Shown here: piece after piece, positions 1 through 64,000 of the stretch
Layout of the letters: each line of letters starts with the position of its first letter
How positions within the stretch are numbered: the first letter of the stretch is position 1
Assembly: GCA_900319855.1 (NCBI GenBank)
Contig: ONQC01000004.1
Location: 124,001 to 188,000, forward strand
Length of the DNA stretch: 64,000 nucleotides
Direction of reading: 5' to 3'
Origin: an uncultured Bacteroidales bacterium
GTDB taxonomy: Bacteria > Bacteroidota > Bacteroidia > Bacteroidales > UBA932
Made by a program: the position numbers and the translations under genes
Notes under the pieces: model-generated
What the model was told of the DNA's origin: nothing
The model's input: the letters and a program-made list of their open reading frames with translations, nothing else
The model's database searches: none

Positions 1-216
1 CTGCTGGCCATGGAAGCCGTGAAAGAAGGCGTTCCGATCCATACGCTGGTCGGCGATCCTTTTGAGGCGGGGAACGAAGTTTTCACGCATTTATGGGGAG
101 CCAAGAACATCGCGCGCAATGACAGGGGACAATGCCGGTTGCTGATCTTGTCTATGATGAACAAAATCAAGGAAGAAGATTCCTCGTTGTACGAAAAACT
201 CCGGAAACTCGTCTGA
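1..216 (+). CDS. 3' end of an unidentified protein (partial)
   Basis: The reading frame is open from the first base of the window and stops at 216, leaving the last 71 residues. It enters in frame at Leu-Leu-Ala, so the internal ATG at 10 is probably not the true start. The visible part looks like the C-terminal end of an alpha/beta enzyme: a hydrophobic strand (PIHTLVGDPF), a central stretch with Trp and Gly, then a charged helical tail. I do not recognise the family. A hairpin lies just over and after the stop, and the next gene is convergent, so this is the last gene of a rightward unit. Confidence 0.55.
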   Translation: MLAMEAVKEGVPIHTLVGDPFEAGNEVFTHLWGAKNIARNDRGQCRLLILSMMNKIKEEDSSLYEKLRKLV

Positions 217-227
217 GTTCCCGGAGT
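198..227. terminator. Hairpin between convergent genes
   Basis: The arms ACTCCGG (198-204) and CCGGAGT (221-227) enclose a second stem, AACTC/GAGTT, around a GTCT loop. A TTTATTTA stretch follows on the + strand. It overlaps the stop codon of the upstream gene and sits before the convergent stop at 246, so it could serve either strand. Confidence 0.5.
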
Positions 228-245
228 CATTTATTTACCCAAAGC

Positions 246-2501
246 TTATTCGGCCGGGGCGGCTTCTGCTGCTTCGGCCGATGCCGTTTCAGCGGCCGGC
301 GTGTCCGTAGCAGGAGCCTCGGCAACTTCTTCCGCTACCTGTTCGACCTGCTCGACCTGGGCCTTATGGCGCGGCAGGAACGGGATCTTGTCCAGGAACC
401 AGAGCGTGCCGAAGGCCAGCAGGGCAAGGACCAGCAGGGTCCACAAGAAGGTGCGCAGGTGGGCTTTGCGCCGGGCGGCCGGATCGACGGCTTTCAGGCG
501 CGGGAACTGGGCCAGGCTGGTCAGGTGGGAGCCGAACTTGATGCCGACGAAGGATTGCGCGTTGATGGCCCAGCCGTTGGCGTTGAGCATCGGGCCAAGG
601 TCACGTTTCTTGAGCTTGCGCCAGGCCATGAACATGGACGGGCCGGAGATGACCAGCATGAGGACGGCGATGATCAGCAGGATTTTCCAGAGGGACAGGG
701 CGGCCACGCCCTTGAAAATGGCGACCAGCGCCTGGGAAAGGTAGGCGACCGCCATGCCGATGGCGGCGAAGATACCGGCGAACTTGGCGATGTCGAAAGC
801 CGACTTCGGGGCGGCGGGCTTGCCGTCGGCAGGAGCGTTGGTGGCATTGTCCGCGGTAGCCGTCAGGTCGGCCAGTGACTTGTCGTTCTTCTCGGAGGCG
901 GACTTGTTGATCTTGTCGGAGATCCAGCGGCCGACTTTCTTGTACGGAGCCCAGAAGGCCTGGCGGACGCTGATCGGGTTGTCGACGATCTTGGTCACCG
1001 TGGCATCCCAATCGACGCCGTCGCGGTCATAGAAGACCGCATTGCGGCCCACGCGCAGGTCGTCCACGTCGCCGTCGGTCAGCACGGCTGCGATGTCCAT
1101 GTTCTTGCCGAGTTTCTTGCTGTGGCAGGCGCAGTAGAGGATGTACATCCCGCTGAGCCCGGCCATGTCGGCGTGCTTGCCCATGTCCTGGACCCGGATA
1201 CACAGGTCCGTAGAACGCTGGTCGATGTAGAGTCGACCGGCCTGGAAGATGGCCTTCCGTTCCGGATCGAGGCTGTAGAAGTCGCTGAATACGACGTAGT
1301 TGTTGAGGAAGCGGTAGAAGTTCTTGTAGAGCCGCAGCAGTTTGTCGACGGCTTCGATAGACAGGGCTTCTTCCTCCAGGGCCTTGTCCTGCTCCACAAG
1401 GGCGAGCAGGTCGGCCTTGCGGTCTTCCTTGAGGAGGGCTTCGACGGCTTCAAGACCAAGGTCTTCCACTTCCGCACCCTTCTTTTCGCCCATCCAGGCC
1501 GTGTACGGGCCGAATTTGGCAAGGACGCCCAGCCACTGGGCTTCGGTGATGCTTTCTTGTTTCGGGAAATCCACGTCGAGGACGAGGGCTTTCAGGGTGT
1601 CGAAAGCCCCCTGCCAGGCCGGGTTGAGGCCGCCCTTGAGGGGCAGGACCTGCTCATGGGTCGGACGGGCGAGGGGATAGGTGGCGATTTCATCGGCACG
1701 CAGCGAGAGGTTTTCCCCGCTGATGGCCCCGATCTTCTCGGCGGACACATCGACCGCGTCGGAAACGGCCTCGTCGAAGGAGATGAGCTTGCAGCGCATG
1801 AAATAGTCTGCGATCTTGTCCTTCAGTGAATTGCAGGCATCCAGTGCGGCAGCGGTATTGTCTCCGTACGGGAAGGCGTCCTTGCCGGCGGCTTCTTTCC
1901 ATGCCTTGAAATCGGCAGCAGCCGTGTAGAAGGCTTCGATGTGGTCGGCCGTGATGCCGTCGGCACCGCTACGGTCGGTCGCTTTCCCGATCTTCTCTGA
2001 AATGGTGGTGATCAGTGCGGCGAGTTTCTCATCGTCGCCTGCGGATGCGGGCGTGATGATGCCGTCGCCGTTGAACCGGGTCTCGGCGAAGATCTTGGTG
2101 TTGTCGGCGGTATCGTCCAGGCAGATGCTGTCTTTCTCCAGTTTGAGGTTGGAAAGAATCTGCTTGGCGGAAGCCAGGAGCTTGGCACCATTCTCGTTCT
2201 CCGTATTGAACGCGGAGAAGGGGATTTCGCTGTCGCCTTTGAGGAGAAGGTCCGGATCTTTGAGGATGCCGGTGAGCCACTGGGCCGTGGCGATGACTTC
2301 GTCGACGCGGATCCTTCCATCGCCGTCCGTGTCCATCAGGGCCAGGGTCTTTTCATCGAATTCCAGTCCGCTGACGGGACTGCTGAGCACGGTCCACAGC
2401 TTGCGGTCCAGTTCGCCGAGGTGGGCGATGTCGGCGCCGGAGGTGATTTTGACGCGGGCAGCTCCGCCCACGGAGCTGAATGTCCAATTGTACTTTTCCA
2501 T
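246..2501 (-). CDS. EF-hand domain membrane protein
   Basis: This 751-residue protein has an excellent EF-hand loop near residues 57-69 (DTDGDGRIRVDEV) and a second, looser one near 142-153 (RFNGDGIITPAS). It has no signal peptide. A long soluble, mostly helical region follows, and about three hydrophobic segments lie in the last 200 residues, one being a Leu/Ala-rich helix ahead of KIPFLPRHK. The tail is a low-complexity Ala/Glu/Pro stretch. It is therefore probably an inner-membrane protein with a large cytoplasmic Ca-binding-like part. It is the last gene of a leftward operon, 3 bp after the PatB-like gene. Related large EF-hand proteins of unknown role occur in Bacteroidetes. Ca binding is inferred from the loop only. 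Confidence 0.85.
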   Translation of the reverse strand: MEKYNWTFSSVGGAARVKITSGADIAHLGELDRKLWTVLSSPVSGLEFDEKTLALMDTDGDGRIRVDEVIATAQWLTGILKDPDLLLKGDSEIPFSAFNTENENGAKLLASAKQILSNLKLEKDSICLDDTADNTKIFAETRFNGDGIITPASAGDDEKLAALITTISEKIGKATDRSGADGITADHIEAFYTAAADFKAWKEAAGKDAFPYGDNTAAALDACNSLKDKIADYFMRCKLISFDEAVSDAVDVSAEKIGAISGENLSLRADEIATYPLARPTHEQVLPLKGGLNPAWQGAFDTLKALVLDVDFPKQESITEAQWLGVLAKFGPYTAWMGEKKGAEVEDLGLEAVEALLKEDRKADLLALVEQDKALEEEALSIEAVDKLLRLYKNFYRFLNNYVVFSDFYSLDPERKAIFQAGRLYIDQRSTDLCIRVQDMGKHADMAGLSGMYILYCACHSKKLGKNMDIAAVLTDGDVDDLRVGRNAVFYDRDGVDWDATVTKIVDNPISVRQAFWAPYKKVGRWISDKINKSASEKNDKSLADLTATADNATNAPADGKPAAPKSAFDIAKFAGIFAAIGMAVAYLSQALVAIFKGVAALSLWKILLIIAVLMLVISGPSMFMAWRKLKKRDLGPMLNANGWAINAQSFVGIKFGSHLTSLAQFPRLKAVDPAARRKAHLRTFLWTLLVLALLAFGTLWFLDKIPFLPRHKAQVEQVEQVAEEVAEAPATDTPAAETASAEAAEAAPAE

Positions 2502-2504
2502 ATA

Positions 2505-3674
2505 TCAGAGAGTTTGAAGATTATTCAGTCCTTGGTTGATTCGTTCGATCCCTTCCGCGAGCAGCGTCCTGGGGGTGGCCAGGTTAATGCGGATGAAACC
2601 TTCGGTACCGTACATCGTGCCGGCATTGACCCAGACCTTCTGATGCTCCAGCAGGCTTTCCTCGATTTTCTCCGAGGCGATGCCCAGTTTCCGGACGTCC
2701 ACCCAGGCGAGATAAGTCCCTTCCAGCTTGCAGAGGGGGAATCCCTGGGCCAGGTGTCCTTTCAGGTAATCGTAATTGCCCTGAATGTAGCCGTTCAGCG
2801 CATCCAGCCAGGCCGCCCCCTCGTCGCTGTAGGCAGCCTGGAGGGCGATGACGCCGAACGGATTGACATCGCAGATTTCGTTGATGTTGATGGCGCGGTC
2901 GATCCGGGCCCGCCACTGCGGATTGTCGGTGACGATGTTGGCGATCTGGAGACCGGCGGTATTAAAACTCTTGCTGGGGGAGCAGAGGGTGATGCTGCCG
3001 GATTGGTTGCCGGGGATGGAGGCATAGGGCGTATACCGGTAGCCCGGCATGACGATTTCACAGTGGATCTCGTCGCTGACGACGATGGTCCCGTGCCTGC
3101 GGGCGATCTCCCCGATGCGTCTCAGCTCTTCCGGCGTCCAGACCCGGCCGGCCGGGTTGTGGGGGTTGCAGAGCAGCAGCATGCGGGCCTGAGGGTCGGT
3201 GCATTTCCGCTCAAGGTCTTCGAAATCAAATCGGTAGGTCTGTCCTTCATAGCAAAGTGGACTGTCCAGGATCGTACAGCCATTGTTGCGGATCGAGGAG
3301 AAGAAGCAATTGTAGACCGGCGTCTGGACGATGACTTTCTCCCCGGGTTGCACCAGTGCTTTGATGACGGCCGACAAGGCGGGGACGACCCCTGAGGTGT
3401 ACTGGATCCAGTCCCGTTCGATGTGCCAGCCATGCCGTTGGGAGAACCAGCGGATGATGGACTGGTAATAGCTTTCGGGGACTTGGGTGTAGCCGAAGAT
3501 GCCGTGCTCCACGCGTTCCCGCAGGGCCTGGATGATGCAGGGCGCCGTAGGGAAATCCATGTCGGCGACCCACAGGGGAATGACTCCCTCCGGGCTGCCG
3601 GCCGGAGGCGCTGCATCCCATTTGTATGCGTTGGTCCCGCGGCGCGGGGTGACCTTGTCGAAATCGAAGGGCAT
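2505..3674 (-). CDS. MalY/PatB family PLP-dependent C-S lyase or aminotransferase
   Basis: This fold-type I PLP enzyme of 389 residues matches the MalY/PatB (cystathionine beta-lyase) family. The family opening (FDKVTPRRGTNAYKWD), the NPHNPAGRVW motif (170-179), SDEIHCEI (200-207, Asp for the PLP ring nitrogen) and the Schiff-base Lys235 in SPSKSFNTAG are all visible. The likely reaction is beta-elimination of cystathionine or cysteine-type substrates to pyruvate, ammonia and a thiol. Aminotransferase activity cannot be excluded from sequence. The protein is cytoplasmic and full length. It lies 5 bp after DUF3737 and 3 bp before the EF-hand gene in one leftward operon. Confidence 0.9.
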   Translation of the reverse strand: MPFDFDKVTPRRGTNAYKWDAAPPAGSPEGVIPLWVADMDFPTAPCIIQALRERVEHGIFGYTQVPESYYQSIIRWFSQRHGWHIERDWIQYTSGVVPALSAVIKALVQPGEKVIVQTPVYNCFFSSIRNNGCTILDSPLCYEGQTYRFDFEDLERKCTDPQARMLLLCNPHNPAGRVWTPEELRRIGEIARRHGTIVVSDEIHCEIVMPGYRYTPYASIPGNQSGSITLCSPSKSFNTAGLQIANIVTDNPQWRARIDRAININEICDVNPFGVIALQAAYSDEGAAWLDALNGYIQGNYDYLKGHLAQGFPLCKLEGTYLAWVDVRKLGIASEKIEESLLEHQKVWVNAGTMYGTEGFIRINLATPRTLLAEGIERINQGLNNLQTL

Positions 3675-3679
3675 GGGTT

Positions 3680-4522
3680 TTATCCGATTTGAATGTCGCA
3701 GTCGGCCGGAGCCTTGATGTTCTTGTCCAGGATCAGTTCCCCGCAGCTATCCACTTTGATGAAGCCGGTCCTGGGGTTCTTGATCGAAGGGATATGGCCT
3801 TTGACCGTGGCCTTGACATCGCTGTATTCGAAGGCGAGGTCGGCATCGTCGCCAAAGGTGCAGTCCTCCAGGACGAGGCCTTCCGCATAGCAGAGCGGCT
3901 GGCTGCCGGTGATGTGGCAGCGGACCAGGTGCAGGTTGCGGGAATGCCAGCCCAGGAACTCACCGTTGATCACGGAGTCGTAGACGGTCACGTTGTCCGT
4001 TTCCCAGAAGGCATCCTTGGTGTTGAGGATGGAATCGTGGATTTCCACGTTCTGCGTCCATTGGAAGGAATAGTTCCCGTTCAGTTTGAAGTTGCGGATG
4101 ACGATGTCGTGGCATTTCATGAAAATGTAGTCGGCCCGGTCGGCCCGGACGTTGTCCATCTCGATGTGGCCGCAGTGCCAGAAGGTCTCGGCCGCACCGT
4201 CGATGATGACGTTCCGAAGTTTCATCTGCTCCATCTCGCGGAACATCTTCGGGGCGTCGACGATGGTGTCTTCCATCAGCAGGTCACGGGAATACCACAG
4301 GGCGGCCCGGGCGCCGACCGTGAAGATGCAGTCCCGGACGATGAAGTGGTCGCAGCACCAGAAGGGGTATTTCCCTTCAAAGCGGCAGCGGGTGGCCGTG
4401 ATGTTCGCGGTTTCCTTGAGGGCGGATTCGCCTGCATGGATCACGACGTTCTCCAAGTTTAAGTCTTTTTCGCAATACAGCGGTCTTTCTCCGCCGAATT
4501 CCTGGTTTTTGATCTCTTTCAT
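3680..4522 (-). CDS. DUF3737 family right-handed beta-helix protein
   Basis: The protein has about 280 residues built of repeated short strands with regular aromatic, Asn and Cys positions (for example WYSRDLLMEDTIVDAPKMF). This is the pattern of the DUF3737 parallel beta-helix family, whose function is unknown. I chose the ATG at 4522 (MKEIKNQEFGGERPLY), the usual family opening. It lies one base after the stop of the MATE gene; an upstream ATG at 4537 would overlap that gene. There is no signal peptide, so it is probably cytoplasmic. The pairing with a MATE exporter and a C-S lyase suggests co-regulation but does not reveal its job. Confidence 0.88.
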   Translation of the reverse strand: MKEIKNQEFGGERPLYCEKDLNLENVVIHAGESALKETANITATRCRFEGKYPFWCCDHFIVRDCIFTVGARAALWYSRDLLMEDTIVDAPKMFREMEQMKLRNVIIDGAAETFWHCGHIEMDNVRADRADYIFMKCHDIVIRNFKLNGNYSFQWTQNVEIHDSILNTKDAFWETDNVTVYDSVINGEFLGWHSRNLHLVRCHITGSQPLCYAEGLVLEDCTFGDDADLAFEYSDVKATVKGHIPSIKNPRTGFIKVDSCGELILDKNIKAPADCDIQIG

Positions 4523-4523
4523 A

Positions 4524-5951
4524 TTATGTTTCAGCAATTCTGTGTTTCAGCCATTGTTTGCCGCTGACCCGCCAGATGAAGAGCAGGCCGCGGACGTTGA
4601 GTTCGATGCACATGGCGATCCAATAGCCGGTCAGTCCGTAGACCGGGGTCAGGAAGATGGCCGGAATGATCCGGACCAGCCACATGCTCCCGAGGTTGAG
4701 TCCGCTCGGGACGAGGGTGTCGCCGGCACCGACGCAGGCGCCGTAGGCGACGATGGAAGCGGCGTAGCCGAGCTCGGCGAAAGCTTCGATCCGAAGGACT
4801 TTGGCGCCGAGGGCGACGACATCCGGGTCTACGCTGAGCACGCCCATGAGCTGCGGCGCGATGAGCCACATGACGACGGCGAGCACGCCCATCATGCCGA
4901 TGCCGAGGGCCATGGTGATCCGCGTGAAGCTGCGGACCAGCTCCCTCCGTCCGGCTCCGAGACTTTGTCCGACCAGGGTGGTGGCGGCGTCGCCCATGCC
5001 GTATCCCGGCATATAGACGAAACCTTCCGCCGTGATGGCGAAGGAGTTCGCCGCAATGGCGACGGGTCCCAGCGGGGCCACGATGACGGTGCTGGCGATA
5101 TGGGCTCCGCGCATGATCATATTCTGGACCCACATCGGCCCGGTGATGCCGAAGGCGTTTTTCAGGCAGACGCGGGTGGGACGGTAGGATACGCCTCTTT
5201 CATGGATGACGGCCAGCTCCTTGGAGCGGACGAGCAGGAACCAGAGCATCAGGCCGGCGGTGATGAGTTCCGCCAGTCCGGTGCCGAGGGCCGCTCCTTT
5301 TACGCCCATGCCGGCCCCCGGAACGGTGATGCCGGCGATTTCCCGGGTCGGGAAGATCAGCAGGAAATTGAAGATGACGTCCAGCACGCACATCAGCACG
5401 TTCAGCAGGCTGGGAAGTTTCATGTTTCCGCTGCATTGGAGCATGCTGCTGCCGAAAAAGCCGAGCTGCATCGCGGGCAGGAACAGGATATAGGTCCGGA
5501 AATACGCGGAGGCTTCCCGGGTGATATCCGGACTGCCGCCGAGCCAGCGGGGAAGGGCGTCCGCGATGGACAGGCCGGCCAGGACGAGCAGGAGACTAAA
5601 CAGGGTCACGCTGGTCAGGCCCTGGCGCAAAACTTTCCGGGCGCCCATAAAATCATTGGAACCGATCAGGTGCGCGACCTGGACGGAAAAACCCTGCGAA
5701 GCCGCCATGGCGAAGCCGCCGAAGATCCAGGTGGTCGTGGAGACCAGACCGATGGAGGCGGCGGGACCGGCGCCGAGGCTGCCGACCATGGATGCATCGA
5801 TGAATTGGAGAAGGATGGAGGCGAGCTGGGCGAGGATGGCCGGTCCGCAGAGCAGGAGCGTCAAGCGGACTTGCTGCCCCAGGGAAAGGGGAAGTTTGCC
5901 GCGGATGCGGCCCAGCAGGAAGTCCTTATTCTCCGTATTGCCCATAAACAT
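4524..5951 (-). CDS. MATE family multidrug/Na+ efflux transporter
   Basis: This 475-residue polytopic protein has about 12 hydrophobic segments in two similar halves. It shows typical MATE features: a short polar N-terminus, GPAILAQLASILLQFIDASMVGSLG in the first helix pair, and Gly/Pro-rich helices with Gln and Asn. It should export cationic compounds using an ion gradient; the substrate is unknown. It is the first gene of the leftward operon MATE, DUF3737, PatB-like, EF-hand. Two starts are possible, ATG at 5951 and ATG at 5945. A -7 promoter box at 5953-5960 lies so close that only 5945 would sit inside the transcript. Confidence 0.92.
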   Translation of the reverse strand: MFMGNTENKDFLLGRIRGKLPLSLGQQVRLTLLLCGPAILAQLASILLQFIDASMVGSLGAGPAASIGLVSTTTWIFGGFAMAASQGFSVQVAHLIGSNDFMGARKVLRQGLTSVTLFSLLLVLAGLSIADALPRWLGGSPDITREASAYFRTYILFLPAMQLGFFGSSMLQCSGNMKLPSLLNVLMCVLDVIFNFLLIFPTREIAGITVPGAGMGVKGAALGTGLAELITAGLMLWFLLVRSKELAVIHERGVSYRPTRVCLKNAFGITGPMWVQNMIMRGAHIASTVIVAPLGPVAIAANSFAITAEGFVYMPGYGMGDAATTLVGQSLGAGRRELVRSFTRITMALGIGMMGVLAVVMWLIAPQLMGVLSVDPDVVALGAKVLRIEAFAELGYAASIVAYGACVGAGDTLVPSGLNLGSMWLVRIIPAIFLTPVYGLTGYWIAMCIELNVRGLLFIWRVSGKQWLKHRIAET

Positions 5952-5952
5952 A

Positions 5953-5960
5953 CAAATTTA
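5953..5960 (-). promoter_or_regulatory. Possible -7 box TAAATTTG of the MATE operon
   Basis: There is an exact match to the Bacteroidetes TAnnTTTG box on the minus strand, directly before the MATE start. No TTG is found at the expected -33 distance, so the support is weak. Confidence 0.35.
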
Positions 5961-6019
5961 AAGATAAAACGGGGATTTTCGAGGGATTTACTGCTTTTTT
6001 GGCCTGCGTCTAAAAAAGA

Positions 6020-6156
6020 TTTGTGATTGTCGGAAAAAATTTGCATTTTTGCGCTTGCAATAGATAGAACGCATTCGCGTTGTTTCATATTGGTTAGTTA
6101 TCAGTTAGTGGTTATTAGTTAGCAACAAGGGGCTGCCGTGACGGTAACCCCTTGTT
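6020..6156 (+). ncRNA. Candidate small RNA with its own promoter
   Basis: On the + strand TTTG (6020-6023), 20 bases, then CATTTTTG (6044-6051, 7 of 8 to consensus) form a good promoter, but no rightward gene follows. Downstream are a small hairpin AACGC/GCGTT (6068-6081), GTTAGT-like direct repeats (about 6093-6122), and a strong hairpin with arms AACAAGGGG (6124-6132) and CCCCTTGTT (6148-6156) plus an inner CCG/CGG stem. No T-run follows. The rest of 5961-6248 shows no gene. It may be a small RNA of about 100 bases or a leader left from a lost gene. Confidence 0.35.
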
Positions 6157-6248
6157 CATGTTCAAGTGTCAGTCTCTTTGTTTTAGGTATCTTGAAACGG
6201 CTCTTTTCAAGAAGATGAAATAGATCAATTCCAAGAATAACAACACTC

Positions 6249-6602
6249 TCAATACGCTATTTTTTTAGAGAACGTAATTTGAGAATAATCTACTCCTAAT
6301 ACCATAAGTATGAGATGCAAAAGAAATCCAAGCATCACGATGACGAAGCAAAAAGCCACTATGGTGGTAACGGTTTTGCGCCTGATGTGGCGGATGTCTT
6401 CGTTTTCAACTATCTCTTCGGAAAATGGTGCGATGAGGGCCGACCCCATGACGGACAGTACAAGAATTAGCGTAATCACTTGATTGGCTGGATCGGGAAT
6501 TGATACGCCAGCCATCGTCACTGCGGTATAAATGATAGAAATCAGGTAATTTGTCACAAATACACCGATAGAAGTTTTGTTTATCCTGTGTGAGAAAAGC
6601 AT
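6249..6602 (-). CDS. Small membrane protein, unknown
   Basis: The 117-residue protein has three hydrophobic segments (around residues 14-33, 40-60 and 80-104) separated by short loops, one with the acidic run SEEIVENEDIRH. It has no signal-peptide cleavage site, so it is probably an inner-membrane protein. It lies 36 bp after the lipoprotein gene on the same strand and may be co-transcribed from the promoter near 7300. The base composition is clearly AT-richer than the surroundings, which suggests acquired DNA. I do not recognise the family. Confidence 0.6.
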   Translation of the reverse strand: MLFSHRINKTSIGVFVTNYLISIIYTAVTMAGVSIPDPANQVITLILVLSVMGSALIAPFSEEIVENEDIRHIRRKTVTTIVAFCFVIVMLGFLLHLILMVLGVDYSQITFSKKIAY

Positions 6603-6638
6603 TGTCTGATGTCAATTAGAAATACAATTGAGTTGCTA

Positions 6639-7178
6639 TTATCGAGTACAGTCGATGGCTGCTACAATCAGGGCTATTGTCTCACACGGAACCCACTCAC
6701 AAGTTGCACGGCCGATAGGCCCTTCGTTCATAGTTTCTGATATCTCATTTGCTTCACGCACAACGCAGTCTTTCCATTTTTCCCCTTCCTTCTTTGCTTT
6801 TGTAGTTGGTCCTTCCGTATAAATGTTATATTGTAAACCCGGGGAGACGATAAAATCCAAGACAATCTCTTTGTAGAGTGTTGAAGTAGAGATCAAGGTC
6901 CCGTCAGGGAAGTAAGTCTCAAAAAAGGAAAAGCCATTCTCATCTTTCTTTTCGACGCCATATAAAGTAATGGACGTGGATTGATATTCACCGGTAATCG
7001 TGAATGACTCGTTTTCATTGAATGATTTGGTATCAAAGGTGCTCCCTTTTAAGATTGTGAAATGTACTTCTCCTCTGTCGAATTCTTTTTTCTCGAGACT
7101 AAAGGAGGATTCAAGAGATTCTCGATTGCATGAAACCGATGCAAGAGAAATGAGCATAAGCCAGAAAAACCTCTTCAT
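6639..7178 (-). CDS. Lipoprotein of unknown function
   Basis: The 179-residue protein starts with a lipoprotein signal (MKRFFWLMLISLASVSC, lipid Cys17). The mature part is mostly beta-strand-like, with SITLYGVEKKDENGF and a Thr-Lys-Ala-Lys-Lys segment, and ends with a Cys-containing tail (VPCETIALIVAAIDC). It is probably anchored in the outer membrane. The gene is AT-rich compared with its neighbours and forms a pair with the small membrane protein downstream. I do not recognise the family. Confidence 0.7.
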   Translation of the reverse strand: MKRFFWLMLISLASVSCNRESLESSFSLEKKEFDRGEVHFTILKGSTFDTKSFNENESFTITGEYQSTSITLYGVEKKDENGFSFFETYFPDGTLISTSTLYKEIVLDFIVSPGLQYNIYTEGPTTKAKKEGEKWKDCVVREANEISETMNEGPIGRATCEWVPCETIALIVAAIDCTR

Positions 7179-7297
7179 GATTTAGTAATTTAATAAAGCT
7201 AATAAATGGTTAAGAGGGGGGCAAAAGTGGCAGTTGGTTTATTATCTTAACGAATACAGGGTTGCAAAGCGTGTGATTGACTTAGCACTGTCCGTAT

Positions 7298-7328
7298 CAA
7301 ATATAATACGTTATTGGGAATAATCCAA
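7298..7328 (-). promoter_or_regulatory. Promoter for the lipoprotein/membrane protein pair
   Basis: On the minus strand a TTG (7326-7328), a 20-base spacer and TATATTTG (7298-7305) match the Bacteroidetes promoter exactly. Transcription would start near 7295, giving a leader of about 115 bases before the ATG at 7178. Confidence 0.6.
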
Positions 7329-7456
7329 AAAAATGTTCGATCAATCTTTTTTCAATTGTGGTTATGTGGGCATAGTGGCGGACAGCAAGGTTTCCAGTTG
7401 GGATCCTTGAGTGTAAGTAGTGTCCCGGAAAGGGGTGGACTACTGACAAAAACCGG
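7329..7456. other. Intergenic stretch without a gene
   Basis: I see no coding pattern here. The only structure is an imperfect inverted repeat, AGTAGTGTCC (7416-7425) against GGACTACT (7437-7444). It could be a weak terminator for the HEAIH gene or the edge of a lost element. Confidence 0.3.
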
Positions 7457-7804
7457 TCATGTGATAGTTTGCGTCTTTCGCCACTGTGCGAAGGGCCGGC
7501 GGCGGGAAAGGTAGTCCGGGTCGAGTTCATGGGCGCGGGCTTCCCGCTCGAAACTGAGTCCGCGGTAAGCGGTCCGGGTGTGGAATAACAGGCGCCAGAT
7601 CCATTCCAGAAAATACAGCAGATAAAACCCGAAGAAACCCAGTTCGCGCATCTGGGCGGTATGGATGGCTTCATGACGCAGGAGGAGGATCCTGCTCTGC
7701 GTGTCGATCCGGTACCAGATTTCTTTGCGGACGAAGATGAGGCCGAAGAGGTTCAGACCCAGAAAACCGGGGAAGGGGATGACTGTGTTCTTAATGACTT
7801 TCAA
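7457..7804 (-). CDS. Conserved HEAIH-motif membrane protein
   Basis: The protein has about 115 residues and carries HEAIHTAQMRELG, a zinc-metalloprotease-like HExxH motif next to a hydrophobic aromatic segment (FFGFYLLYFLEWIWRLLF). An Arg/Glu-rich tail follows (SFEREARAHELDPDYL). I take TTG at 7804 as the start because Bacteroidetes relatives I remember open with a KxIKNxxIPF-like stretch, which begins there. An upstream ATG would run into the tmRNA gene. AAAGGAG lies immediately before the TTG, but mostly inside a hairpin stem. Proteolytic activity is not proven; the region has too few residues for a full protease domain. It lies just downstream of ssrA on the same strand. Confidence 0.65.
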   Translation of the reverse strand: MKVIKNTVIPFPGFLGLNLFGLIFVRKEIWYRIDTQSRILLLRHEAIHTAQMRELGFFGFYLLYFLEWIWRLLFHTRTAYRGLSFEREARAHELDPDYLSRRRPFAQWRKTQTIT

Positions 7805-7823
7805 CTCCTTTCCCGGTTTTCTG
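7760..7823 (-). repeat. 17-bp inverted repeat around the start of the HEAIH gene
   Basis: The arms at 7760-7776 and 7807-7823 match at 16 of 17 positions and enclose a 30-base loop. The TTG start (7804) lies in the loop and the AAAGG part of the ribosome-binding site lies in the stem. It may hide the start site or act as a processing or stop signal behind ssrA. Confidence 0.6.
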
Positions 7824-7839
7824 TTTGTTAAAAAGATTG

Positions 7840-8237
7840 TGGAGATGGGCGGACTCGAACCGCCGTCCAAACGCCGCACCAGGCAGCTTTCTACATGCTT
7901 ATCCGTTCCTTTGGTTTTCGACCGCAGGCTGCCGGAAGGCGGGCCATCTGCGGCTTATCCCCTGAATCTTAGCGGGACATAGGGGCGTCCTTCCCGCGCA
8001 TCCGGTTTGATTGATACCCCTGGATCGGAACATAACCGGCCTAAAGTCCGAGGGATACTCGTCGGCGACGCAGCCTAGGCGTCGCGGATTAAGCTAATTG
8101 ACTTGGTCAGATTAGGCAGCGAGTGCGTAGTTGTTGTTGGCAACTGAATTTGGCGGGAGACGGTTTTTACGGGCCATTTCCCGGAGCCCGGCATGCTTAC
8201 TGTCCGACATCAGCGCTGTCAAAACCAAAACATCCCC
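7840..8237 (-). ncRNA. ssrA: tmRNA (transfer-messenger RNA)
   Basis: tmRNA rescues ribosomes stalled on broken mRNA and tags the product for proteolysis. The 5' end reads GGGGATG followed by TTTTGGTTTTGACAGC, and the 3' end carries a T-arm (GGTTCGAGTCC) and CATCTCC, which pairs with the 5' end over 7 bp including one G-U. The discriminator is A; CCA is not encoded. The length of about 398 bases is normal. The internal frame ends ...YALAA-stop. The ends are set from the acceptor stem and could be off by a base or two. Confidence 0.95.
8112..8141 (-). other. tmRNA proteolysis tag frame, ANNNYALAA
   Basis: The frame begins with GCC after a CAGTT context, the typical resume position, and encodes ANNNYALAA and a TAA stop. 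With the charged alanine the tag would be (A)ANNNYALAA. The C-terminal ALAA is the normal ClpXP-type degron. Confidence 0.85.
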
Positions 8238-8274
8238 ATGTTCCAGTCTGATGCAAAACACTGTCCAGACGTTG

Positions 8275-8304
8275 CAAATGTACGGAGTTTTTTGCGATTC
8301 GCAA
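8275..8304 (-). promoter_or_regulatory. ssrA promoter
   Basis: On the minus strand TTG (8302-8304), 19 bases and TACATTTG (8275-8282) match the Bacteroidetes consensus. Transcription would start near 8272, about 35 bases before the mature tmRNA 5' end. Confidence 0.7.
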
Positions 8305-8322
8305 GCAAAAAACCTACCTTTG
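8291..8322 (+). promoter_or_regulatory. Promoter of the GH53 gene
   Basis: TTTG (8291-8294), 20 bases and TACCTTTG (8315-8322) form a full consensus promoter on the + strand, 24 bases before the ATG at 8347. Its -33 element lies inside the spacer of the divergent ssrA promoter. Confidence 0.7.
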
Positions 8323-8346
8323 CCTGGATTGTAACACTGAACATTT

Positions 8347-9492
8347 ATGAAAACCTTCCATAGATTCCCGGCGCTTCTCGCCACCCTGGCCCTCGTTTTT
8401 TCCGCTTGTGGCGGATCCTCCACGCCTGATCCGACGCCCGATCCGGCACCGGACCCCACACCGGACCCGACGCCGGCGGCGACCCTGACCTCCAAGGTGA
8501 CGGACCATACGACCGAGGTGCTGCAGGCGCTGAAGTCCGCGGATGTCGACGTCAAGTGGGTACAGGTCGGTAACGAGACCCGCGATGGCATGCTTTGGGA
8601 TGCCGGAAGAATCATGTGGGAGAACAAAAAAAGGACTCCTGCTAGCGTGAAGAATTTCGTCCAGCTCAGCAATGCCGGGTATGACGCCGTCAAGAAAGTC
8701 TATCCATCTGCCAAGGTCATTGTCCATCTGAACAATGCCTATGATTCTGGCAATGTTGGTTGGTTTGAGGATTTTAAGAAGTACGGTGGTAAATTCGATA
8801 TTATCGGCCTGTCGCATTATCCGATGTATCAGAGCAACTGGCAAACATGTAATACAAATGCAATCAATCAGGTCAAGGCGTTGATCAATAAGTTTGGTTG
8901 TGATGTCGTTATTTCCGAGGTCGGCGTGAAGCATGTTGAGGAAAGTGACGTTACGCAGGGCAAAGAGTGCCTTGAGGCCTTCATGACTGCTGCTCGGGGC
9001 ATTGAGCGCTGCGCCGGCGTCTTCTATTGGGAACCGGAAGCGGACGGCATCTGGAAACCGGCCATCTACAACAAGATTCCCAGTGCCTGGGGCGGCGGAA
9101 CCTGGAACGCCTACGACATGGGCGCCTTTGACGGCGACCTGAAACCAACGGCCATCCTGGATCCGTTCAAGACCGCCCGCGACGGCTGGGCCCGTGGGGC
9201 CGATGTCAGCTGGTGCACCGAGATGGAAAATGACGGAGGTCAGTTCAAGGATGCCTCCGGCAATGTGAAGGACCTCTTCCAGATCCTGAAGGACTGCGGC
9301 ATGACCGCGGTCCGGCTGCGTGTCTGGGTGGATCCCCAGGGCGGCTGGTGCGGAAAGGATGATGTCGTGGCCAAGGCCAAACGCGCGAAGGATGCCGGGC
9401 TGGATGTCATGATCGACTTCCATTACAGCGATTTCTTCGCCGATCCTGCCCGTCAGGTCATACCGGACGCCTGGAAGGACCTGGCGCTTTAG
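8347..9492 (+). CDS. GH53 endo-beta-1,4-galactanase-like lipoprotein with swapped (circularly permuted) halves
   Basis: GH53 enzymes cut beta-1,4-galactan side chains of pectin. The protein has a lipoprotein signal (lipid Cys21) and a Pro-Asp repeat linker (about 27-44). Residues 46-278 then match the C-terminal half of a GH53 barrel: WVQVGNE (acid/base Glu77), GLSHYP, VVISEVG (nucleophile Glu191) and GVFYWEP. Residues 279-379 match the N-terminal half: WARGADVSW, AVRLRVW, MIDFHYSD and PDAWKDL. The order is therefore strands 4-8 and then 1-3. The two open ends would join smoothly in a normal GH53. Both catalytic Glu are present, so activity is possible. The gene stops 3 bp before a convergent gene. 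It could also be a remnant of a tandem duplication, or an assembly artefact. Confidence 0.88.
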   Translation: MKTFHRFPALLATLALVFSACGGSSTPDPTPDPAPDPTPDPTPAATLTSKVTDHTTEVLQALKSADVDVKWVQVGNETRDGMLWDAGRIMWENKKRTPASVKNFVQLSNAGYDAVKKVYPSAKVIVHLNNAYDSGNVGWFEDFKKYGGKFDIIGLSHYPMYQSNWQTCNTNAINQVKALINKFGCDVVISEVGVKHVEESDVTQGKECLEAFMTAARGIERCAGVFYWEPEADGIWKPAIYNKIPSAWGGGTWNAYDMGAFDGDLKPTAILDPFKTARDGWARGADVSWCTEMENDGGQFKDASGNVKDLFQILKDCGMTAVRLRVWVDPQGGWCGKDDVVAKAKRAKDAGLDVMIDFHYSDFFADPARQVIPDAWKDLAL

Positions 9493-9495
9493 CCG

Positions 9496-10266
9496 TCAGA
9501 ATTCCTTCTCTACGATCGTTCCCGGTTCCCAGCCGGCCAGGGCGATCCGGACACGCTGTCGGGCGTAATCGATGTCCAGGGTGATGTCCTTCAGGTCTTC
9601 TTCTTCCCAGTCATATCCGATTTCCCGCATCCAGTCCCCGATGGGCAGGACATCGGCCCGTTGTGTCCGGTCATAGATGGCCAGGGCGATATCCGCTCCC
9701 GGGTTGTGCCGCAGCAGGTTGAATCCCATGTGCCCGTCCGGGGCCTCCCGGACCGGGAAGATATGTTCTCCGGAAAGGGGGGAAAGGTCCCGCAGGTCGA
9801 TGCCGCAGCATTCGCTTTCCACGTATAGCTGGTAGGGGTAGGGAACGTCCTTTTCCCGTACCAGCCTGAGCGTGACATGGCAATACTGCTTGTGTGGCGT
9901 GGCCGTGATCCGGCAGACCTCATCCTGGCAATCCAACGTCGTCGTGAAGACGTGCAGGCTGTCGGGCTCGGCCCGGGGCGGGACGGAAAACTGGCTGCCT
10001 GAAAGCCGGCCGGACCGCTGGCCGGACCAGGTGGAAACTGTAAAGATTCCTTTTGTGATCTCCCGTACATAGGTTCCGGACGCAGGTACGGTCTCTTGCC
10101 AGCGGTCCGGTCCGTCCCATACGCCGACAGATACCTGGCGGGCGAGGAGAGAGAAAGGGTCCAGGCCGATTTCAAGCCGGCAGGGGCACCCGGCCCGCTC
10201 TTCCCGGATGGAGCAGGATGCCGTCAGCAGGACGGCCATCAGCAGGATTGAAGAAGTTGCTTTCAT
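9496..10266 (-). CDS. FimB/Mfa2 family fimbrial anchor lipoprotein
   Basis: This 256-residue protein has a lipobox (LLTASC, Cys18) and then CPCRLEIGLDPF, the characteristic opening of FimB/Mfa2 proteins. These sit in the outer membrane, anchor the fimbrial shaft and limit its length. The rest is beta-rich with paired Cys (ESECCGIDLRDLSP), as in the family's two transthyretin-like domains. It is the last gene of the leftward fimbrial operon, 67 bp after the fimbrillin, with a hairpin in between. The assignment rests on gene context plus motifs. Confidence 0.82.
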   Translation of the reverse strand: MKATSSILLMAVLLTASCSIREERAGCPCRLEIGLDPFSLLARQVSVGVWDGPDRWQETVPASGTYVREITKGIFTVSTWSGQRSGRLSGSQFSVPPRAEPDSLHVFTTTLDCQDEVCRITATPHKQYCHVTLRLVREKDVPYPYQLYVESECCGIDLRDLSPLSGEHIFPVREAPDGHMGFNLLRHNPGADIALAIYDRTQRADVLPIGDWMREIGYDWEEEDLKDITLDIDYARQRVRIALAGWEPGTIVEKEF

Positions 10267-10285
10267 GGGATCGGGTTTTTAAAGA

Positions 10286-10311
10286 CTCCGGGTGCATCCC
10301 TGCAGCCGGAG
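10286..10311 (-). terminator. Hairpin between fimbrillin and anchor genes (possible attenuator)
   Basis: CTCCGG (10286-10291) pairs with CCGGAG (10306-10311), with an inner TGCA/TGCA stem around TCCC. On the minus strand it is followed by TCTTTAAAAA. It could reduce read-through from the major subunit into the anchor gene. Confidence 0.45.
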
Positions 10312-10333
10312 CCGGCTAAAATAATGAAAGATA

Positions 10334-11389
10334 TCAGATGGTTTCGTTGATGACGGCCCCTTCGCCCCAGGATTTGACAATGACGGTGGCGCTGGCATCA
10401 CCCCGCTGGGGGATGACGTCCGGATCGTCGGAGCCGAGCCCGGTGATGGTCAGCTGGATTTCGTATGCCTTGTTGCGGGCCAGGCCGGGAATCGTGACCG
10501 GATAGTAGTATGTCCGCCCGGAGATGGTGGCCGCCACGACCAGCCGGGTGGGCTCTTCGAGGAACGCTCCGTACGCGTCGGTCTTGTCCTGCGTCGCCGG
10601 ATTGTCGAAACCATAGAAATACATCGGTTCTCCGGTCAGGTCGACCGTCGTCCTGTTGTTGACCTGCTTGTTCCACGCATGGAAGGTCACGGCCTCCGCC
10701 TGGGCCTTGGCGGATCCATTCCCGTTGATGATTGCCCCGCTTTCGGTCCGGCCTTTCTTGTTGTACCATACGCCCTGACCCTTTCCGCCATCCAGCCGCT
10801 GGTCTGCGACGACATTGGTGAGCATGACGTATGGGAAGGTTACGCTCCCATAGGAAACGGGCAGTTGTACATCGACTTTCGTGAGCCGGACACGGGCGAC
10901 GAAACGTTCTGCGGTGATGTTGCAGGCGGCGGTCCCGGACGCGGTCACCTTGCAGGTGTTGCTACCGGCCATGGTGAAGGTGCCGCCGGAAGGGGTCGCC
11001 TGGTTGTCCTGCAGCGAGATGATGGCTTCTTTCAGGTCTGACACGCGGACGATCCCACTTAGGGCCGGTCCGTTCAGGACGGCCCAGATTTCTTTATCGC
11101 CCGTCGTGACGGAGAGCGGGATGGCCTCCGAGATCTTGTCCGTCTGGTGATGCAGGTTCAGCAGGCCGCTGCTTTCGAACACATAGATGTCGACTTTTTC
11201 AATGCGGGTTTCATGGGACAGGGCGGTGATGTCCGGAGACGTTGCCTTGGTGGTAATTCCATCGGGGATGACGGAAAGAAGAATGGTTCCGGTCCCTTCG
11301 GATGCCGTATGGAATCCGAGGGTTTCCCGCGTGCAGGAAACGGAGAGGAGTGCGAAGCATGTCGCAAATAACAAATGTTTGATTTTCAT
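10334..11389 (-). CDS. Mfa1/FimA-like major fimbrial subunit (fimbrillin)
   Basis: This 351-residue lipoprotein precursor (lipid Cys19 in LLSVSC) is built of beta-strands. Bacteroidales fimbrillins are exported as lipoproteins, cleaved after Arg or Lys, and polymerised by strand exchange. Features that fit are the early ITTKAT segment, IEKVDIYVFESSGLLN, which is typical of the first fimbrillin domain, and the last strand (GDASATVIVKSWGEGAVINETI). It lies 12 bp after the OmpA-like gene and before the FimB/Mfa2-like gene. Fimbrillins vary greatly, so the exact subtype is uncertain. Confidence 0.8.
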   Translation of the reverse strand: MKIKHLLFATCFALLSVSCTRETLGFHTASEGTGTILLSVIPDGITTKATSPDITALSHETRIEKVDIYVFESSGLLNLHHQTDKISEAIPLSVTTGDKEIWAVLNGPALSGIVRVSDLKEAIISLQDNQATPSGGTFTMAGSNTCKVTASGTAACNITAERFVARVRLTKVDVQLPVSYGSVTFPYVMLTNVVADQRLDGGKGQGVWYNKKGRTESGAIINGNGSAKAQAEAVTFHAWNKQVNNRTTVDLTGEPMYFYGFDNPATQDKTDAYGAFLEEPTRLVVAATISGRTYYYPVTIPGLARNKAYEIQLTITGLGSDDPDVIPQRGDASATVIVKSWGEGAVINETI

Positions 11390-11401
11390 AATATAGAAGG
11401 T

Positions 11402-13351
11402 TTAGAATGAAAGGTTTTCTTCGGGTCCTTGCGGACGGATATCATATCGTCTGGCCAGTTCGGAAATCTCCGGATCAAGATTGCCGCGATGGATATAGGA
11501 CGGATCGAGCCTGCAGGCCTGGAGGTAAGCCTGGACGGCAGCCCGGTCGTCCCCGGAACGGGCATGCAGGATGGCCTGCATGTAGAGGACGGCCGGCGTC
11601 GGATCCAGTTTGTCCAGGATTTCCGCAGCGGACGCGTTGTAATCCATGCAGAGGTAGGCCACGGCGGTGTTATAATCCCCGTATGGGCGGAGCAGGGTGA
11701 CGGCCCGTTCGTAGTCGCGGTCCCGGATGGCCTGGAGACCGTTCCTGTATACGGTGTCCGGAACGGTCGTCATCACGGTGTCTTTGAGCATGCCGCGCCG
11801 ATGGAGTTGGAAACTGAACCGGACGGTCCGCAGCCGCGGGTAGAGTTTTTCCCGTAAATGACGGTAATACGGCTCTTGCTGCAGGGCGGCTTCCCGCCGG
11901 TCCGGGTCGCGGATCTGCCGGAGGGATGCGTATCCGGCCTTGTCTTGCGGGCGGAGCAGGCTGTCACGCTCCACAAGCCGGTCCAGGCTTTCCCAATCTT
12001 CCGGCCGGTACCGGGATATGAAACGTATCTCCTGGACCGGCGTCAGCACGTTCTCCAGGTCCATGACAAGGCCCCTTTCCTGGCGGATGGAATCCTGAAG
12101 GCCCCGGAGAATGTGGCTGAAATAGGACGAAACGGAACCGGACCGTTCCCGTGCCAACCGTTCATTGGTCCTGTATTCTCCTTCCGGGGAACAGGAAGCC
12201 GTAACGACGATCGAGTCAATATCGAAGGTATCGCTCCGGACCAGTTCCTGCAGGTTCGCCCGGATCCGGGCGATTTCAGCCCTGTTCTCTCCCAACGGCG
12301 GTTTGACGGCTGCACTGCCGGCTTCGAAATCGATGTAGCAGGCCGTATGGGCTTCCGCGCGTCGTTCCACAATGTGGGAGACATACCGTTCCATGGGTTG
12401 GACGAGCGTGCTTAAGGAACTGATATAAAAAGTGATGGGCTCACTTTCCGGAATCCGGTAGATCCGCTTTTCCTGTTCGTAAATGCTGCCTTGCAGGGAA
12501 ATGTCCGCTTTCCGGAGGGCCGGCCTGACCTGTATCGGCTGGGTATAGCAGTAGATGAATTCCTGACTGTCTCCGGTCATCACTGAGTCCAGCCGGAGGC
12601 CTTCGGTCACGATCGGAACCTTGACATACCGGTCGAACATGTACCCCTTCCGCGCGATTTTCCGATTGTTACGCCAGATCTTGAACTGCAGGGTATAATG
12701 CCGGACGGCTTCCTGCTGCGTCACCCCGTAGGCGGAGGCGAATTCCTCTTCACTGACCAGGGTCGTATCGTTGCGGAAACGGTAGAGCCCGGGCAGGTTC
12801 CGACGGACGAACAGTTCCAATTGGCGCCGGCTCAGGAACAGGGTGGAGTCTTGGATGATGGAATCCAGGAAACGCTGGTAGTGCTGGTAGCCGCGGAGCT
12901 GCGCTTTCCGGTAGGCGGATCCCGTGATGAAAACGGGATCGAGGGGAATCCGCTCGCCCGTCAGGTCCATCTGCGGATAAAAACGAAGCTGCCATTGGCT
13001 GTCCTGCATCTCTTTCGGTACGCGGATCTCAAACCGCAGGTCCACCTTTCCGGCCCGTTCGGCTACGTTCCGGAAGCGGGCGGTGACCCGGGCGGCGGGC
13101 AGGACATCCGTTGCGACCATCTCTCCGTCAATGTCGCGCACGGCGCGCATGATCAGAACCTGCCGGCCGGTTTCGTCCTGTACGGTCAGGGTATCCCGGA
13201 CCAGTTCATGCAGGTCCGGTGCCGGCAAGGCCGGCCCGTCGTCCGGGGCGATGCTGACGGAATGGCCGGGCAAACGTCCAATTTTCCGCTGCATCCCACA
13301 GCTCCCGCCTATCAGCGCCAGCAGACAACCGGCGATCAGCAGCTTTTTCAT
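11402..13351 (-). CDS. Fimbrial-locus lipoprotein with OmpA-like and TPR-like C-terminal regions
   Basis: This protein of about 650 residues has a lipoprotein signal (LIGGSC). After a large beta-rich N-terminal region it carries an OmpA-like segment (near 350-420: IDFEAGSAAVKP, then SIVVTASCSPEGE and NERLARERSGSVSSYF). It ends in helical TPR-like repeats (QAIRDRDYERAVTLLRPYGDYNTAVAYLC and after). This is the layout of DUF3868/OmpA-type proteins found in Bacteroidales fimbrial clusters, which probably tie fimbria assembly to the cell wall. ATG at 13351 is preferred over the in-frame TTG that directly follows the ssb stop. It lies between ssb and fimbrillin in one operon. Confidence 0.78.
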   Translation of the reverse strand: MKKLLIAGCLLALIGGSCGMQRKIGRLPGHSVSIAPDDGPALPAPDLHELVRDTLTVQDETGRQVLIMRAVRDIDGEMVATDVLPAARVTARFRNVAERAGKVDLRFEIRVPKEMQDSQWQLRFYPQMDLTGERIPLDPVFITGSAYRKAQLRGYQHYQRFLDSIIQDSTLFLSRRQLELFVRRNLPGLYRFRNDTTLVSEEEFASAYGVTQQEAVRHYTLQFKIWRNNRKIARKGYMFDRYVKVPIVTEGLRLDSVMTGDSQEFIYCYTQPIQVRPALRKADISLQGSIYEQEKRIYRIPESEPITFYISSLSTLVQPMERYVSHIVERRAEAHTACYIDFEAGSAAVKPPLGENRAEIARIRANLQELVRSDTFDIDSIVVTASCSPEGEYRTNERLARERSGSVSSYFSHILRGLQDSIRQERGLVMDLENVLTPVQEIRFISRYRPEDWESLDRLVERDSLLRPQDKAGYASLRQIRDPDRREAALQQEPYYRHLREKLYPRLRTVRFSFQLHRRGMLKDTVMTTVPDTVYRNGLQAIRDRDYERAVTLLRPYGDYNTAVAYLCMDYNASAAEILDKLDPTPAVLYMQAILHARSGDDRAAVQAYLQACRLDPSYIHRGNLDPEISELARRYDIRPQGPEENLSF

Positions 13352-13360
13352 GGTCGTCAA

Positions 13361-13708
13361 TTACATAGAGGGAGACAGGTTGATATCCGGATCCAGCAGG
13401 ACAACGCGCTGGGCGCGCACTTCCGGCTCGACCCGTTCAATGCCGGCGGATGTGGTATAGGATTTCATCCGGATACGGCCGAAAACCTGGACGGGGGAGC
13501 CTTTCTGGATCCGGCTCAGGTCCGGCATGCCTTTCCCTTCCCAGGCGGCCACATCAAACCAGGTCGTATCCATGATGGCGCTTCCGTCCCTGCCTTTGTA
13601 AGCGGCAGTGGTGGCAACGGTGAAGTTGACGACCAGGTTGCCGGAGACCATGTTGGAGCGGACGCTTCCGACCAGGCCGACGATTTCGATTTTGTTGATT
13701 TGTTCCAT
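13361..13708 (-). CDS. ssb: Short single-stranded DNA-binding protein
   Basis: The 115-residue OB-fold protein has SSB landmarks: the opening NKIEIVGLVGSVRS, NFTVATTAAYKGRDG, TTWFDVAAW, and KGSPVQVFGRIRMKSY. It binds single-stranded DNA, normally as a tetramer. It lacks the Gly/Pro-rich linker and acidic DDDIPF-like tip that housekeeping SSB uses to recruit partners, so it is probably an accessory SSB. It is oddly placed at the head of the fimbrial operon, 9 bp before the OmpA-like lipoprotein. Confidence 0.88.
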   Translation of the reverse strand: MEQINKIEIVGLVGSVRSNMVSGNLVVNFTVATTAAYKGRDGSAIMDTTWFDVAAWEGKGMPDLSRIQKGSPVQVFGRIRMKSYTTSAGIERVEPEVRAQRVVLLDPDINLSPSM

Positions 13709-14078
13709 GGTAGCATGTTTTTTCAGTTGAACTTGAATGGCACTGTTGTCCTGCGCGCTTTGTGGACTGCGGCAAAGTAAGGCAATCTATGGGCGGGTTC
13801 CTCAGATGCAACTTCGGGTTCCGGAATATTTGCCCCGATCCTTTGTAAAGGGGCTTCAGGATAGCCGGTTTTTCACAGGAAATGCGGGATACACCCTCCC
13901 AGGCAATTTGCCCGGAGGCCCCTCTAAAAAAGATTTGTCCCCCAATCGTTTTTCTTGGTTGCTTCGGCCTGCATGCAAGAAAATGAAGGATGCATGATAT
14001 TCGGGTAAAATCAGTTTCCCGAGCAAGGTTTGCTTGCGGTTTTGCAAAAGGGAACCGATCTTGGGGAAAAAAAGAGCG
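13709..14078. other. Divergent intergenic region
   Basis: No gene is seen. On the minus strand TTACTTTG (7 of 8 to the -7 box) near 13773-13780 may serve ssb. A hairpin CCTCC/GGAGG with an inner GGCA/TGCC stem lies at about 13895-13918. A 16-base string at 13923-13938 is repeated at 6009-6024. Confidence 0.4.
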
Positions 14079-14516
14079 ATGGGATACAAGATTGACGATG
14101 AAGCCTTGGTGCATTGCCTGGAATGCGGCGATGCCATCACCTATGGCCGGCCGGACAAGAAATTCTGCTGCGAGAGTTGCAAAAACCGGTGGCATAACCG
14201 TCTGGAGAAAGCTTCCCGGACCTATAAGGTCAAAGTCAAAGCTTCCCTGACCCGGAATTATGAGGTGCTGAACGACCTGCTCAAGATCGGGATCCACCGG
14301 ATGAATTTGTTCGAATTGCGGTCAATGGGATATGACCCCCAATTTGTTACGGCGGCAATCCCGGTCGGGAAGCGGATCGAGTACATGTGCTATGACATCC
14401 GCTTCCGCCAGACGACGGTGCAGGTATCGAACATCACCAAAATATCCCTGCCGAAATGGAAGAGCGGAGAAAAAGATGTAACTTTGCCGTCCTCGAAGAA
14501 AAATGACCATGATTAA
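14079..14516 (+). CDS. Zinc-ribbon protein, conserved hypothetical
   Basis: This 145-residue protein starts with a four-Cys zinc ribbon, CLECGDAITYGRPDKKFC-CESC, then a basic stretch (KNRWHNRLEKASRTYKVKVK). The remainder looks like a small helical and strand domain (NDLLKIGIHRMNLFELRSMGYDPQFVTAA). I chose ATG at 14079 (MGYKIDDEALVHC), which leaves the ribbon at the N-terminus as expected; an upstream in-frame ATG at 14034 is possible. Similar proteins occur in Bacteroidetes without known function. It may bind nucleic acid. The last 14 bases overlap the start of the M3 peptidase gene, so the two are probably translated together. Confidence 0.75.
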   Translation: MGYKIDDEALVHCLECGDAITYGRPDKKFCCESCKNRWHNRLEKASRTYKVKVKASLTRNYEVLNDLLKIGIHRMNLFELRSMGYDPQFVTAAIPVGKRIEYMCYDIRFRQTTVQVSNITKISLPKWKSGEKDVTLPSSKKNDHD

Positions 14517-16521
14517 TCCGCTCCTTACTCCTTCGGACGCCCCGTTTGGCGCCCCCCGTTTCGACCTGATCCGGAAAGAACATTATCTGCCGGCGTTTGA
14601 AGAATCGATCCGCCGGGCCAAATCGGAGATTGATGCCATTGCCAACAATCCGGAGCCGCCCTCTTTTTCCAATACCGTAGAGGCGCTGGAGTATGCCGGA
14701 ATGGACCTGGCGCAGGTGGAAGGGATTTTTTTCAACCTGCTCGAAGCCGATTCCGACCCGCAGATGGAGGAGATTGCCGAAAAGGTTTCCCCGATGCTGA
14801 CGGAATTCAGCCTGTATGTATCGTTGAACCGGAAACTGTTCGACCGGATCCGTGAGGTCCATGCGTCCCGTCCCCAACTTGAACGGGACGGACAGCGGTT
14901 ATTGGATGACACATTCCGGAGTTTCGTGCGGAGCGGCGCAGCTTTGGAGGAGCAGGCCCGCGAACGATTCGGCCAGATCCGTGAACGCTTGGGATTGCTG
15001 GAACTGAAATTCGGCCAGCAGACCCTGGCCGCCACCAATGCCTTCTCCCTGCTGCTGACGGACGAAGCGGACCTGGAGGGCTTGCCGGAGTATGTCCGGG
15101 AGGCCGCCCGGGAGGCTGCGCGGGAAAAAGGGGAGGAAGGATGGCGGTTCTCCCTCCAGGCACCGAGTTACGGGCCCTTCATGAAGTTCAGCACCCGGCG
15201 GGACCTGCGTGAGCGGATGTGGCGGGCATACAACAGCCGGGCCCTGGATACGAACGGTCCGGTCATCAAAGAGATTGTGGGGCTCCGGATGGAAATGGCC
15301 CGGCTGCTGGGGTATGGGACGTATGCGGACTATGCCCTGGAACCCAGGATGGCAAAGACCTGCGCAACCGTTACCCGGTTCCTGGACCGGCTCCTGGTCC
15401 CTTCTCTTCCGGTGGCCCGTCGCGAGATGCAGGAACTGTCGGATTTTGCGAACGGAAACGGGTTCGCAGAAACGCTGATGCCGTGGGACCTCAGTTTCTG
15501 GTCGGAGCGCATGCGCAAAGACCGGTTCGATGTCGATGAACAGTTGCTCAAGCCCTTTTTCAACCTGGATGACACCATCGGGGCCGTGATGGGACTGGCC
15601 GGCCGCCTGTACGGCCTGTCTTTCGTGGAACGGAAGGATATCCCCGTCTATCACAAAGATGTCCGTGTCTATGAAGTAAAGGATGAGGACGGCGGATACC
15701 TGGCCCTCTTCTATGCCGATTTCTTCCCGCGGGAAAGCAAGCGCGGCGGAGCCTGGATGACGGAATTCCGGGGCCAGTACCGGCAAGGGGATACGGATTA
15801 CCGGCCGTTTATCAGCATCGTGACGAACTTTACCAAACCGGCCGCCGGGAAACCTTCTTTGCTGACCCATGGCGAGGTGGAAACCTTCCTGCATGAGTTC
15901 GGACATTCCTTGCACGGCATGCTCTCCCGCGGACGCTATCCGTCCCAATGCGGGACCAATGTGGCCCGTGATTTCGTGGAACTTCCTTCGCAGATCATGG
16001 AGAACTGGGCCTATGAACCAGCCTGGCTGGATACATTCGCCCGCCATTACCAGACCGGGGCGTCGCTGCCGGAGGAGTACATCCAAAGGATCGTGGCCGC
16101 CCGCAACTTCCAGGCGGGATACGCCCAGGTCCGCCAGTTGCAGTTCGGCCTGCTGGACATGGCCTGGCATACGCTGGCCGAAGTCCCGGAAGAGGATGTG
16201 GAACCGTTTGAGAACCAAGTCCTGGCCGCTTGCCGGACCCTTCCTGTCGTGGAAGGGACGGCCACCAGTCCTTCGTTCGGCCATATCTTTTCGGGCGGCT
16301 ACAGCGCCGGCTATTACAGCTATAAGTGGGCGGAGGTCCTGGAAGCGGATGCTTTTGCCCTCTTCCAGGAGAACGGGGTGTTCGACCGGGCTACGGCTGC
16401 GAGCTTCAGAAAAAACATCCTCGAACGGGGCTCGTCCGAGGATGAAAGCATCTTGTATCGCAACTTCCGGGGGCATGACCCGCAGCCGGAAGCCTTGCTG
16501 CGCAAACTGGGGATCCTGTAG
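14503..16521 (+). CDS. M3 family metallopeptidase (oligopeptidase A / dipeptidyl carboxypeptidase type)
   Basis: This 672-residue zinc peptidase degrades oligopeptides. The active site FLHEFGHSLHGM (His464, Glu465, His468) is intact, and the third ligand region follows (SQIMENWAYEP). Length and the conserved ending (GHIFSGGYSAGYYSYKWAEVLEADAFALF) fit the Dcp/PrlC group. There is no signal peptide, so it acts in the cytoplasm, finishing peptide breakdown. This agrees with the amino-acid fermentation operon at 36-41 kb. Dcp and oligopeptidase A cannot be told apart here. It overlaps the zinc-ribbon gene by 14 bp; a start at 14509 is equally possible. Confidence 0.92.
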   Translation: MTMINPLLTPSDAPFGAPRFDLIRKEHYLPAFEESIRRAKSEIDAIANNPEPPSFSNTVEALEYAGMDLAQVEGIFFNLLEADSDPQMEEIAEKVSPMLTEFSLYVSLNRKLFDRIREVHASRPQLERDGQRLLDDTFRSFVRSGAALEEQARERFGQIRERLGLLELKFGQQTLAATNAFSLLLTDEADLEGLPEYVREAAREAAREKGEEGWRFSLQAPSYGPFMKFSTRRDLRERMWRAYNSRALDTNGPVIKEIVGLRMEMARLLGYGTYADYALEPRMAKTCATVTRFLDRLLVPSLPVARREMQELSDFANGNGFAETLMPWDLSFWSERMRKDRFDVDEQLLKPFFNLDDTIGAVMGLAGRLYGLSFVERKDIPVYHKDVRVYEVKDEDGGYLALFYADFFPRESKRGGAWMTEFRGQYRQGDTDYRPFISIVTNFTKPAAGKPSLLTHGEVETFLHEFGHSLHGMLSRGRYPSQCGTNVARDFVELPSQIMENWAYEPAWLDTFARHYQTGASLPEEYIQRIVAARNFQAGYAQVRQLQFGLLDMAWHTLAEVPEEDVEPFENQVLAACRTLPVVEGTATSPSFGHIFSGGYSAGYYSYKWAEVLEADAFALFQENGVFDRATAASFRKNILERGSSEDESILYRNFRGHDPQPEALLRKLGIL

Positions 16522-16532
16522 GGTCCCTTTTT

Positions 16533-17810
16533 TTATTTGGCGGCCTGTTTCTGGGGATCCTTGAACAGGATCATGAAGAGGATGCCGACGACGAAGGCGT
16601 AAGCGGCGAAAATGTACCAGGCCTTGCTCCAGGAAGGATTGGCGGCGTTGTAGACGGTGGCGTCCACGACGGCGCCGGCGGCGAGGGTCCCGATGGTGGC
16701 ACCGAGGCCGTTGGTCATCAGCATGAACAGGCCCTGGGCGCTGGAACGGATGTCCGTGGTGGTGTTCTGCTCGACGTAGAGGGAACCGGAGATGTTGAAG
16801 AAGTCGAAGGCGACGCCGTAGACGATGCAGCTAAGGACAAAGAGGATGACGCCCGGCATGTCCGGTGCGCCGGCTCCGAAGAACCCGAAGCGGAAAACCC
16901 AGGCGAACATGGCGATCAGCATGACCTTCTTGATGCCGAATTTCTTCATGAAGAACGGGATCAGCAGGATGCAGAGGGTCTCGGAAAGCTGGCTGATGGA
17001 GATCAGGGCGTTGGAATTCTTGACGGCGAAGGTGTCGGCCAGGGCGGGATTCTCGGCGAAGGAACCGAGGAACGTGTTGGCATAGCCGTTGGTGATCTGG
17101 AGGGAGGCACCCAGCAGCATGGAGAAAATGAAGAAGATGGCGAACTGGCGGTTCTTGAAGAGGGCGAACGCCTTGAGTCCGAACGCTTCTGCGAGGCTCT
17201 GCTCTCCGCCGCCCTTGTTGGTCTCACAGGCCGGCATGGTCAGCGCATAGCCGCAGAGGACGAGGGACAGGATACCGGAGGAGATAAGCTGTGTATAGGA
17301 ATCCTGCATGGCGGTGCCGCCGATTTTCAGGAAGTTGGTGACCAGCATGCTGCAGATGAAACCGACGGTTCCGAATACGCGGATGGGCGGGAAATCCTTG
17401 ACCGGATCCATTCCGGCTTTGGACAGGGCGTTGTAAGCCACGGAGTTGGCGATCGCGATGGTCGGCATGAAGAACGCGACGCTGATGCTGTACAGGACGA
17501 AGAGGGGAGCGAAGGCGAGGTTCGCTCCGGCATTCATGCAGTATACGCCGGCGGCGATCATGAAAAGGCCGGCCAGCCCGTGGCAGAGGGACAGGACCTT
17601 CTGCGCCTGGATGCGGCGGTCGGCGACGATGCCCATGAGGGTCGGCATGAAGATGGAAACGATGCCTTGCATCGCGAAGAACCACTTGATCTGCGGTCCG
17701 AGACCGGCGTTGCCCAGGTAACGTCCCAGGGAAGTCAGGTAGGCACCCCAGACGGCGAACTCCAGGAAGTTCATCACGATGAGCTTGAATGTAAGCTGTT
17801 TGTTTTGCAT
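16533..17810 (-). CDS. Nucleoside:H+ symporter-type MFS permease
   Basis: The 425-residue protein has 12 hydrophobic segments and an opening (LIVMNFLEFAVWGAYLTSLGRYL) that matches the NupG/XapB nucleoside:H+ symporter group. Further family signatures are GIVADRRIQAQKVL between helices 2 and 3, and YGVAFDFFNISGSLYVEQNT, followed by SSAQGLFMLMTNGLGA. It should import nucleosides across the inner membrane. It is monocistronic, convergent with the M3 peptidase (11 bp gap) and divergent from tgt, with a TATATTTG box before its start. Confidence 0.9.
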   Translation of the reverse strand: MQNKQLTFKLIVMNFLEFAVWGAYLTSLGRYLGNAGLGPQIKWFFAMQGIVSIFMPTLMGIVADRRIQAQKVLSLCHGLAGLFMIAAGVYCMNAGANLAFAPLFVLYSISVAFFMPTIAIANSVAYNALSKAGMDPVKDFPPIRVFGTVGFICSMLVTNFLKIGGTAMQDSYTQLISSGILSLVLCGYALTMPACETNKGGGEQSLAEAFGLKAFALFKNRQFAIFFIFSMLLGASLQITNGYANTFLGSFAENPALADTFAVKNSNALISISQLSETLCILLIPFFMKKFGIKKVMLIAMFAWVFRFGFFGAGAPDMPGVILFVLSCIVYGVAFDFFNISGSLYVEQNTTTDIRSSAQGLFMLMTNGLGATIGTLAAGAVVDATVYNAANPSWSKAWYIFAAYAFVVGILFMILFKDPQKQAAK

Positions 17811-17851
17811 ATCAGGGATTGTTTATTGTTTTCAGTGCATATGGTAACTCA

Positions 17852-17859
17852 CAAATATA
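17852..17859 (-). promoter_or_regulatory. -7 box TATATTTG of the permease gene
   Basis: An exact TAnnTTTG match lies 42 bases before the permease start on the minus strand. The -33 element is not clear. Confidence 0.45.
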
Positions 17860-17880
17860 GGTTAAATTGGCGGAAATTGC

Positions 17881-17888
17881 TACATTTG
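17881..17888 (+). promoter_or_regulatory. -7 box TACATTTG of tgt
   Basis: An exact TAnnTTTG match lies 20 bases before the tgt ATG. No TTG sits at the standard distance, so the -33 element is weak. Confidence 0.5.
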
Positions 17889-17908
17889 TAAGTTGAAAAA
17901 TGCAGTGA

Positions 17909-19023
17909 ATGAAATTTGAGAAGATAGCTTCCGATCCCTCCAGCGCCGCCCGTGCCGGTCTTTTCACGACGGACCACGGCAGCGTCGAAACCCCGATTTT
18001 CATGCCGGTCGGTACGGTCGGCTCCGTCAAAGGCGTGTATCACAGGGATCTGGAAAACGACATCCGGGCGCAGATCATCCTGGGCAATACCTATCATCTT
18101 TACCTCCGTCCCGGCCTGGATACCCTGTATCAGGCGGGCGGCCTGCACAAGTTCATCGGCTGGGACCGTCCGATCCTGACGGACAGCGGCGGTTTCCAGG
18201 TCTTTTCCCTGACCGGTATCCGCAAGCTGACGCCGGACGGTTGTACGTTCTCCTCGCACATCGACGGATCCCGTCCGATACCCAGCGTAAGATCGGCGCC
18301 GACATCATCATGGCCTTCGACGAATGCTGCCCGGGTGATGCGGATGAGAAATACGCGGCCAAATCCTTGAAACTGACCCAGTCCTGGCTGGAACGCTACT
18401 GCCGCCGCTTCGACGAGACCGAACCGTTGTACGGTTATTCCCAGACCATGTTCCCGATCATCCAGGGCTGCGTCTATCCCAACCTGCGCTGCCAGGCGGT
18501 CGAGCATGCGCTTACCCTGGACAACCCGAACCGCGGCGGCTATGCCATCGGCGGCCTGGCCGTCGGCGAGCCGACGGAAAAAATGTATGAGATGCTGGAA
18601 TTGGTCTGCCCGCTGCTGCCCGACGACAAGCCCCGTTACCTGATGGGCGTCGGTACTCCGGCCAATATCCTGGAAGGCATCGCGCGGGGCGTGGACATGT
18701 TCGACTGCGTCATGCCTACCCGCAACGGACGGAACGGCATGCTCTTTACCTTGAACGGCGTCATGAACATGCGGAACCGCAAATGGGCGGATGATTTCAG
18801 CCCGCTGGATCCGGAGGGTACTTCTTTTGTCGACCATCAGTACAGCAAGGCCTACCTCCGGCACCTGTTCATCGCCGGGGAGATGTTCGCGGCCATGATC
18901 GCTTCCGAACACAACCTGGCTTTTTACCTGGACCTGGTCCGGACGGCCCGCAAGCATATCATCGCCGGGGATTTCGCCGCCTGGAAGGACGCCACCGTCC
19001 CTAAACTTATGACTAGACTGTAA
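17909..19023 (+). pseudogene. tgt: tRNA-guanine transglycosylase, frameshifted
   Basis: Tgt exchanges guanine for a queuine precursor at the wobble position of GUN-anticodon tRNAs. The first part (from MKFEKIASD) has [11 protein letters not shown] with Asp92, and the frame breaks after [10 protein letters not shown] near 18273. The second part continues in another frame as [19 protein letters not shown] through GGLAVGEP and to the end at 19023. Family members have about ten residues (KHIFTPEKVM type) between GS and DTQ. Only five bases remain, so about 25 bp are missing. The product would be truncated. In the second part the CxCxxC zinc ligands are replaced by EGTSFVDHQ. A true mutation and an assembly error are both possible. 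lptG-like follows after 4 bp. Confidence 0.85.
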
Positions 19024-19027
19024 TGTC

Positions 19028-20128
19028 ATGGACCTGAGACCCAAGAAACTGGATATCTATATCACGAAGAAGTTCCTGTCGACCTTCTTCGTCGCGATCC
19101 TGCTGATCATCGGTATCGTCATCATTTTCGATATCAGCGAAAAAGTGGATGACTTCGTCCAGAACAAGGCGCCGCTGAAGGCGATCATCCTCGACTATTA
19201 CGTGAATTTCATCCCGTATTTCATGAACATGTTCAGTCCGCTGTTCGTGTTCATTTCGGTCATCTTCTTTACGTCCCGCATGGCGGCCAATTCCGAGATC
19301 GTGGCCATCCTTTCGTGCGGCGTGAATTTCCACCGGATGATGGCCCCGTATATCTTTTCCGCGGCCCTGATCGCCATGCTGTCGCTGACGCTCAACCTGT
19401 GGATCATCCCGCATTCCAATGTGGAACGGCTGAAATTCCAGAATACCTATACATCCCGAAGGCACGACCATACGGGCCGTCTGCGGAACATCCATTACCA
19501 GATTTCCCCGGGACAGTTCGTCTTCGTGGAATCCTTCAGCCGCTGGAACAATACGGCGTACAAGTTCACCCTCGAACGGATGGAGGAGAACGAACTGGTC
19601 TCAAAACTGTCGGCTGAAACCGCGGCCTGGGACAGCCTGAAAGGCTGCTGGACCCTCAAGAAGTATTTCATCCGGGATTACGAAAAGGGTCTGATGCAGG
19701 ACCGGATCCGCTCCGGCGCCCAGCTCGATACGGTCATCCAGCTGACGGTGGAGGATTTCTACCGGAATGACGAGTCCGTGGAAGAGATGAGTTTCGGTCA
19801 GTTGAACCGGTATATCGCGACCCAGCGGATGCGAGGGGATGCGGATGTCAAATACTCGCTCATCGAGAAGAACAACCGGTTCGCGCTGCCCTTCTCGGCA
19901 TTTATCCTGACCATCATGGGTGTCGCCCTGTCTTCCAAGAAGAAACGCGGCGGTATCGGATGGAACCTGGCGATCGGCATCGCGCTGAGTTTCTCCTATA
20001 TCCTGTTCCTCCGGTTTGCCCAGATGTTCGTCTATACCGGCTCACTGTCACCGGGCCTGGCCCTCTGGCTGCCGAATATCATCTATGCGGTCATCGCCGC
20101 CGTCTTGTATCGAATCGCCCCCAAATAA
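19028..20128 (+). CDS. LptF/LptG family lipopolysaccharide export permease
   Basis: The 366-residue inner-membrane protein starts with the family motif [16 protein letters not shown]. It has three hydrophobic segments before and three after a large periplasmic beta-jellyroll region (about residues 130-265). The YjgP/YjgQ end shows [22 protein letters not shown]. With LptB it forms the transporter that pulls LPS out of the inner membrane. F and G cannot be separated by eye. It begins 4 bp after the tgt reading frame and ends 1 bp before dut, so tgt, lptF/G and dut form one operon. Confidence 0.9.
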
Positions 20129-20129
20129 T

Positions 20130-20564
20130 ATGCAAGTCAAGATTGTCAATCATTCCCCGTATCCGCTGCCTGCCTATGCGACGGCGCTTTCCGCTGGCAT
20201 GGACCTGCGGGCCCATCTTTCCGAACCGGTCGTCCTCCGTCCGCTGGAGCGGGCGATGATCCCGACCGGCCTGTTCATCGCCTTGCCGGCCGGCTATGAG
20301 GCCCAGGTCCGGCCCCGCAGCGGTCTCGCGGCCAAGAAGGGAATCTCTGTCCTGAACGCCCCCGGAACGATCGATGCGGATTACCGTGGCGAGATCCGGG
20401 TGATCCTGGTCAACCTGTCCCAGGATGATTTCACGGTGGAACCCGGCGAACGGATCGCCCAGATGGTGATCGCCCGCCACGAGCGGGTCGACTGGGAGGC
20501 CGTCGAGGTGCTGGACGAAACGGAGCGCGGGGCAGGCGGTTTCGGCTCCACGGGCGTAAAATAG
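20130..20564 (+). CDS. dut: Deoxyuridine 5'-triphosphate nucleotidohydrolase (dUTPase)
   Basis: The 144-residue trimeric dUTPase hydrolyses dUTP to dUMP and pyrophosphate, keeping uracil out of DNA and feeding dTMP synthesis. All five motifs are present in order: AGMDLRA (22-28), [12 protein letters not shown] (61-72), [13 protein letters not shown] (76-88), GERIAQMVI (106-114) and the C-terminal [10 protein letters not shown] (133-142) that closes over the substrate. ATG at 20130 follows the LptF/G stop by one base. Upstream in-frame ATGs would lie inside that gene. Confidence 0.97.
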
Positions 20565-20574
20565 CGTCTTTGCC

Positions 20575-20601
20575 TGTCATTCTGAACGAAGTGAAGAATC
20601 T
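20575..20601. repeat. Dispersed-repeat-like element before murF
   Basis: The 27 bases run from TGTCATTCTGAACG to GTGAAGAATCT. The outer ATTCT/AGAAT arms can pair. From memory, near-identical strings occur many times in intergenic DNA of varied bacteria; this is unverified here. It fills the space between dut and murF, ending 6 bases before the murF ATG. Confidence 0.5.
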
Positions 20602-20607
20602 ATTGTA

Positions 20608-21933
20608 ATGGATATCAAAGAATTATATAGCATTTACCAGGCCTGTGGCGGCCGCGTGACCACCGACAGCCGTACCTTGAAAGGCGGGGAATTGTTCTTT
20701 GCTTTGAAAGGCGAGAACTTTGACGGCAACCAATATGCGCTGAAAGCCCTTGAGGCCGGCGCGGCCTGGGCCGTCGTGAATGCCGATGCCGGCGTAGAAG
20801 GGGAGAAGGTCATCCCGGTCCCGGATACGCTGGAAACGCTGAAGGACCTGGCCCGGTACCACCGGGAACATCTTACCGTAAACGGAGAACGCCTGACGGT
20901 CATCGGACTTACCGGGACGAACGGCAAGACAACGACCAAGGAACTGATCCGCTCGGTCTTGTCGAAGAAATACAAGGTTACGGCCACGGAAGGCAACCTG
21001 AACAACGACATCGGCGTGCCGCTGTCCCTGCTGAAAATGGATGCTTCCACCGAACTCGCCGTCATTGAGATGGGCGCGAGCCATCCGGATGACATCCTGC
21101 ATCTGGTGACGGTCGCTGAGCCGGACTATGGCCTGATCACCAACGTAGGAAAGGCGCATTTGCTGGGCTTCGGCAGTTTCGAAGGGGTCAAGCGGGCCAA
21201 GGGACAGCTGTATGACTATATCGCGGAAAATGGGAAAGCCATTTTCCTGAATGCCGACGATCCCGACCTCTCCGCCATGGCGGCCGGTCGCGGACTTTCC
21301 ACGATTCCTTATGGGATCGAAGCCTGGGGCGTCATTGTCCTGCCGTCCGACGCGGCGCATCCGTATCTGCGGATGGCCGTCCCTTCGGAAGAGGATCCCC
21401 AGACCCTGCTGGGATTGGAAACGCACCTGGTCGGCGCCTACAATGCGAACAACGTCCTGGCCGCCCTGGCCATCGGCCGGCATTTCGGCGTGGACCTGGA
21501 AGATGCGCTGCAGGCCGCCTCGGACTATGTCCCGGCCAACAGCCGTTCCCAGATGACCCGGACCGAAAGGAATACGCTCATCCTGGATGCCTACAATGCC
21601 AATCCGACCAGCATGGCCGCGGCGCTGGATAACTTCGCCGCGGTGAATGATCCCTGCAAGGTTGCCTTGCTGGGGGATATGCGGGAACTGGGGGCGGATT
21701 CCGTCCAGGAACATGTCGCCATCATACGCCGGCTGGGCGGACTGAAGACGTGCCTGGTGGGGGAAGAATTCCGCAAGGCCCTGGAAATCACCGGTACGCC
21801 GGAGAACGTTTCCTGGTTCGCCACTTCCGAAACCTTGGCCGCCTGGCTGAAGGATCATCCCCTGGAAGGTGCCGTGGTGCTGGTGAAAGGTTCCCGCGGC
21901 ATCCGGATGGAAACCGTCGTTCCCTGTCTGTAG
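20608..21933 (+). CDS. murF: UDP-MurNAc-tripeptide--D-alanyl-D-alanine ligase
   Basis: MurF adds D-Ala-D-Ala to the UDP-MurNAc tripeptide with ATP, the last cytoplasmic step of the peptidoglycan precursor. The 441-residue protein shows DSRTLKGGELFFALKGENFDG in the N-terminal UDP-binding domain, the P-loop GTNGKTTT (103-110), EGNLNNDIGVPLSLL, EMGASHPDDI and TNVGKAHLLGFGS in the central domain, and NANPTSMAAAL in the C-terminal domain. Length is normal. It follows dut by 43 bp that contain a repeat element, so its translation start region is unusual. Confidence 0.96.
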   Translation: MDIKELYSIYQACGGRVTTDSRTLKGGELFFALKGENFDGNQYALKALEAGAAWAVVNADAGVEGEKVIPVPDTLETLKDLARYHREHLTVNGERLTVIGLTGTNGKTTTKELIRSVLSKKYKVTATEGNLNNDIGVPLSLLKMDASTELAVIEMGASHPDDILHLVTVAEPDYGLITNVGKAHLLGFGSFEGVKRAKGQLYDYIAENGKAIFLNADDPDLSAMAAGRGLSTIPYGIEAWGVIVLPSDAAHPYLRMAVPSEEDPQTLLGLETHLVGAYNANNVLAALAIGRHFGVDLEDALQAASDYVPANSRSQMTRTERNTLILDAYNANPTSMAAALDNFAAVNDPCKVALLGDMRELGADSVQEHVAIIRRLGGLKTCLVGEEFRKALEITGTPENVSWFATSETLAAWLKDHPLEGAVVLVKGSRGIRMETVVPCL

Positions 21934-21955
21934 ACACACACAACACACAAAACAT

Positions 21956-23320
21956 ATGATGAACTGTTACAAATCTCTCCTCGCGGGTTTGGCGCTGACT
22001 GCGGCCTTCTCGGCTGCCGGCCAAACCTTGAAGATGACGCATCAGGTCGCGCGCATCACGGCCTACGAGGCGTCTACTTCCGTCAATCTCGTGGTTGTCA
22101 AACCCGAGTTGAAACTGGATGTCCTGGACCCTTCGGTTTTCACCGTAGAAACCAACGGGGTCGAAAGGAATGTGAAAATCGTCTACACCTGCGATGACCG
22201 CGGGGAGTGGACCGACAATGGTGACTATCTCGCTTTCGGCCTGGAAGTCAGCCGTGCACGCGGCGTCGCTCCGCTGGTCTCCCGGGGAATGGGGACCTGG
22301 AGCACCGCCTATCCCGTCAAGGTCGGGCTCAAACCCGGTAAAAGCATCAAGGCGGGCGGCAAGAAGTTCACGGCCGTGGACTGCGCCACCGACCATGCAC
22401 TCCGCAACTTCCTCTCCGAGTCCGATTTCTTCCGCCGCGGCACCTTCACCGGTCCTTCAACCGGCCGTCCGGGTGACGAGACCCTGACCTACGGCGCCTA
22501 TGAGCCGGAGGCGTTGCGCATCGACGGAAAACGGAACCCGCTGGTCATCTGGCTACACGGCATGGGTGAAGGCGGAACGGACGTATCCATCGAACTGATG
22601 GGCAACGAAGTGGTCGCCCTGATCCGCAACGACATCCAGTCCCATTTCACGACAGAAGGCGGAGACAAGGGCGCTTATGTCCTTGCCGTCCAGTGTCCTA
22701 CGATGTGGATGGGTACGGCGAAAGGCTTCGGCAGCGGTTCCTATCCGTCCCTGTATTCCGACGTGCTCAAATCCTGCATCGACCACTATCTGGAGCAGAA
22801 TCCCGATGTCGATCCCTACCGCATCTATATCGGCGGTTGCTCCAACGGCGGTTACATGACCATGAACATGGTCTTGCGGAACCCGGGTTTCTTCGCAGCG
22901 GCCTATCCGACTTGCGAAGCCTACGCGGATGTCAATATCTCCGATACCCAGATCCAGCAGCTTGCCAAGGAAAACATCTGGTTCGTCCAGTCCTTCGATG
23001 ATACCACCGTCCGTCCGACGGAGTATTGCATCCCTACGTACAAGCGGCTGATCGAGGCTGGCGCCAAGAACGTCTGGATCTCCATGTTCGAGAATGTCAT
23101 CGGGACCGATACGCCCGGACAGCGCCTGATGGGGCACTTCTCCTGGGTCTATGTGTTCAATGACCAGGTGACAGCCGCCCAGGAGCAGACCACCGGCGAC
23201 ATGAAGCCTTCCAACAACGGCGGCGGATCCGTCGCCCCGCAGGGCTTCAGCAACCTCTTCGAATGGATGAACGCCCAGAAGCTCGCCGACGTCGTCCCGG
23301 CGCCCCGTAATCCCCGGTAA
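21956..23320 (+). CDS. Secreted PHB-depolymerase-like esterase, copy 1
   Basis: The 454-residue protein has a Sec signal peptide (cut near AAG/Q23). A beta-rich N-terminal domain (about 24-165) precedes an alpha/beta-hydrolase domain. Visible are the oxyanion loop WLHGMGEGG (199-207), nucleophile GGCSNGGYM with Ser296, an Asp near 348 (QSFDDTTV) and His394 in GHFSW. These fit the PHB-depolymerase/CE1-like group, which includes acetyl- and feruloyl-esterases, so it may remove ester groups from plant polymers. The substrate cannot be read from sequence. It is about 20 bp from its close paralogue downstream; ATG at 21956 or 21959 may be used. Confidence 0.85.
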   Translation: MMNCYKSLLAGLALTAAFSAAGQTLKMTHQVARITAYEASTSVNLVVVKPELKLDVLDPSVFTVETNGVERNVKIVYTCDDRGEWTDNGDYLAFGLEVSRARGVAPLVSRGMGTWSTAYPVKVGLKPGKSIKAGGKKFTAVDCATDHALRNFLSESDFFRRGTFTGPSTGRPGDETLTYGAYEPEALRIDGKRNPLVIWLHGMGEGGTDVSIELMGNEVVALIRNDIQSHFTTEGGDKGAYVLAVQCPTMWMGTAKGFGSGSYPSLYSDVLKSCIDHYLEQNPDVDPYRIYIGGCSNGGYMTMNMVLRNPGFFAAAYPTCEAYADVNISDTQIQQLAKENIWFVQSFDDTTVRPTEYCIPTYKRLIEAGAKNVWISMFENVIGTDTPGQRLMGHFSWVYVFNDQVTAAQEQTTGDMKPSNNGGGSVAPQGFSNLFEWMNAQKLADVVPAPRNPR

Positions 23321-23342
23321 TTCCCCTTAAAGACTGTTCAAC

Positions 23343-24710
23343 ATGAAAAAATACAGATTTATCGCAGCGGTTTTGGCTGCAGGTGCGGCGGCGCTTTCCG
23401 TCAGCGCACAGACCCTGAAAATGGAGCCCCAGGTGGTCGGCGTGACGACCTATGAGGCATCCACGGCCGTCAATCTCGTGGTCGTGAAGCCGGAAATCCG
23501 GCTGGTCAATCCCGACCCCTCCGTATTCACGGTCAATACAAACGGTACGGAACGCAATGTCCTGTCCATATATCCGTCCGACGCCCGGGGCGCCTTCAAC
23601 CCTGAAGGCGAATACCTCGCGCTGGGTCTTGAAAAATCCACCGGCCGCGGTCTCGGCCTTTCCAAGGCCGGCAATGTCTGGCGGCAGGAGTATGCTGTCA
23701 AAGTCGGTCTCAAGCAGGGTAAGGTGCTGAAAGTTGGGAAGCAGAAATACACGGCGATCGAGTGCGCGACCGACAAGGCCCTCACGGATTTCCTCTCCGA
23801 AGCCGACTATTTCAACAAAGGTTCCTTCACGGGCAAGTCGACCGGTAAGGTCGGGGATGAAACGCTGACCTATGCCGCGTATGAACCCTGGTCCCTCAAG
23901 GGCGACGGAAAGGCCAACCCGCTCGTGATCTGGCTGCATGGCGGCGGCGAAGGCGGCCTTGACGTGTCGATCACCCTGCTGGGCAATGAAGTCGTCTCCC
24001 TGATCCGTCCGCAGATCCAGTCGCATTTCACGACGGAAGGCGGTGCCAACGGCGCCTATGTCCTCTCGATCCAGTGCCCGACCATGTGGATGGGTACGGC
24101 CTATGGCTTCGGTCACGGCGAATATCCTTCCCTGTATTCTGACGTCCTGAAATCCTGCATTGATTACTATATCGGCCAGAATCCGGATGTGGACCGCAAC
24201 CGTATCTACCTGGGCGGATGCTCCAACGGCGGTTACATGACCATGAACATGCTGATCCGCCATCCGAAATTCTTCGCGGCTGCCTATCCGACCTGCGAAG
24301 CCTATATGGACCAGTATATTTCGGATGTCCAGATCCAGCAGCTCGCCGAAGAGAACATCTGGATCGTCCAGTCCTATGATGACACGACCGTGGATCCCAA
24401 GACGCATTGCATCCCGACCTTCCAGCGCCTGATGAAAGCCGGAGCAAAGAATGTGTGGATGTCCATGTTCGAGAGCGTGGAAGGCATCGACAATCCTGGA
24501 CAGAAACTCTTCGGACACTTCTCCTGGTGCTATCTGTTCAATGATGTCGTGACCCATTCCCAGGAGCAGAGCGCCGGGGATGTCAAACCTTCGAACAACG
24601 GCGGCGGCAGCGTTGCCCCGCAGGGCCATGCGAACATCTACGAGTGGATGAACGCCCAGGTCCTCACGGCTCCGGAGGCACCCCAGCCGCAGAACGGCCG
24701 GAGAAGATAG
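23343..24710 (+). CDS. Secreted PHB-depolymerase-like esterase, copy 2
   Basis: This is a paralogue of the preceding gene over its whole length (455 residues) with the same layout: signal peptide (MKKYRFIAAV..., cut near VSA/Q23), N-terminal beta domain, oxyanion loop WLHGGGEGG, nucleophile GGCSNGGYM (Ser294), an Asp in QSYDDTTV and a His in GHFSW. Differences are spread along the sequence, so the duplication is old rather than recent. The two copies probably have related but not identical substrates. A strong terminator follows. Confidence 0.86.
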   Translation: MKKYRFIAAVLAAGAAALSVSAQTLKMEPQVVGVTTYEASTAVNLVVVKPEIRLVNPDPSVFTVNTNGTERNVLSIYPSDARGAFNPEGEYLALGLEKSTGRGLGLSKAGNVWRQEYAVKVGLKQGKVLKVGKQKYTAIECATDKALTDFLSEADYFNKGSFTGKSTGKVGDETLTYAAYEPWSLKGDGKANPLVIWLHGGGEGGLDVSITLLGNEVVSLIRPQIQSHFTTEGGANGAYVLSIQCPTMWMGTAYGFGHGEYPSLYSDVLKSCIDYYIGQNPDVDRNRIYLGGCSNGGYMTMNMLIRHPKFFAAAYPTCEAYMDQYISDVQIQQLAEENIWIVQSYDDTTVDPKTHCIPTFQRLMKAGAKNVWMSMFESVEGIDNPGQKLFGHFSWCYLFNDVVTHSQEQSAGDVKPSNNGGGSVAPQGHANIYEWMNAQVLTAPEAPQPQNGRRR

Positions 24711-24730
24711 TCTCCATTTGCCAGTAAAAG

Positions 24731-24760
24731 AAAACCGGTCGCTTCAGGCGGCCGGTTTTT
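24731..24760. terminator. Bidirectional terminator after the esterase pair
   Basis: AAAACCGG (24731-24738) pairs with CCGGTTTT (24752-24759), extended inwards to about 12 bp with a TTCA loop and flanked by A and T runs. It serves the esterase genes (+) and the PAP2 gene (-), whose stop codon lies inside it. Confidence 0.85.
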
Positions 24761-25346
24761 CTATGTATCTGCGGATCACCCATCGGGCCGCCAGCCCCAG
24801 CAGCCACCCGAACAGACAGCCGATCAGGATGCCCGTCAGCACATCTCCCAGATAATGCTTCCCGGCGAAAATGCGGCTGAGCGAAACCAGGGTTGCCCAG
24901 GTCAGGATTGCGGCGGCATATTTGCGATAGGGAAGGCTTTTGTCATTGCGGAAAGCCAGGATCGAGCAGACGGCCAGACCGAAAGCGTTGGCCGAGTGGG
25001 CGGAATAGAAACCGAACAGGTTGCCCCGTCCTTCGAGCATGTGCAGTCCTCCTTCCAGCATCCGGGTGCTGTAGCAGGGCCGGAGCCGGGCCACCCCGTC
25101 TTTGATCAGGTTGGCGAACTGGTCGCAGGCGACGATCGTCAGCAGGATCGATGCGATGGCGACCAGCGCCTTTTTCCATCCGAGCCGGTAGAACAGGAAT
25201 ACGATGATCATCCCGTACAGCGGCACCCAGAACCATCTCTTGGACAGGAACAGGAAGACATGGTCTGATACAAAGGAATGGAAACTGTTGATCAGGAGGG
25301 TGATGTCCTGATCAAGGCTGTGGATGGTATGGAGGGTATCGTTCAC
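24744..25346 (-). CDS. PAP2 superfamily membrane phosphatase
   Basis: The 200-residue membrane protein has about five to six hydrophobic segments and the three PAP2 motifs: KDGVARLRP (82-90), YSAHSANA (114-121) and SRIFAGKHYLGD (157-168), with the catalytic His residues present. Family members remove phosphate from lipid phosphates such as undecaprenyl pyrophosphate or phosphatidic acid on the outer face of the inner membrane. The substrate is open. It is the last gene of the leftward operon hpt-adk, obgE, PAP2, starting 4 bp after obgE. Confidence 0.9.
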   Translation of the reverse strand: MNDTLHTIHSLDQDITLLINSFHSFVSDHVFLFLSKRWFWVPLYGMIIVFLFYRLGWKKALVAIASILLTIVACDQFANLIKDGVARLRPCYSTRMLEGGLHMLEGRGNLFGFYSAHSANAFGLAVCSILAFRNDKSLPYRKYAAAILTWATLVSLSRIFAGKHYLGDVLTGILIGCLFGWLLGLAARWVIRRYIEKPAA

Positions 25347-25350
25347 GGAA

Positions 25351-26343
25351 TCAGCCGTTCAGCGCTTCCCAAAGGAGGTCTTTGAGCTCCGGCAGACCTT
25401 CTCCCGTCACGGAGGAGATCAGGACGGACGGTATGCTTTTCGGCAGGTGCCGCCGGACGCGCTTGCGCATCTCGTCATCGGCAATGTCGCACTTGGTCAC
25501 GGCCAGGATCCGGTCCTTCGCCAGCAGCTCGGGATTGTACATCTTGAGCTCCTTCAGCAGGACCTTGTAGCTCTCGTTGACATTCTCCTCTTCCGCGCTG
25601 ACCATGAACAGCAGGACCGAGTTCCGCTCGATGTGGCGCAGGAACCGCAGGCCGATTCCCTTGCCTTCGTGGGCGCCTTCGATGATCCCCGGGATATCCG
25701 CCATCACGAACGAACGGTCGTCATGGTAGCGGACGATGCCCAGGTTCGGCTCCAGGGTCGTGAAGGCGTAATTGGCGATCTTGGGCTTGGCGGAGGTAAT
25801 TGCCGCCAGCAGGGTGGATTTGCCCGCATTGGGGAATCCGACCAGTCCGACATCGGCCAGCACCTTGAGTTCCAGGATAAACCAGCCTTCCTGCCCTTCT
25901 TCGCCGGGTTGGGCGTAACGGGGCGTCTGGTTGGTCGCGCTCTTGAAATTGTTGTTGCCAAGGCCGCCTTTGCCGCCGCGGCAGAGGATGAACTCGCTTC
26001 CGTTTTCAACCAGTTCGGCCAGCTGCTCGCCGGTCTCGGCATCCTTGACGACCGTCCCGACCGGGACATCCAGGATAATGTCGGTCCCTTGTTTCCCTTT
26101 GCACAGTCCGCCGCTTCCGGGCGCCCCGTTCTCGGCCCGGACCACCTTGCGGTATTTCAGGTGGATCAGCGTCCAGAACTGGGTATTGGCACGCAGGATG
26201 ACATGGCCGCCCCGGCCGCCGTCACCACCGTCCGGCCCGCCCTTCGGGATGTATTTCGCCCGGTACAGGTGGGTCGATCCGGCGCCGCCGTGGCCGGAGG
26301 CGCAGAAAATCTTGACGTAATCTATGAAATTGCTGTCAGCCAT
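25351..26343 (-). CDS. obgE: Obg/CgtA GTPase
   Basis: Obg is a ribosome-associated GTPase acting in large-subunit maturation and stress control. The 330-residue protein has the glycine-rich Obg fold (1-158; [14 protein letters not shown] and RGGKGGLGN) and then a G domain with GFPNAGKST (G1), DIPG (G3) and TKCD (G4). It ends soon after the G domain without a long C-terminal extension, as in many Bacteroidetes. It lies 6 bp after the Hpt-Adk gene. Confidence 0.96.
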
Positions 26344-26349
26344 CTGGGA

Positions 26350-27495
26350 TCAGAGACGGTCCATTTCGGTGAAGATCTTGGCGCGGACTTCTTCGATGGT
26401 GCCGGTGCCGTCGATTTCGGTGTATTTGCCGGCCTTGCGGTAGAAGTCGATGAGCGGTTCGGTCTTCTCGTGATAGGTGCGGATCCGGGTGTTGATGGTG
26501 TCTTCGGATGCATCGTCGGCGCGTCCCTCGATGGCGGCGCGGTGCTGGATGCGCTCCTTGATCATCTCGTCCGGAATCATGATGGAAACGACGGAGGTGA
26601 CACCCTCGCCGCGGGCGGCGAGGATCTTGTCCAGCGCCTCGGCCTGCGCGATCGTACGCGGGAAGCCGTCCAGCAAGAAGCCGGATACGCCTTTCACGGT
26701 GTCGAATTCATGCTCGATCATGCCTTCGACCACTTCGTCGGGGACGAGTTCGCCGGCATCGATCAGGCTCTTGGCCTTGAGACCGAGTTTGGTGTTGGCG
26801 GCGATCTCCTTGCGGAGCAGCGCACCGGTGGAAATGTGGCAGAGGTTGAATTTCTCCACCATGGCGGAAGCCTGGGTGCCTTTGCCCGCACCCGGAGGAC
26901 CGAAGAGGATGTAGTACTTCATTGTATGATCGATAACATGATAATCCGGATCGGGATCCAGGACGTAGATGTCCCGGAAGTTGCGTCCGACTTCGTCATA
27001 GTCCAGTCCGAAGCCGACGATGAAGTCGTTCGGAATCTCCATGGCGACATAGTCCAGCTTGATGTCCTTGTCATAGACGGCGGGCTTGAGCAGCATGGTG
27101 CAGATCCTGACCTCGCTGGCGCCTCTTTCGCGGACGATCCGGCTCAGGTCCTGGATCGTATTGCCGGTATCCACGATGTCTTCCACGATGATGACGCGGC
27201 GGTCCTTGAGGCTGCCGGTCACGCCCATGACCTCGCGGACCTGGCCCGTCGAGCGGGTCCCGACGTAGGAGGAAAGCTTCATGGAGACCAGTTCGCAATT
27301 GAAAGTGAGCCGTTTCATGAGTTCGGCCGTAAACATGATGGAGCCGTTCAGGATGCACAGGAGGACAGGGATGTCGGTGCAGCCTTCGAAATCCGCGTTG
27401 ATGCGGGCGGCTACCTGGTCGATGGCTTTTTCAATTTCTTCGTGAGAGAGGAACGGTTTGAATGTCTTGTCGAGGAGTTTGATTTTCTTTTCCAT
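26350..27495 (-). CDS. hpt-adk: Fused hypoxanthine phosphoribosyltransferase - adenylate kinase
   Basis: One uninterrupted frame of 381 residues holds two enzymes. Residues 1-180 are a purine phosphoribosyltransferase with ILNGSIMFTAEL and the PRPP loop VIIVEDIVDTGNT (101-113), making IMP or GMP from the free base. A short linker (DPDPDYHVIDHT) leads to adenylate kinase from 192: P-loop GPPGAGKGT (199-207), ISTGALLR, DGFPRT and a short LID (EGRADD), with no Cys zinc site. AMP, ADP and IMP supply would thus be coupled. ATG at 27495 (MEKKIKLLDK) is preferred to an ATG 24 bases upstream. It is the first gene of the operon with obgE and PAP2. Confidence 0.93.
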   Translation of the reverse strand: MEKKIKLLDKTFKPFLSHEEIEKAIDQVAARINADFEGCTDIPVLLCILNGSIMFTAELMKRLTFNCELVSMKLSSYVGTRSTGQVREVMGVTGSLKDRRVIIVEDIVDTGNTIQDLSRIVRERGASEVRICTMLLKPAVYDKDIKLDYVAMEIPNDFIVGFGLDYDEVGRNFRDIYVLDPDPDYHVIDHTMKYYILFGPPGAGKGTQASAMVEKFNLCHISTGALLRKEIAANTKLGLKAKSLIDAGELVPDEVVEGMIEHEFDTVKGVSGFLLDGFPRTIAQAEALDKILAARGEGVTSVVSIMIPDEMIKERIQHRAAIEGRADDASEDTINTRIRTYHEKTEPLIDFYRKAGKYTEIDGTGTIEEVRAKIFTEMDRL

Positions 27496-27518
27496 GGTTG
27501 CTTGGCAAATCGGATTCA

Positions 27519-27526
27519 CAAAAATA
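27519..27526 (-). promoter_or_regulatory. -7 box TATTTTTG before hpt-adk
   Basis: An exact TAnnTTTG match lies 23 bases before the ATG at 27495. The -33 region is AT-rich but has no TTG at the right spacing. The box overlaps the alternative start at 27519, favouring the 27495 start. Confidence 0.45.
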
Positions 27527-27615
27527 AGGTTTTTTCACTAAAAAACGTAAAAAATACAGTGCGATGCGGTCCTGCGCAACAAAGTGTGTCGGCATTCCGG
27601 CTATCTTGGCTGCCG

Positions 27616-29250
27616 ATGAAAAGATTATTATGCCTATTGTGTTTGCTGACGGGATTTTTCGGGACCGGCCGGGCGCAGGAAGAGAACTTCGGCGTCCTCG
27701 TCGGTGAAACGGAAATCGAGGCCCTGGATATTTCGCAAGTGGAACGGCTGGAACATCTCCTGGCCCATCCGCTTCGGATCAACGAGCTCTCGCGGAGCCG
27801 TTTGCTTTCCAGCGGCTTGTTTTCCCGTTATCAGGTCGCCACCTTGTTGGATTGGCGGGAAAACGAGGGGGATATCCTGTCGGCCGGAGAACTGGCCCTG
27901 GTCGACGGTTTCGGCCTCCGCCAGGCGGAGTTGCTGGCGCCTTTCCTTTCTTTTGTCTCCGACCGGTTGCCGGGGCAGTCCCGCCGGAAACCGGAGTTGC
28001 AGGCGGAGATGATCCTGCGGGGAGCCTGGCGTGGAGGAGAGGGCAGCGGCGGAGGCCGGCTGACCTTGTCCCGGGAAGACCGGTGGGAAGCCGGCGCCGC
28101 CGCCCGGACCGTATATGGAGAGCGCCTGGACTGGCCGCCCTCCGGCCGGGCCGCTTACGTGGCGGTATACCGGCGCCGGTTCCGGGTGATCCTGGGGGAC
28201 TTCCAGGCCCGGTTCGGGCAGGGACTGGCGCTGTGGAGCGGGTTCTCGCTCAGCGGCATCGCATCGCCGGCCGCGGCCATCCGCCGCCCGTCGGGCCTGT
28301 CGGTGTGCCGCTCGTATGCCGGATCGGGTTTCCGGGGCATCGCGGCTGACCTGGAATCCGGCCGGTGGACGTTTTCCGGTCTGGCTGCCCATGGCGGCCC
28401 GGCCGCCGGCAATATCGCGTGGTTCGGCCGTTATGGACAGGTATCGGCGACGGCGCTGTACCGCCCGGATGCTACCGGCCGGATTTCCCTGGACGGGCGC
28501 TTCTGCCGGAGCGGAACGGATCTGTTCGCGGAAGTGGCCCGGGACCTGCCATCCGGCCTGACGGCGGCCGTCGGCGGCGTGATCCTTCCGGTGGGAGAGG
28601 GCGGGCGTCTGGCTGTCGTAGCCCGGCATTATCCGACCGGCTATCTGGCGAAGGACGCCGGGGCGGTCCGTAGCGGTACGAAGGTCTCCGATGAAACAGG
28701 GGCGGCTGTCGCTTTCAGCCATGTGCGGTGGACGGCGTCGCTGGATGCCGCCTGGCATCCTTCCAAAAGACAGGGTCAGGTGAAGTTCCTTTCTGCCGGC
28801 ACGTTGCTGCAGCGGGGCGCCTGGACCTGGAAATACCGGATCGCGGGGCGGTACCGGAGCGCGGAACCCCGTTGCCGGATGGGATTGCGCTCAGACCTTC
28901 TTTGGCAGCAGGGGCCCTGGCTTGTAACCGGGCGGATTGAAACGGCCTATTCCCGGAAAACCGGTCTGTTGGGTTATGCGGAAGCCGGATGGAAGGGCCT
29001 AAAAGGACAGCTCTGGGTCCGTGGAACGGTATTCCGGATCGATGACTGGGAGAGCCGGATCTACGCCTATGAACGCAATGCGCCCGGGAACTTCTCGGTC
29101 CCGGCCTATTATGGCCGTGGTTGCGAAGGTGCCCTCTATGCCGGTCGGAAGGGCCGGAAATGGGCAGCCTGGCTGCAGGCCTCGCTGCTTTGCCGAAAAG
29201 AAAAGCCCGGCAGGGCCGGGCTCAAACTTCAGGTGCAGCGCACGTGGTAG
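27616..29250 (+). CDS. Helix-hairpin-helix outer-membrane protein
   Basis: This protein of about 544 residues has a signal peptide (MKRLLCLLCLLTGFFGTGRAQ). An N-terminal ComEA-like helix-hairpin-helix region follows (about 25-115: DISQVERLEHLLAHPLRI ... ELALVDGFG). The rest is a long run of alternating strands with Arg and aromatic residues and ends ...LQVQRTW, as expected of an outer-membrane beta-barrel. Bacteroidetes have such HhH plus barrel proteins with no settled role; DNA contact at the cell surface is only a guess. It ends one base before the convergent lytic transglycosylase gene. Confidence 0.75.
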   Translation: MKRLLCLLCLLTGFFGTGRAQEENFGVLVGETEIEALDISQVERLEHLLAHPLRINELSRSRLLSSGLFSRYQVATLLDWRENEGDILSAGELALVDGFGLRQAELLAPFLSFVSDRLPGQSRRKPELQAEMILRGAWRGGEGSGGGRLTLSREDRWEAGAAARTVYGERLDWPPSGRAAYVAVYRRRFRVILGDFQARFGQGLALWSGFSLSGIASPAAAIRRPSGLSVCRSYAGSGFRGIAADLESGRWTFSGLAAHGGPAAGNIAWFGRYGQVSATALYRPDATGRISLDGRFCRSGTDLFAEVARDLPSGLTAAVGGVILPVGEGGRLAVVARHYPTGYLAKDAGAVRSGTKVSDETGAAVAFSHVRWTASLDAAWHPSKRQGQVKFLSAGTLLQRGAWTWKYRIAGRYRSAEPRCRMGLRSDLLWQQGPWLVTGRIETAYSRKTGLLGYAEAGWKGLKGQLWVRGTVFRIDDWESRIYAYERNAPGNFSVPAYYGRGCEGALYAGRKGRKWAAWLQASLLCRKEKPGRAGLKLQVQRTW

Positions 29251-29251
29251 G

Positions 29252-30952
29252 TTACTTGTGCGGAATCTTGATTTTCTGACCGACGCGGATGTTGTTGCCG
29301 ATGCCGTTGTATTTCTTGATCTCATCGGCGGAAACGCCGGGATAGCGGCGCGCAATCTCATAGAGGGTGTCGCCCTTCTTGACCGTGTACGTCGTGAAAC
29401 CGGCCTCGGAGGAAGCAGCCGAAGACTTGCTTTCAGACGAGGAAGACGAGGTCGACGTTTTCGTTGCCGGGGCGCTGCCGCCCTTGTAGATCTTCAGGCG
29501 TTGTCCGACCCGTACGGTATTGCTGTGGAGGTTGTTCCAACTCTTGATCTGGGCCACTGTCACGTGGTTCCGGGCGGCAATCTTGCCCAGGTAATCTCCT
29601 CGCTTGACAACGTAGGTGGTTACCGTCGAGGAAGAGGAACTGCCGGCGGCGCGGATGTTCTCCAGGGTGGCCGGGGAGAAGAGTTCTTTCGCCTTGTATG
29701 TGTACAGGGAGTCCTGATGGTCAATGAAGGAGGTCGTGTACTGGGAGGGAAGCCGCAAAATGTAGGGACTCTCATTGCCGGGGATCATGTCATGTATATA
29801 CTGCGGATTGAGTTCCCGGATCATGTCCATCGGGACGCCGACCAGCTCGGAGATCTGGGCGAAATGCAGGTTGCGGCGGATTTCGAAGGTATCCACATGG
29901 ACCGGCATGTCCACGTCCTGGGGCGTCAGTCCATGCTCCTTGTAGTAGCGGAAGGCATACATGGCGCCGACGAAGGCGGGGACGTAACCGCGGGTCTCAC
30001 GGGGAAGGTATTCGTAGATGGCCCAGAAATTATCGTTGCCGCCGGCGCGGCGGATGGCCTTGTTGACATTGCCGGATCCGCAGTTGTAAGAGGAAATCGC
30101 CAGGTTCCAGTCTCCGAAGATACGGTAGGCGTCCTGCAGGTAACGGGCCGCTGCATCCGTAGCCTTGACCGGGTCCAGGCGTTCATCTACATAGGAATTG
30201 ATCTTCAGCCCGTAACTCTTGGCCGTCGTATGCATGAACTGCCAGATGCCCTTGGCTCCGGCCCGGGAGACGGCCACGGGGTTGAGGGCGGATTCGATGA
30301 CGGCCATGTACTTGAGTTCCTCGGGCATGTTGTATTTGTTGAGGGTCTCCTCAAAGATGGGCATGTAGTAATCGGCCAGACCGAGCATGAGCTGCATCTT
30401 GGTGGGCATCTTCTCGGAATAGAGGATCATATAGTTCTTGACCGTCTCGTTATAGGGGAGGGTGATGTAGGCGTTCATCTTGGCGAGACGCTGCAGGAAG
30501 ACGGAGTCGGGGACGTTGGAGGTGAAATGCACCGAGTCCATGTTATACCCGATTTCCGGGCTCAACTCGTAGTTGGCCCGGCGTACCCGGCGGCTCTGGT
30601 ACCAGAGGTTGAGCAGGCTGTCGGTGATTTCCGGGGTATAGTCTTCGGGCGCAATGCCTGTGCCGAGGCGGTCCTCGTTTTCTTCGAAGATTTCGATCAT
30701 CTCCGCGGCAATGCTGTCGCTGGCATGGTATTGCTCCTGCATGTCCTCGAGTTGCTGCCGAAGTGCTTCGAGTTCGGCTTTCATCTCGTCATTCTCTTTC
30801 TGGAGCTGTTTCTTGCTCTTGAGCGGAAGGATTTTCAGGGGATTCTTCTCTTTTTCTTTCCCGGTCGTGCGGTCGGGGATCTGGGCGCCGGCCGGGGACA
30901 AAGACAAGAGGAAGGCGGCGAGGAGGGGAAGAAGGAGCGTTCGTATCTTCAT
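29252..30952 (-). CDS. MltD-like lytic transglycosylase with two LysM domains
   Basis: The enzyme cleaves peptidoglycan glycan strands to 1,6-anhydro-MurNAc ends. The 566-residue protein has a signal peptide (cut near AGA/Q24) and a Lys/Glu-rich coiled-coil segment (about 45-90). The SLT domain shows AVIESALNPVAVSRAGAKG with catalytic Glu220, GIWQFM and ISSYNCGSGNVNKAI. A Ser/Thr-rich linker then separates two LysM domains (about 445-490 and 519-566: VVKRGDYLGKIA and TVKKGDTLYEIA). It is periplasmic. It is the last gene of parA, parB, DUF5683, transglycosylase, an order conserved in Bacteroidetes that links chromosome partition with wall remodelling. Confidence 0.92.
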   Translation of the reverse strand: MKIRTLLLPLLAAFLLSLSPAGAQIPDRTTGKEKEKNPLKILPLKSKKQLQKENDEMKAELEALRQQLEDMQEQYHASDSIAAEMIEIFEENEDRLGTGIAPEDYTPEITDSLLNLWYQSRRVRRANYELSPEIGYNMDSVHFTSNVPDSVFLQRLAKMNAYITLPYNETVKNYMILYSEKMPTKMQLMLGLADYYMPIFEETLNKYNMPEELKYMAVIESALNPVAVSRAGAKGIWQFMHTTAKSYGLKINSYVDERLDPVKATDAAARYLQDAYRIFGDWNLAISSYNCGSGNVNKAIRRAGGNDNFWAIYEYLPRETRGYVPAFVGAMYAFRYYKEHGLTPQDVDMPVHVDTFEIRRNLHFAQISELVGVPMDMIRELNPQYIHDMIPGNESPYILRLPSQYTTSFIDHQDSLYTYKAKELFSPATLENIRAAGSSSSSTVTTYVVKRGDYLGKIAARNHVTVAQIKSWNNLHSNTVRVGQRLKIYKGGSAPATKTSTSSSSSESKSSAASSEAGFTTYTVKKGDTLYEIARRYPGVSADEIKKYNGIGNNIRVGQKIKIPHK

Positions 30953-30956
30953 GTTA

Positions 30957-31859
30957 TCAGAATCTCAGGCCCAGGCTCATGCCGAAGGCGGGTTGGTTAC
31001 CAAATGCATACGTGCGCTCCGGCGCGATGACGGCCGGGGCGACGCGGAGGGAGATATCGTCGGAAACTTCGAAATCCTGCATGTAGGCAAACACGTTTGC
31101 ATCAATGACTTGCAGGAGGTAGAAACCGGCCAGCGCAACGATGGAGTAGTCACGGTAGCGGCGGAAGACATTCCGGTAGTACAGCGCTGTCTGTGCCGGC
31201 ACCGGACCGTCATAGGTCCCGTCTTCGGACGTGGCTTCATTGTGGATCCGCTTGTAGCGCTGGTAGTTGGTGTTGTTGGTTATCAGAAGGCTGGCCGACA
31301 CGATCATGCCGGTGTAGTAGAGGGGGATTTTCCAGTATTCTCCGTTGTAGGCCTGTCCCAGTCCGGGGAGCAGGATGGAATACAGGGTGGCGCGCCCGGG
31401 CAGGTGCGGACTGTCCGTCGGGTAGAAGGCGACGCCGTCCAGCAGCGCGCCCCAGTAGATGAGTCCCGTTCCGGCGAACATCAGGTTGCTCATCAGTTTG
31501 TCATGGTCGCTGCCTCCGTCATTGTACCGGTGGCGATAGTGGATGCCCAGGCCGGCCGTGGCGGCGAGTCCGCCGTAAATGACCGGGAGTTTCCAATACT
31601 GGCGATTGTAGACCTGCTGGCCGCCGACGAAGAGGGTCGAACCGGCGAACATGGTGCCGATCTTCGCTTCCTTCTTGTGCCGGAGGCCGCCGAAATAGTC
31701 TTTGAAAGAGAACATGACATCCGTCGAGTCGCGGCCGAGGGTATCCGCGTCGTCGTTGTACTGCTGGGAGAAGGCTTCTTCCCGGAACTGGCCCCGTGCC
31801 GGCAGGATGGCCAGCAGCAGGAGCCCGAGGCAGATCAGGATGCCAAAGCGTTTTTGCAT
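30957..31859 (-). CDS. DUF5683 domain membrane protein
   Basis: The 300-residue protein has a signal peptide (MQKRFGILICLGLLLLAILPARG). Several Gly/Tyr-rich hydrophobic segments follow, including the DUF5683 hallmark YSILLPGLGQAYNGEYWKIPLYYTG and an earlier similar segment, QVYNRQYWKLPVIYGGLAATAGLG. It ends in Phe (GLRF), as outer-membrane barrels do. The function is unknown. It is always found between parB and the lytic transglycosylase in related genomes, as here (3-4 bp gaps), suggesting a wall- or partition-linked role. Confidence 0.85.
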   Translation of the reverse strand: MQKRFGILICLGLLLLAILPARGQFREEAFSQQYNDDADTLGRDSTDVMFSFKDYFGGLRHKKEAKIGTMFAGSTLFVGGQQVYNRQYWKLPVIYGGLAATAGLGIHYRHRYNDGGSDHDKLMSNLMFAGTGLIYWGALLDGVAFYPTDSPHLPGRATLYSILLPGLGQAYNGEYWKIPLYYTGMIVSASLLITNNTNYQRYKRIHNEATSEDGTYDGPVPAQTALYYRNVFRRYRDYSIVALAGFYLLQVIDANVFAYMQDFEVSDDISLRVAPAVIAPERTYAFGNQPAFGMSLGLRF

Positions 31860-31862
31860 AAG

Positions 31863-32798
31863 CTACAAGTTATTCTGGTCCAACGCCTTGAGGAAACGTT
31901 CCATTTCCTCGTCCGAGTTGAACCGTACCGTCATGGTGCCTTTTCCGGCGGGGGAACGGCGAAGGCTGATGTTGTCTCCGAACCAACGGCCCATGTGTTC
32001 CAGGACCTTGTAATACGTGTCGGGAAGCTCCGGCGCGTCCGTGGGATCCGGCTTGGATCCGTCTTTCCCGATTTTGCGGACTTTTTCTTCCAGCTGGCGG
32101 ACACTCAGGTCCCCGCGGATCACCAGGTCGCAGAGTTGTTCCTGCAGGACCGGGTCTTCCACGCCCAGCAGGACTTTCGCATGACCGACGCTCAGGATGC
32201 CGACTTTCAGGTCGTGCTGAACTTTAGCGGGAAGTTTGAGCAGGCGCAGGTAATTGGTGACCGATGCGCGCTTCTTGCCGACGCGTTCGGCCATCTGTTC
32301 CTGGGTCAGGCTGCATTCCTCGATCAGGCGCTGATAGCTCATGGCCACTTCGATCGGATCCAGGTTCTCACGCTGGATGTTTTCGACGATGGCCATCTCC
32401 AGCATGCCCTGGTCGTTGGCGTCGCGGATATAGGCCGGAATCATATCCAAACCGGCCATCCGGCAGGCGCGGAAACGGCGTTCTCCGCTGATTATCTGAT
32501 ATTTGCCATTCTCTTTCTTGCGTACCGTGACCGGCTGGATCAGCCCGAAGGTGCGGATGGATTCCGCAAGTTCCTCCAGGGCGTCCTGGTCGAACGACTT
32601 GCGGGGCTGGAACGGATTCGGCTCGATCAGGTCGACCGGGATGCGGAGGATGTCCGCGGTATCCTGAGGTTCGCGGGAACCGACGACTTCCTTGTTGACA
32701 TAGCCGACCGGTTTCCGGAACGTGCTCAGGTCCGGGGCGTCTCCAAGCAGGGCGCCGAGACCCTTTCCCAATCCGCGTGCGGGGGTTTTGCTGCTCAT
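31863..32798 (-). CDS. parB: Chromosome partition protein ParB
   Basis: ParB binds parS sites near the origin and slides along DNA as a CTP-dependent clamp. The 311-residue protein opens with the ParA-contacting GLGKGLGALLG (9-19). It has the CTP-binding motifs GERRFRA (105-111) and ENIQREN (139-145), and a helix-turn-helix at about 163-185 (LTQEQMAERVGKKRASVTNYL) that reads parS. The C-terminal part is for dimerisation. It starts 4 bp after parA. The presence of parAB suggests, but does not prove, that the window is near the replication origin. Confidence 0.96.
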   Translation of the reverse strand: MSSKTPARGLGKGLGALLGDAPDLSTFRKPVGYVNKEVVGSREPQDTADILRIPVDLIEPNPFQPRKSFDQDALEELAESIRTFGLIQPVTVRKKENGKYQIISGERRFRACRMAGLDMIPAYIRDANDQGMLEMAIVENIQRENLDPIEVAMSYQRLIEECSLTQEQMAERVGKKRASVTNYLRLLKLPAKVQHDLKVGILSVGHAKVLLGVEDPVLQEQLCDLVIRGDLSVRQLEEKVRKIGKDGSKPDPTDAPELPDTYYKVLEHMGRWFGDNISLRRSPAGKGTMTVRFNSDEEMERFLKALDQNNL

Positions 32799-32802
32799 GT
32801 TC

Positions 32803-33588
32803 TTACTCGATTTCTGGGGCCAGGCCGTTCCGCTGCAGGACTTCCTTGGCGAGGTTGAGGTAATTGGCCGTGCCGTTGTTCATCACATCGTACAGGATGA
32901 TCGGCTTGCCGTGGGACGGGGCTTCGCTCAGGCGGATGCTCCGCTGGATGATGGTCTTGAAAACCATGTCCTTGAAATGCTCGCGCAACTGGCTGACGAC
33001 CTGGGAATGGACCTTGGTACGCCCGTCGAACATGGTGACGACGAAACCTTCGATCTGCAGGTTCTCGTTGACGCCGTCCTGGACCAGGCGGATGGTCTGG
33101 AGCAGTTTGCCCAGGCCTTCCAGCGCGAAGAACTCGGGCTGGACCGGGATGATGACCGAATCCGCGGCCGTCAGGGAATTCACCGTGATCAGGCCGAGGG
33201 ACGGAGAGCAGTCGATGATGATGAAATCATAGTCGTCCCGGATCGGGGCGAGGGCGTTCTTCAGGATGGACTCGCGGTTCTCGCTGTCCAGCATTTCGAT
33301 CTCGGCACCAACCAGGTTGATGTGGGAGGGAATCATGTGCAGATTCTGCATCTCCGTCTGGATCAAGGCGTCCCGAATGTCCAGGGCACCGATCATGACT
33401 TCGTAGAGCGTCCTTTTCTGGTCGTCTTCGGGGGAGAAGTTGAGACCGGAGGTCGTGTTGGCCTGCGGGTCTGCATCGATAATGAGGACCTTCTTTTCCA
33501 ACACGGCCAGGGAGGCCGCCAGGTTGATGGCGGTGGTGGTTTTACCGACGCCACCTTTCTGGTTGGCTATGGCGATGACTTTTCCCAT
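32803..33588 (-). CDS. parA: Chromosome partition ATPase ParA (Soj type)
   Basis: The 261-residue deviant Walker-type ATPase moves ParB-parS complexes apart. It has the signature Walker A KGGVGKTTT (11-19), IIDCDP-equivalent IIDADPQANTT, and Walker B IIIDCSPSLG. There is no N-terminal helix-turn-helix, so it is the chromosomal Soj type rather than a plasmid P1 type. It is the first gene of a four-gene operon. Upstream lie a -7 box and two TGTTCCAC half-sites that resemble half of a parS palindrome. Confidence 0.96.
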   Translation of the reverse strand: MGKVIAIANQKGGVGKTTTAINLAASLAVLEKKVLIIDADPQANTTSGLNFSPEDDQKRTLYEVMIGALDIRDALIQTEMQNLHMIPSHINLVGAEIEMLDSENRESILKNALAPIRDDYDFIIIDCSPSLGLITVNSLTAADSVIIPVQPEFFALEGLGKLLQTIRLVQDGVNENLQIEGFVVTMFDGRTKVHSQVVSQLREHFKDMVFKTIIQRSIRLSEAPSHGKPIILYDVMNNGTANYLNLAKEVLQRNGLAPEIE

Positions 33589-33613
33589 GGGTAAATGGTT
33601 CTACTAAAACATG

Positions 33614-33621
33614 CAAATTTA
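33614..33621 (-). promoter_or_regulatory. -7 box TAAATTTG of the parA operon
   Basis: An exact TAnnTTTG match lies 25 bases before the parA ATG; a standard -33 TTG is not obvious. Confidence 0.45.
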
Positions 33622-33659
33622 ACAAATAAAATCGATAGATTTTCCTCTTCGCCGACTTT

Positions 33660-33690
33660 TGTTCCACAGCAGGCGAAAAATGTTCCACGG
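33660..33690. promoter_or_regulatory. Two parS-like half-sites before parA
   Basis: TGTTCCAC occurs at 33660-33667 and 33681-33688, exactly 21 bp apart (two helical turns). The general parS palindrome is TGTTnCACGTGnAACA, so each is a left half; the second continues CGGAAG, a degraded right half. ParB could bind here to control its own operon. Confidence 0.45.
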
Positions 33691-33706
33691 AAGGGGGAGG
33701 GAAAAC

Positions 33707-35845
33707 TCAGGCGGGGTCTACGTCCGCATAGATGTGGCCGGGATAGCGGGCCTCTTTTTCGAATTGTGCCAAGGTTTTGGCCAGCAATTGCTTGTTGGCG
33801 GCCAGGGCGGCATCCTTCCGGAGGGTGATGCGGATGTGACGGATAAACTGGCCTGCGACCCGGTCGAGGGGCGGGGCATAGGGTCCGGTCAGCCGGACGG
33901 CGCCTTGGACCGGTCCGGAAAGGAGCGACGGCTTGGTGACGAAGGCGGCGCAGAGGGCGTCCGTCAGCCTGCGGCAGAGCCGGTCCAGCCGGGCGGGGTC
34001 GGTGTCGCGGCAGACCAGAAGGATGACGCGGGAATAAGGCGGGTAGCCGAAGGCCCGCCGTTCGGCCAGCAGGTCGCCGATGAAATCGTTGGAGAGTGAT
34101 TGCCCGGCCAATTCCCGGTAGACCGGGTGGTCGGCCTGGGCGGTCTGGATGACGAAACGGCCCGGATTGCCGCGGCGCGCACAGCGGCCGCGGAACTGTT
34201 CCAACAGTTGCAGGGCCCGTTCATCCGCCCGGAAATCCTGTTGGCCCAGCAGGGAATCTGCCTGCAGGACCGCAACCAGGGAAAGTCCCTCGAAATCAAA
34301 TCCTTTCGTCACGATTTGCGTACCGACCAGAAGATCGGTCCTGTGCTCGGCGAAATCTTGGATGACCTGCTCCTCATACTGTTTATTCTGCGCGGCATCG
34401 CTGTCCAGACGTGCAATCCGGGCATCCGGGAACAGGGTGCGGAGCTCTTCCTCGATGCGCTGTGTGCCGGCCCCCAGCGGTTCCAGGGGCTGGCCGCAGG
34501 AGGGACAGGTACCGGAATAGGGCTCCTGGTGGCCGCAGTGGTGGCAGACCATCCGTCCTGTCGCCTTGTGGTAACTCAGGGAAACATGGCAGTTGGGGCA
34601 CTTCAGGATCCGGCCGCAACCCGAGCATTGCACCACGGGTGCATAAGCGCGCCGGCTTCGCAGGATGACGGCCTGCCCGCCGGCGGAGAGGGTCTCCCCG
34701 ATCCGGGCAATCAGTTTGCGGGAAAAACTCCCGACCATGCCGTTTTTGCGGCGCTCGGAACGGGTGTCGATGATTTCCACCTCTGCTTCCGATCCACCAT
34801 GGTATTTCTCTGCCAATGAGACCAATGCGTATCGTCCGGTTTCACAATTGTACAGGGATTCCAAAGAGGGAGTGGCTGAGCCGAGGATGACGCGGCTCCC
34901 ATGGATGCGGCCGAGCATCACGGCCGTGTCCCGGCCCTGGTAGCGGGGCGTAGAATCTTGTTTGTAGGAGGCGTCATGCTCTTCGTCCACGATGACCAGA
35001 CCCAGGTCTCGGTGGGGCAGGAAGAGGGCGGAGCGGGTGCCGAGGACGATGTAAGACCCTTTCCGGACCCGTGCTGCGACCTCCTGGCGCCGCGCGGCTG
35101 TTTCGGCCGAGTGGAATACGAGTAACTCCTCGCCGAAGAACCTGGCCAGCCGGTCTTCCAACTGCCGGCTCAGGGCGATTTCCGGGACCAGGTACAGGAC
35201 ATTCCGACCTTGGGCGAGGGTTTCCCGGGCCAGCTGGGCATAGAGCTCCGTCTTCCCGGATCCGGTCACGCCATTCAGTAACACAATCTTTTCTTCCAGA
35301 AAGGCTTTCCGTATCTGACCTAAAGCTTTACTTTGCAAATCGGACAAGTGGATTTCCGGCAGGGCCTCCTGGGGAACGGGCATCCCGGAAAGCCGGGCTT
35401 CCAGGATGGCTGCGGCGGCGGCATAGCGTTGTCGCGTATCGTCCCTCCGGGCGCGGGCTATCTTGCTGCGAAGTCCTTCCAATTGTTTTTCCATCCGTTC
35501 CCGGATGCGGGCCGCCGTTTGTTCCTGTGCGATGGCCCCGGCCGGACTGGCGCAGCGGAAGACCTCCCCGAGGGTGCACAGGTAATAATCCGAGATGAAC
35601 TGCCACAGCCGGAATTCCTGCTCCGTGACCGGGGGGAGGTCTTCCACCTCCAGGATCTCCACGATCTTGGACGGATCGGCGGTGGGCTCGATACCGGTCT
35701 CCTCCACCACGCCACTGTACGTTTTGTTGGCAAACCGGACCCGGACCCGCGACCCGCGCACGACCGTGCCTTCTTCCGCCCAGTAAGACGGATTCCAGGC
35801 CAGCCGGAGCGGCAGGATGACGGAAATGCAGGTCTTGTTGTCCAT
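33707..35845 (-). CDS. priA: Primosomal protein N' (replication restart helicase)
   Basis: PriA recognises stalled forks and reloads the replicative helicase. The protein of about 712 residues has the N-terminal DNA-binding domain, a helicase core with Walker A GVTGSGKTE (about 191-199) and VDEEHDASYK (about 283), and eight zinc-binding Cys in CSGCGR, KCPNCH, VCHHCG and TCPSCG (about 405-445). ATG at 35845 (MDNKTCISVILPL) is the usual start; the frame is open a further 11 codons. The gene reads toward parA, separated by 118 bp. Confidence 0.95.
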   Translation of the reverse strand: MDNKTCISVILPLRLAWNPSYWAEEGTVVRGSRVRVRFANKTYSGVVEETGIEPTADPSKIVEILEVEDLPPVTEQEFRLWQFISDYYLCTLGEVFRCASPAGAIAQEQTAARIRERMEKQLEGLRSKIARARRDDTRQRYAAAAAILEARLSGMPVPQEALPEIHLSDLQSKALGQIRKAFLEEKIVLLNGVTGSGKTELYAQLARETLAQGRNVLYLVPEIALSRQLEDRLARFFGEELLVFHSAETAARRQEVAARVRKGSYIVLGTRSALFLPHRDLGLVIVDEEHDASYKQDSTPRYQGRDTAVMLGRIHGSRVILGSATPSLESLYNCETGRYALVSLAEKYHGGSEAEVEIIDTRSERRKNGMVGSFSRKLIARIGETLSAGGQAVILRSRRAYAPVVQCSGCGRILKCPNCHVSLSYHKATGRMVCHHCGHQEPYSGTCPSCGQPLEPLGAGTQRIEEELRTLFPDARIARLDSDAAQNKQYEEQVIQDFAEHRTDLLVGTQIVTKGFDFEGLSLVAVLQADSLLGQQDFRADERALQLLEQFRGRCARRGNPGRFVIQTAQADHPVYRELAGQSLSNDFIGDLLAERRAFGYPPYSRVILLVCRDTDPARLDRLCRRLTDALCAAFVTKPSLLSGPVQGAVRLTGPYAPPLDRVAGQFIRHIRITLRKDAALAANKQLLAKTLAQFEKEARYPGHIYADVDPA

Positions 35846-35936
35846 CGCAATCGCGAAGATAGACATTTTTGGCGACATGCCTTGGGTGACTGTTTAAAAG
35901 GTGAAAACGTTTTTGAATTTAATTATTCTGGAGATA

Positions 35937-35967
35937 TTGGAATTTTTTCTTAAAATTTATAATTTTG
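35937..35967 (+). promoter_or_regulatory. Promoter of the ior operon
   Basis: TTG (35937-35939), 20 bases, then TAATTTTG (35960-35967) match the Bacteroidetes consensus exactly. The surroundings are very AT-rich. Transcription would start near 35970, 37 bases before the iorA ATG. Confidence 0.75.
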
Positions 35968-36006
35968 TGGCAGACCAACTACATAATTTAACACACAGAT
36001 TGCAAT

Positions 36007-37602
36007 ATGGCTGAAAAACATTTGCTTCTGGGGGATGAAGCGCTGGCGCTGGGCGCCTTGCATGCCGGTCTTTCCGGCGTGTATGCCTATCCCGGTACGC
36101 CGTCCACCGAAATCACCGAGTTCATCCAGAATCACCCGCTGACACGGGAAAGAAATATCCACTGCGACTGGAGTTCCAATGAAAAGACCGCCATGGAAGC
36201 CGCCCTCGGCGTCTCCTATTGCGGGAAACGGGCCCTCGTCTGCATGAAGCATGTCGGCATGAATGTCTGCGCCGACGGTTTCATGGGCGCGGCGATGACC
36301 GGCGCGAACGGCGGCCTGGTGGTGACGGCCTGCGACGATCCGTCGATGCATTCCTCGCAGAATGAGCAGGATTCCCGGTTCTATGCCGATTTCGCCATGA
36401 TCCCTTGTTTCGAGCCATCCTCCCAGCAAGAGACGTATGCCATGGTCCGCCATGCCTTTGATTTCTCCGAGCAATACAAGATTCCCGTGCTCATGCGGCT
36501 GACCACCCGCATGGCCCATTCCCGGGCCGTGGTCGAAACCGGCGGACTCCGCGACCAGAACGGCCTCTCCTTCCCGGAGAACCCGCGCCAGTGGGTCCTG
36601 CTGCCTGTCAATGCGAAGGTGCGCAATGAAGCCCTGATCGCCGACCACGCCCGTTTCGCCGAAACGGCGGAGGCGTCACCGTTCAACCGGCTTGCTGACG
36701 GTCCCGATAAATCCCTGGGAATCATCGCCTGCGGCATCGCCTATAATTATTTGATGGAGAATTTCCCGGACGGCTGTCCGTATCCGGTGCTGAAAGTCTC
36801 CCAGTATCCGTTCCCGGCCGGACTGGCCCGCCGGCTCGCCGCGCAGTGCCGGACCCTGTTGGTCCTCGAAGAGGGACAGCCCCTCGTAGAAACCCGCCTG
36901 AAAGGGGTTTTCGACAGCGGCATCACCATCAAGGGCCGTCTCGACGGGACCCTCCCGCGCGCCGGGGAACTGACGCCGGACTGTGTCCGGGCCGCCCTCG
37001 GCCTGCCGGACCTTCCGCAGCATGAAGCTTCCCAGGTGACCGTCCCGCGTCCGCCGGCGCTCTGCCAGGGCTGCGGCCACCGCGATTTCTATACGGCCCT
37101 GAACCAGGTGCTGAAGGACTATCCGACCGCCCGCGTTTTCAGTGACATCGGCTGCTATACCCTGGGCTGGCTGGCCCCGTTCCATGCCTTCCATACCTGC
37201 GTGGAAATGGGCGCATCCGTGACCATGTCGACCGGCGCCGCCCACAGCGGCGTGTGGCCGTCCGTGGCAGTCATCGGCGATTCGACCTTTACGCACAGCG
37301 GCATGACCGGCCTGTTGGATGCGGTCAATTCGAACGCGGACATAACGCTCTGCATCTCCGACAACCTGACGACCGGAATGACCGGTGGACAGGATTCCGC
37401 GGGCACCGGGCGGCTGGAGTCCATCTGCCTGGGACTGGGCGTCGCGCCGGAGCATCTGCGGACCATCGTCCCGCTGCCGAAAAACTATCCGGATATGGAA
37501 AAAACCATCCGGGAAGAAATTGAATATCACGGTGTCTCTGTGATTATCTGCCGCCGTGAGTGCATCCAGACCGCCCGCCGTCATGCGGCCAAAAAGCAAT
37601 AG
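36007..37602 (+). CDS. iorA: Indolepyruvate ferredoxin oxidoreductase, alpha subunit
   Basis: IOR converts aryl-pyruvates (from Trp, Phe, Tyr) to aryl-acetyl-CoA and CO2, reducing ferredoxin. The 531-residue protein shows the pyrimidine-binding half (YAYPGTPSTEITEF; Glu59 in SSNEKTAMEAALG) and the TPP-binding half (GDSTFTHSGMTGLLDAVNSNADI, then LCISDN). CQGCGHRDFY lies near the junction. It ends at IICRRECIQTARRH, where typical IorA continues into a ferredoxin domain with two 4Fe-4S clusters; those Cys motifs are missing. Electrons must therefore leave through another carrier. It is the first gene of iorA, iorB, aminotransferase, CoA-transferase. Other 2-oxoacids are possible substrates. Confidence 0.92.
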   Translation: MAEKHLLLGDEALALGALHAGLSGVYAYPGTPSTEITEFIQNHPLTRERNIHCDWSSNEKTAMEAALGVSYCGKRALVCMKHVGMNVCADGFMGAAMTGANGGLVVTACDDPSMHSSQNEQDSRFYADFAMIPCFEPSSQQETYAMVRHAFDFSEQYKIPVLMRLTTRMAHSRAVVETGGLRDQNGLSFPENPRQWVLLPVNAKVRNEALIADHARFAETAEASPFNRLADGPDKSLGIIACGIAYNYLMENFPDGCPYPVLKVSQYPFPAGLARRLAAQCRTLLVLEEGQPLVETRLKGVFDSGITIKGRLDGTLPRAGELTPDCVRAALGLPDLPQHEASQVTVPRPPALCQGCGHRDFYTALNQVLKDYPTARVFSDIGCYTLGWLAPFHAFHTCVEMGASVTMSTGAAHSGVWPSVAVIGDSTFTHSGMTGLLDAVNSNADITLCISDNLTTGMTGGQDSAGTGRLESICLGLGVAPEHLRTIVPLPKNYPDMEKTIREEIEYHGVSVIICRRECIQTARRHAAKKQ

Positions 37603-37615
37603 AATTCGAACGACT

Positions 37616-38206
37616 ATGAAACAAGATATCATCTTAGCAGGCGTGGGAGGACAGGGCATCCTGTCCATCGCCACCGTGATCGGGCGGGCCGCCCTGGACC
37701 AGGACCTTTATCTTAAACAGGCCGAGGTCCATGGGATGAGCCAGCGCGGAGGGGATGTGCAGAGCAACCTCCGCCTTTCTTCCGAACCGATCTGCAGCGA
37801 CCTGATCCCGAAAGGCTGCTGCGACCTGATTGTCTCCCTCGAGCCGATGGAGGCGCTCCGCTACTTGCCTTACCTGGCCGCCGACGGATGGATCATCACC
37901 AATACGACCCCGTTCGTCAACATTCCCAATTATCCCGAAGAAACGGCCCTGCGGGCTGAACTGCAGCGGCTTCCGCATGTCATCGCCATCGACGTGGATG
38001 CCATTGCCAAAGAGATCCGTTCGCCGCGCAGCGCCAACATGGTCCTGCTCGGCGCCACGGCTTCCGTCCTGCGCATCCTGGATCCGGACAAACTCCGGGA
38101 CGGGATCCGGAAGGTCTTCGCCCGTAAAGGTGAAGCCATCGTAGATACGAACATCGCAGCCTTCGATGCAGGCTACGCCTATGCCAAAGAACACCTTGCA
38201 CGATGA
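37616..38206 (+). CDS. iorB: Indolepyruvate ferredoxin oxidoreductase, beta subunit
   Basis: This 196-residue gamma-type subunit of the 2-oxoacid:acceptor oxidoreductases opens with DIILAGVGGQGILSIATVIG. It also has the typical QAEVHGMSQRGGDVQSNLR and IDVDAIAKEI. It forms the CoA-binding partner of IorA. ATG at 37616 follows the iorA stop by 13 bp; an in-frame ATG at 37556 would lie inside iorA. The stop overlaps the aminotransferase start as ATGA. Confidence 0.93.
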   Translation: MKQDIILAGVGGQGILSIATVIGRAALDQDLYLKQAEVHGMSQRGGDVQSNLRLSSEPICSDLIPKGCCDLIVSLEPMEALRYLPYLAADGWIITNTTPFVNIPNYPEETALRAELQRLPHVIAIDVDAIAKEIRSPRSANMVLLGATASVLRILDPDKLRDGIRKVFARKGEAIVDTNIAAFDAGYAYAKEHLAR

Positions 38207-39522
38207 AAGAACCGATTCCGCAACATCTGATCGATGAAGTGCTGGCCCGGAATGACATCCGGGACATCTCCCGGGCGACCATCCGCCAGAACGTGGCGGT
38301 GGGCGCCGCCCTGGAAAAGGAAGTGGGCGAGCCTTTCGTCCACCTGGAGATCGGCGTACCGGGCATCGATGCCTGCCCGATCGGCATCCAGGCGCAGAAA
38401 GAGGCGTTGGACAGGGGCGTGGCTTCCGTCTATCCAATCATCAGCGGCCTGCCGCAGCTCAAGCAGAACGCCTCGGAGTTCGTCAAGGCCTTCATCGACA
38501 TCGATGTCCCCCCGGAGTGCATCGTTCCGACGGTCGGTTCGATGCAGGCCAGTTTCAACCTGGTCCTGGAATGCTCCCAGCTCCAGAAGGAGAAAGACAC
38601 CATCTTGTATATCTGCCCCGGTTTCTCGGCCCATGGCCGTCAGCCGGATGTCCTGGGCATCAAGAATGTCACCTTCGACATTTACAATTACCGGGCGGAG
38701 AAGCTGCGGGACAAGCTGGAGGAATTCATGTCCAAAGGCAACATTTCCGCCATCCTGTATTCCAATCCGAACAATCCGGCCTGGATCTGCCTGACCGACG
38801 AAGAGCTCCGGATCATCGGCGAATGCGCCAATAAATATGACGTGGTCGTCCTGGAAGACATGGCCTACCTGTGCATGGATTTCCGCAAGGACATGTCCCG
38901 GCCCTTCGAACCGCCGTTCCAGCCGACCGTGGCCCGGTATACGGACAACTACGTCATCACCCTGTCCGCCTCCAAGATCTTCAGTTATGCCGGCGAGCGC
39001 ATCGCCCTGGCCGTCATTTCCGATAAGCTTTACCACCGGGAGTATGCCTCGTTGCGGAACCGGTTCGGCATCGGCAAATTCGGCGACAATTACATCCTGA
39101 CCTACCTGTATGTCGCTTCTTCCGGCACCTCCCATTCCGCCCAATACGCCCTGGCCGCCATGCTCAAGGCCGCGGTGGAAGGCCGGTATGATTTCGTAAA
39201 GGAGCTGCGCGAATACGGCCGCCGTTCCGAGCGGTCCCGCTACCTGTTCGAACGGCATGGCTTCCATCTGGTCTATGACAAGGACATGGACCAGTCCATC
39301 GGCGACGGTTTCTTCTATACGGTCGGGTACAAGGAACTGGACAACAATACGTTGCTGACAAGGCTGATGCGGTGCGGCATCAATGCCGTCGCCCTGAACA
39401 CCACCGGCAGCGGACAATGCGGCATCCGTGTCTGCGTATCCCGCCTGCTGACCGAAGAAGACTTTGAAACCCTTGATGAAAGACTGCGTCTTTTCGTACA
39501 ACTAGATACCGAACGCGTATGA
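38203..39522 (+). CDS. PLP-dependent class I/II aminotransferase
   Basis: The 439-residue fold-type I enzyme has SNPNNPAW (187-194), VLEDMAY with Asp219, and Schiff-base Lys258 in SASKIFSYAGERIA. Given its place between iorB and a CoA-transferase, it most likely transaminates the amino acid (aromatic, or another whose 2-oxo acid IOR accepts) to the 2-oxo acid. It overlaps both neighbours by four bases (ATGA), indicating coupled translation. Substrate range is inferred from context only. Confidence 0.9.
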   Translation: MKEPIPQHLIDEVLARNDIRDISRATIRQNVAVGAALEKEVGEPFVHLEIGVPGIDACPIGIQAQKEALDRGVASVYPIISGLPQLKQNASEFVKAFIDIDVPPECIVPTVGSMQASFNLVLECSQLQKEKDTILYICPGFSAHGRQPDVLGIKNVTFDIYNYRAEKLRDKLEEFMSKGNISAILYSNPNNPAWICLTDEELRIIGECANKYDVVVLEDMAYLCMDFRKDMSRPFEPPFQPTVARYTDNYVITLSASKIFSYAGERIALAVISDKLYHREYASLRNRFGIGKFGDNYILTYLYVASSGTSHSAQYALAAMLKAAVEGRYDFVKELREYGRRSERSRYLFERHGFHLVYDKDMDQSIGDGFFYTVGYKELDNNTLLTRLMRCGINAVALNTTGSGQCGIRVCVSRLLTEEDFETLDERLRLFVQLDTERV

Positions 39523-40817
39523 GATACATGAGTGCCGATGATGCGATGAAGCTGATTCGCAGCGGCGACACCATCTGCTGCCAGGGCAGTACCTCCGTCC
39601 CGGTCATGCTGCAGGAAGCGCTGACCCACCGGGCCGATGAATTGCGGGACGTCAAGATCGTCTCGGGCTTCAACGTGACGACCGGCCCGGCCCCGTTCTG
39701 CAAACCGGAGTACAAGGATTCCTTCATCGTCAACAGCATCTTCCTGTGCGCCGACCAGCGCAAGCACGTGGCGGCCGGATACGGCAGCATGGTCCCGGCT
39801 TTCCTCGGCGAAGTGCCTTACCTGTTCCGGAGCGGCCAGCTGCCCATCGACGTGGCTTTCATCAACTGTTCCCTGCCGGATGAGAACGGCTATTGCAGTT
39901 TCGGCATCTCGGCGGATATTTCTGTCGCTGCGGTCGAATGCGCCCGCGTGGTCATCGCCCAGGTCAACAAGAGCATCCCGTATCTGTACGGAAAGTGCCT
40001 GATCCATGAGTCGCAGATTACGGCTGCCGTGGAGTGCGACATCCCGCCCGTGGCCATGGAATTCGGCCCTCCGACCGAGATCGAGGCGGCCATCGGGGCC
40101 CATATCGCCAATGAGATCCCGGACGGGGCGACCCTGCAGATCGGCGTGGGCGGCATTCCGAATGCCATCCTGAACGGAATCAAGCATCATCAGCATCTTG
40201 GACTCCATACCGAGGCCATGACCGACGGGGTGGTCCGCCTGATGGAGGAAGGGGTCATCGACAACACCCTGAAGAAGAACCATCGCGGGGTCAGCATTGC
40301 TTCACTGGCCCTGGGATCCAAGCACATGTACGAGTTCCTGAACCACAATAAAGACGTCGAGTTCTACGATGTGGCCTATACCAACGATCCGTTCCGGATC
40401 CGGGAAAATCCGCGGGTCTGTGCCATCAATTCCGCCATCGAGGTGGACCTGACCGGCCAGGTCTGTGCGGACAGCATCGGCGACATGATCTTCTCGAGCG
40501 TGGGCGGCCAGCACGACTTCATGTACGGCGGCTCCCTGTCCGAGGGAGGGAAGACGTTCATCGCCCTGCCGTCCCGGACGCTCAAAGGCAAGAACAAGAT
40601 CGTCGCCCATCTGGCACCGGGCGCGGGGGTCGTGACCACGCGGTTCCAGACGCAATATGTGGCGACGGAATATGGTATCGTCTACCTGCGGAACAAGAAT
40701 CTGGCGGAGCGCGCCAAGGCTTTGATTTCCATCGCCCATCCGGACGACCGGGAAGAACTGGAAAAGGCCGCCTGCGAGCGTTTCGGCTATGCTTTCCTGC
40801 GCCTGGGAGCGAAATAA
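39519..40817 (+). CDS. Acetyl-CoA hydrolase/transferase family CoA-transferase
   Basis: The 432-residue protein belongs to the 4-hydroxybutyrate/butyryl-CoA:acetate CoA-transferase type. It has the catalytic Glu232 in LGLHTEAMTDGV, the Gly-rich IGVGGIPNAIL (208-217), and FSSVGGQHDFMYG near the C-terminus. In this operon it would swap CoA from the aryl- or acyl-CoA made by IOR to acetate, giving an organic acid and acetyl-CoA that can yield ATP. It shares ATGA with the aminotransferase. No terminator is visible; a new promoter starts 5 bp after the stop. Confidence 0.92.
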   Translation: MRYMSADDAMKLIRSGDTICCQGSTSVPVMLQEALTHRADELRDVKIVSGFNVTTGPAPFCKPEYKDSFIVNSIFLCADQRKHVAAGYGSMVPAFLGEVPYLFRSGQLPIDVAFINCSLPDENGYCSFGISADISVAAVECARVVIAQVNKSIPYLYGKCLIHESQITAAVECDIPPVAMEFGPPTEIEAAIGAHIANEIPDGATLQIGVGGIPNAILNGIKHHQHLGLHTEAMTDGVVRLMEEGVIDNTLKKNHRGVSIASLALGSKHMYEFLNHNKDVEFYDVAYTNDPFRIRENPRVCAINSAIEVDLTGQVCADSIGDMIFSSVGGQHDFMYGGSLSEGGKTFIALPSRTLKGKNKIVAHLAPGAGVVTTRFQTQYVATEYGIVYLRNKNLAERAKALISIAHPDDREELEKAACERFGYAFLRLGAK

Positions 40818-40821
40818 AATT

Positions 40822-40852
40822 GGAAATCTTCGGTATTTTCCCTACTTTTGCA
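40822..40852 (+). promoter_or_regulatory. Promoter of the DUF1846 operon
   Basis: TTG (40822-40824), 20 bases and TACTTTTG (40845-40852) form a full consensus promoter directly after the CoA-transferase stop. The start site near 40855 gives a 20-base leader. Confidence 0.75.
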
Positions 40853-40874
40853 ACCCGTGTTCACGACATCTCTT

Positions 40875-42362
40875 ATGGAATACGGATTCGACAACCAAAA
40901 GTACCTGAAGATCCAATCGGATCGCATCAAACAGCGCATCGCCACCTTCGGCGACAAACTCTACATGGAATTCGGCGGAAAGCTCTTCGATGACTTCCAC
41001 GCCAGCCGAGTACTTCCGGGTTTCGAACCCGACAGCAAGCTCAAAATGCTCATGCAGCTGCGTGACGATGCTGAAATCATCATCGTCATCAGCGCCGTGG
41101 ACATCGAGAAGAACAAGATCCGCAACGACCTGGGCATCACCTACGACATGGACGTCCTGCGCCTGCGGGACGAGTTCATGGACCGCGGATTGAGCGTCAA
41201 CAGCGTCGTGATCACCCACTTCAACGGCCAGTCCAGCGCGGAAGCCTACCGCAAGCGCCTGGAAAACATGGGGATCAAGGTCTATTACCACCATACCATT
41301 GAGGGCTATCCCAACAATGTCGCCCTGATCGATTCCGAAGAGGGTTTCGGCAAGAACGACTATGTCGAGACGACCAAGCCGCTCGTCGTGGTGACAGCTC
41401 CCGGTCCGGGCAGCGGCAAGATGGCGGTCTGCCTGAGCCAGCTGTATCAGGAAAACAAACGGGGCATCAAGGCGGGATATGCGAAGTTCGAGACCTTCCC
41501 GGTCTGGAACCTGCCGCTTTCCCATCCGATCAACATCGCGTATGAAGCGGCGACGGCCGACCTGGACGACGTGAACATGATCGACCCGTTCCACCTGGAT
41601 GCCTATGGCGAGACCGCGGTCAACTACAACCGGGACATCGAGATTTTCCCGGTGATGAACGCTTTGTTCGACGACATCTATGGCCAGACGCCTTACAAGT
41701 CTCCTACGGACATGGGCGTGAACATGATCGGATACTGCATCAGCGATGACGAGGTTTGCAGCAAGGCCTCCTTGCAGGAGGTGATCCGCCGGTATTATTC
41801 CGCCCTCTGCAATTATGCGGAAGGCAAGGGAAGCGAGGCGGAGATCGCCAAGATCGCGATGCTGATGAAGAAGGCGAAGATCACGACCGACGACCGCAAG
41901 TGCACCGTGGCCGCCAAGGAGCGACTGGAGAAATCCCAGTATGCGACCGCCGCCATCGAGCTTTGTGACGGGACCCTCCTGACGGGCGAGACCAGCTCCC
42001 TGCTGGGACCCAGCGCGGCCTTGCTGCTCAATGCCTTGAAGTATCTGGCCGGCATCGCCCACAATGTCAAGCTCATTCCGCAGCAGATGATCGCCCCGAT
42101 CCAGAAGACCAAGGTCAACTACCTGCACGGCCACAATCCGCGCCTGCATACGGACGAGGTGCTGGTCGCGATCTCCATGATGAGCCTGATCGACGAGAAC
42201 TGCAAGATGGCCCTGGACCAGCTGCCCAACCTGGCCGGCGCACAGGTCCATTCTACCGTCATGCTGAGCGAGGTGGACCGCAAGACCTTCCAGAAACTGG
42301 GTATCGGCCTGACCTGCGATCCGGTACGCAAGCTCAAGGTCCACCGCGATGAAACGGATTGA
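40875..42362 (+). CDS. DUF1846 family protein
   Basis: This 495-residue cytoplasmic protein has the DUF1846 opening (MEYGFDNQKYLKIQSDRIKQRI) and family segments such as VVTAPGPGSGKMAVCLSQLYQ and YAKFETFPVWNLPLSHPINIAYEAATADLDDVNMIDPFHL. The GPGSGK loop hints at nucleotide binding, but the biochemical role is unknown. ATG at 40875 is the family start and fits the promoter; an ATG at 40848 lies inside the -7 box. Its last 14 bases overlap the Nudix-HD gene, which suggests shared expression with nucleotide and DNA repair enzymes. Confidence 0.93.
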   Translation: MEYGFDNQKYLKIQSDRIKQRIATFGDKLYMEFGGKLFDDFHASRVLPGFEPDSKLKMLMQLRDDAEIIIVISAVDIEKNKIRNDLGITYDMDVLRLRDEFMDRGLSVNSVVITHFNGQSSAEAYRKRLENMGIKVYYHHTIEGYPNNVALIDSEEGFGKNDYVETTKPLVVVTAPGPGSGKMAVCLSQLYQENKRGIKAGYAKFETFPVWNLPLSHPINIAYEAATADLDDVNMIDPFHLDAYGETAVNYNRDIEIFPVMNALFDDIYGQTPYKSPTDMGVNMIGYCISDDEVCSKASLQEVIRRYYSALCNYAEGKGSEAEIAKIAMLMKKAKITTDDRKCTVAAKERLEKSQYATAAIELCDGTLLTGETSSLLGPSAALLLNALKYLAGIAHNVKLIPQQMIAPIQKTKVNYLHGHNPRLHTDEVLVAISMMSLIDENCKMALDQLPNLAGAQVHSTVMLSEVDRKTFQKLGIGLTCDPVRKLKVHRDETD

Positions 42363-43362
42363 GGTCGTTGCCGCCGTCATCCGGCGGGGCGCCCGGATCT
42401 TTGCGACCCAGCGCGGGTACGGTGACTTCAAGGACTGGTGGGAATTCCCGGGCGGAAAAATGGAAGCGGGGGAGACCCCGGAGGCCGCCCTGGTCCGGGA
42501 AATCCGGGAGGAACTCTCCACGGAGATCCGTATCGACCGTTTCCTGGAGACCGTGGAATGGGATTATCCCGCCTTTCACCTGACCCTGCATTGTTTCCTG
42601 TGTTCGCTTTGCTCCGAAGCGTTGCACCTGAATGAACATGAAGCGGCCCGCTGGCTGGACTATACGCAGTTGCACGATGTCCGCTGGCTCCCGGCCGACG
42701 AGGGTCTGCTGCCGCTGCTGGCTGCGGAATTGCTGGGCGTCGATCCGACGCTGGCTGCTTTTCTGGAAACGCAGGTCATCCCGCGATATGCCGGTTTTGA
42801 CAAGGCCCATCGGGAAGACCATGCCCGCAGCGTGGTTTCGCGGGCCATCGACCTGGCGGCCTGGTATCCCGTGGACCGGAACATGCTCTATACGGCTGCG
42901 GCCTGCCATGACCTGGGTCTGTCGGTCGACCGGAAAACCCATCATCTGGAAAGCGGAAAGGCGATCCGGGAAATGGCGGAACTGCGCCGGTGGTTCGATG
43001 ACGGACAGATTGAGTCGATCGCGCAGGCTGCGGAGGATCACCGGGCTTCCTCGGACCATGAACCCCGTTCCGTATACGGCCGGATTGTGGCCGAAGCGGA
43101 CCGGCAGATCGTTCCGGAATCCATCATCCGCCGGACCATCCAATACGGCCTGGCCCATTATCCGGAGCTGCCGCGGGAGGGCCATTGGCAGCGGATGCTG
43201 GACCACCTGCATGAGAAATATGCCGAAGGCGGCTACCTGAAACTCTGGATTCCCGAATCGCCCAATGCCGCCCGCCTGAAAGAGTTGCGGGCCATCATCC
43301 GCGATGAGGAGACCTTGCGGACGCTGTTTGAGCAAATCTACGCGGAAGAGACCCATGGATAA
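42349..43362 (+). CDS. Nudix hydrolase - HD domain fusion
   Basis: Residues 1-130 are a MutT-like Nudix hydrolase with a complete Nudix box at 36-58 (G-x5-E-x7-REIREEL, from GGKMEAGETPEA) and the family opening VVAAVIRRGARIFATQRGYG. Residues 145-300 are an HD-type phosphohydrolase: HREDH (154-158), ACHDLGL with His187-Asp188, and QAAEDH. The first part should clean oxidised dNTPs; the HD part may hydrolyse another nucleotide. It overlaps DUF1846 by 14 bp and alkD by 8 bp. Fusion in one frame is clear; the function of the HD half is inferred. Confidence 0.88.
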   Translation: MKRIEVVAAVIRRGARIFATQRGYGDFKDWWEFPGGKMEAGETPEAALVREIREELSTEIRIDRFLETVEWDYPAFHLTLHCFLCSLCSEALHLNEHEAARWLDYTQLHDVRWLPADEGLLPLLAAELLGVDPTLAAFLETQVIPRYAGFDKAHREDHARSVVSRAIDLAAWYPVDRNMLYTAAACHDLGLSVDRKTHHLESGKAIREMAELRRWFDDGQIESIAQAAEDHRASSDHEPRSVYGRIVAEADRQIVPESIIRRTIQYGLAHYPELPREGHWQRMLDHLHEKYAEGGYLKLWIPESPNAARLKELRAIIRDEETLRTLFEQIYAEETHG

Positions 43363-44092
43363 TGTGCTTCTGACAGAAATGCTGTCCCATGCCGACCCCT
43401 CCCAGGTGGAGGGGCTTTCCCGGTTTTTCAAGACCGGGCCTGGACAGTATGGGGAAGGGGACAAGTTTCTGGGTATCAAGGTGCCCGTGACGCGCAGCGT
43501 GGTGAAAGCCTGCTGGCGTTCCAGCAGTTTCAGGGACTTGGAATCCTGTATCTCGAGTGCGTATCACGAGGTCCGGCTGGCGGCTTTGCTGGCCCTGGTC
43601 GAGATCTTCTCCCACGCCAAAAAAGATCCTTTCCTCCGTCAGCGATGCGTGGAATTCTATCTGTCGCATACCGACCGGATCAATAACTGGGACCTGGTGG
43701 ACTTGTCCTGCTATCCGCTGCTGGGCGAATGGCTGCTGGACAAAGACCGGACGCTTCTGCATGACCTGGCCCGGGACGGAAAGAACATCTGGGAACAGCG
43801 CATCGGTATCGTCAGCACCATGACGTTTGTCCGTCACGGCCAGCTGGATGACACTTTTGCCATTGCCGATATCCTGCTCTATCATCCGCACGACCTGATC
43901 CAAAAGGCGGTCGGATGGCTGCTCCGCGAAGCCGGCAAGCGGGATGAAGCGCGGCTTTGTGCCTTTCTGGACAGCCGCTGCACTTCCATGCCCCGGACCA
44001 TGCTGCGCTATGCCATCGAAAAGTTTCCGGAGGACCGGCGCAAATCCTACCTTATTGCTTGTTCAGGAAATCGGAGGCCGCGCTGCCCGTGA
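43355..44092 (+). CDS. DNA alkylation repair protein (AlkD family)
   Basis: The protein of about 245 residues is made of helical HEAT-like repeats. It carries AlkD hallmarks: FKTGPGQYGEGDKFLGIKVPVTR near the N-terminus and NNWDLVDLSCYPLLGEWL in the middle, with the conserved Trp and Asp that bind and cut alkylated bases. It removes positively charged N3/N7-alkyl purines. The ATG at 43355 overlaps the Nudix-HD stop. The 3' end overlaps the convergent AraC gene by 41 bp; the last dozen residues (SGNRRPRCP) may be an added tail. Confidence 0.87.
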   Translation: MDNVLLTEMLSHADPSQVEGLSRFFKTGPGQYGEGDKFLGIKVPVTRSVVKACWRSSSFRDLESCISSAYHEVRLAALLALVEIFSHAKKDPFLRQRCVEFYLSHTDRINNWDLVDLSCYPLLGEWLLDKDRTLLHDLARDGKNIWEQRIGIVSTMTFVRHGQLDDTFAIADILLYHPHDLIQKAVGWLLREAGKRDEARLCAFLDSRCTSMPRTMLRYAIEKFPEDRRKSYLIACSGNRRPRCP

Positions 44093-44924
44093 CTTTCTTG
44101 AACAGGCGGCTGAAATGGTGCGGGTAGTTGAATCCCAGCAGGTCGGCTACTTCTCCGATGGTGAGGCCCTTCATCAGCAGATTCTTGGCTTCTCCGATCA
44201 CAAACTCGTGGATGTAGCCGATGGCCGTGCCGCCGGTCTCCCGGTGCACCAGATCGCCGAAATAGCTGGCAGAGTAGGCCAGCTCCGAAGCGCACCATCC
44301 CACGGTGGGAAGGCCCTTTTCATGCTGCAGCCCCTTTGTGAAATAATCCACCAGCAGACGGTGGAAACGCTTGAGGATATCGCTGTCTCCCTGCTCTTTC
44401 TCCGAAATCTGGCGGAGGTAGATACGGTTGCAATAACCCAGAATCAGTTGGAGATAGCCTGTGATGACGGCTCTGAAGGCAGGGGAGTCGGCGTTTTCCC
44501 GCAGTTCCGCCCGGAGCGTGGACATGAGCAAGGAAATCCGCTCCCATTCCTGCGGTTCCATCCGGAGAGCCTCTGTGGAAAAATAGGAGAAGAACGGGTA
44601 GGCGGGGCTGAGCAGTTCTCCGGACCATAGCAAGGCCCATCCGTTGATGTAAAGCGGCGTACCGTTGTCTTCCGCACCGCCCACCTGACCGGGTGCCACC
44701 GCAATGATGGATCTTTCTCCCACGACGATGGACTTGGTCCCGTATGACAGGTATTTGGGAAATTGCTGCTGGATGAAAAGGCCGTATACGCCGTAATTGT
44801 TCAGACTGCTGTGGATGGGGGAAACCTCGTCATAGCTGACCACGGCGATCTGCGGATGAAGGACCGGCGCATCCACGGACTGCGCATAAACGTTGGGGTT
44901 GTCTATCTTGAGAATCGTCTTCAT
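44052..44924 (-). CDS. AraC family transcriptional regulator
   Basis: The 290-residue protein has a cupin-like N-terminal sensor (VVGERSIIAVAPGQVGG) and a C-terminal pair of helix-turn-helix motifs. The second is strong (LTIGEVADLLGFNYPHHFSRLFKKVTGSAASDF), the AraC signature. It is divergent from the hydrolase gene at 45017, with direct and inverted repeats between, so it very likely controls that gene. The 3' end overlaps alkD by 41 bp. Confidence 0.9.
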   Translation of the reverse strand: MKTILKIDNPNVYAQSVDAPVLHPQIAVVSYDEVSPIHSSLNNYGVYGLFIQQQFPKYLSYGTKSIVVGERSIIAVAPGQVGGAEDNGTPLYINGWALLWSGELLSPAYPFFSYFSTEALRMEPQEWERISLLMSTLRAELRENADSPAFRAVITGYLQLILGYCNRIYLRQISEKEQGDSDILKRFHRLLVDYFTKGLQHEKGLPTVGWCASELAYSASYFGDLVHRETGGTAIGYIHEFVIGEAKNLLMKGLTIGEVADLLGFNYPHHFSRLFKKVTGSAASDFLNKQ

Positions 44925-44932
44925 GATGACAA

Positions 44933-45012
44933 CAAAGATAGCGAAATCTGCGAAATTGGTATAAATACCGCTAAATCCGTTACAAAAAGTTTGATGGCTC
45001 GCCGTACCTTTG
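44933..45012. promoter_or_regulatory. Divergent promoter/operator region of araC-like gene and hydrolase
   Basis: The left end has TATCTTTG on the minus strand (44933-44940) for the AraC gene and the right end TACCTTTG (45005-45012) for the hydrolase. Both sit within 10 bases of their ATG. Between them are the direct repeat GCGAAAT (44941-44947 and 44950-44956) and the palindrome GGTAT-AA-ATACC (44958-44969), likely regulator sites. Confidence 0.6.
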
Positions 45013-45016
45013 CAAC

Positions 45017-46129
45017 ATGAAAAAGACCATCATCCCAGTCCTCGCAGCCTTGTCGCTGCTGGGCTGCAACCAGAACCAAGAACAGAATATGAGCACAATG
45101 ACCCTTACCCAGGAGTGGGACAAGACTTTCGCCTTGAGCGAAAAGGTGAATCACCGGAAAGTCACCTTCGACAACCAGTTCGGATTGACCCTCGCGGCTG
45201 ACTTGTATGCGCCTAAAGATGTTGCGGCAAAGCTCCCGGCCATCGCCGTGAGCGGTCCCTTCGGTGCCAGCAAGGAACAGTCCAGCGGCTTGTATGCCAT
45301 GAACATGGCCGAGCGCGGCTTCGTGGCGCTGGCCTTCGACCCTTCCTATACCGGAGAGAGCAGCGGTGAACCCCGCGGAACGACTTCTCCCGATATCAAT
45401 ACCGAAGATTTCATGGCAGCCGTTGATTTCCTGTCCCGGCTGGACGAGGTGGATCCGCAGCGTATCGGCATTATTGGTATCTGTGGCTGGGGCGGCATCG
45501 GCCTCAATGCCGCGGCGGCCGATACCCGTATCAAGGCTTCGGCCATCGTTACGATGTACGACATGACCCGCAACAGCGGCAACGGTTATTTTGACGCGTC
45601 CGACAATGAGGAGGCCCGCCATGCCATGCGGGAGACCCTTTCGGGTCTGCGCCTGTCTGATCCGATGGCCATGACGGGTGGTGTCGTGGATCCGCTGCCG
45701 GAGGATGCGCCCCAGTTCGTCAAGGATTATCACGATTATTACAAGTCTCCGCGCGGTTATCATTCCCGCAGCGGCAACTCCAACGACGGCGGCAGGGTGA
45801 TCGGCACCCAGGCCTACAACAATGCCCGTTTCCTGTACTACGCCAATGAGATCCGTTCCGCCGTGCTGATCATCCACGGGGAGAAGGCCCATTCCCGCTA
45901 CATGGGGGAGGCTGCCTATCACTACATGGTGGAAGGAAAAGCCGACGGTTACAACTTTGTCGGCAAACCCAACCCCGTCCCGGAGAACAAGGAACTGTAC
46001 ATCGTCCCCGGTGCGTCACATTGCGACCTGTACGACGGCGGATGGACCGGCCCGGAAGGATCCGGGGAGCCCAAGAACCTGATTCCCTTTGACAAGATTG
46101 AGGGATTCTTCAACACCTATCTGAAATAA
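45017..46129 (+). CDS. Alpha/beta-hydrolase lipoprotein with Cys nucleophile
   Basis: The 370-residue protein has a lipobox (LSLLGC, Cys17), so it should be anchored outside the inner membrane. The hydrolase core shows the nucleophile elbow IGICGWGGIG with Cys156 in place of Ser, a likely acid Glu289 (IIHGEKAHSRY) and His335 (VPGASHCDLY). A Cys nucleophile is known from dienelactone hydrolases and some YcjY-like hydrolases. The substrate is unknown. It is divergent from the AraC gene and shares TAATG with the cyclophilin-like lipoprotein. Confidence 0.87.
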   Translation: MKKTIIPVLAALSLLGCNQNQEQNMSTMTLTQEWDKTFALSEKVNHRKVTFDNQFGLTLAADLYAPKDVAAKLPAIAVSGPFGASKEQSSGLYAMNMAERGFVALAFDPSYTGESSGEPRGTTSPDINTEDFMAAVDFLSRLDEVDPQRIGIIGICGWGGIGLNAAAADTRIKASAIVTMYDMTRNSGNGYFDASDNEEARHAMRETLSGLRLSDPMAMTGGVVDPLPEDAPQFVKDYHDYYKSPRGYHSRSGNSNDGGRVIGTQAYNNARFLYYANEIRSAVLIIHGEKAHSRYMGEAAYHYMVEGKADGYNFVGKPNPVPENKELYIVPGASHCDLYDGGWTGPEGSGEPKNLIPFDKIEGFFNTYLK

Positions 46130-46626
46130 TGAGGACCGTGGGCATCCTTTCGATTTTCATCAGTATTTGTTGCCTGGCCTCTTCCTGCACCCCGGACCCC
46201 GTTCCGGAGCCGGAGACCTATCAGGAAGTGCCGGGAGACAACGATTCATCCGTACCGGAGACCCCGAAACAACCAGAAGGATCCATGACCATCAAAATAA
46301 CGGTCGGCAGCAACGTTTTCAAGGCCGACATCGAGAACACGGAAACCGGGAAGGCTTTCCTCGATAAACTTCCGCTCACCCTCGACATGAGCGAGTTGAA
46401 CGGCAACGAGAAATACTGCTACGGTATTGCCCTCCCCAGGAACGACAAACATTTCGGCAGCCTGGCAGCCGGCGACCTGATGCTGTACTCCGGCAATTGC
46501 ATCGTCCTGTTTTATGGGTCGGCGGGCGGATACAGCTATACCCGCATCGGCAAACTGAAATCCACGGACGGCCTTGCCAAGGCGCTCGGGTCGGGTTCCG
46601 TTTCCGTCCGTTTCGAGAAAGAATAA
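46129..46626 (+). CDS. Cyclophilin-like-fold lipoprotein
   Basis: The 165-residue lipoprotein (lipid Cys20 in LASSC) has a Pro/Glu-rich linker (about 21-50). A compact domain of about 110 residues follows, with MTIKITVGSNVFKADIENTETGKAFLDKLPLTLDM, YCYGIALP, LAAGDLMLYSGNCIVLFYGS and YTRIGKL. This matches the cyclophilin-like (DUF-type, Cyclophil_like) proteins often found beside AraC regulators and hydrolases. Prolyl isomerase activity is not expected. Its start overlaps the hydrolase stop (TAATG). Confidence 0.82.
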   Translation: MRTVGILSIFISICCLASSCTPDPVPEPETYQEVPGDNDSSVPETPKQPEGSMTIKITVGSNVFKADIENTETGKAFLDKLPLTLDMSELNGNEKYCYGIALPRNDKHFGSLAAGDLMLYSGNCIVLFYGSAGGYSYTRIGKLKSTDGLAKALGSGSVSVRFEKE

Positions 46627-46634
46627 CGGAAAGA

Positions 46635-46666
46635 AAAACATCACGCTCAGTCGAGCGTGATGTTTT
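46635..46666. terminator. Bidirectional terminator
   Basis: A 14-bp stem, AAAACATCACGCTC against GAGCGTGATGTTTT with loop AGTC, lies between the lipoprotein gene (+) and greA (-). The greA stop codon lies inside it. Confidence 0.88.
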
Positions 46667-47114
46667 CGATTCTCAGGCGCAGGATTCCGGATGGGACGCT
46701 GGCTTCGGCGATTTCTCCGACCTTCTTGCCCATCAGCGCAGCGCCGATCGGGGATTTCAGCGAGATCTTGCCGGCTTCAAGGTCCATCTCATGGGGGCTG
46801 ACGATCTCGAATTGCATGCGGGTATTGGTCGAGAGGTTCGTGAATTCGACGCGGCTCAGGAGGCATACCCTGTCTTTGGGAAGGACGTCTGGGTCGATGA
46901 CGCGTGAATGTTCCAGGACTTTCTGCAGGAAACGGATACGGCTGATGGTCTTCGCCTGGATCCGCCTTGCTTCGCGGTATCCGGCATTCTCGCTCAGGTC
47001 CCCTTGGGCGCGTGCCTCCGCGAGGTCGTCCTTCACCTTGGGGTAAACTACGCCCATAAGATGCTTCAACTCGGCAGCAATCTCATCGTATCGTTGTTTC
47101 GACAGGTATTCCAT
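46647..47114 (-). CDS. greA: Transcription elongation factor GreA
   Basis: GreA enters the RNA polymerase secondary channel and triggers cleavage of backtracked RNA. The 155-residue protein has the N-terminal coiled coil with the acidic tip GDLSENAGY (38-46) and the C-terminal FKBP-like domain (ISLKSPIGAALMGKKVGEIAEASVPSG). A TACATTTG box lies 5 bases before the ATG, so the mRNA may be nearly leaderless. It is monocistronic. Confidence 0.95.
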   Translation of the reverse strand: MEYLSKQRYDEIAAELKHLMGVVYPKVKDDLAEARAQGDLSENAGYREARRIQAKTISRIRFLQKVLEHSRVIDPDVLPKDRVCLLSRVEFTNLSTNTRMQFEIVSPHEMDLEAGKISLKSPIGAALMGKKVGEIAEASVPSGILRLRIENITLD

Positions 47115-47118
47115 GGCT

Positions 47119-47126
47119 CAAATGTA
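47119..47126 (-). promoter_or_regulatory. -7 box TACATTTG of greA
   Basis: An exact match lies immediately upstream of the greA ATG. The -33 position reads TTTTC rather than TTTG. Confidence 0.45.
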
Positions 47127-47159
47127 CTCATTTCCTGCGAAACTTGAAAACCACCGGGA

Positions 47160-47879
47160 TCAATACCTGATTGAAATCCCCACTTGTACGGAATTATACG
47201 TCGGTACTTGTTTGGAGGTATTCCCGATAACCGGCTTATAACCCACGCTCAGACCCATGTCGTGATACCATACCCCGGCTTTGAAACTCAGGCGGAAACC
47301 ACTGTTGGTGTTCATATTATCCTGCCTGCTGATTCCGGAAACATCCTGGATCGAATACACGTTTTTCAAACTGGTTACTCCGAGGCCGGGGATAACGAAA
47401 ACGCCGGCTTTCCAGTCCCCGAATTCCCTGATATAGCCGATTTGAAGGCCCATGAGGTTTTCTGACCAGGTGGAGCGGGCATTGCACCAATTCGAGGGGG
47501 TGGCAATGATGCTTCCGTCATCTGCAAAGGAATACCCCTTTTGGAGACGATTGACATTCACGTCTGCGAGAAGGCCCACCGAAATTACATTCTCATTCCT
47601 CCCTGGCCTGTATTGCAGGCCGGCAAGGTGCAAAGTGGCATACCAACCGGTTGACTTGAGCTGCTCGGGAGCGCCTGACAGATAATTGACTCCGGCGGCC
47701 AGTTCTTCAAACGCCACGACGGACCAAGTGGGCTTCAACGCCCGCGTTGTAATCCCGAAGACGGGTACTTCGAAGTTCAACTTCCTACCGACAACCGTTG
47801 AGACGGTATCCGGGGCCTGGGCAAAAACCTCTATTGCCGTAAGGCCTGCGACAAGAATCAGAAAAGCTTTCTTTATCAT
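47160..47879 (-). CDS. Secreted beta-barrel-like protein, unknown
   Basis: The 239-residue protein has a signal peptide (MIKKAFLILVAGLTAIEVFA, cut before QAPD). The body is a series of amphipathic strands (WYATLHLAGLQYRP, NVISVGLLADVNV, LMGLQIGYIREF, GFRLSFKAGVWYHD) ending in Tyr (VGISIRY), the pattern of a small outer-membrane barrel. I do not recognise the family. It is the last gene of the ECF sigma operon, 8 bp after the preceding gene, so it is probably part of that stress or envelope response. Confidence 0.75.
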   Translation of the reverse strand: MIKKAFLILVAGLTAIEVFAQAPDTVSTVVGRKLNFEVPVFGITTRALKPTWSVVAFEELAAGVNYLSGAPEQLKSTGWYATLHLAGLQYRPGRNENVISVGLLADVNVNRLQKGYSFADDGSIIATPSNWCNARSTWSENLMGLQIGYIREFGDWKAGVFVIPGLGVTSLKNVYSIQDVSGISRQDNMNTNSGFRLSFKAGVWYHDMGLSVGYKPVIGNTSKQVPTYNSVQVGISIRY

Positions 47880-47887
47880 AGTGTAAA

Positions 47888-48331
47888 TTATTGTTTGTCA
47901 AACATTTTTCTTAAATCATCGAGCGTGGCGGTCCCTTCCAGGTAAAGGATCGTGACCTTCCATTTATCCCCGACCTCCCTGGCCTGGTAGCAGAGGTAAC
48001 GGTTCATCTTTCCGGTCGACAAGGGCTGCACGAGCGCATAGGTCAGCAGGTCTCCGACCTTCTCCGTCTCATTGACGGCGGCTCCGTCTGCATCGGCTTC
48101 TACCAATGCCGCCACCTTTCGGGTCAATGCTTCATTTGCCAGGAAACTGATGCCCCGGTAGTAATCCAGCTGATACGCCGCCATGCTGCTGCCACGCACC
48201 TCCGTCACCACCATCTGCTTCCTGGGAACCACTTTTCCCTGGAACACCGGATAGCAGTTGAGGTCCCGCTGGGCCGATGCGGAGAGTGCCAGCAGCAAGA
48301 GCGCCATGAGGGTAACAATTGTCTTTTTCAT
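47888..48331 (-). CDS. Secreted protein of the sigma operon (DUF6108-like?)
   Basis: The 147-residue protein has a signal peptide (cut near SASA/Q21) and a mixed alpha/beta body (GKVVPRKQMVVTEVRGSSMAAYQLDYYRGISF and later YLCYQAREVGDKWKVTILYLEGTATLDDLRKMF). It resembles a small periplasmic family that accompanies ECF sigma/anti-sigma pairs in Bacteroides, possibly DUF6108; I am not sure of the name. Its start overlaps the anti-sigma-like gene by four bases. Confidence 0.72.
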   Translation of the reverse strand: MKKTIVTLMALLLLALSASAQRDLNCYPVFQGKVVPRKQMVVTEVRGSSMAAYQLDYYRGISFLANEALTRKVAALVEADADGAAVNETEKVGDLLTYALVQPLSTGKMNRYLCYQAREVGDKWKVTILYLEGTATLDDLRKMFDKQ

Positions 48332-48750
48332 CGTTTGAACATTTCTATAAGGTTGGCTTCGGCAGGCGTCTGTCCGCCGAAGAAATCTGCCAGAGAGGCA
48401 TCCACCGTTGCCATGATTATCTCCTTGTCTGAAGATTTTTCACCATAGGCCAGACGGACCCATTCATCCGAAGACGGAATCCTGTCCGGCTTCGCGGGAT
48501 TGAGGCCGATCGCTACGATGATGGCAACGCTGGCGGCGACGGCCGCGAAAGAAAACATCCGGACGGTCCTTGCCTTTCGGACGGTCTTCTCTTTGCCGAT
48601 GGACAGGTATCCGAGCACACCCCGGATTTCCTCAAAGTCGGGATCCTTTGTCCTGGCGGCATACAGGGCCAGTTCCCGCTCCTCCTCAGGGGTCGTTTCT
48701 GCATCCCAGTAACGCTGCATCAGGGTTGTGTATTTCTCTTTATCTGTCAT
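48328..48750 (-). CDS. Putative anti-sigma factor
   Basis: The 140-residue protein has a short cytoplasmic part (1-64) rich in Glu and Arg, one membrane helix at about 65-83 (MFSFAAVAASVAIIVAIGL) and a short periplasmic tail. The size, topology and 11-bp overlap with the sigma gene are those of an anti-sigma factor. No ZAS zinc motif (HxxxCxxC) is visible. The role is inferred from position. Confidence 0.72.
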   Translation of the reverse strand: MTDKEKYTTLMQRYWDAETTPEEERELALYAARTKDPDFEEIRGVLGYLSIGKEKTVRKARTVRMFSFAAVAASVAIIVAIGLNPAKPDRIPSSDEWVRLAYGEKSSDKEIIMATVDASLADFFGGQTPAEANLIEMFKR

Positions 48751-49213
48751 CTTTCAGTGCTTCTCTAAGGATTTTGCGGGCGCGGGAGAGTTGCATCCTC
48801 ACTGCGGCTGGCTCCATTCCGATTTCCTTGGCGATGTCTTCCAGCGTTCGTCCGCCATATTCTTTCTCTTCCAATATGTATCGTTGGGTATCTGTAAGAA
48901 GAGTCTGTATCTTTTGGTGCATCTTTTCGTAGGCCTCTTCTTTGTCGGCCTGGTCCGGAGGATCCTCGGAAATATCCGTTTTCAGGCTAACCGGCCTGTT
49001 TCGCCGCCGTTCATTCAAGCTGGCATTCCGGACAGACCTGGCCAGCAACGAGTCGGCCTCTTTTTCGGATTGCAACGGATATCGGCGTTGCCAGAGCCTG
49101 ACAAAACAGTCCTGCAGGATATCCTCTGCATCGGCCGCATCCGGAAGCATCTTCCCGGAGGTTGCCTTCAGTTTCTGCCGAAGTCGTATGAATGCATCTG
49201 TCAAATAGTCCAT
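48740..49213 (-). CDS. ECF sigma factor (sigma-70 family)
   Basis: The 157-residue protein holds region 2 (DAEDILQDCFVRLWQRRYPLQSE) and region 4 (TDTQRYILEEKEYGGRTLEDIAKEIGMEPAAVRMQLSRARKILREAL), which contact the -10 and -35 elements. There is no extra domain. It heads a leftward operon of sigma, anti-sigma, and two exported proteins, all overlapping or closely spaced, which suggests envelope sensing with autoregulation. Confidence 0.92.
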   Translation of the reverse strand: MDYLTDAFIRLRQKLKATSGKMLPDAADAEDILQDCFVRLWQRRYPLQSEKEADSLLARSVRNASLNERRRNRPVSLKTDISEDPPDQADKEEAYEKMHQKIQTLLTDTQRYILEEKEYGGRTLEDIAKEIGMEPAAVRMQLSRARKILREALKDDR

Positions 49214-49321
49214 GGTTGTCTCAAACGCGCATCTTTTGTGCCGCTCTACTTAAATAACACACCCATCTTCGGAATGTAACATGCAACCGGATGTATTTTT
49301 AAATGATAAGGGGGGAATAGC

Positions 49322-49354
49322 AAAAACCCCTCGCAGAAAAACTGCAAGGGGTTT
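49322..49354 (-). terminator. Terminator of the tRNA-Phe gene
   Basis: On the minus strand AAACCCCT and AGGGGTTT pair, with an inner GCAG/CTGC stem around a TTTTT loop, and a T-run follows. It begins five bases after the tRNA 3' end. Confidence 0.85.
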
Positions 49355-49358
49355 GAAG

Positions 49359-49431
49359 TGGTGCTGGGAAGAATCGAACTGCCGACACATGGATTTTCAG
49401 TCCATTGCTCTACCATCTGAGCTACAGCACC
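49359..49431 (-). tRNA. tRNA-Phe (GAA)
   Basis: The 73-base cloverleaf has acceptor GGTGCTG/CAGCACC, D-arm GCTC/GAGC, anticodon stem ATGGA/TCCAT with loop CTGAAAA (anticodon GAA), T-arm with TTCGATT, and discriminator A. CCA is not encoded. Confidence 0.95.
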
Positions 49432-49446
49432 ATCGTTTTGGGAATG

Positions 49447-49477
49447 CAAAGTTAGGTATTTTTTCGAAGTCTGCAAA
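49447..49477 (-). promoter_or_regulatory. Promoter of tRNA-Phe
   Basis: TTTG (49474-49477 on the minus strand), 19-base spacer and TAACTTTG (49447-49454) match the consensus. The start would be about 13 bases before the mature tRNA. Confidence 0.7.
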
Positions 49478-49537
49478 TGTTTCGAAAACTTTTTTGAAAC
49501 TTTCCCTTTGTGCCTATGAATTCTGCAGGGGATTGCC

Positions 49538-49545
49538 TATCTTTG
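49538..49545 (+). promoter_or_regulatory. -7 box TATCTTTG of the S9 peptidase gene
   Basis: An exact TAnnTTTG box lies 50 bases before the ATG at 49596. The nearest upstream TTTG is too far for standard spacing. Confidence 0.45.
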
Positions 49546-49595
49546 AAAAGATTGGCCGTAAGGCCGATGGCGTGTGAATTAATCCTATATCCCAT

Positions 49596-52406
49596 ATGAA
49601 ACAGAAACTTTTCTCCCTGTTGCTTGTCCTGCTGGCGGCCGGAACTCCGGCCCTGGCCCAGAAAAAGGCGATGGACCACGATGTCTATGACGGCTGGCAG
49701 CGCGTAGTTACGCCGCAGCTGACGGCGGACGGCAGCGTCCTCTCTTATCAGATTGCTCCGCAGGAAGGCGACGCCGAACTGATCCTCCGCCGGGTCTTCG
49801 ACGGCAAGGAAGTCCGGATTCCCCGCGGTTCCGGCCTGCTGACAGACGGCCAGTGGGCCTACTGCCTGGTCAAACCGGAATTCCAGAAGACCCGCCAGGC
49901 CAAGATCGAAAAGAAGAAAGCCGACCAGATGCCGAAGGATTCACTGGCGGTGGTCAATCTTAAGACCCTGGAAGTCAAGAAATATCCGGACGTGAAGGCC
50001 TTCAAGTCCGGCACAGACAAGATGCCGTTTGCCGCTTATACCTTCGACAAGGGGCTGGTTGTCGTGAACCCGACTGCGGGGACGGTCGACACCCTCAAGC
50101 ATGTGGACCAGTTCGTGTTCAGTCGTGATGGCGCCCGGTTGGCCCTGACTTTCAAAAAAGACAAGAAAGACAGCCTGTCTTACAATGGCCTCGCCCTATA
50201 CGATCCGGCCTCCAGGCAGCTGAATCCGCTGGATAAGGACAAGCCGTTCTATGGCGGTCTGACCTTCGACGACAGCGGCCGGAAACTGGCTTTCCTGGCC
50301 TCTACGGACTCTGTAAAGGATGGCAACAAGCACTGCGCCATCCTGCTCTCGGAAGACGGCATGGCGCCCAAGACGGTCATTGCCCAAGGTTACAAGGGCA
50401 AGAATGACTGGACGTTCAACGAGAATGCCGCACCCTTCTTCTCCCGGTCGGGTAACCGGCTGTTCGCCGGCATCGCCCCGTTTACCGGGCCGAAAGACAC
50501 CACGATCGTGGATTTCGAGACCGCGAAGCTGGACATCTGGAACTGGGATGCCTTGCTGACCCCGCCGATGCAGAAGGTCCAGGCCTCCCGGATCACCCGG
50601 CGGACCTATCCGGTCGTCATTGACCTGGCTACTTCCCGTCCGGTCCTGCTGTCCGAGAATGATTTCGAGTCGCTGACCTATATCCAGGGGGGAGACGGGA
50701 CCTGGGCCTTTGCCGAGGATGATTCCCCATACCGCCTGTCTTCCTATTGGGATTCCAACAATTTCAACGACATCCGCCTGGTCTCCCTGCGGGACGGCTC
50801 GCGCAAGGATGTGGCCGTCAAGCTGCCCGGTTCGGCGCGAATCTCCCCGGAAGGGAAGTATGTGATCTGGTACAACTATGATGACAGCCAGTGGTATACC
50901 TATGATATCGCTACGCAGGAAGAGGTCTGCCTGACGGCCGACAGCCGCGTCAATTTCTACGATGAAGAAGACGACCATCCGTCTCCGGCCGGTCCGTATG
51001 ACCGCAACCCGGTCTGGACGGCGGGAGACGAGTATGTCCTGATCTGCGACCGGTACGATGTCTGGAAATTCAAGGCGGACGGCAGCAAGGTCGAATGCCT
51101 GACCAAGGGCGTCGGACGGCAGAACCGGATCCGTTTCGGAAAAACATCCTATGTAGATTATGGTTGGAGCGCCAATGACCGGCGGCTCGGTGCCACGGTC
51201 GTTCCGACCGAGACCGGACAGTTCTGGCTGTCGGCCTTCGACGAGGTGTCCAAACAGAACGGCCTGGCCATGGTGACCGGTCTCAAGCCGCAGGAACCGG
51301 TCTGGTTTGTCGAGCCTTCTTCTTTCGGCACCGTGGTCATCGCGCGCAATGCACCGGTCGTTGCTTTCACGAAAGGGGATTTCCGTCATCCGTATAACCT
51401 TTACCTGGCTTACGATGCGACCAAGAAGGGCCTTTCCACAAAACCGTTCAGTCTCAAGCCTTCCCTGCAGAAACGTGTGGATGCGGCCTATGCGCTGACC
51501 GATATCAATAAACAGCAGGCCGACTACCGCTGGGGCGATGCCCGGCTGGTGCACTGGACGGCCTACGACGGCACATCGCTGGACGGTATCCTGATCGTGC
51601 CCGAAGACCTGAAGCCGGGGGAGAAGATCCCGATGATGATCTATTTCTATGAGCGGAACTCCGAGACGTTGTACAATTACCGGCAGCCGGCGCCTTCCCG
51701 TTCGACCGTGAATCCGGCCATGTATGTCAGCAATGGCTATGCATTCTTCATCCCAGACATCGTCTACAAGGATGGACATCCGGGCGAGAGCGCCTATAAC
51801 TGCATCTGCTCCGGTGCGGAGGCAATGTGCGAACAGTTCGGTTTCATCGACAAAGACCGCATGGCCATCCAGGGCCAGAGCTGGGGCGGTTACCAGACGG
51901 CTTACCTGATTACGCGTACGGACATGTTCGCGGCGGCGGGGGCCGGAGCCCCGGTCGGCAACATGACCAGCGCCTATGGCGGTATCCGCTGGGAGTCCGG
52001 TCTGGTGCGGGCCATGCAGTATGAACATGGCCAGAGCCGCATCGGCAAATCCATCTGGGAAGAGGGCGGCCTGGAACTGTACATCGAGAATTCCCCGATC
52101 TTCCATGTAGACAAGGTGAATACGCCGGTGCTGATCATGGCCAACGATGCGGACGGCGCCGTTCCGTGGTACCAGGGTATCGAATTCTTCTCCGACCTGC
52201 GCCGCTTCAGCAAGCCTGCCTGGATGCTGACCTACAATGACGAGGCGCACAACTTGGTCGAGCGCCGCAACAGCAAGGACCTGAGCAGACGGCTGCAGCA
52301 GTTCTTCGACCATTACCTGAAGGGTGCCCCGATGCCGGTCTGGATGAAATACGGTGTCCCGACCCACCGGAAGGGACAGGAATTCGGCTTCGAATACGCC
52401 GAATAA
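49596..52406 (+). CDS. Secreted S9 family prolyl oligopeptidase-like peptidase
   Basis: The 936-residue protein has a signal peptide (cut near ALA/Q22), a long beta-propeller-like region of WD-type repeats (about 30-640) and a C-terminal alpha/beta-hydrolase domain. The catalytic residues are visible: Ser762 in GQSWGGYQT, Asp851 or 853 in NDADGAVPW and His885 in NDEAHNL. S9 enzymes of this kind cut peptides after Pro or Ala, or as acyl-aminoacyl peptidases. It is probably periplasmic and feeds peptide use. It is monocistronic and followed by a very long palindromic terminator. Confidence 0.9.
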   Translation: MKQKLFSLLLVLLAAGTPALAQKKAMDHDVYDGWQRVVTPQLTADGSVLSYQIAPQEGDAELILRRVFDGKEVRIPRGSGLLTDGQWAYCLVKPEFQKTRQAKIEKKKADQMPKDSLAVVNLKTLEVKKYPDVKAFKSGTDKMPFAAYTFDKGLVVVNPTAGTVDTLKHVDQFVFSRDGARLALTFKKDKKDSLSYNGLALYDPASRQLNPLDKDKPFYGGLTFDDSGRKLAFLASTDSVKDGNKHCAILLSEDGMAPKTVIAQGYKGKNDWTFNENAAPFFSRSGNRLFAGIAPFTGPKDTTIVDFETAKLDIWNWDALLTPPMQKVQASRITRRTYPVVIDLATSRPVLLSENDFESLTYIQGGDGTWAFAEDDSPYRLSSYWDSNNFNDIRLVSLRDGSRKDVAVKLPGSARISPEGKYVIWYNYDDSQWYTYDIATQEEVCLTADSRVNFYDEEDDHPSPAGPYDRNPVWTAGDEYVLICDRYDVWKFKADGSKVECLTKGVGRQNRIRFGKTSYVDYGWSANDRRLGATVVPTETGQFWLSAFDEVSKQNGLAMVTGLKPQEPVWFVEPSSFGTVVIARNAPVVAFTKGDFRHPYNLYLAYDATKKGLSTKPFSLKPSLQKRVDAAYALTDINKQQADYRWGDARLVHWTAYDGTSLDGILIVPEDLKPGEKIPMMIYFYERNSETLYNYRQPAPSRSTVNPAMYVSNGYAFFIPDIVYKDGHPGESAYNCICSGAEAMCEQFGFIDKDRMAIQGQSWGGYQTAYLITRTDMFAAAGAGAPVGNMTSAYGGIRWESGLVRAMQYEHGQSRIGKSIWEEGGLELYIENSPIFHVDKVNTPVLIMANDADGAVPWYQGIEFFSDLRRFSKPAWMLTYNDEAHNLVERRNSKDLSRRLQQFFDHYLKGAPMPVWMKYGVPTHRKGQEFGFEYAE

Positions 52407-52414
52407 CGGACGTA

Positions 52415-52466
52415 GTCCCTACAAAAAGAGAGGAGGTCAACAAACCTCCTCTCTTTTTGTAGGGAC
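52415..52466. terminator. Perfect 23-bp palindrome shared with the tRNA-Val 3' end
   Basis: The arms at 52415-52437 and 52444-52466 match at all 23 positions around a CAACAA loop. The core ACAAAAAGAGAGGAGGT and its complement give terminators in both directions, with T-runs. The outer six bases of the right arm lie in the tRNA-Val acceptor stem. Confidence 0.9.
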
Positions 52467-52534
52467 GATCGGATTCGAACCGATGACCTCTTCAATGTGA
52501 CTGAAGCGCTCTAAACCAGCTGAGCTACGCCCCT
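52460..52534 (-). tRNA. tRNA-Val (CAC)
   Basis: The 75-base cloverleaf has acceptor AGGGGCG/CGTCCCT (one G-U), D-arm GCTC/GAGC, anticodon stem CTTCA/TGAAG with loop GTCACAT (anticodon CAC, reading GTG), T-arm with TTCGAAT and discriminator A. CCA is not encoded. The 3' acceptor strand is also part of a 23-bp palindrome. Confidence 0.93.
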
Positions 52535-52551
52535 GAATTTTTTCGGGAGAG

Positions 52552-52583
52552 CAAAGGTCGTACATTTTCTCGAAATAAACAAA
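52552..52583 (-). promoter_or_regulatory. Promoter of tRNA-Val
   Basis: TTTG (52580-52583 on the minus strand), 20 bases, GACCTTTG (52552-52559, 7 of 8). It is back to back with the DUF4332 promoter. Confidence 0.6.
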
Positions 52584-52599
52584 TTTTCGGAAAATAAAC

Positions 52600-52629
52600 T
52601 TGTTTGTGAAAAAAAAATCCCTATATTTG
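52600..52629 (+). promoter_or_regulatory. Promoter of the DUF4332 gene
   Basis: TTG (52600-52602), 19 bases, TATATTTG (52622-52629) in very AT-rich DNA. The leader would be about 54 bases. This looks like a strong promoter. Confidence 0.75.
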
Positions 52630-52685
52630 AAGTCAGAGTAAACACCAAGGTAAGAATTGTTTAACCCCCTTAATTCATAAACACT

Positions 52686-53093
52686 ATGGCTTATAAGATT
52701 ATCGACATCCAGGGCATCGGTCCTGTGTATGCTGAAAAACTGATCGCTGCCGGTATCGAAACCGTCCCGCAACTCCTTGAGAAAGGCAAGAGCCCGAAGG
52801 GCCGCAAGGAACTCGAGGATACAACCGGTATCCGTCATGACCTCATCCTGACCTGGGTCAACCACGCTGACCTGTTCCGTGTCAAGGGCATCGGTCCCCA
52901 GTTCTCCGAACTGCTTGAGGCCGCTGGTGTCGACACCGTCAAGGAACTCGCTCACCGCAATGCCGCCAATCTCGAAAAGACCATGATCGAGGTCAACGAG
53001 AAAGAGCACCGCACCAAGAGAGTCCCTACCGCCGGTGAACTCCAGAAGATGATCGATCAGGCCAAGGAACTCCCTGCTGTCGTAACCTACTAA
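52686..53093 (+). CDS. DUF4332 helix-hairpin-helix protein
   Basis: The 135-residue protein consists of two repeated helix-hairpin-helix units, IQGIGPVYAEKLIAAGIETVPQLLEKG (8-34) and VKGIGPQFSELLEAAGVDTVKELAHRN (about 66-92), followed by a charged helix. HhH units of this type bind DNA backbone without sequence choice. It has no signal peptide. With its strong promoter, own terminator and small size, it may be an abundant DNA-binding protein; this is inference. Confidence 0.9.
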   Translation: MAYKIIDIQGIGPVYAEKLIAAGIETVPQLLEKGKSPKGRKELEDTTGIRHDLILTWVNHADLFRVKGIGPQFSELLEAAGVDTVKELAHRNAANLEKTMIEVNEKEHRTKRVPTAGELQKMIDQAKELPAVVTY

Positions 53094-53112
53094 TCCCGTG
53101 TGCTGAATTATG

Positions 53113-53139
53113 GGCCGGCCTTCCGAGACCGGCCTTTTT
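53113..53139 (+). terminator. Terminator after DUF4332
   Basis: GGCCGG (53113-53118) pairs with CCGGCC (53129-53134), followed by TTTTTATT. Confidence 0.8.
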
Positions 53140-53155
53140 ATTACCCTTAGACTGT

Positions 53156-55681
53156 ATGAAACCATTTATGAACCCCATCCTTTATGGAATGGCATCGGCG
53201 GCCCTGTTATCCGCTTGTAACAGCGGTTCCGTCGGATCTGCCGGCGGCGGAGCTTTTCCCACGCCGGCCATCCCCCAAGACAAGACCCTCGAAGCCAATG
53301 TCGAAAAGACCCTGAAACAAATGACCCTCGACGAAAAAGTCGGGCAGATGGTCCAGATTACGATCGACCAGGTCATGGACGGCATCGAGGTGGATGAAGC
53401 CAAGCTCGAGGAAGTCGTCGGCCGTTATAAAGTCGGGTCCATCCTGAACGTCATCGCCAGCCGGGCGCAGACCGCCGCCCATACGGCCCGGGTCGTCCGC
53501 CGTTTCCAAGAGGTTTCCATGGAAAAGATCGGCATTCCGTGTCTGTACGGCCTGGACCAGATCCATGGTGCGACCTACCTCTCCGATGCCGTTTTCTTCC
53601 CGCAGGAAATCAATATCGCGGCCTCCTTCAACCGGGAAAACGCCCGCAACATGGGCAATGTCCTGGCCTATGAGACCCGTGCTTCCCTGACGCCGTGGGT
53701 ATTCTCCCCGGTCATGGACCTCGGCCGTGACGCCCGCTGGTCCCGCGGTTGGGAGAGCTGGGGCGAAGATCCGTACCTCTCTGCGGAGATGGCCCGTGAA
53801 ATCACGATTGCCGACCAGGGAACGGATCCGAACCACATCCCGACCGACAAGGTGGCCGCTTGCGCCAAGCATTACATGGCCTACGGCATTCCGCTGACGG
53901 GCAAGGACCGTACACCGGCCTATACCTCCGTCCAGGAGCTCCGGGAGCGTTATTTCGCCCCGTTCAAGGAGAGCATCCGCGCCGGAGCCCTCAGCGTCAT
54001 GGTGAATTCCGCTTCCATCAACGGTGTCCCGGTACATGCCAACAAGGAACTCCTGACCGGTTGGCTGAAGGAAGGCCTGAACTGGGACGGCATGATCGTC
54101 ACCGACTGGGCCGACGTGAACAACCTTTATACGCGTGAGCACGTCGCCGCCAACAAGGTGGAGGCCTTGGCGCTGGCCGTCAATGCCGGCATCGACATGA
54201 TCATGGATCCGTATGATGTGAAATGCTGCGACGACCTGAAGACCGCCATCGACCAGGGACTGATCCCGATGTCCCGCATTGACGACGCCGTCCGCCGCAT
54301 CCTCCGGCTCAAATACCGCCTCGACCTGTTCGAGCACCCGGTCTGGGATACCTCCGCTTTCGAAATGGGTCGTGCTGACTACAAGAAGCTGGCCCTGGCC
54401 GCGGCCATCGAATCTGAGGTCCTGCTCAAGAATGAGGGCGGCATCCTCCCGCTCAAGCAGGGGACCCGCATCCTCGTCACCGGCCCGAACGGCAACTCCA
54501 TGCGGACGCTGAACGGCGGCTGGTCCTATACCTGGCAGGGATCCGATACCAAGGAATTCGCGCAGGCCAACACCATTTATGAGGCCCTGGCCAACAAGTT
54601 CGGCGCCGGGAATGTCCGGTATGTTCCGGGCGTGACCTACAAGCCGGGCGGAGACTGGCAGGCGGAAGACGCCTCCGGGCTGCTGCTGGCTGCGGGCGCT
54701 GCTTTCCTGTCGGATGTCATCGTCTGCTGCATCGGCGAGAACAGCTATTGCGAGACGCCGGGCAACATGAACGACCTGAACCTGTCCGAGAACCAAAAGA
54801 CGCTGGTAAAGGCCCTTGCCAAGACCGGTAAACCGATCATCCTCGTGCTGAACGAGGGCCGACCGCGCATCATCAATGACATCGAGCCCCTGGCCGATGC
54901 CGTCATCGATGTGTTCCTCCCGTCCAACTATGGCGGCGACGCCCTGGCGGAACTGCTCGCCGGCGACGCCAACTTCAGCGCGAAGATGCCGATTACCTAT
55001 CCGAAATACATCAACGCCCTCCATACCTATGATTATAAGGTCTCCGAGAATGTCTCCACGATGGCCGGCGAGTACAACTACGACGCCAAGATGGACGTCC
55101 AGTGGGAGTTCGGCCACGGCCTGAGCTACACGACCTTCGAGTATGGCAATCTCCGGGTCGTCGATCCGAAGACGGGTGCCGAAATCGCGGGCAAGACTTC
55201 CGGCAGGGCCGGCAGTTTCGACCTGAACGCCTTGATCAAGAAGGCTTCCGACGGGGAAGAGCTGACGGATGAGGAGAAGAAGGCGCTGGCCCAGGCGTAT
55301 GGCCAGCAGCAGGAGACCGTCGCCGCAGCGGCTCCCGAAGCAGCTGCCGTCTTTACACCCGCTGACGAGCTGGTGTTCAAGGTGACCGTCAAGAATACCG
55401 GCGACCGGGCCGGCAAGGAGGCGGTGCTGCTGTATTCCAGCGACCTGGTGGCCAGCATGGTACCGGACAACCGCCGCCTGCGTGCCTTCGAGAAGATTTC
55501 CCTGGAACCGGGCGAGAGCAAGGAGGTGGAGATGCGCATCCCGGCCTCCGACCTGGCTTTCGTGGGACAGGATGGAAAATGGCGCCTGGAAGCCGGTGAT
55601 TTCCGGATTTCGGTCGGGAATCAGTACATCCTGGTCAAATGTTCCGACACAAAGGTTTGGAATCATCAGAATATTGATTAA
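53156..55681 (+). CDS. GH3 beta-glucosidase lipoprotein
   Basis: The 841-residue enzyme has a lipoprotein signal (LLSAC, Cys21). Its GH3 barrel carries KHYMAYG (238-244) and the nucleophile Asp317 in GMIVTDWADV. The second alpha/beta domain has a candidate acid/base Glu in CIGENSYCETPG, and a C-terminal fibronectin III-like domain ends the protein. It should remove terminal beta-glucosyl (or beta-xylosyl) residues from oligosaccharides in the periplasm. Residues of about 681-738 form a Lys/Glu- then Gln/Ala-rich insertion before the last domain. It precedes the PUL at 55.9 kb but is separated by a terminator and a tRNA. Confidence 0.93.
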   Translation: MKPFMNPILYGMASAALLSACNSGSVGSAGGGAFPTPAIPQDKTLEANVEKTLKQMTLDEKVGQMVQITIDQVMDGIEVDEAKLEEVVGRYKVGSILNVIASRAQTAAHTARVVRRFQEVSMEKIGIPCLYGLDQIHGATYLSDAVFFPQEINIAASFNRENARNMGNVLAYETRASLTPWVFSPVMDLGRDARWSRGWESWGEDPYLSAEMAREITIADQGTDPNHIPTDKVAACAKHYMAYGIPLTGKDRTPAYTSVQELRERYFAPFKESIRAGALSVMVNSASINGVPVHANKELLTGWLKEGLNWDGMIVTDWADVNNLYTREHVAANKVEALALAVNAGIDMIMDPYDVKCCDDLKTAIDQGLIPMSRIDDAVRRILRLKYRLDLFEHPVWDTSAFEMGRADYKKLALAAAIESEVLLKNEGGILPLKQGTRILVTGPNGNSMRTLNGGWSYTWQGSDTKEFAQANTIYEALANKFGAGNVRYVPGVTYKPGGDWQAEDASGLLLAAGAAFLSDVIVCCIGENSYCETPGNMNDLNLSENQKTLVKALAKTGKPIILVLNEGRPRIINDIEPLADAVIDVFLPSNYGGDALAELLAGDANFSAKMPITYPKYINALHTYDYKVSENVSTMAGEYNYDAKMDVQWEFGHGLSYTTFEYGNLRVVDPKTGAEIAGKTSGRAGSFDLNALIKKASDGEELTDEEKKALAQAYGQQQETVAAAAPEAAAVFTPADELVFKVTVKNTGDRAGKEAVLLYSSDLVASMVPDNRRLRAFEKISLEPGESKEVEMRIPASDLAFVGQDGKWRLEAGDFRISVGNQYILVKCSDTKVWNHQNID

Positions 55682-55686
55682 CTTTG
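55656..55686 (+). promoter_or_regulatory. Promoter of tRNA-Pro inside the end of the GH3 gene
   Basis: TTTG (55656-55659), 19 bases and TAACTTTG (55679-55686) match the consensus exactly. The -7 box begins on the GH3 stop codon TAA. Confidence 0.65.
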
Positions 55687-55687
55687 C

Positions 55688-55716
55688 AGTCCGATTTGAA
55701 AAAATCGGACTTTTTT
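55688..55716 (+). terminator. Terminator of the GH3 gene
   Basis: A 10-bp stem AGTCCGATTT/AAATCGGACT with GAAA loop, followed by T5-6. It lies between the predicted tRNA-Pro start site and the tRNA itself. Confidence 0.85.
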
Positions 55717-55789
55717 CTGGATGTAGCGCAGTTGGTAGCGCACCTGGTTAGGGACCAGGAGGTCGCTGGTTCAAGTCCAGTCATCCAGA
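55717..55789 (+). tRNA. tRNA-Pro (AGG)
   Basis: The 73-base cloverleaf has a perfect acceptor CTGGATG/CATCCAG with C1-G72 (typical of bacterial tRNA-Pro) and discriminator A, D-arm GCGC/GCGC, anticodon stem CCTGG/CCAGG with loop TTAGGGA, and T-arm CTGG/CCAG. Position 34 is A, so the anticodon is AGG (codon CCU, or more if edited to inosine). A34 is unusual in bacteria outside tRNA-Arg(ACG). Confidence 0.9.
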
Positions 55790-55800
55790 CCTGATAATCT

Positions 55801-55836
55801 GAGGTATTTACGTAAAAGTAGATACCTCTTTTTTTT
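55801..55836 (+). terminator. Terminator of tRNA-Pro
   Basis: GAGGTAT(T)TAC pairs with GTA(G)ATACCTC around GTAAAA, followed by a run of eight or more T. It lies 12 bases after the tRNA. Confidence 0.85.
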
Positions 55837-55882
55837 GTCCCGTTGCCGATTTCTGATTATCTTGCAGAAAAAAGCAAGAGAA

Positions 55883-58800
55883 ATGCGGAGGCTTCATCTT
55901 CTGATCCTGTTGCTGTTTGTGGTTTCCAAGGCGATGGGAGTCAATCCGAAAGGATTCTATCTGGATAATCTGGGAAATGCTACGGAACTCCTGTCCGTCA
56001 AATGCATCGGACAGGATGAGGATGGCCTGATCTGGTTCGGTACGGACAAGGGACTGTATCATTTCAACGGCTATTCCGTCAAGTCCTACCTGGGGCGTAT
56101 CAGCAACATCCAGACCCGCTGTATCCTGGCCTTGAACGGCAGTGTGCTGCTCGGCTACAACGGTGGCCTCCTTTCGTTCGACCGGATCGAGGAACAGTTC
56201 CGACAGGTCGAGTACTTCCGGAATGACATCGTCAATACCATCACCCGAAGCGGGGACATCCTGTATATCGGCACGGATTCGGGCCTGTATCAAGTAGAAT
56301 ACAAGGACCTGCATACGCCCGGTGCCATCGCGAAACTGTATTCCGGTTCCGTGCGGACGATGCTGTTGCGCGGCGACCGGATCTGGACCGGTTCCTTCCG
56401 GGACTACGGTTTTTACCATTTACGGGAAGAAAAGTATTATCCGCTTGAATTTGACGAAGATCCATCCCGTTCTCACTTCGTATCGACGATCTATGCCGAA
56501 AATGATTCCACGCTTTGGCTGGGTTCTTCCCGGGCCATGGTCCGGATTGACCTTCCCCAATACAAGGCGACGAACTACCTGCCGATGATCGTGCTCCAGA
56601 CGATCCTGGAAGACCGGGATGGGAATTTCGTACTGGGAACGGATGCCGGCCTGCTGCTGCATGACCGCAAGACCGGGCGGATCGAAAAACTCCGGGACGG
56701 GATCATCACCTCTTCCTTCCAGGACAGGGAGGGAAATTACTGGCTGGGGACGGACAACGGCCTGTTGCTGCTGCGCAGGAACCGGACCGTCACATCCCTG
56801 GCTCCCGGAAATCTCTCCTCCAATATCGTCCCGCAGACCATCCTGAAGGACCGGCGGGGACGGGTCTGGGCCGGTGGCCTGGATGAGATCCAACTCTATG
56901 AACGGAGGGAGAGGGATCCTTATGTCCCCACGTTGTTTTTCTCCGTAGGAAGCCAGACGCATCGCATTCCCCAGAAAGTAAACAAGATTGTCGAGGATCG
57001 GAACCGCGGAGATGTCTATGCGACCTCTGACGGTGGTCTGCTCCGTTTTGACGAGCAGTCACAAAGCTTTCTCCGGATGCCCATCCCCATGGCCCACAAC
57101 TGGGTCTACGATGTCGTGCTGGACCAGGAGGAAATGTGGATTGCCGCATACGACGGACTCTTCCACGTCAGGGACGGGGAGGTCTTGGCCCATCTGACGA
57201 CGAAGGAAGGATTGTCCTCGAACGATGTCGCCCAGGTGATCCATGACCGGTCCGGGCGGATCTGGTGCCTGACCCGGGACCAGGCGGTATACCGGATCGA
57301 TCCGGAAGGAAGTGGCCCGGAACGTTTCCCCGTTGAGGATTATGTAAGCAATCCGTATGTGGATTATATCCTTTCCGATTTGGAAGAAACGGTCTGGATC
57401 GCTTCGAAGAATGAGTTGATACAGGTCCATACGCTGCCGGAGGGATTCGAAGTCCGGAAAGTCATCCTTTCGTCCAATGCCGAGATGGCGGTCTATTCGC
57501 TCGCCGATATCCAGGGAAGGATCTGGATCTGTTCTTCCGCAGGGGTCTTCTTTGTGAACAAGCGGAGCGGGGAGATCTGTCGTTTCTCTTCCGGAAAGAA
57601 TTATGTGAGCCTGGCGTATGACCGCGAGACGGAGCGGCTGCTGGCCGGAACGACCGGACGGGTGGACGCGATTCCGTTCACGGAGATCGAACGCTTGTCC
57701 GGAGAGAGACTGAGCCCCGTCTATATCAATTCCATGCTGGTCAACGAGAGTCGGAATGTCTCTCGGAAGGAATTGGCTGACGGCGAGATCGTTCTGGGCA
57801 ACAAGGAGAACAACCTCGACATCACGTTCTCGGATTACCGGTATGGCAGTGACCTGCTTCACCGTTTCGTCTATCGCCTCGATGGTCCCGGATCGCCGTG
57901 GAAGGAAGTGCTTTCCAACAATCTGATCACCGTCGGAAACCTCAAGGCCGGAAAGTACGCCCTGCAGATTTCATCCGGTTCTCCGGGAGAGGATGTACCG
58001 ACGTTGTTGACCATCCGGATCAAACGTCCTTTCTTCCTGTCGACGCCGATGATTCTGGCCTATCTGCTGCTGTTCGGCATGCTCCTGTATGTCTTGGCGC
58101 GGCTGGCCAAACTGCAGAACAACCTCATGGTTGAAAGGAAAGAACGCAACCTGCTTCATGAGCAGTTCCGGCAGAAGGAAGAGTTTTTCACGACGGTCTC
58201 CCATGAATTCAAGACACCGCTGAGTCTGATCCTCGCTCCCCTGAACAAACTGCTCCACGAGCCGCATGATGAGGAGACCATGAAGATGCTGACCATCGCC
58301 AATGACAACGCGACGAAGCTCAATGGTTTGGTACATAATACTTTGGATTTTTATCGGAATACATCGAACGCTCCGGTCGACCTGATCCGGATCGATACGG
58401 ATTTTGTCGAATTCGTCCGGTCCATCTTCCAGACCTTCAAGGATAATTATCCCAAACACGAATTCATCTTCAGCAGCAGCCAGCCCCGGATCATCACCAG
58501 CATCGATTACGTGAAGATGGAGATGGCGATCAGCAACCTGTTGTCCAATGCGTGCAAATATACGCCGGAAGGGGGATCCGTCATCCTGACGTTGGAACAG
58601 GACAGGGAACGGGACCAGGTCGTCATGAGGCTGTCGGATACCGGCATCGGCATCCCTCCGGAGGAGATACCGTATATTTTCCGCCGCTATTATGAGTCTT
58701 CCCGCACAAAGGGAAGCAACTACGACGGGACGGGCGTCGGGCTGTCCATTATCAAGAATGTCATCGAGAGCCATGGCGGCCGCATCGCCGCGGAATCGGA

Positions 58801-59671
58801 TGATTCCGGTTCGACCTTTACGGTTATCCTTCCCTGCAAGGAAACAGAGACGGAGAGCGACAGCCGGAGCGAGGATGCCGCCAAATCCGAGGCGGACAAA
58901 CCGCTTATTGTCATCGTTGAAGACAATGCTCCGATGTGCGCGTTCCTGGAAGAAGTCTTGTCCGATAAGTACAAATGCATTTCCTCCGCCAATGGCAAGA
59001 GCGGCCTGAAACTGTGCAAGGACGTCCTGCCGGACCTGATCATTTCCGATGTGATGATGCCCGTAATGGACGGACTGGAGATGTGCCGGCAGATCCGGGA
59101 TTGCAAACCGCTTTCCCTGGTCCCGATCATCCTGCTGACCGCCAAGGGCGATGTGGAAACCGAGAGGAAAAGCATTGATATGAACATAGATGCGTTTATT
59201 CCAAAACCCTTCGACCTGCCCGTCCTGCTGTCCAAGATCGATCAGTTGATGGCGAACCGGCAGCGGATGGAACAGAAACTGCGGATGGATTTCATCTCGA
59301 TCCGTCAGGAAGAAACCGAACTCTCTCCCGATGAAAAATTCATCCGGAAAGTGACCGAACTGATCGAAGAGCATCTGGATGATTCGGATTTCTCGGTGTC
59401 CGCTCTGTGTCAATGCGGCGGCTTCAATGAAAAGCAGCTCTATCGGAAAGTCAAGCAGATGACGGGCCTGTCCACGGCGGAGTATATCCGCTCCATCCGA
59501 TTGAAAAAAGCGGCCATGCTGCTCCAAAACGGGAACTTCACCATTGCGGAAGTCATGTATTCCGTAGGCTTTTCCAACGCCTCCTATTTTACCCGGGCTT
59601 TTTCTGCGGAATACGGGAAAACACCTTCTGATTACAAGCGCTCCTACGCCGGCAAAGAACCTTTATCCTGA
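55883..59671 (+). CDS. Hybrid two-component system regulator (HTCS)
   Basis: This one-protein sensor and activator of about 1262 residues senses a glycan in the periplasm and switches on the adjacent PUL. In order it has a signal anchor and two seven-bladed-type propeller repeats (about 25-640; recurring DREGNYWLGTDNGLL units). A Y_Y_Y domain (about 640-715) leads to a membrane helix (about 716-740). Then come a histidine kinase with His774 in SHEFKTPLS, ATPase boxes NLLSNACKYTPEGG, DTGIGIPPEE and GTGVGLSI, a receiver with Asp1056 in SDVMMPVMDG, and an AraC-type DNA-binding end. ATG at 55883 is preferred to an ATG at 55835 inside the terminator T-run. All key residues are present. Confidence 0.95.
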   Translation: MRRLHLLILLLFVVSKAMGVNPKGFYLDNLGNATELLSVKCIGQDEDGLIWFGTDKGLYHFNGYSVKSYLGRISNIQTRCILALNGSVLLGYNGGLLSFDRIEEQFRQVEYFRNDIVNTITRSGDILYIGTDSGLYQVEYKDLHTPGAIAKLYSGSVRTMLLRGDRIWTGSFRDYGFYHLREEKYYPLEFDEDPSRSHFVSTIYAENDSTLWLGSSRAMVRIDLPQYKATNYLPMIVLQTILEDRDGNFVLGTDAGLLLHDRKTGRIEKLRDGIITSSFQDREGNYWLGTDNGLLLLRRNRTVTSLAPGNLSSNIVPQTILKDRRGRVWAGGLDEIQLYERRERDPYVPTLFFSVGSQTHRIPQKVNKIVEDRNRGDVYATSDGGLLRFDEQSQSFLRMPIPMAHNWVYDVVLDQEEMWIAAYDGLFHVRDGEVLAHLTTKEGLSSNDVAQVIHDRSGRIWCLTRDQAVYRIDPEGSGPERFPVEDYVSNPYVDYILSDLEETVWIASKNELIQVHTLPEGFEVRKVILSSNAEMAVYSLADIQGRIWICSSAGVFFVNKRSGEICRFSSGKNYVSLAYDRETERLLAGTTGRVDAIPFTEIERLSGERLSPVYINSMLVNESRNVSRKELADGEIVLGNKENNLDITFSDYRYGSDLLHRFVYRLDGPGSPWKEVLSNNLITVGNLKAGKYALQISSGSPGEDVPTLLTIRIKRPFFLSTPMILAYLLLFGMLLYVLARLAKLQNNLMVERKERNLLHEQFRQKEEFFTTVSHEFKTPLSLILAPLNKLLHEPHDEETMKMLTIANDNATKLNGLVHNTLDFYRNTSNAPVDLIRIDTDFVEFVRSIFQTFKDNYPKHEFIFSSSQPRIITSIDYVKMEMAISNLLSNACKYTPEGGSVILTLEQDRERDQVVMRLSDTGIGIPPEEIPYIFRRYYESSRTKGSNYDGTGVGLSIIKNVIESHGGRIAAESDDSGSTFTVILPCKETETESDSRSEDAAKSEADKPLIVIVEDNAPMCAFLEEVLSDKYKCISSANGKSGLKLCKDVLPDLIISDVMMPVMDGLEMCRQIRDCKPLSLVPIILLTAKGDVETERKSIDMNIDAFIPKPFDLPVLLSKIDQLMANRQRMEQKLRMDFISIRQEETELSPDEKFIRKVTELIEEHLDDSDFSVSALCQCGGFNEKQLYRKVKQMTGLSTAEYIRSIRLKKAAMLLQNGNFTIAEVMYSVGFSNASYFTRAFSAEYGKTPSDYKRSYAGKEPLS

Positions 59672-59681
59672 GCTTATTAAA

Positions 59682-59711
59682 ACGGTTTGGTAAAGAGATT
59701 GTCCGAACCGT
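59682..59711. promoter_or_regulatory. Inverted repeat between HTCS and susC
   Basis: ACGGTTTGG (59682-59690) and CCGAACCGT (59703-59711) are complementary at 8 of 9 positions with a 12-base spacer. It may be an HTCS binding site or a weak terminator; no T-run follows. Confidence 0.45.
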
Positions 59712-59716
59712 GTCAA

Positions 59717-59744
59717 GGCTTTAAAAGCCGATTGGCTACTTTTG
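59717..59744 (+). promoter_or_regulatory. susC promoter with overlapping palindrome
   Basis: TACTTTTG (59737-59744) is an exact -7 box, 29 bases before the susC ATG. No TTTG lies at -33; instead the palindrome GGCTTT-A-AAAGCC (59717-59729) covers that region, as expected for an activator-dependent promoter. Confidence 0.6.
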
Positions 59745-59773
59745 TTTCCGTAAGCTAAAACAAACGCCAACTT

Positions 59774-62700
59774 ATGAAACAAAAGTTCAGCTTTTTCAAA
59801 TCAATGCTCACAGTGCTGCTCCTTGCGCAGGCAACCTTGTTGTCTGCACAGAGTGTCAGCATCAGGGGTACGATCCTGGATCAGGACAATCAGCCCCTGG
59901 CAGGTGTGACCGTCATGGAGCAAGGCACCATGAACGGCACCGCTACTGACCTTGATGGGAAATTCGAATTCAGGGCATCTGGTCCTTCGGCGCAGGTCGA
60001 GATCAGCTGCATCGGTTTCCGATCACGTACTTTTGCTGCCTCCGAACTCGCAAGCATGAGCACCATCGTTTTGGAAGTCGATTCCGAAATGGTGGAAGAA
60101 GCCGTCGTCATCGGTTACGGTGACGTCAAGAAAGAGGACCTGACCGGTTCCGTGTCCGTGATCAAGGCGGATGAAATCAACCGCGGATCGATCAGCGACT
60201 CCTATGAACTTCTCCGTGGCAAGAGTTCCGGCGTCATGATCATTCCTGGCAACGGTGCTCCGGGTTCCGGTGCTCAGATCCGGATCCGTGGTGCGGCTTC
60301 CCTGAACGCCTCGAACAACCCGCTCCTTGTTGTGGACGGTGTCACCATCACCCACGGCGACCTCTCCATGATCAACCCGGATGACATCGACTCCTTCACC
60401 ATCCTCAAGGACGCCTCCGCAACCGCCATCTACGGTTCCCGTGCTTCCAACGGCGTTATCCTGGTGACGACCAAGAAGGGTGCCCTGTCCGGCCTCCGGA
60501 TTTCTTATAATGGTACGTTCAGCCTCAATCAGAATTCCTCCCGTCTGGATATGATGAGCGCGAGTGAATTCCGCTCTTTCCTGAAAGAACGTTTTCCCGA
60601 CCAGGCGGCGGCGTTTGATGGAGGTGCCAGCACCGACTGGCAGGATGAGGTGACCAAGCTCGGCATCTCCACGACCCATACCCTAAGCGTGGCCGGTAAC
60701 ACGAAGACCGGCAAGTTCCCGTGGCGCGTGTCCGGCGGTTATTCCCACGAGGGCGGTACCATCGTGGGTTCTTATAATAACAGAGGTACCGTCAATGCTT
60801 CCATCACTCCTTCCTTGCTGGATGACCACCTGCAGCTGACCCTCTCCTTCAACGGATCGATGACCGAAGGCTACAACCGCAACGTCATGAGTTTCGCGGC
60901 CCGCTTCAATCCGACCATGCCGGTGCATTTCACCAATTCGGACGGCAGCATCGACTATTCGACCCTCAATGGTTGGTTCAACTATGGTACGGGGAAGGGT
61001 GCTGATTTCGCTCCGAACCAGCAGTCTTACTACCAGGAGGCTGAAAACCCGGTCGGCCGTGCCCTGGGCGCCACCCACTCGGGCGCCCGTTTCAATACGG
61101 TTCTGAATGCAAAGGCGGTCTATAAGATCCACGGCTTCGAAGACCTCAAACTGACGGCCTCCTATGCGCTGGAAAGCCGCTTCTCAAAGACGACCAGCGG
61201 TGACAAGGTCGGTTCCTACCGGGCTGCCCTCAATCAGACGGCGCCGGGCGTCGGTACCTACAATTATACGGACAACAAGCGGGACAATACCCTGATTGAA
61301 ATCTTCGCCAACTACAACCACGATTTCTCGGGTCACAAGATCGATGCGATGGCCGGTTACACCTGGAACCGCAACTATACGCACAACTATTCCGAGACCC
61401 GCTTCGCCGATGTTTATCAGGAGCATCAGAAGGATGAGGTCTTCGGTAACCCGACGACCAATGATCAGGAGAATATCCTGCTGTCCTTCTTCGGACGTCT
61501 CAATTACTCCTTCAAGAGCCGTTATCTGTTTACGTTCACTCTTCGTGACGACGCGTCCTCCCGTTTCTCTCCGAAGAACCGCTGGGGCCTCTTCCCGTCC
61601 GTAGCGTTGGCCTGGAACCTGGCTGAAGAGAACTTCATCAAGCAGATCAACGAGATTTCCACCATGAAGATCCGTCTGGGGTGGGGTGTGACCGGTCAGC
61701 AGGATATCGGTTCCAATTATCCGTACATTCCGCGTGCCAGCATTTCCACCAGCGTGACAAGCCGCTATAACATGGGCGACTTCGGCGACAGCTACTATCT
61801 GACTCCGGCCGCCTACGATCCGAATATCAAGTGGGAAGAGACCACCACCAAGAACGTCGGTCTCGACCTGGGCTTCCTCAAAGACCGGATCACGGCCTCC
61901 TTCGACTGGTATCAGCGTGACACCAAGGACCTGCTCAACAGCGTGTATGTCCCGTTCGGTATCAACTTCTCCAACACCCTGCTGACCAACGTTGGTTCCA
62001 TCCGGAACAAGGGCTTCGAGTTTACGTTCAATTTCATCCCCGTGAGTACCCGCGACTGGAACGTGTCGATCGGCCTGAACGGAACCTTCCAGAGCACCAA
62101 GTTCACCAAGCTGACCACCACAGACGATCCGAACTACGGTGTCCCGACCGGCCAGATTTCCGCGACCAAGGAAGGTCACCTGGAACTGCATAAGGTCGGA
62201 TATGCTCCGTATTCCTTCTATTGCTACCAGCAGGCCTACGATGCGGATGGCAACCCGGTCCAGAATGCTGCGGTTGACCGCAATGGTGACGGCATCATCA
62301 CGGATGATGACCGCTACATGGTCGGCAAGAAGCCGGCTCCGGATTTCTTCGGCGGTATCAATTTCAAGGTCAGTTACAAACAGTGGGACTTCGGCTTCAA
62401 CGGCCACGGCTCCATCGGTAACTACCTCTTCAATGATATCAACGGCTTCGCCTCCTCTTCTGCTACGGACTTCGGCTTCGGCTTTATCCCGAACTTCCAC
62501 AAATATGTCCTGGAGCACGACTGGCGTGCGGCCAATGTCCCTGCACAGAGTTACAGCGATATGTTCCTGGAGGATGCGTCCTTCTTCCGGATGGATGACA
62601 TCAACCTGGGCTACACCTTCAAGACCCGCAAGTGGAATGCCAACTACCGGCTGGCCTTCAGCGTCCAGAACGCTTTCGTCATAACCAAGTACTCCGGTAT

Positions 62701-62821
62701 GGATCCGGAAGGCATCGATGCCACGGGTATCGATACCCAGACGACGGGTACCTCCATGAGCAATGTCATCTTCTGGCCTCGCCCGAGGGTGTATTCGCTG
62801 CGTCTTACCATCAAATTCTAA
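59774..62821 (+). CDS. SusC/RagA family TonB-dependent outer-membrane transporter
   Basis: The 1015-residue protein imports oligosaccharides bound by its SusD-like lid. It has a signal peptide (cut near LSA/Q26) and a carboxypeptidase-D-like domain (27-105: VSIRGTILDQDNQPLAGVTVMEQG ... DLDGKFEF). A TonB-box region is followed by the plug (VVIGYGDVKKEDLTGSVSVIKADEI, then RIRGAASLNASNNPLLVVDGV and ILKDASATAIYGSRASNGVILVTTKKG). A 22-strand barrel ends at YSLRLTIKF. It is directly followed by susD-like, and both are probably controlled by the HTCS upstream. Confidence 0.96.
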   Translation: MKQKFSFFKSMLTVLLLAQATLLSAQSVSIRGTILDQDNQPLAGVTVMEQGTMNGTATDLDGKFEFRASGPSAQVEISCIGFRSRTFAASELASMSTIVLEVDSEMVEEAVVIGYGDVKKEDLTGSVSVIKADEINRGSISDSYELLRGKSSGVMIIPGNGAPGSGAQIRIRGAASLNASNNPLLVVDGVTITHGDLSMINPDDIDSFTILKDASATAIYGSRASNGVILVTTKKGALSGLRISYNGTFSLNQNSSRLDMMSASEFRSFLKERFPDQAAAFDGGASTDWQDEVTKLGISTTHTLSVAGNTKTGKFPWRVSGGYSHEGGTIVGSYNNRGTVNASITPSLLDDHLQLTLSFNGSMTEGYNRNVMSFAARFNPTMPVHFTNSDGSIDYSTLNGWFNYGTGKGADFAPNQQSYYQEAENPVGRALGATHSGARFNTVLNAKAVYKIHGFEDLKLTASYALESRFSKTTSGDKVGSYRAALNQTAPGVGTYNYTDNKRDNTLIEIFANYNHDFSGHKIDAMAGYTWNRNYTHNYSETRFADVYQEHQKDEVFGNPTTNDQENILLSFFGRLNYSFKSRYLFTFTLRDDASSRFSPKNRWGLFPSVALAWNLAEENFIKQINEISTMKIRLGWGVTGQQDIGSNYPYIPRASISTSVTSRYNMGDFGDSYYLTPAAYDPNIKWEETTTKNVGLDLGFLKDRITASFDWYQRDTKDLLNSVYVPFGINFSNTLLTNVGSIRNKGFEFTFNFIPVSTRDWNVSIGLNGTFQSTKFTKLTTTDDPNYGVPTGQISATKEGHLELHKVGYAPYSFYCYQQAYDADGNPVQNAAVDRNGDGIITDDDRYMVGKKPAPDFFGGINFKVSYKQWDFGFNGHGSIGNYLFNDINGFASSSATDFGFGFIPNFHKYVLEHDWRAANVPAQSYSDMFLEDASFFRMDDINLGYTFKTRKWNANYRLAFSVQNAFVITKYSGMDPEGIDATGIDTQTTGTSMSNVIFWPRPRVYSLRLTIKF

Positions 62822-62832
62822 AACGAAACATC

Positions 62833-64000
62833 ATGAAGAAAATATTTTCACTTTCCGCGATCTTTGCGGTCGGTCTGACAGTCTCTTCATGTCTGGGCAC
62901 GTTGGATACGCTGCCGTTGAATGAAACGGACTTTACGGCCGACACGGCATACGGTTCCGAAGAAGGCAATTACATTGCCGGCCTGACCAAGGTGTATACC
63001 TGTTTTGTCAACACCAGCGACCTGCAGGTTGCGGATACGGGTTCCTCCGAATTCATCCGTGCCCAATGGAACATCAATGAATGCAGCACGGACGAAGCGA
63101 AGAGCGCTATGCAGCAGGACTCCTGGGTCAAGGATATCAACGAAAACGCCTGGAGCGTCGCTGAAAACGCCGCGACCTATGCCACGTATGCCCGCAGCAT
63201 GCATGGAATCTCTTATGCGAATGAATTCCTTCGTCAGACTTCCGACGACAAGTTGGACAGCCGTGGCGTTGCAGATGCCCTCAAGACCAAGATCCATGGC
63301 TTCCGCAATGAAGCCCGCATCATCCGTGCCTATTTCTATTGGGCGTTGATCGATACGTTCGGCAATGTTCCGAAGGTGACCGAAGAGACCGAGGTCGGCG
63401 CTACGCCGCCGGAGCAGGCTACCCGTCAGGAACTGTTCGACTATGTCGTAACCGAATTGAAGGAATTGATGGATTCTCCGGATACCCCGGCTGCCCGCAG
63501 CAATTATCCTCGCGTGGATAAAGGTTCTGCTGCCGGCCTGCTGGTCCGTATGTATATCAATGCCGAAGTCTATACCGGCAAGGCCATGTGGTCGGAAGCG
63601 AAGACAACCTGCGAAAAAATCTTCGGGATGGGTTATGGCCTCTGCCCCGAGTATTCCTGGCTGTTCTGTGGTGACAACGGTGAGAATCCGGAAGCCATTA
63701 AGGAAATGCTGATGGCTGTCTTCTATGATGCTGACCGTTATCGCGGCAGATGGGGCGGTACGACCTATCTGACGTCCGGTGCTGTTTCTGCCGATTCTAA
63801 AGCGCTGATCGGTGACAGTGACTCCTGGTCCAGTATCCGTACGACCAATGCATTTGTCACAAAGCATTTCAATGTGACCAACGTGGATCCTGTAACCGGT
63901 ACCTATGACTGCGAAGATGACCGTGGCAAGTTGTTCTACATCAAGGGTCGTATCGGTACGATTACGAACATCTCTGATTTCAACCAGGGTTGGGAAGTCC
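62833..64000 (+). CDS. SusD/RagB family glycan-binding lipoprotein (partial)
   Basis: The gene starts 11 bp after susC and runs off the window at 64000 with about 389 codons visible. It has a lipobox (VSSC, Cys20) and the SusD helical TPR-type fold (HGFRNEARIIRAYFYWALIDTFGNVPKVTEET, the family hallmark, and RVDKGSAAGLLVRMYINAEVYTGKAMW). It would cap the SusC barrel and capture the polysaccharide at the cell surface. The stop codon lies outside the window. Confidence 0.95.
   Translation, partial: MKKIFSLSAIFAVGLTVSSCLGTLDTLPLNETDFTADTAYGSEEGNYIAGLTKVYTCFVNTSDLQVADTGSSEFIRAQWNINECSTDEAKSAMQQDSWVKDINENAWSVAENAATYATYARSMHGISYANEFLRQTSDDKLDSRGVADALKTKIHGFRNEARIIRAYFYWALIDTFGNVPKVTEETEVGATPPEQATRQELFDYVVTELKELMDSPDTPAARSNYPRVDKGSAAGLLVRMYINAEVYTGKAMWSEAKTTCEKIFGMGYGLCPEYSWLFCGDNGENPEAIKEMLMAVFYDADRYRGRWGGTTYLTSGAVSADSKALIGDSDSWSSIRTTNAFVTKHFNVTNVDPVTGTYDCEDDRGKLFYIKGRIGTITNISDFNQGWEV

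Follow-up and report, generated by a model that had tools for sequence, protein, structure and literature searches.

The GH70 glucansucrases differ from the GH13 enzymes in the order of the elements of the catalytic barrel, which runs α3-β4...α8-β1-α1-β2-α2-β3, and it has been proposed that this arrangement arose through a duplication after which the outer halves were lost (PMC4919382). The circular permutation is widespread in GH70, which is assigned to clan GH-H (PMC11299179). Two other reordered carbohydrate-active enzymes, both from families other than GH53, are MalS (GH13_19), the domains of which have been described as circularly permutated, and TOS1, which is a naturally reordered carbohydrate enzyme according to the title of a reference (PMC4176579). 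The GH53 galactanases belong to clan GH-A and carry the acid/base residue on strand β4 and the nucleophile on strand β7 (PMC8447715). In the five sequences that were aligned from the 10 solved GH53 entries listed, the N-terminal part of the domain precedes the C-terminal part. A circularly permuted GH53 enzyme was not found in open-licence PMC papers, in agreement with the initial annotation of the locus studied here, which knew of no such description.

We examined a candidate for such a protein, encoded in a window of 64,000 nucleotides from an uncultured Bacteroidales bacterium (Table 1). The open reading frame was recovered with exactly the limits given in the initial annotation, which had assigned a lipoprotein signal and a Pro-Asp linker to it. 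The protein scored 250.5 bits against the GH53 profile of Pfam (PF07745; cut-off 24), a match far beyond chance, and did so in two stretches that stand in the reverse of the normal order. In a profile search at the level of the genome, profile positions 110 to 327 were matched at C21:132482-133123, followed by profile positions 2 to 112 at C21:133193-133501, which together amount to a complete domain of the 340-position profile. The strand order was accordingly β4 to β8 and then β1 to β3, as had been read from the motifs alone, and the ordinary order from β1 to β8 was not found. The same order was borne out by the match to the galactanase structure 6gp5, in which residues 20 to 145 of the chain corresponded to residues 259 to 380 of the protein and residues 153 to 327 corresponded to residues 51 to 235. 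The whole domain, both catalytic glutamates and the family motifs are shared with the galactanases BtGal (6gp5), BlGal (1r8l/1ur0), the fungal enzyme 1hjs and IaGal (7osk), whereas the permuted chain starts at α3 and ends after β3.

Table 1. Coordinates of the permuted GH53 gene, its parts and its neighbors, numbered from the first nucleotide of the window
Feature	Position	Strand	Basis or remark
Permuted GH53 lipoprotein-like gene	8347..9492	+	381 aa plus TAG stop; orthologue in RUG14901 (L072, L035)
Putative Bacteroidetes-type promoter TTTG-N20-TACCTTTG	8291..8322	+	Fits the Bacteroidetes consensus; similar element in RUG14901
Lipoprotein-type signal peptide ending at Cys21	8347..8409	+	By eye; RUG14901 start alike (VLTAC)
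Pro-Asp linker, aa 22-46, now ahead of helix α3	8410..8484	+	Sequence
Former C-terminal GH53 part, aa 47-275, α3-β4 to α8	8485..9171	+	PF07745 positions 110-327
Codon of Glu77, predicted acid/base on β4	8575..8577	+	VQVGNE; conserved column; role from PMC8447715
Codon of Glu191, predicted nucleophile on β7	8917..8919	+	ISEVG; conserved column; role from PMC8447715
New joint TARDG, aa 276-280, old C-terminus to old N-terminus	9172..9186	+	Compared with the ends of ordinary homologues
Former N-terminal GH53 part, aa 281-381, β1 to β3 plus loop, ending ...PDAWKDLAL	9187..9489	+	PF07745 positions 2-112
tmRNA gene ssrA, tag ANNNYALAA, divergent neighbor	7839..8237	-	About 110 bases upstream of the permuted gene
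MATE transporter	4524..5951	-	Pfam MatE; adjoins ordinary GH53 in some genomes of the genus
DUF3737 protein	3680..4537	-	Pfam; same neighborhood

A Pfam scan of the protein at E values up to 1 returned GH53, a sub-threshold match to GH10 and a weak match to DUF1647, and no match to GH13 or GH70. In NCBIfam, no GH53 model was recovered for this protein or for the second permuted protein described below, and the window protein gave three weak and unrelated matches, all of which were below their cut-offs. A second GH53 gene, with the ordinary order, was identified in the same genome at C16:10021-11019; judged by eye, it is located near genes resembling those for a sugar kinase, a sugar transporter and a GH32-type enzyme (L184:3995-11115, contig C16).

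To place the opening and the joint, ordinary proteins were split at the residue aligned, or gaplessly extrapolated, to the permuted C-terminus, and the fragments were aligned to the permuted protein (alignment A3). All 35 C-part fragments started at permuted positions 43 to 45 and 34 of them ended at positions 275 to 276, within residues 43 to 276, the exception being L080, which strayed at its end. The N-part fragments, six out of six, aligned to residues 279 to 381. A first large alignment of fragments (A2), in which the C fragments apparently lay on top of the N fragments with low identities, was discarded; A3 was sound. The ordinary homologue L038 reads AWKGLSL-ADMCSKVSEHTTDVL without interruption across the site that is opened in the permuted protein, which ends in AWKDLAL and in which the domain starts with ATLTSKVTDHTTEVL. 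The suggestion that the PDAWKDLAL tail and the head of the protein adjoin each other in a normal GH53 enzyme was thereby confirmed. Between zero and two residues are missing at the opened site, the number varying with the end assigned to the linker, and some ordinary homologues have two extra residues there. The old termini are joined as ...LDPFK-TARDG-WARGADVSW..., that is, by about five residues.

Because of this alignment and the location of the acid/base residue on β4 (PMC8447715), the break is placed in the β3/α3 loop, after β3 and the conserved loop DPxRQxxPxxW and just before α3, with the limits of the helix estimated from the alignment. The initial annotation had put the opening between strands 3 and 4 of one whole barrel; the whole domain and the interval both stand, and the position is now narrowed to the loop ahead of the helix. 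The predicted order of elements in the permuted protein is α3-β4...β8-α8-β1-α1-β2-α2-β3, again with the helices assigned by alignment. This would be the same order as in GH70, which likewise starts at α3 and ends after β3. The GH70 enzymes differ, however, in belonging to another clan, in acting on another substrate and in having extra domains. Since the two families belong to different clans, we interpret the likeness as convergent topology and not as kinship.

A second permuted protein was identified on contig 128 of genome G279, where residues 11 to 381 were matched in one piece with a sequence identity of 67%. We took G279 to be the metagenome-assembled genome RUG14901, which is 79% complete and derived from an uncultured Bacteroidia bacterium (contig CADCRA010000128.1). 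The protein had the same C-N order and the same new C-terminus, reading AWKNLPL versus AWKDLAL in the window, so that the search for this order in a single frame, which had been proposed as a check on the initial annotation, gave a positive answer. The RUG in the isolate name presumably denotes the rumen. The neighboring genes were alike on both sides in the two genomes, with genes for an SSB-like protein, a protein of 652 or 650 amino acids and 2 fimbria-like lipoproteins on one side of the permuted gene, and ssrA (L071:7164-7561 in RUG14901), MATE and DUF3737 on the other. The putative TTTG-N20 promoter element upstream of the window gene fits the Bacteroidetes pattern; TTTG-N20-TACATTTG was located at the matching place in RUG14901.

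Some differences between the two loci were also noted. Two small genes for proteins of 117 and 179 amino acids, located between MATE and ssrA in the window (6249-7178, minus strand), had no Pfam match over the cut-off and were not found in the RUG14901 region. The GC content was 0.42 at about 8700 to 8940 of the window, inside the permuted gene, against about 0.6 over most of its remaining length. The RUG14901 orthologue had a GC content of about 0.56 where the window copy dips. A segment of the C-part may thus have been exchanged later in the window copy.

The search for further permuted genes covered overlapping sets of genomes from the genus, the family and the order. In 300 genomes of the genus, including the own genome, searched at E ≤ 1e-20, the single match in G279 among the matches listed was the permuted gene. 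Among 399 genomes of the genus searched at E ≤ 1e-75, G279 contained the only permuted gene besides the query itself, and no further one was found in 398 genomes of the family at E ≤ 1e-60, these being cut-offs at which distant permuted genes would be missed. Nor was any found in 393 genomes of the order at E ≤ 1e-32. At least 590 contig stretches matched, 494 of which encoded relatives, and the best 80 were kept; these loci comprised 1 permuted gene, 78 GH53 genes with the ordinary order and 1 gene cut by a contig end (L086). The open reading frames matching at E ≤ 1e-8 numbered 158 and were divided into 146 with the ordinary order, 7 rows with the permuted order, which represent the two permuted genes in several overlapping loci, 3 tandem fusions and 2 incomplete rows, which represent one gene (L060/L086). 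From these, 130 distinct sequences with the ordinary order were drawn and used for the full trees and the conservation counts. Among the genomes searched, the permuted gene was found in only 2.

Two other candidates were rejected. A match spanning the full length of the protein in G224, with 35% identity, was considered as a third permuted protein, but the sequence consisted of ordinary domains in tandem, and the same match pattern was seen in G015 and G036. The PDB entry 9fli gave a single continuous match to residues 225 to 379; when the joint region alone was used as the query, only 6gp5 and 6gpa were matched at E values up to 10, and the extension of the 9fli match into the C-part is therefore unsupported.

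For the pair of permuted genes, the dN and dS values were 0.27 and 1.51 over 359 codons (NG86; dS near saturation), and the proportions of differences at the first, second and third codon positions of these codons were 0.26, 0.20 and 0.51. The values were 0.27 and 1.72 for the C-part and 0.19 and 0.86 for the N-part, and dN ranged from 0.06 to 0.46 for six neighboring genes compared between the window and RUG14901. The permuted order is held in two genomes under purifying selection. In the 130 ordinary homologues, 48 columns were conserved in at least 95% of the sequences; of these, 47 were kept in the window protein, which lacks one near-invariant glycine, and 46 in the RUG14901 protein, which departs at two near-invariant positions. 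All 48 were kept in both L038 and L046, the ordinary GH53 genes of G060 and G016. The retention of both catalytic glutamates, also claimed initially, was upheld, in that Glu77 and Glu191 fall in columns with 100% glutamate among the 130 homologues and are present in both permuted proteins.

At one position of a putative substrate subsite, the permuted protein departs from BlGal. Phe364 of the window protein is found at the place of Trp115 in BlGal, which we infer to correspond to Trp115 of IaGal, a residue of the -2 subsite (PMC8447715). The phenylalanine could lower substrate binding. It is also found in the ordinary relatives L037, L038 and L046 and is therefore not a result of the permutation. 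Positions 9496 to 13708 of the window (minus strand) contain the fimbria-like lipoprotein cluster together with the genes for the 652-amino-acid protein and the SSB-like protein, with 49% to 69% identity to RUG14901. In this cluster, FimA was just over the cut-off in Pfam and FimD/Mfa1 was below the cut-off in NCBIfam. A synteny search with the fimbria-like neighbor in relatives was not used, as the listed matches beyond its own gene were weak, with at most 34% identity. None of the nine neighboring proteins scanned by Pfam was recognized as a galactan-degradation protein.

The substitution at the Trp115 place and the location beside fimbria-like genes would both fit a protein that folds without being catalytic, or that has been repurposed, for example as a galactan-binding lipoprotein kept for binding. 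Against this, the two proteins retain both catalytic glutamates and almost every near-invariant position of GH53, which makes a loss of catalysis rather unlikely. From its sequence, the permuted GH53 protein is probably active.

To study the origin of the two halves, trees were inferred from all 132 rows, from 45 rows (UFBoot) and, for AU tests, from 22 of the 132 rows. The permuted pair was monophyletic in both half-trees of 132 rows, with supports of 0.95 and 0.99. For the C-half, L038 and L046 were the sisters of the permuted pair with a UFBoot value of 98 in the tree of 45 rows, followed by L043 (G002), and groupings that included L037/L076 were rejected (AU p below 0.001, 22 rows). For the N-half (102 columns, 22 rows), neither L038/L046 (AU p 0.25) nor L037/L076 (AU p 0.40) was rejected as sisters. 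The 45-row tree of the N-half did not place L038 and L046 as sisters, and FastTree grouped the permuted pair, L038, L046, L037 and L076 together with a support of 0.76. The 102 columns are too few to fix the sister of the N-half. It was also noted that L037 (G025) and L076, rejected as sisters of the permuted clade for the C-half, were not rejected for the N-half; this discord between the halves may reflect recombination within the ordinary GH53 genes.

The permuted gene could also have been formed from two GH53 lineages that contributed to one barrel, with a C-part resembling the genes of G016 and G060 and an N-part from another GH53 branch. The failure of the AU test to reject L037/L076 and the 45-row tree of the N-half are in line with this explanation. 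However, the placement of the N-half with L038 and L046 was likewise not rejected by the AU test, the FastTree grouping includes both sets of relatives, and a single parent is the simpler account of both halves. We consider a mixed parentage to be improbable. A decaying chimeric remnant, as had been raised initially, is also unlikely, given the purifying selection and the fact that one set of ordinary relatives can accommodate both halves.

The neighborhood of the permuted gene recurs around some ordinary GH53 genes. The gene order was GH53-MATE-DUF3737-ssrA in G073 (L251), GH53-MATE-DUF3737 in G002 (L254) and GH53-MATE in G003 (L255), and by their coordinates the GH53 genes were located directly beside MATE in G070, G086 and G092. 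In G016, about 9 kb separates the GH53 gene from MATE, and 2.3 kb separates it from ssrA. In G060, the distances were about 9 kb to MATE and 0.8 kb to a partial, sub-threshold match to ssrA at the end of the contig, for which ARAGORN gave no tmRNA call; the tRNA-Val gene and the gene following it were the same as in G016. Altogether, of the 77 other genomes in which MATE was matched, at least 9 had a GH53 gene no more than about 12 kb away from it (G002, G003, G016, G060, G067, G070, G073, G086 and G092). Neither GH53 nor ssrA was found in 5 of the 11 MATE regions that were fetched (G117, G081, G071, G098 and G074), which include the two regions in which MATE was about 81% identical. Across 30 ssrA loci, each taken with flanks of up to 1.5 kb, a GH53 gene was seen only at the locus of the window. 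The side on which ssrA is located also differs, being downstream of GH53 in G016 and upstream in the window.

The ancestor of the permuted gene was probably a GH53 gene resident at the MATE/ssrA locus, with local reordering. An origin in place is suggested because the ordinary homologues nearest in the combined tree group firmly with the permuted pair in the C-half, and because some ordinary GH53 genes have the MATE/ssrA neighborhood as well. A plausible route is a duplication after which the outer halves were lost. Single frames that encode a tandem pair of GH53 domains were observed in the genus in L070 (G224), L005 (G036), L007 (G015) and G065:C38:71515-73239; the proteins of G015, G036 and G224 were compared, and that of G065 was taken from the match table. 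Within the N1-C1-N2 segment, such a chain holds the C-N joint that a permuted protein needs, although both domains are kept. As the three compared proteins were only 31% to 32% identical to the permuted protein, they demonstrate feasibility and not ancestry.

That the permuted order is false, the assembly having collapsed a tandem pair of ordinary GH53 genes into a single one, which had been named as an alternative at the outset, is scarcely credible, for although both genomes are draft assemblies (60 and about 160 contigs) and tandem fusions occur in the genus, the order, end points and neighbors are the same in a second genome at 67% identity, and a collapse of N-C-N-C would be expected to yield the ordinary order rather than C-N. 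With misassembly and a decayed remnant both weakened, the data support a whole GH53 domain in circularly permuted form. The gene very probably encodes a real, selected and naturally permuted GH53 endo-β-1,4-galactanase.

We propose that the GH53 gene at the MATE/ssrA locus was duplicated in place and that the outer halves were then lost to give the permuted gene. The window protein would fold as a normal eight-stranded barrel, in which TARDG would serve as an ordinary turn from α8 to β1. In a (β/α)8 barrel, α8 and β1 lie side by side at the bottom. The barrel should close, because TARDG is as long as an ordinary α-β turn and because α8 and β1 already adjoin. On the lipid-anchored protein, Glu77 and Glu191 would hydrolyse β-1,4-galactan, as expected from membership in the family.

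The permutation may also have moved the anchor. The signal and the linker precede β1 in the ordinary lipoprotein-type relatives L037, L038 and L046, and Pro-Thr-type linkers precede this strand in some ordinary homologues (e.g. L037, L075 and L076). The tether of the ordinary relatives would be attached at the bottom of the barrel, at β1, whereas that of the permuted protein would be attached at the top of α3, on the catalytic face. The new start is placed at the top because each helix begins on the catalytic side of the barrel and ends at the bottom. Judged by barrel topology, the catalytic face of the permuted protein would be turned sideways or towards the membrane. Taken as a whole, the scenario of a clan GH-A permutation that arose in place, was opened and joined as in GH70 and brought the anchor to the active-site rim, perhaps under selection for the orientation of the face, is tentative and stands as a possibility with the odds against it.

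By its sequence, the protein is best described as a permuted variant of GH53 and not as an ordinary member, with its homology and active-site residues remaining. GH70 offers a well-described natural permutation of a glycosidase barrel that is widespread in its family, whereas the permuted GH53 is rare. By analogy with the same cut in GH70, the β3/α3 loop may be a favored site for opening a barrel. Where annotation looks for GH53 as a single continuous match, the permuted gene could be logged as two fragments or as a pseudogene. As one genus contains the rare permuted gene, its candidate close ordinary relatives (L038 and L046) and a locus that plausibly was ancestral, the path from the ordinary to the permuted form is testable, and the ordinary and permuted proteins together constitute a natural experiment on the position of the membrane anchor in an anchored enzyme.
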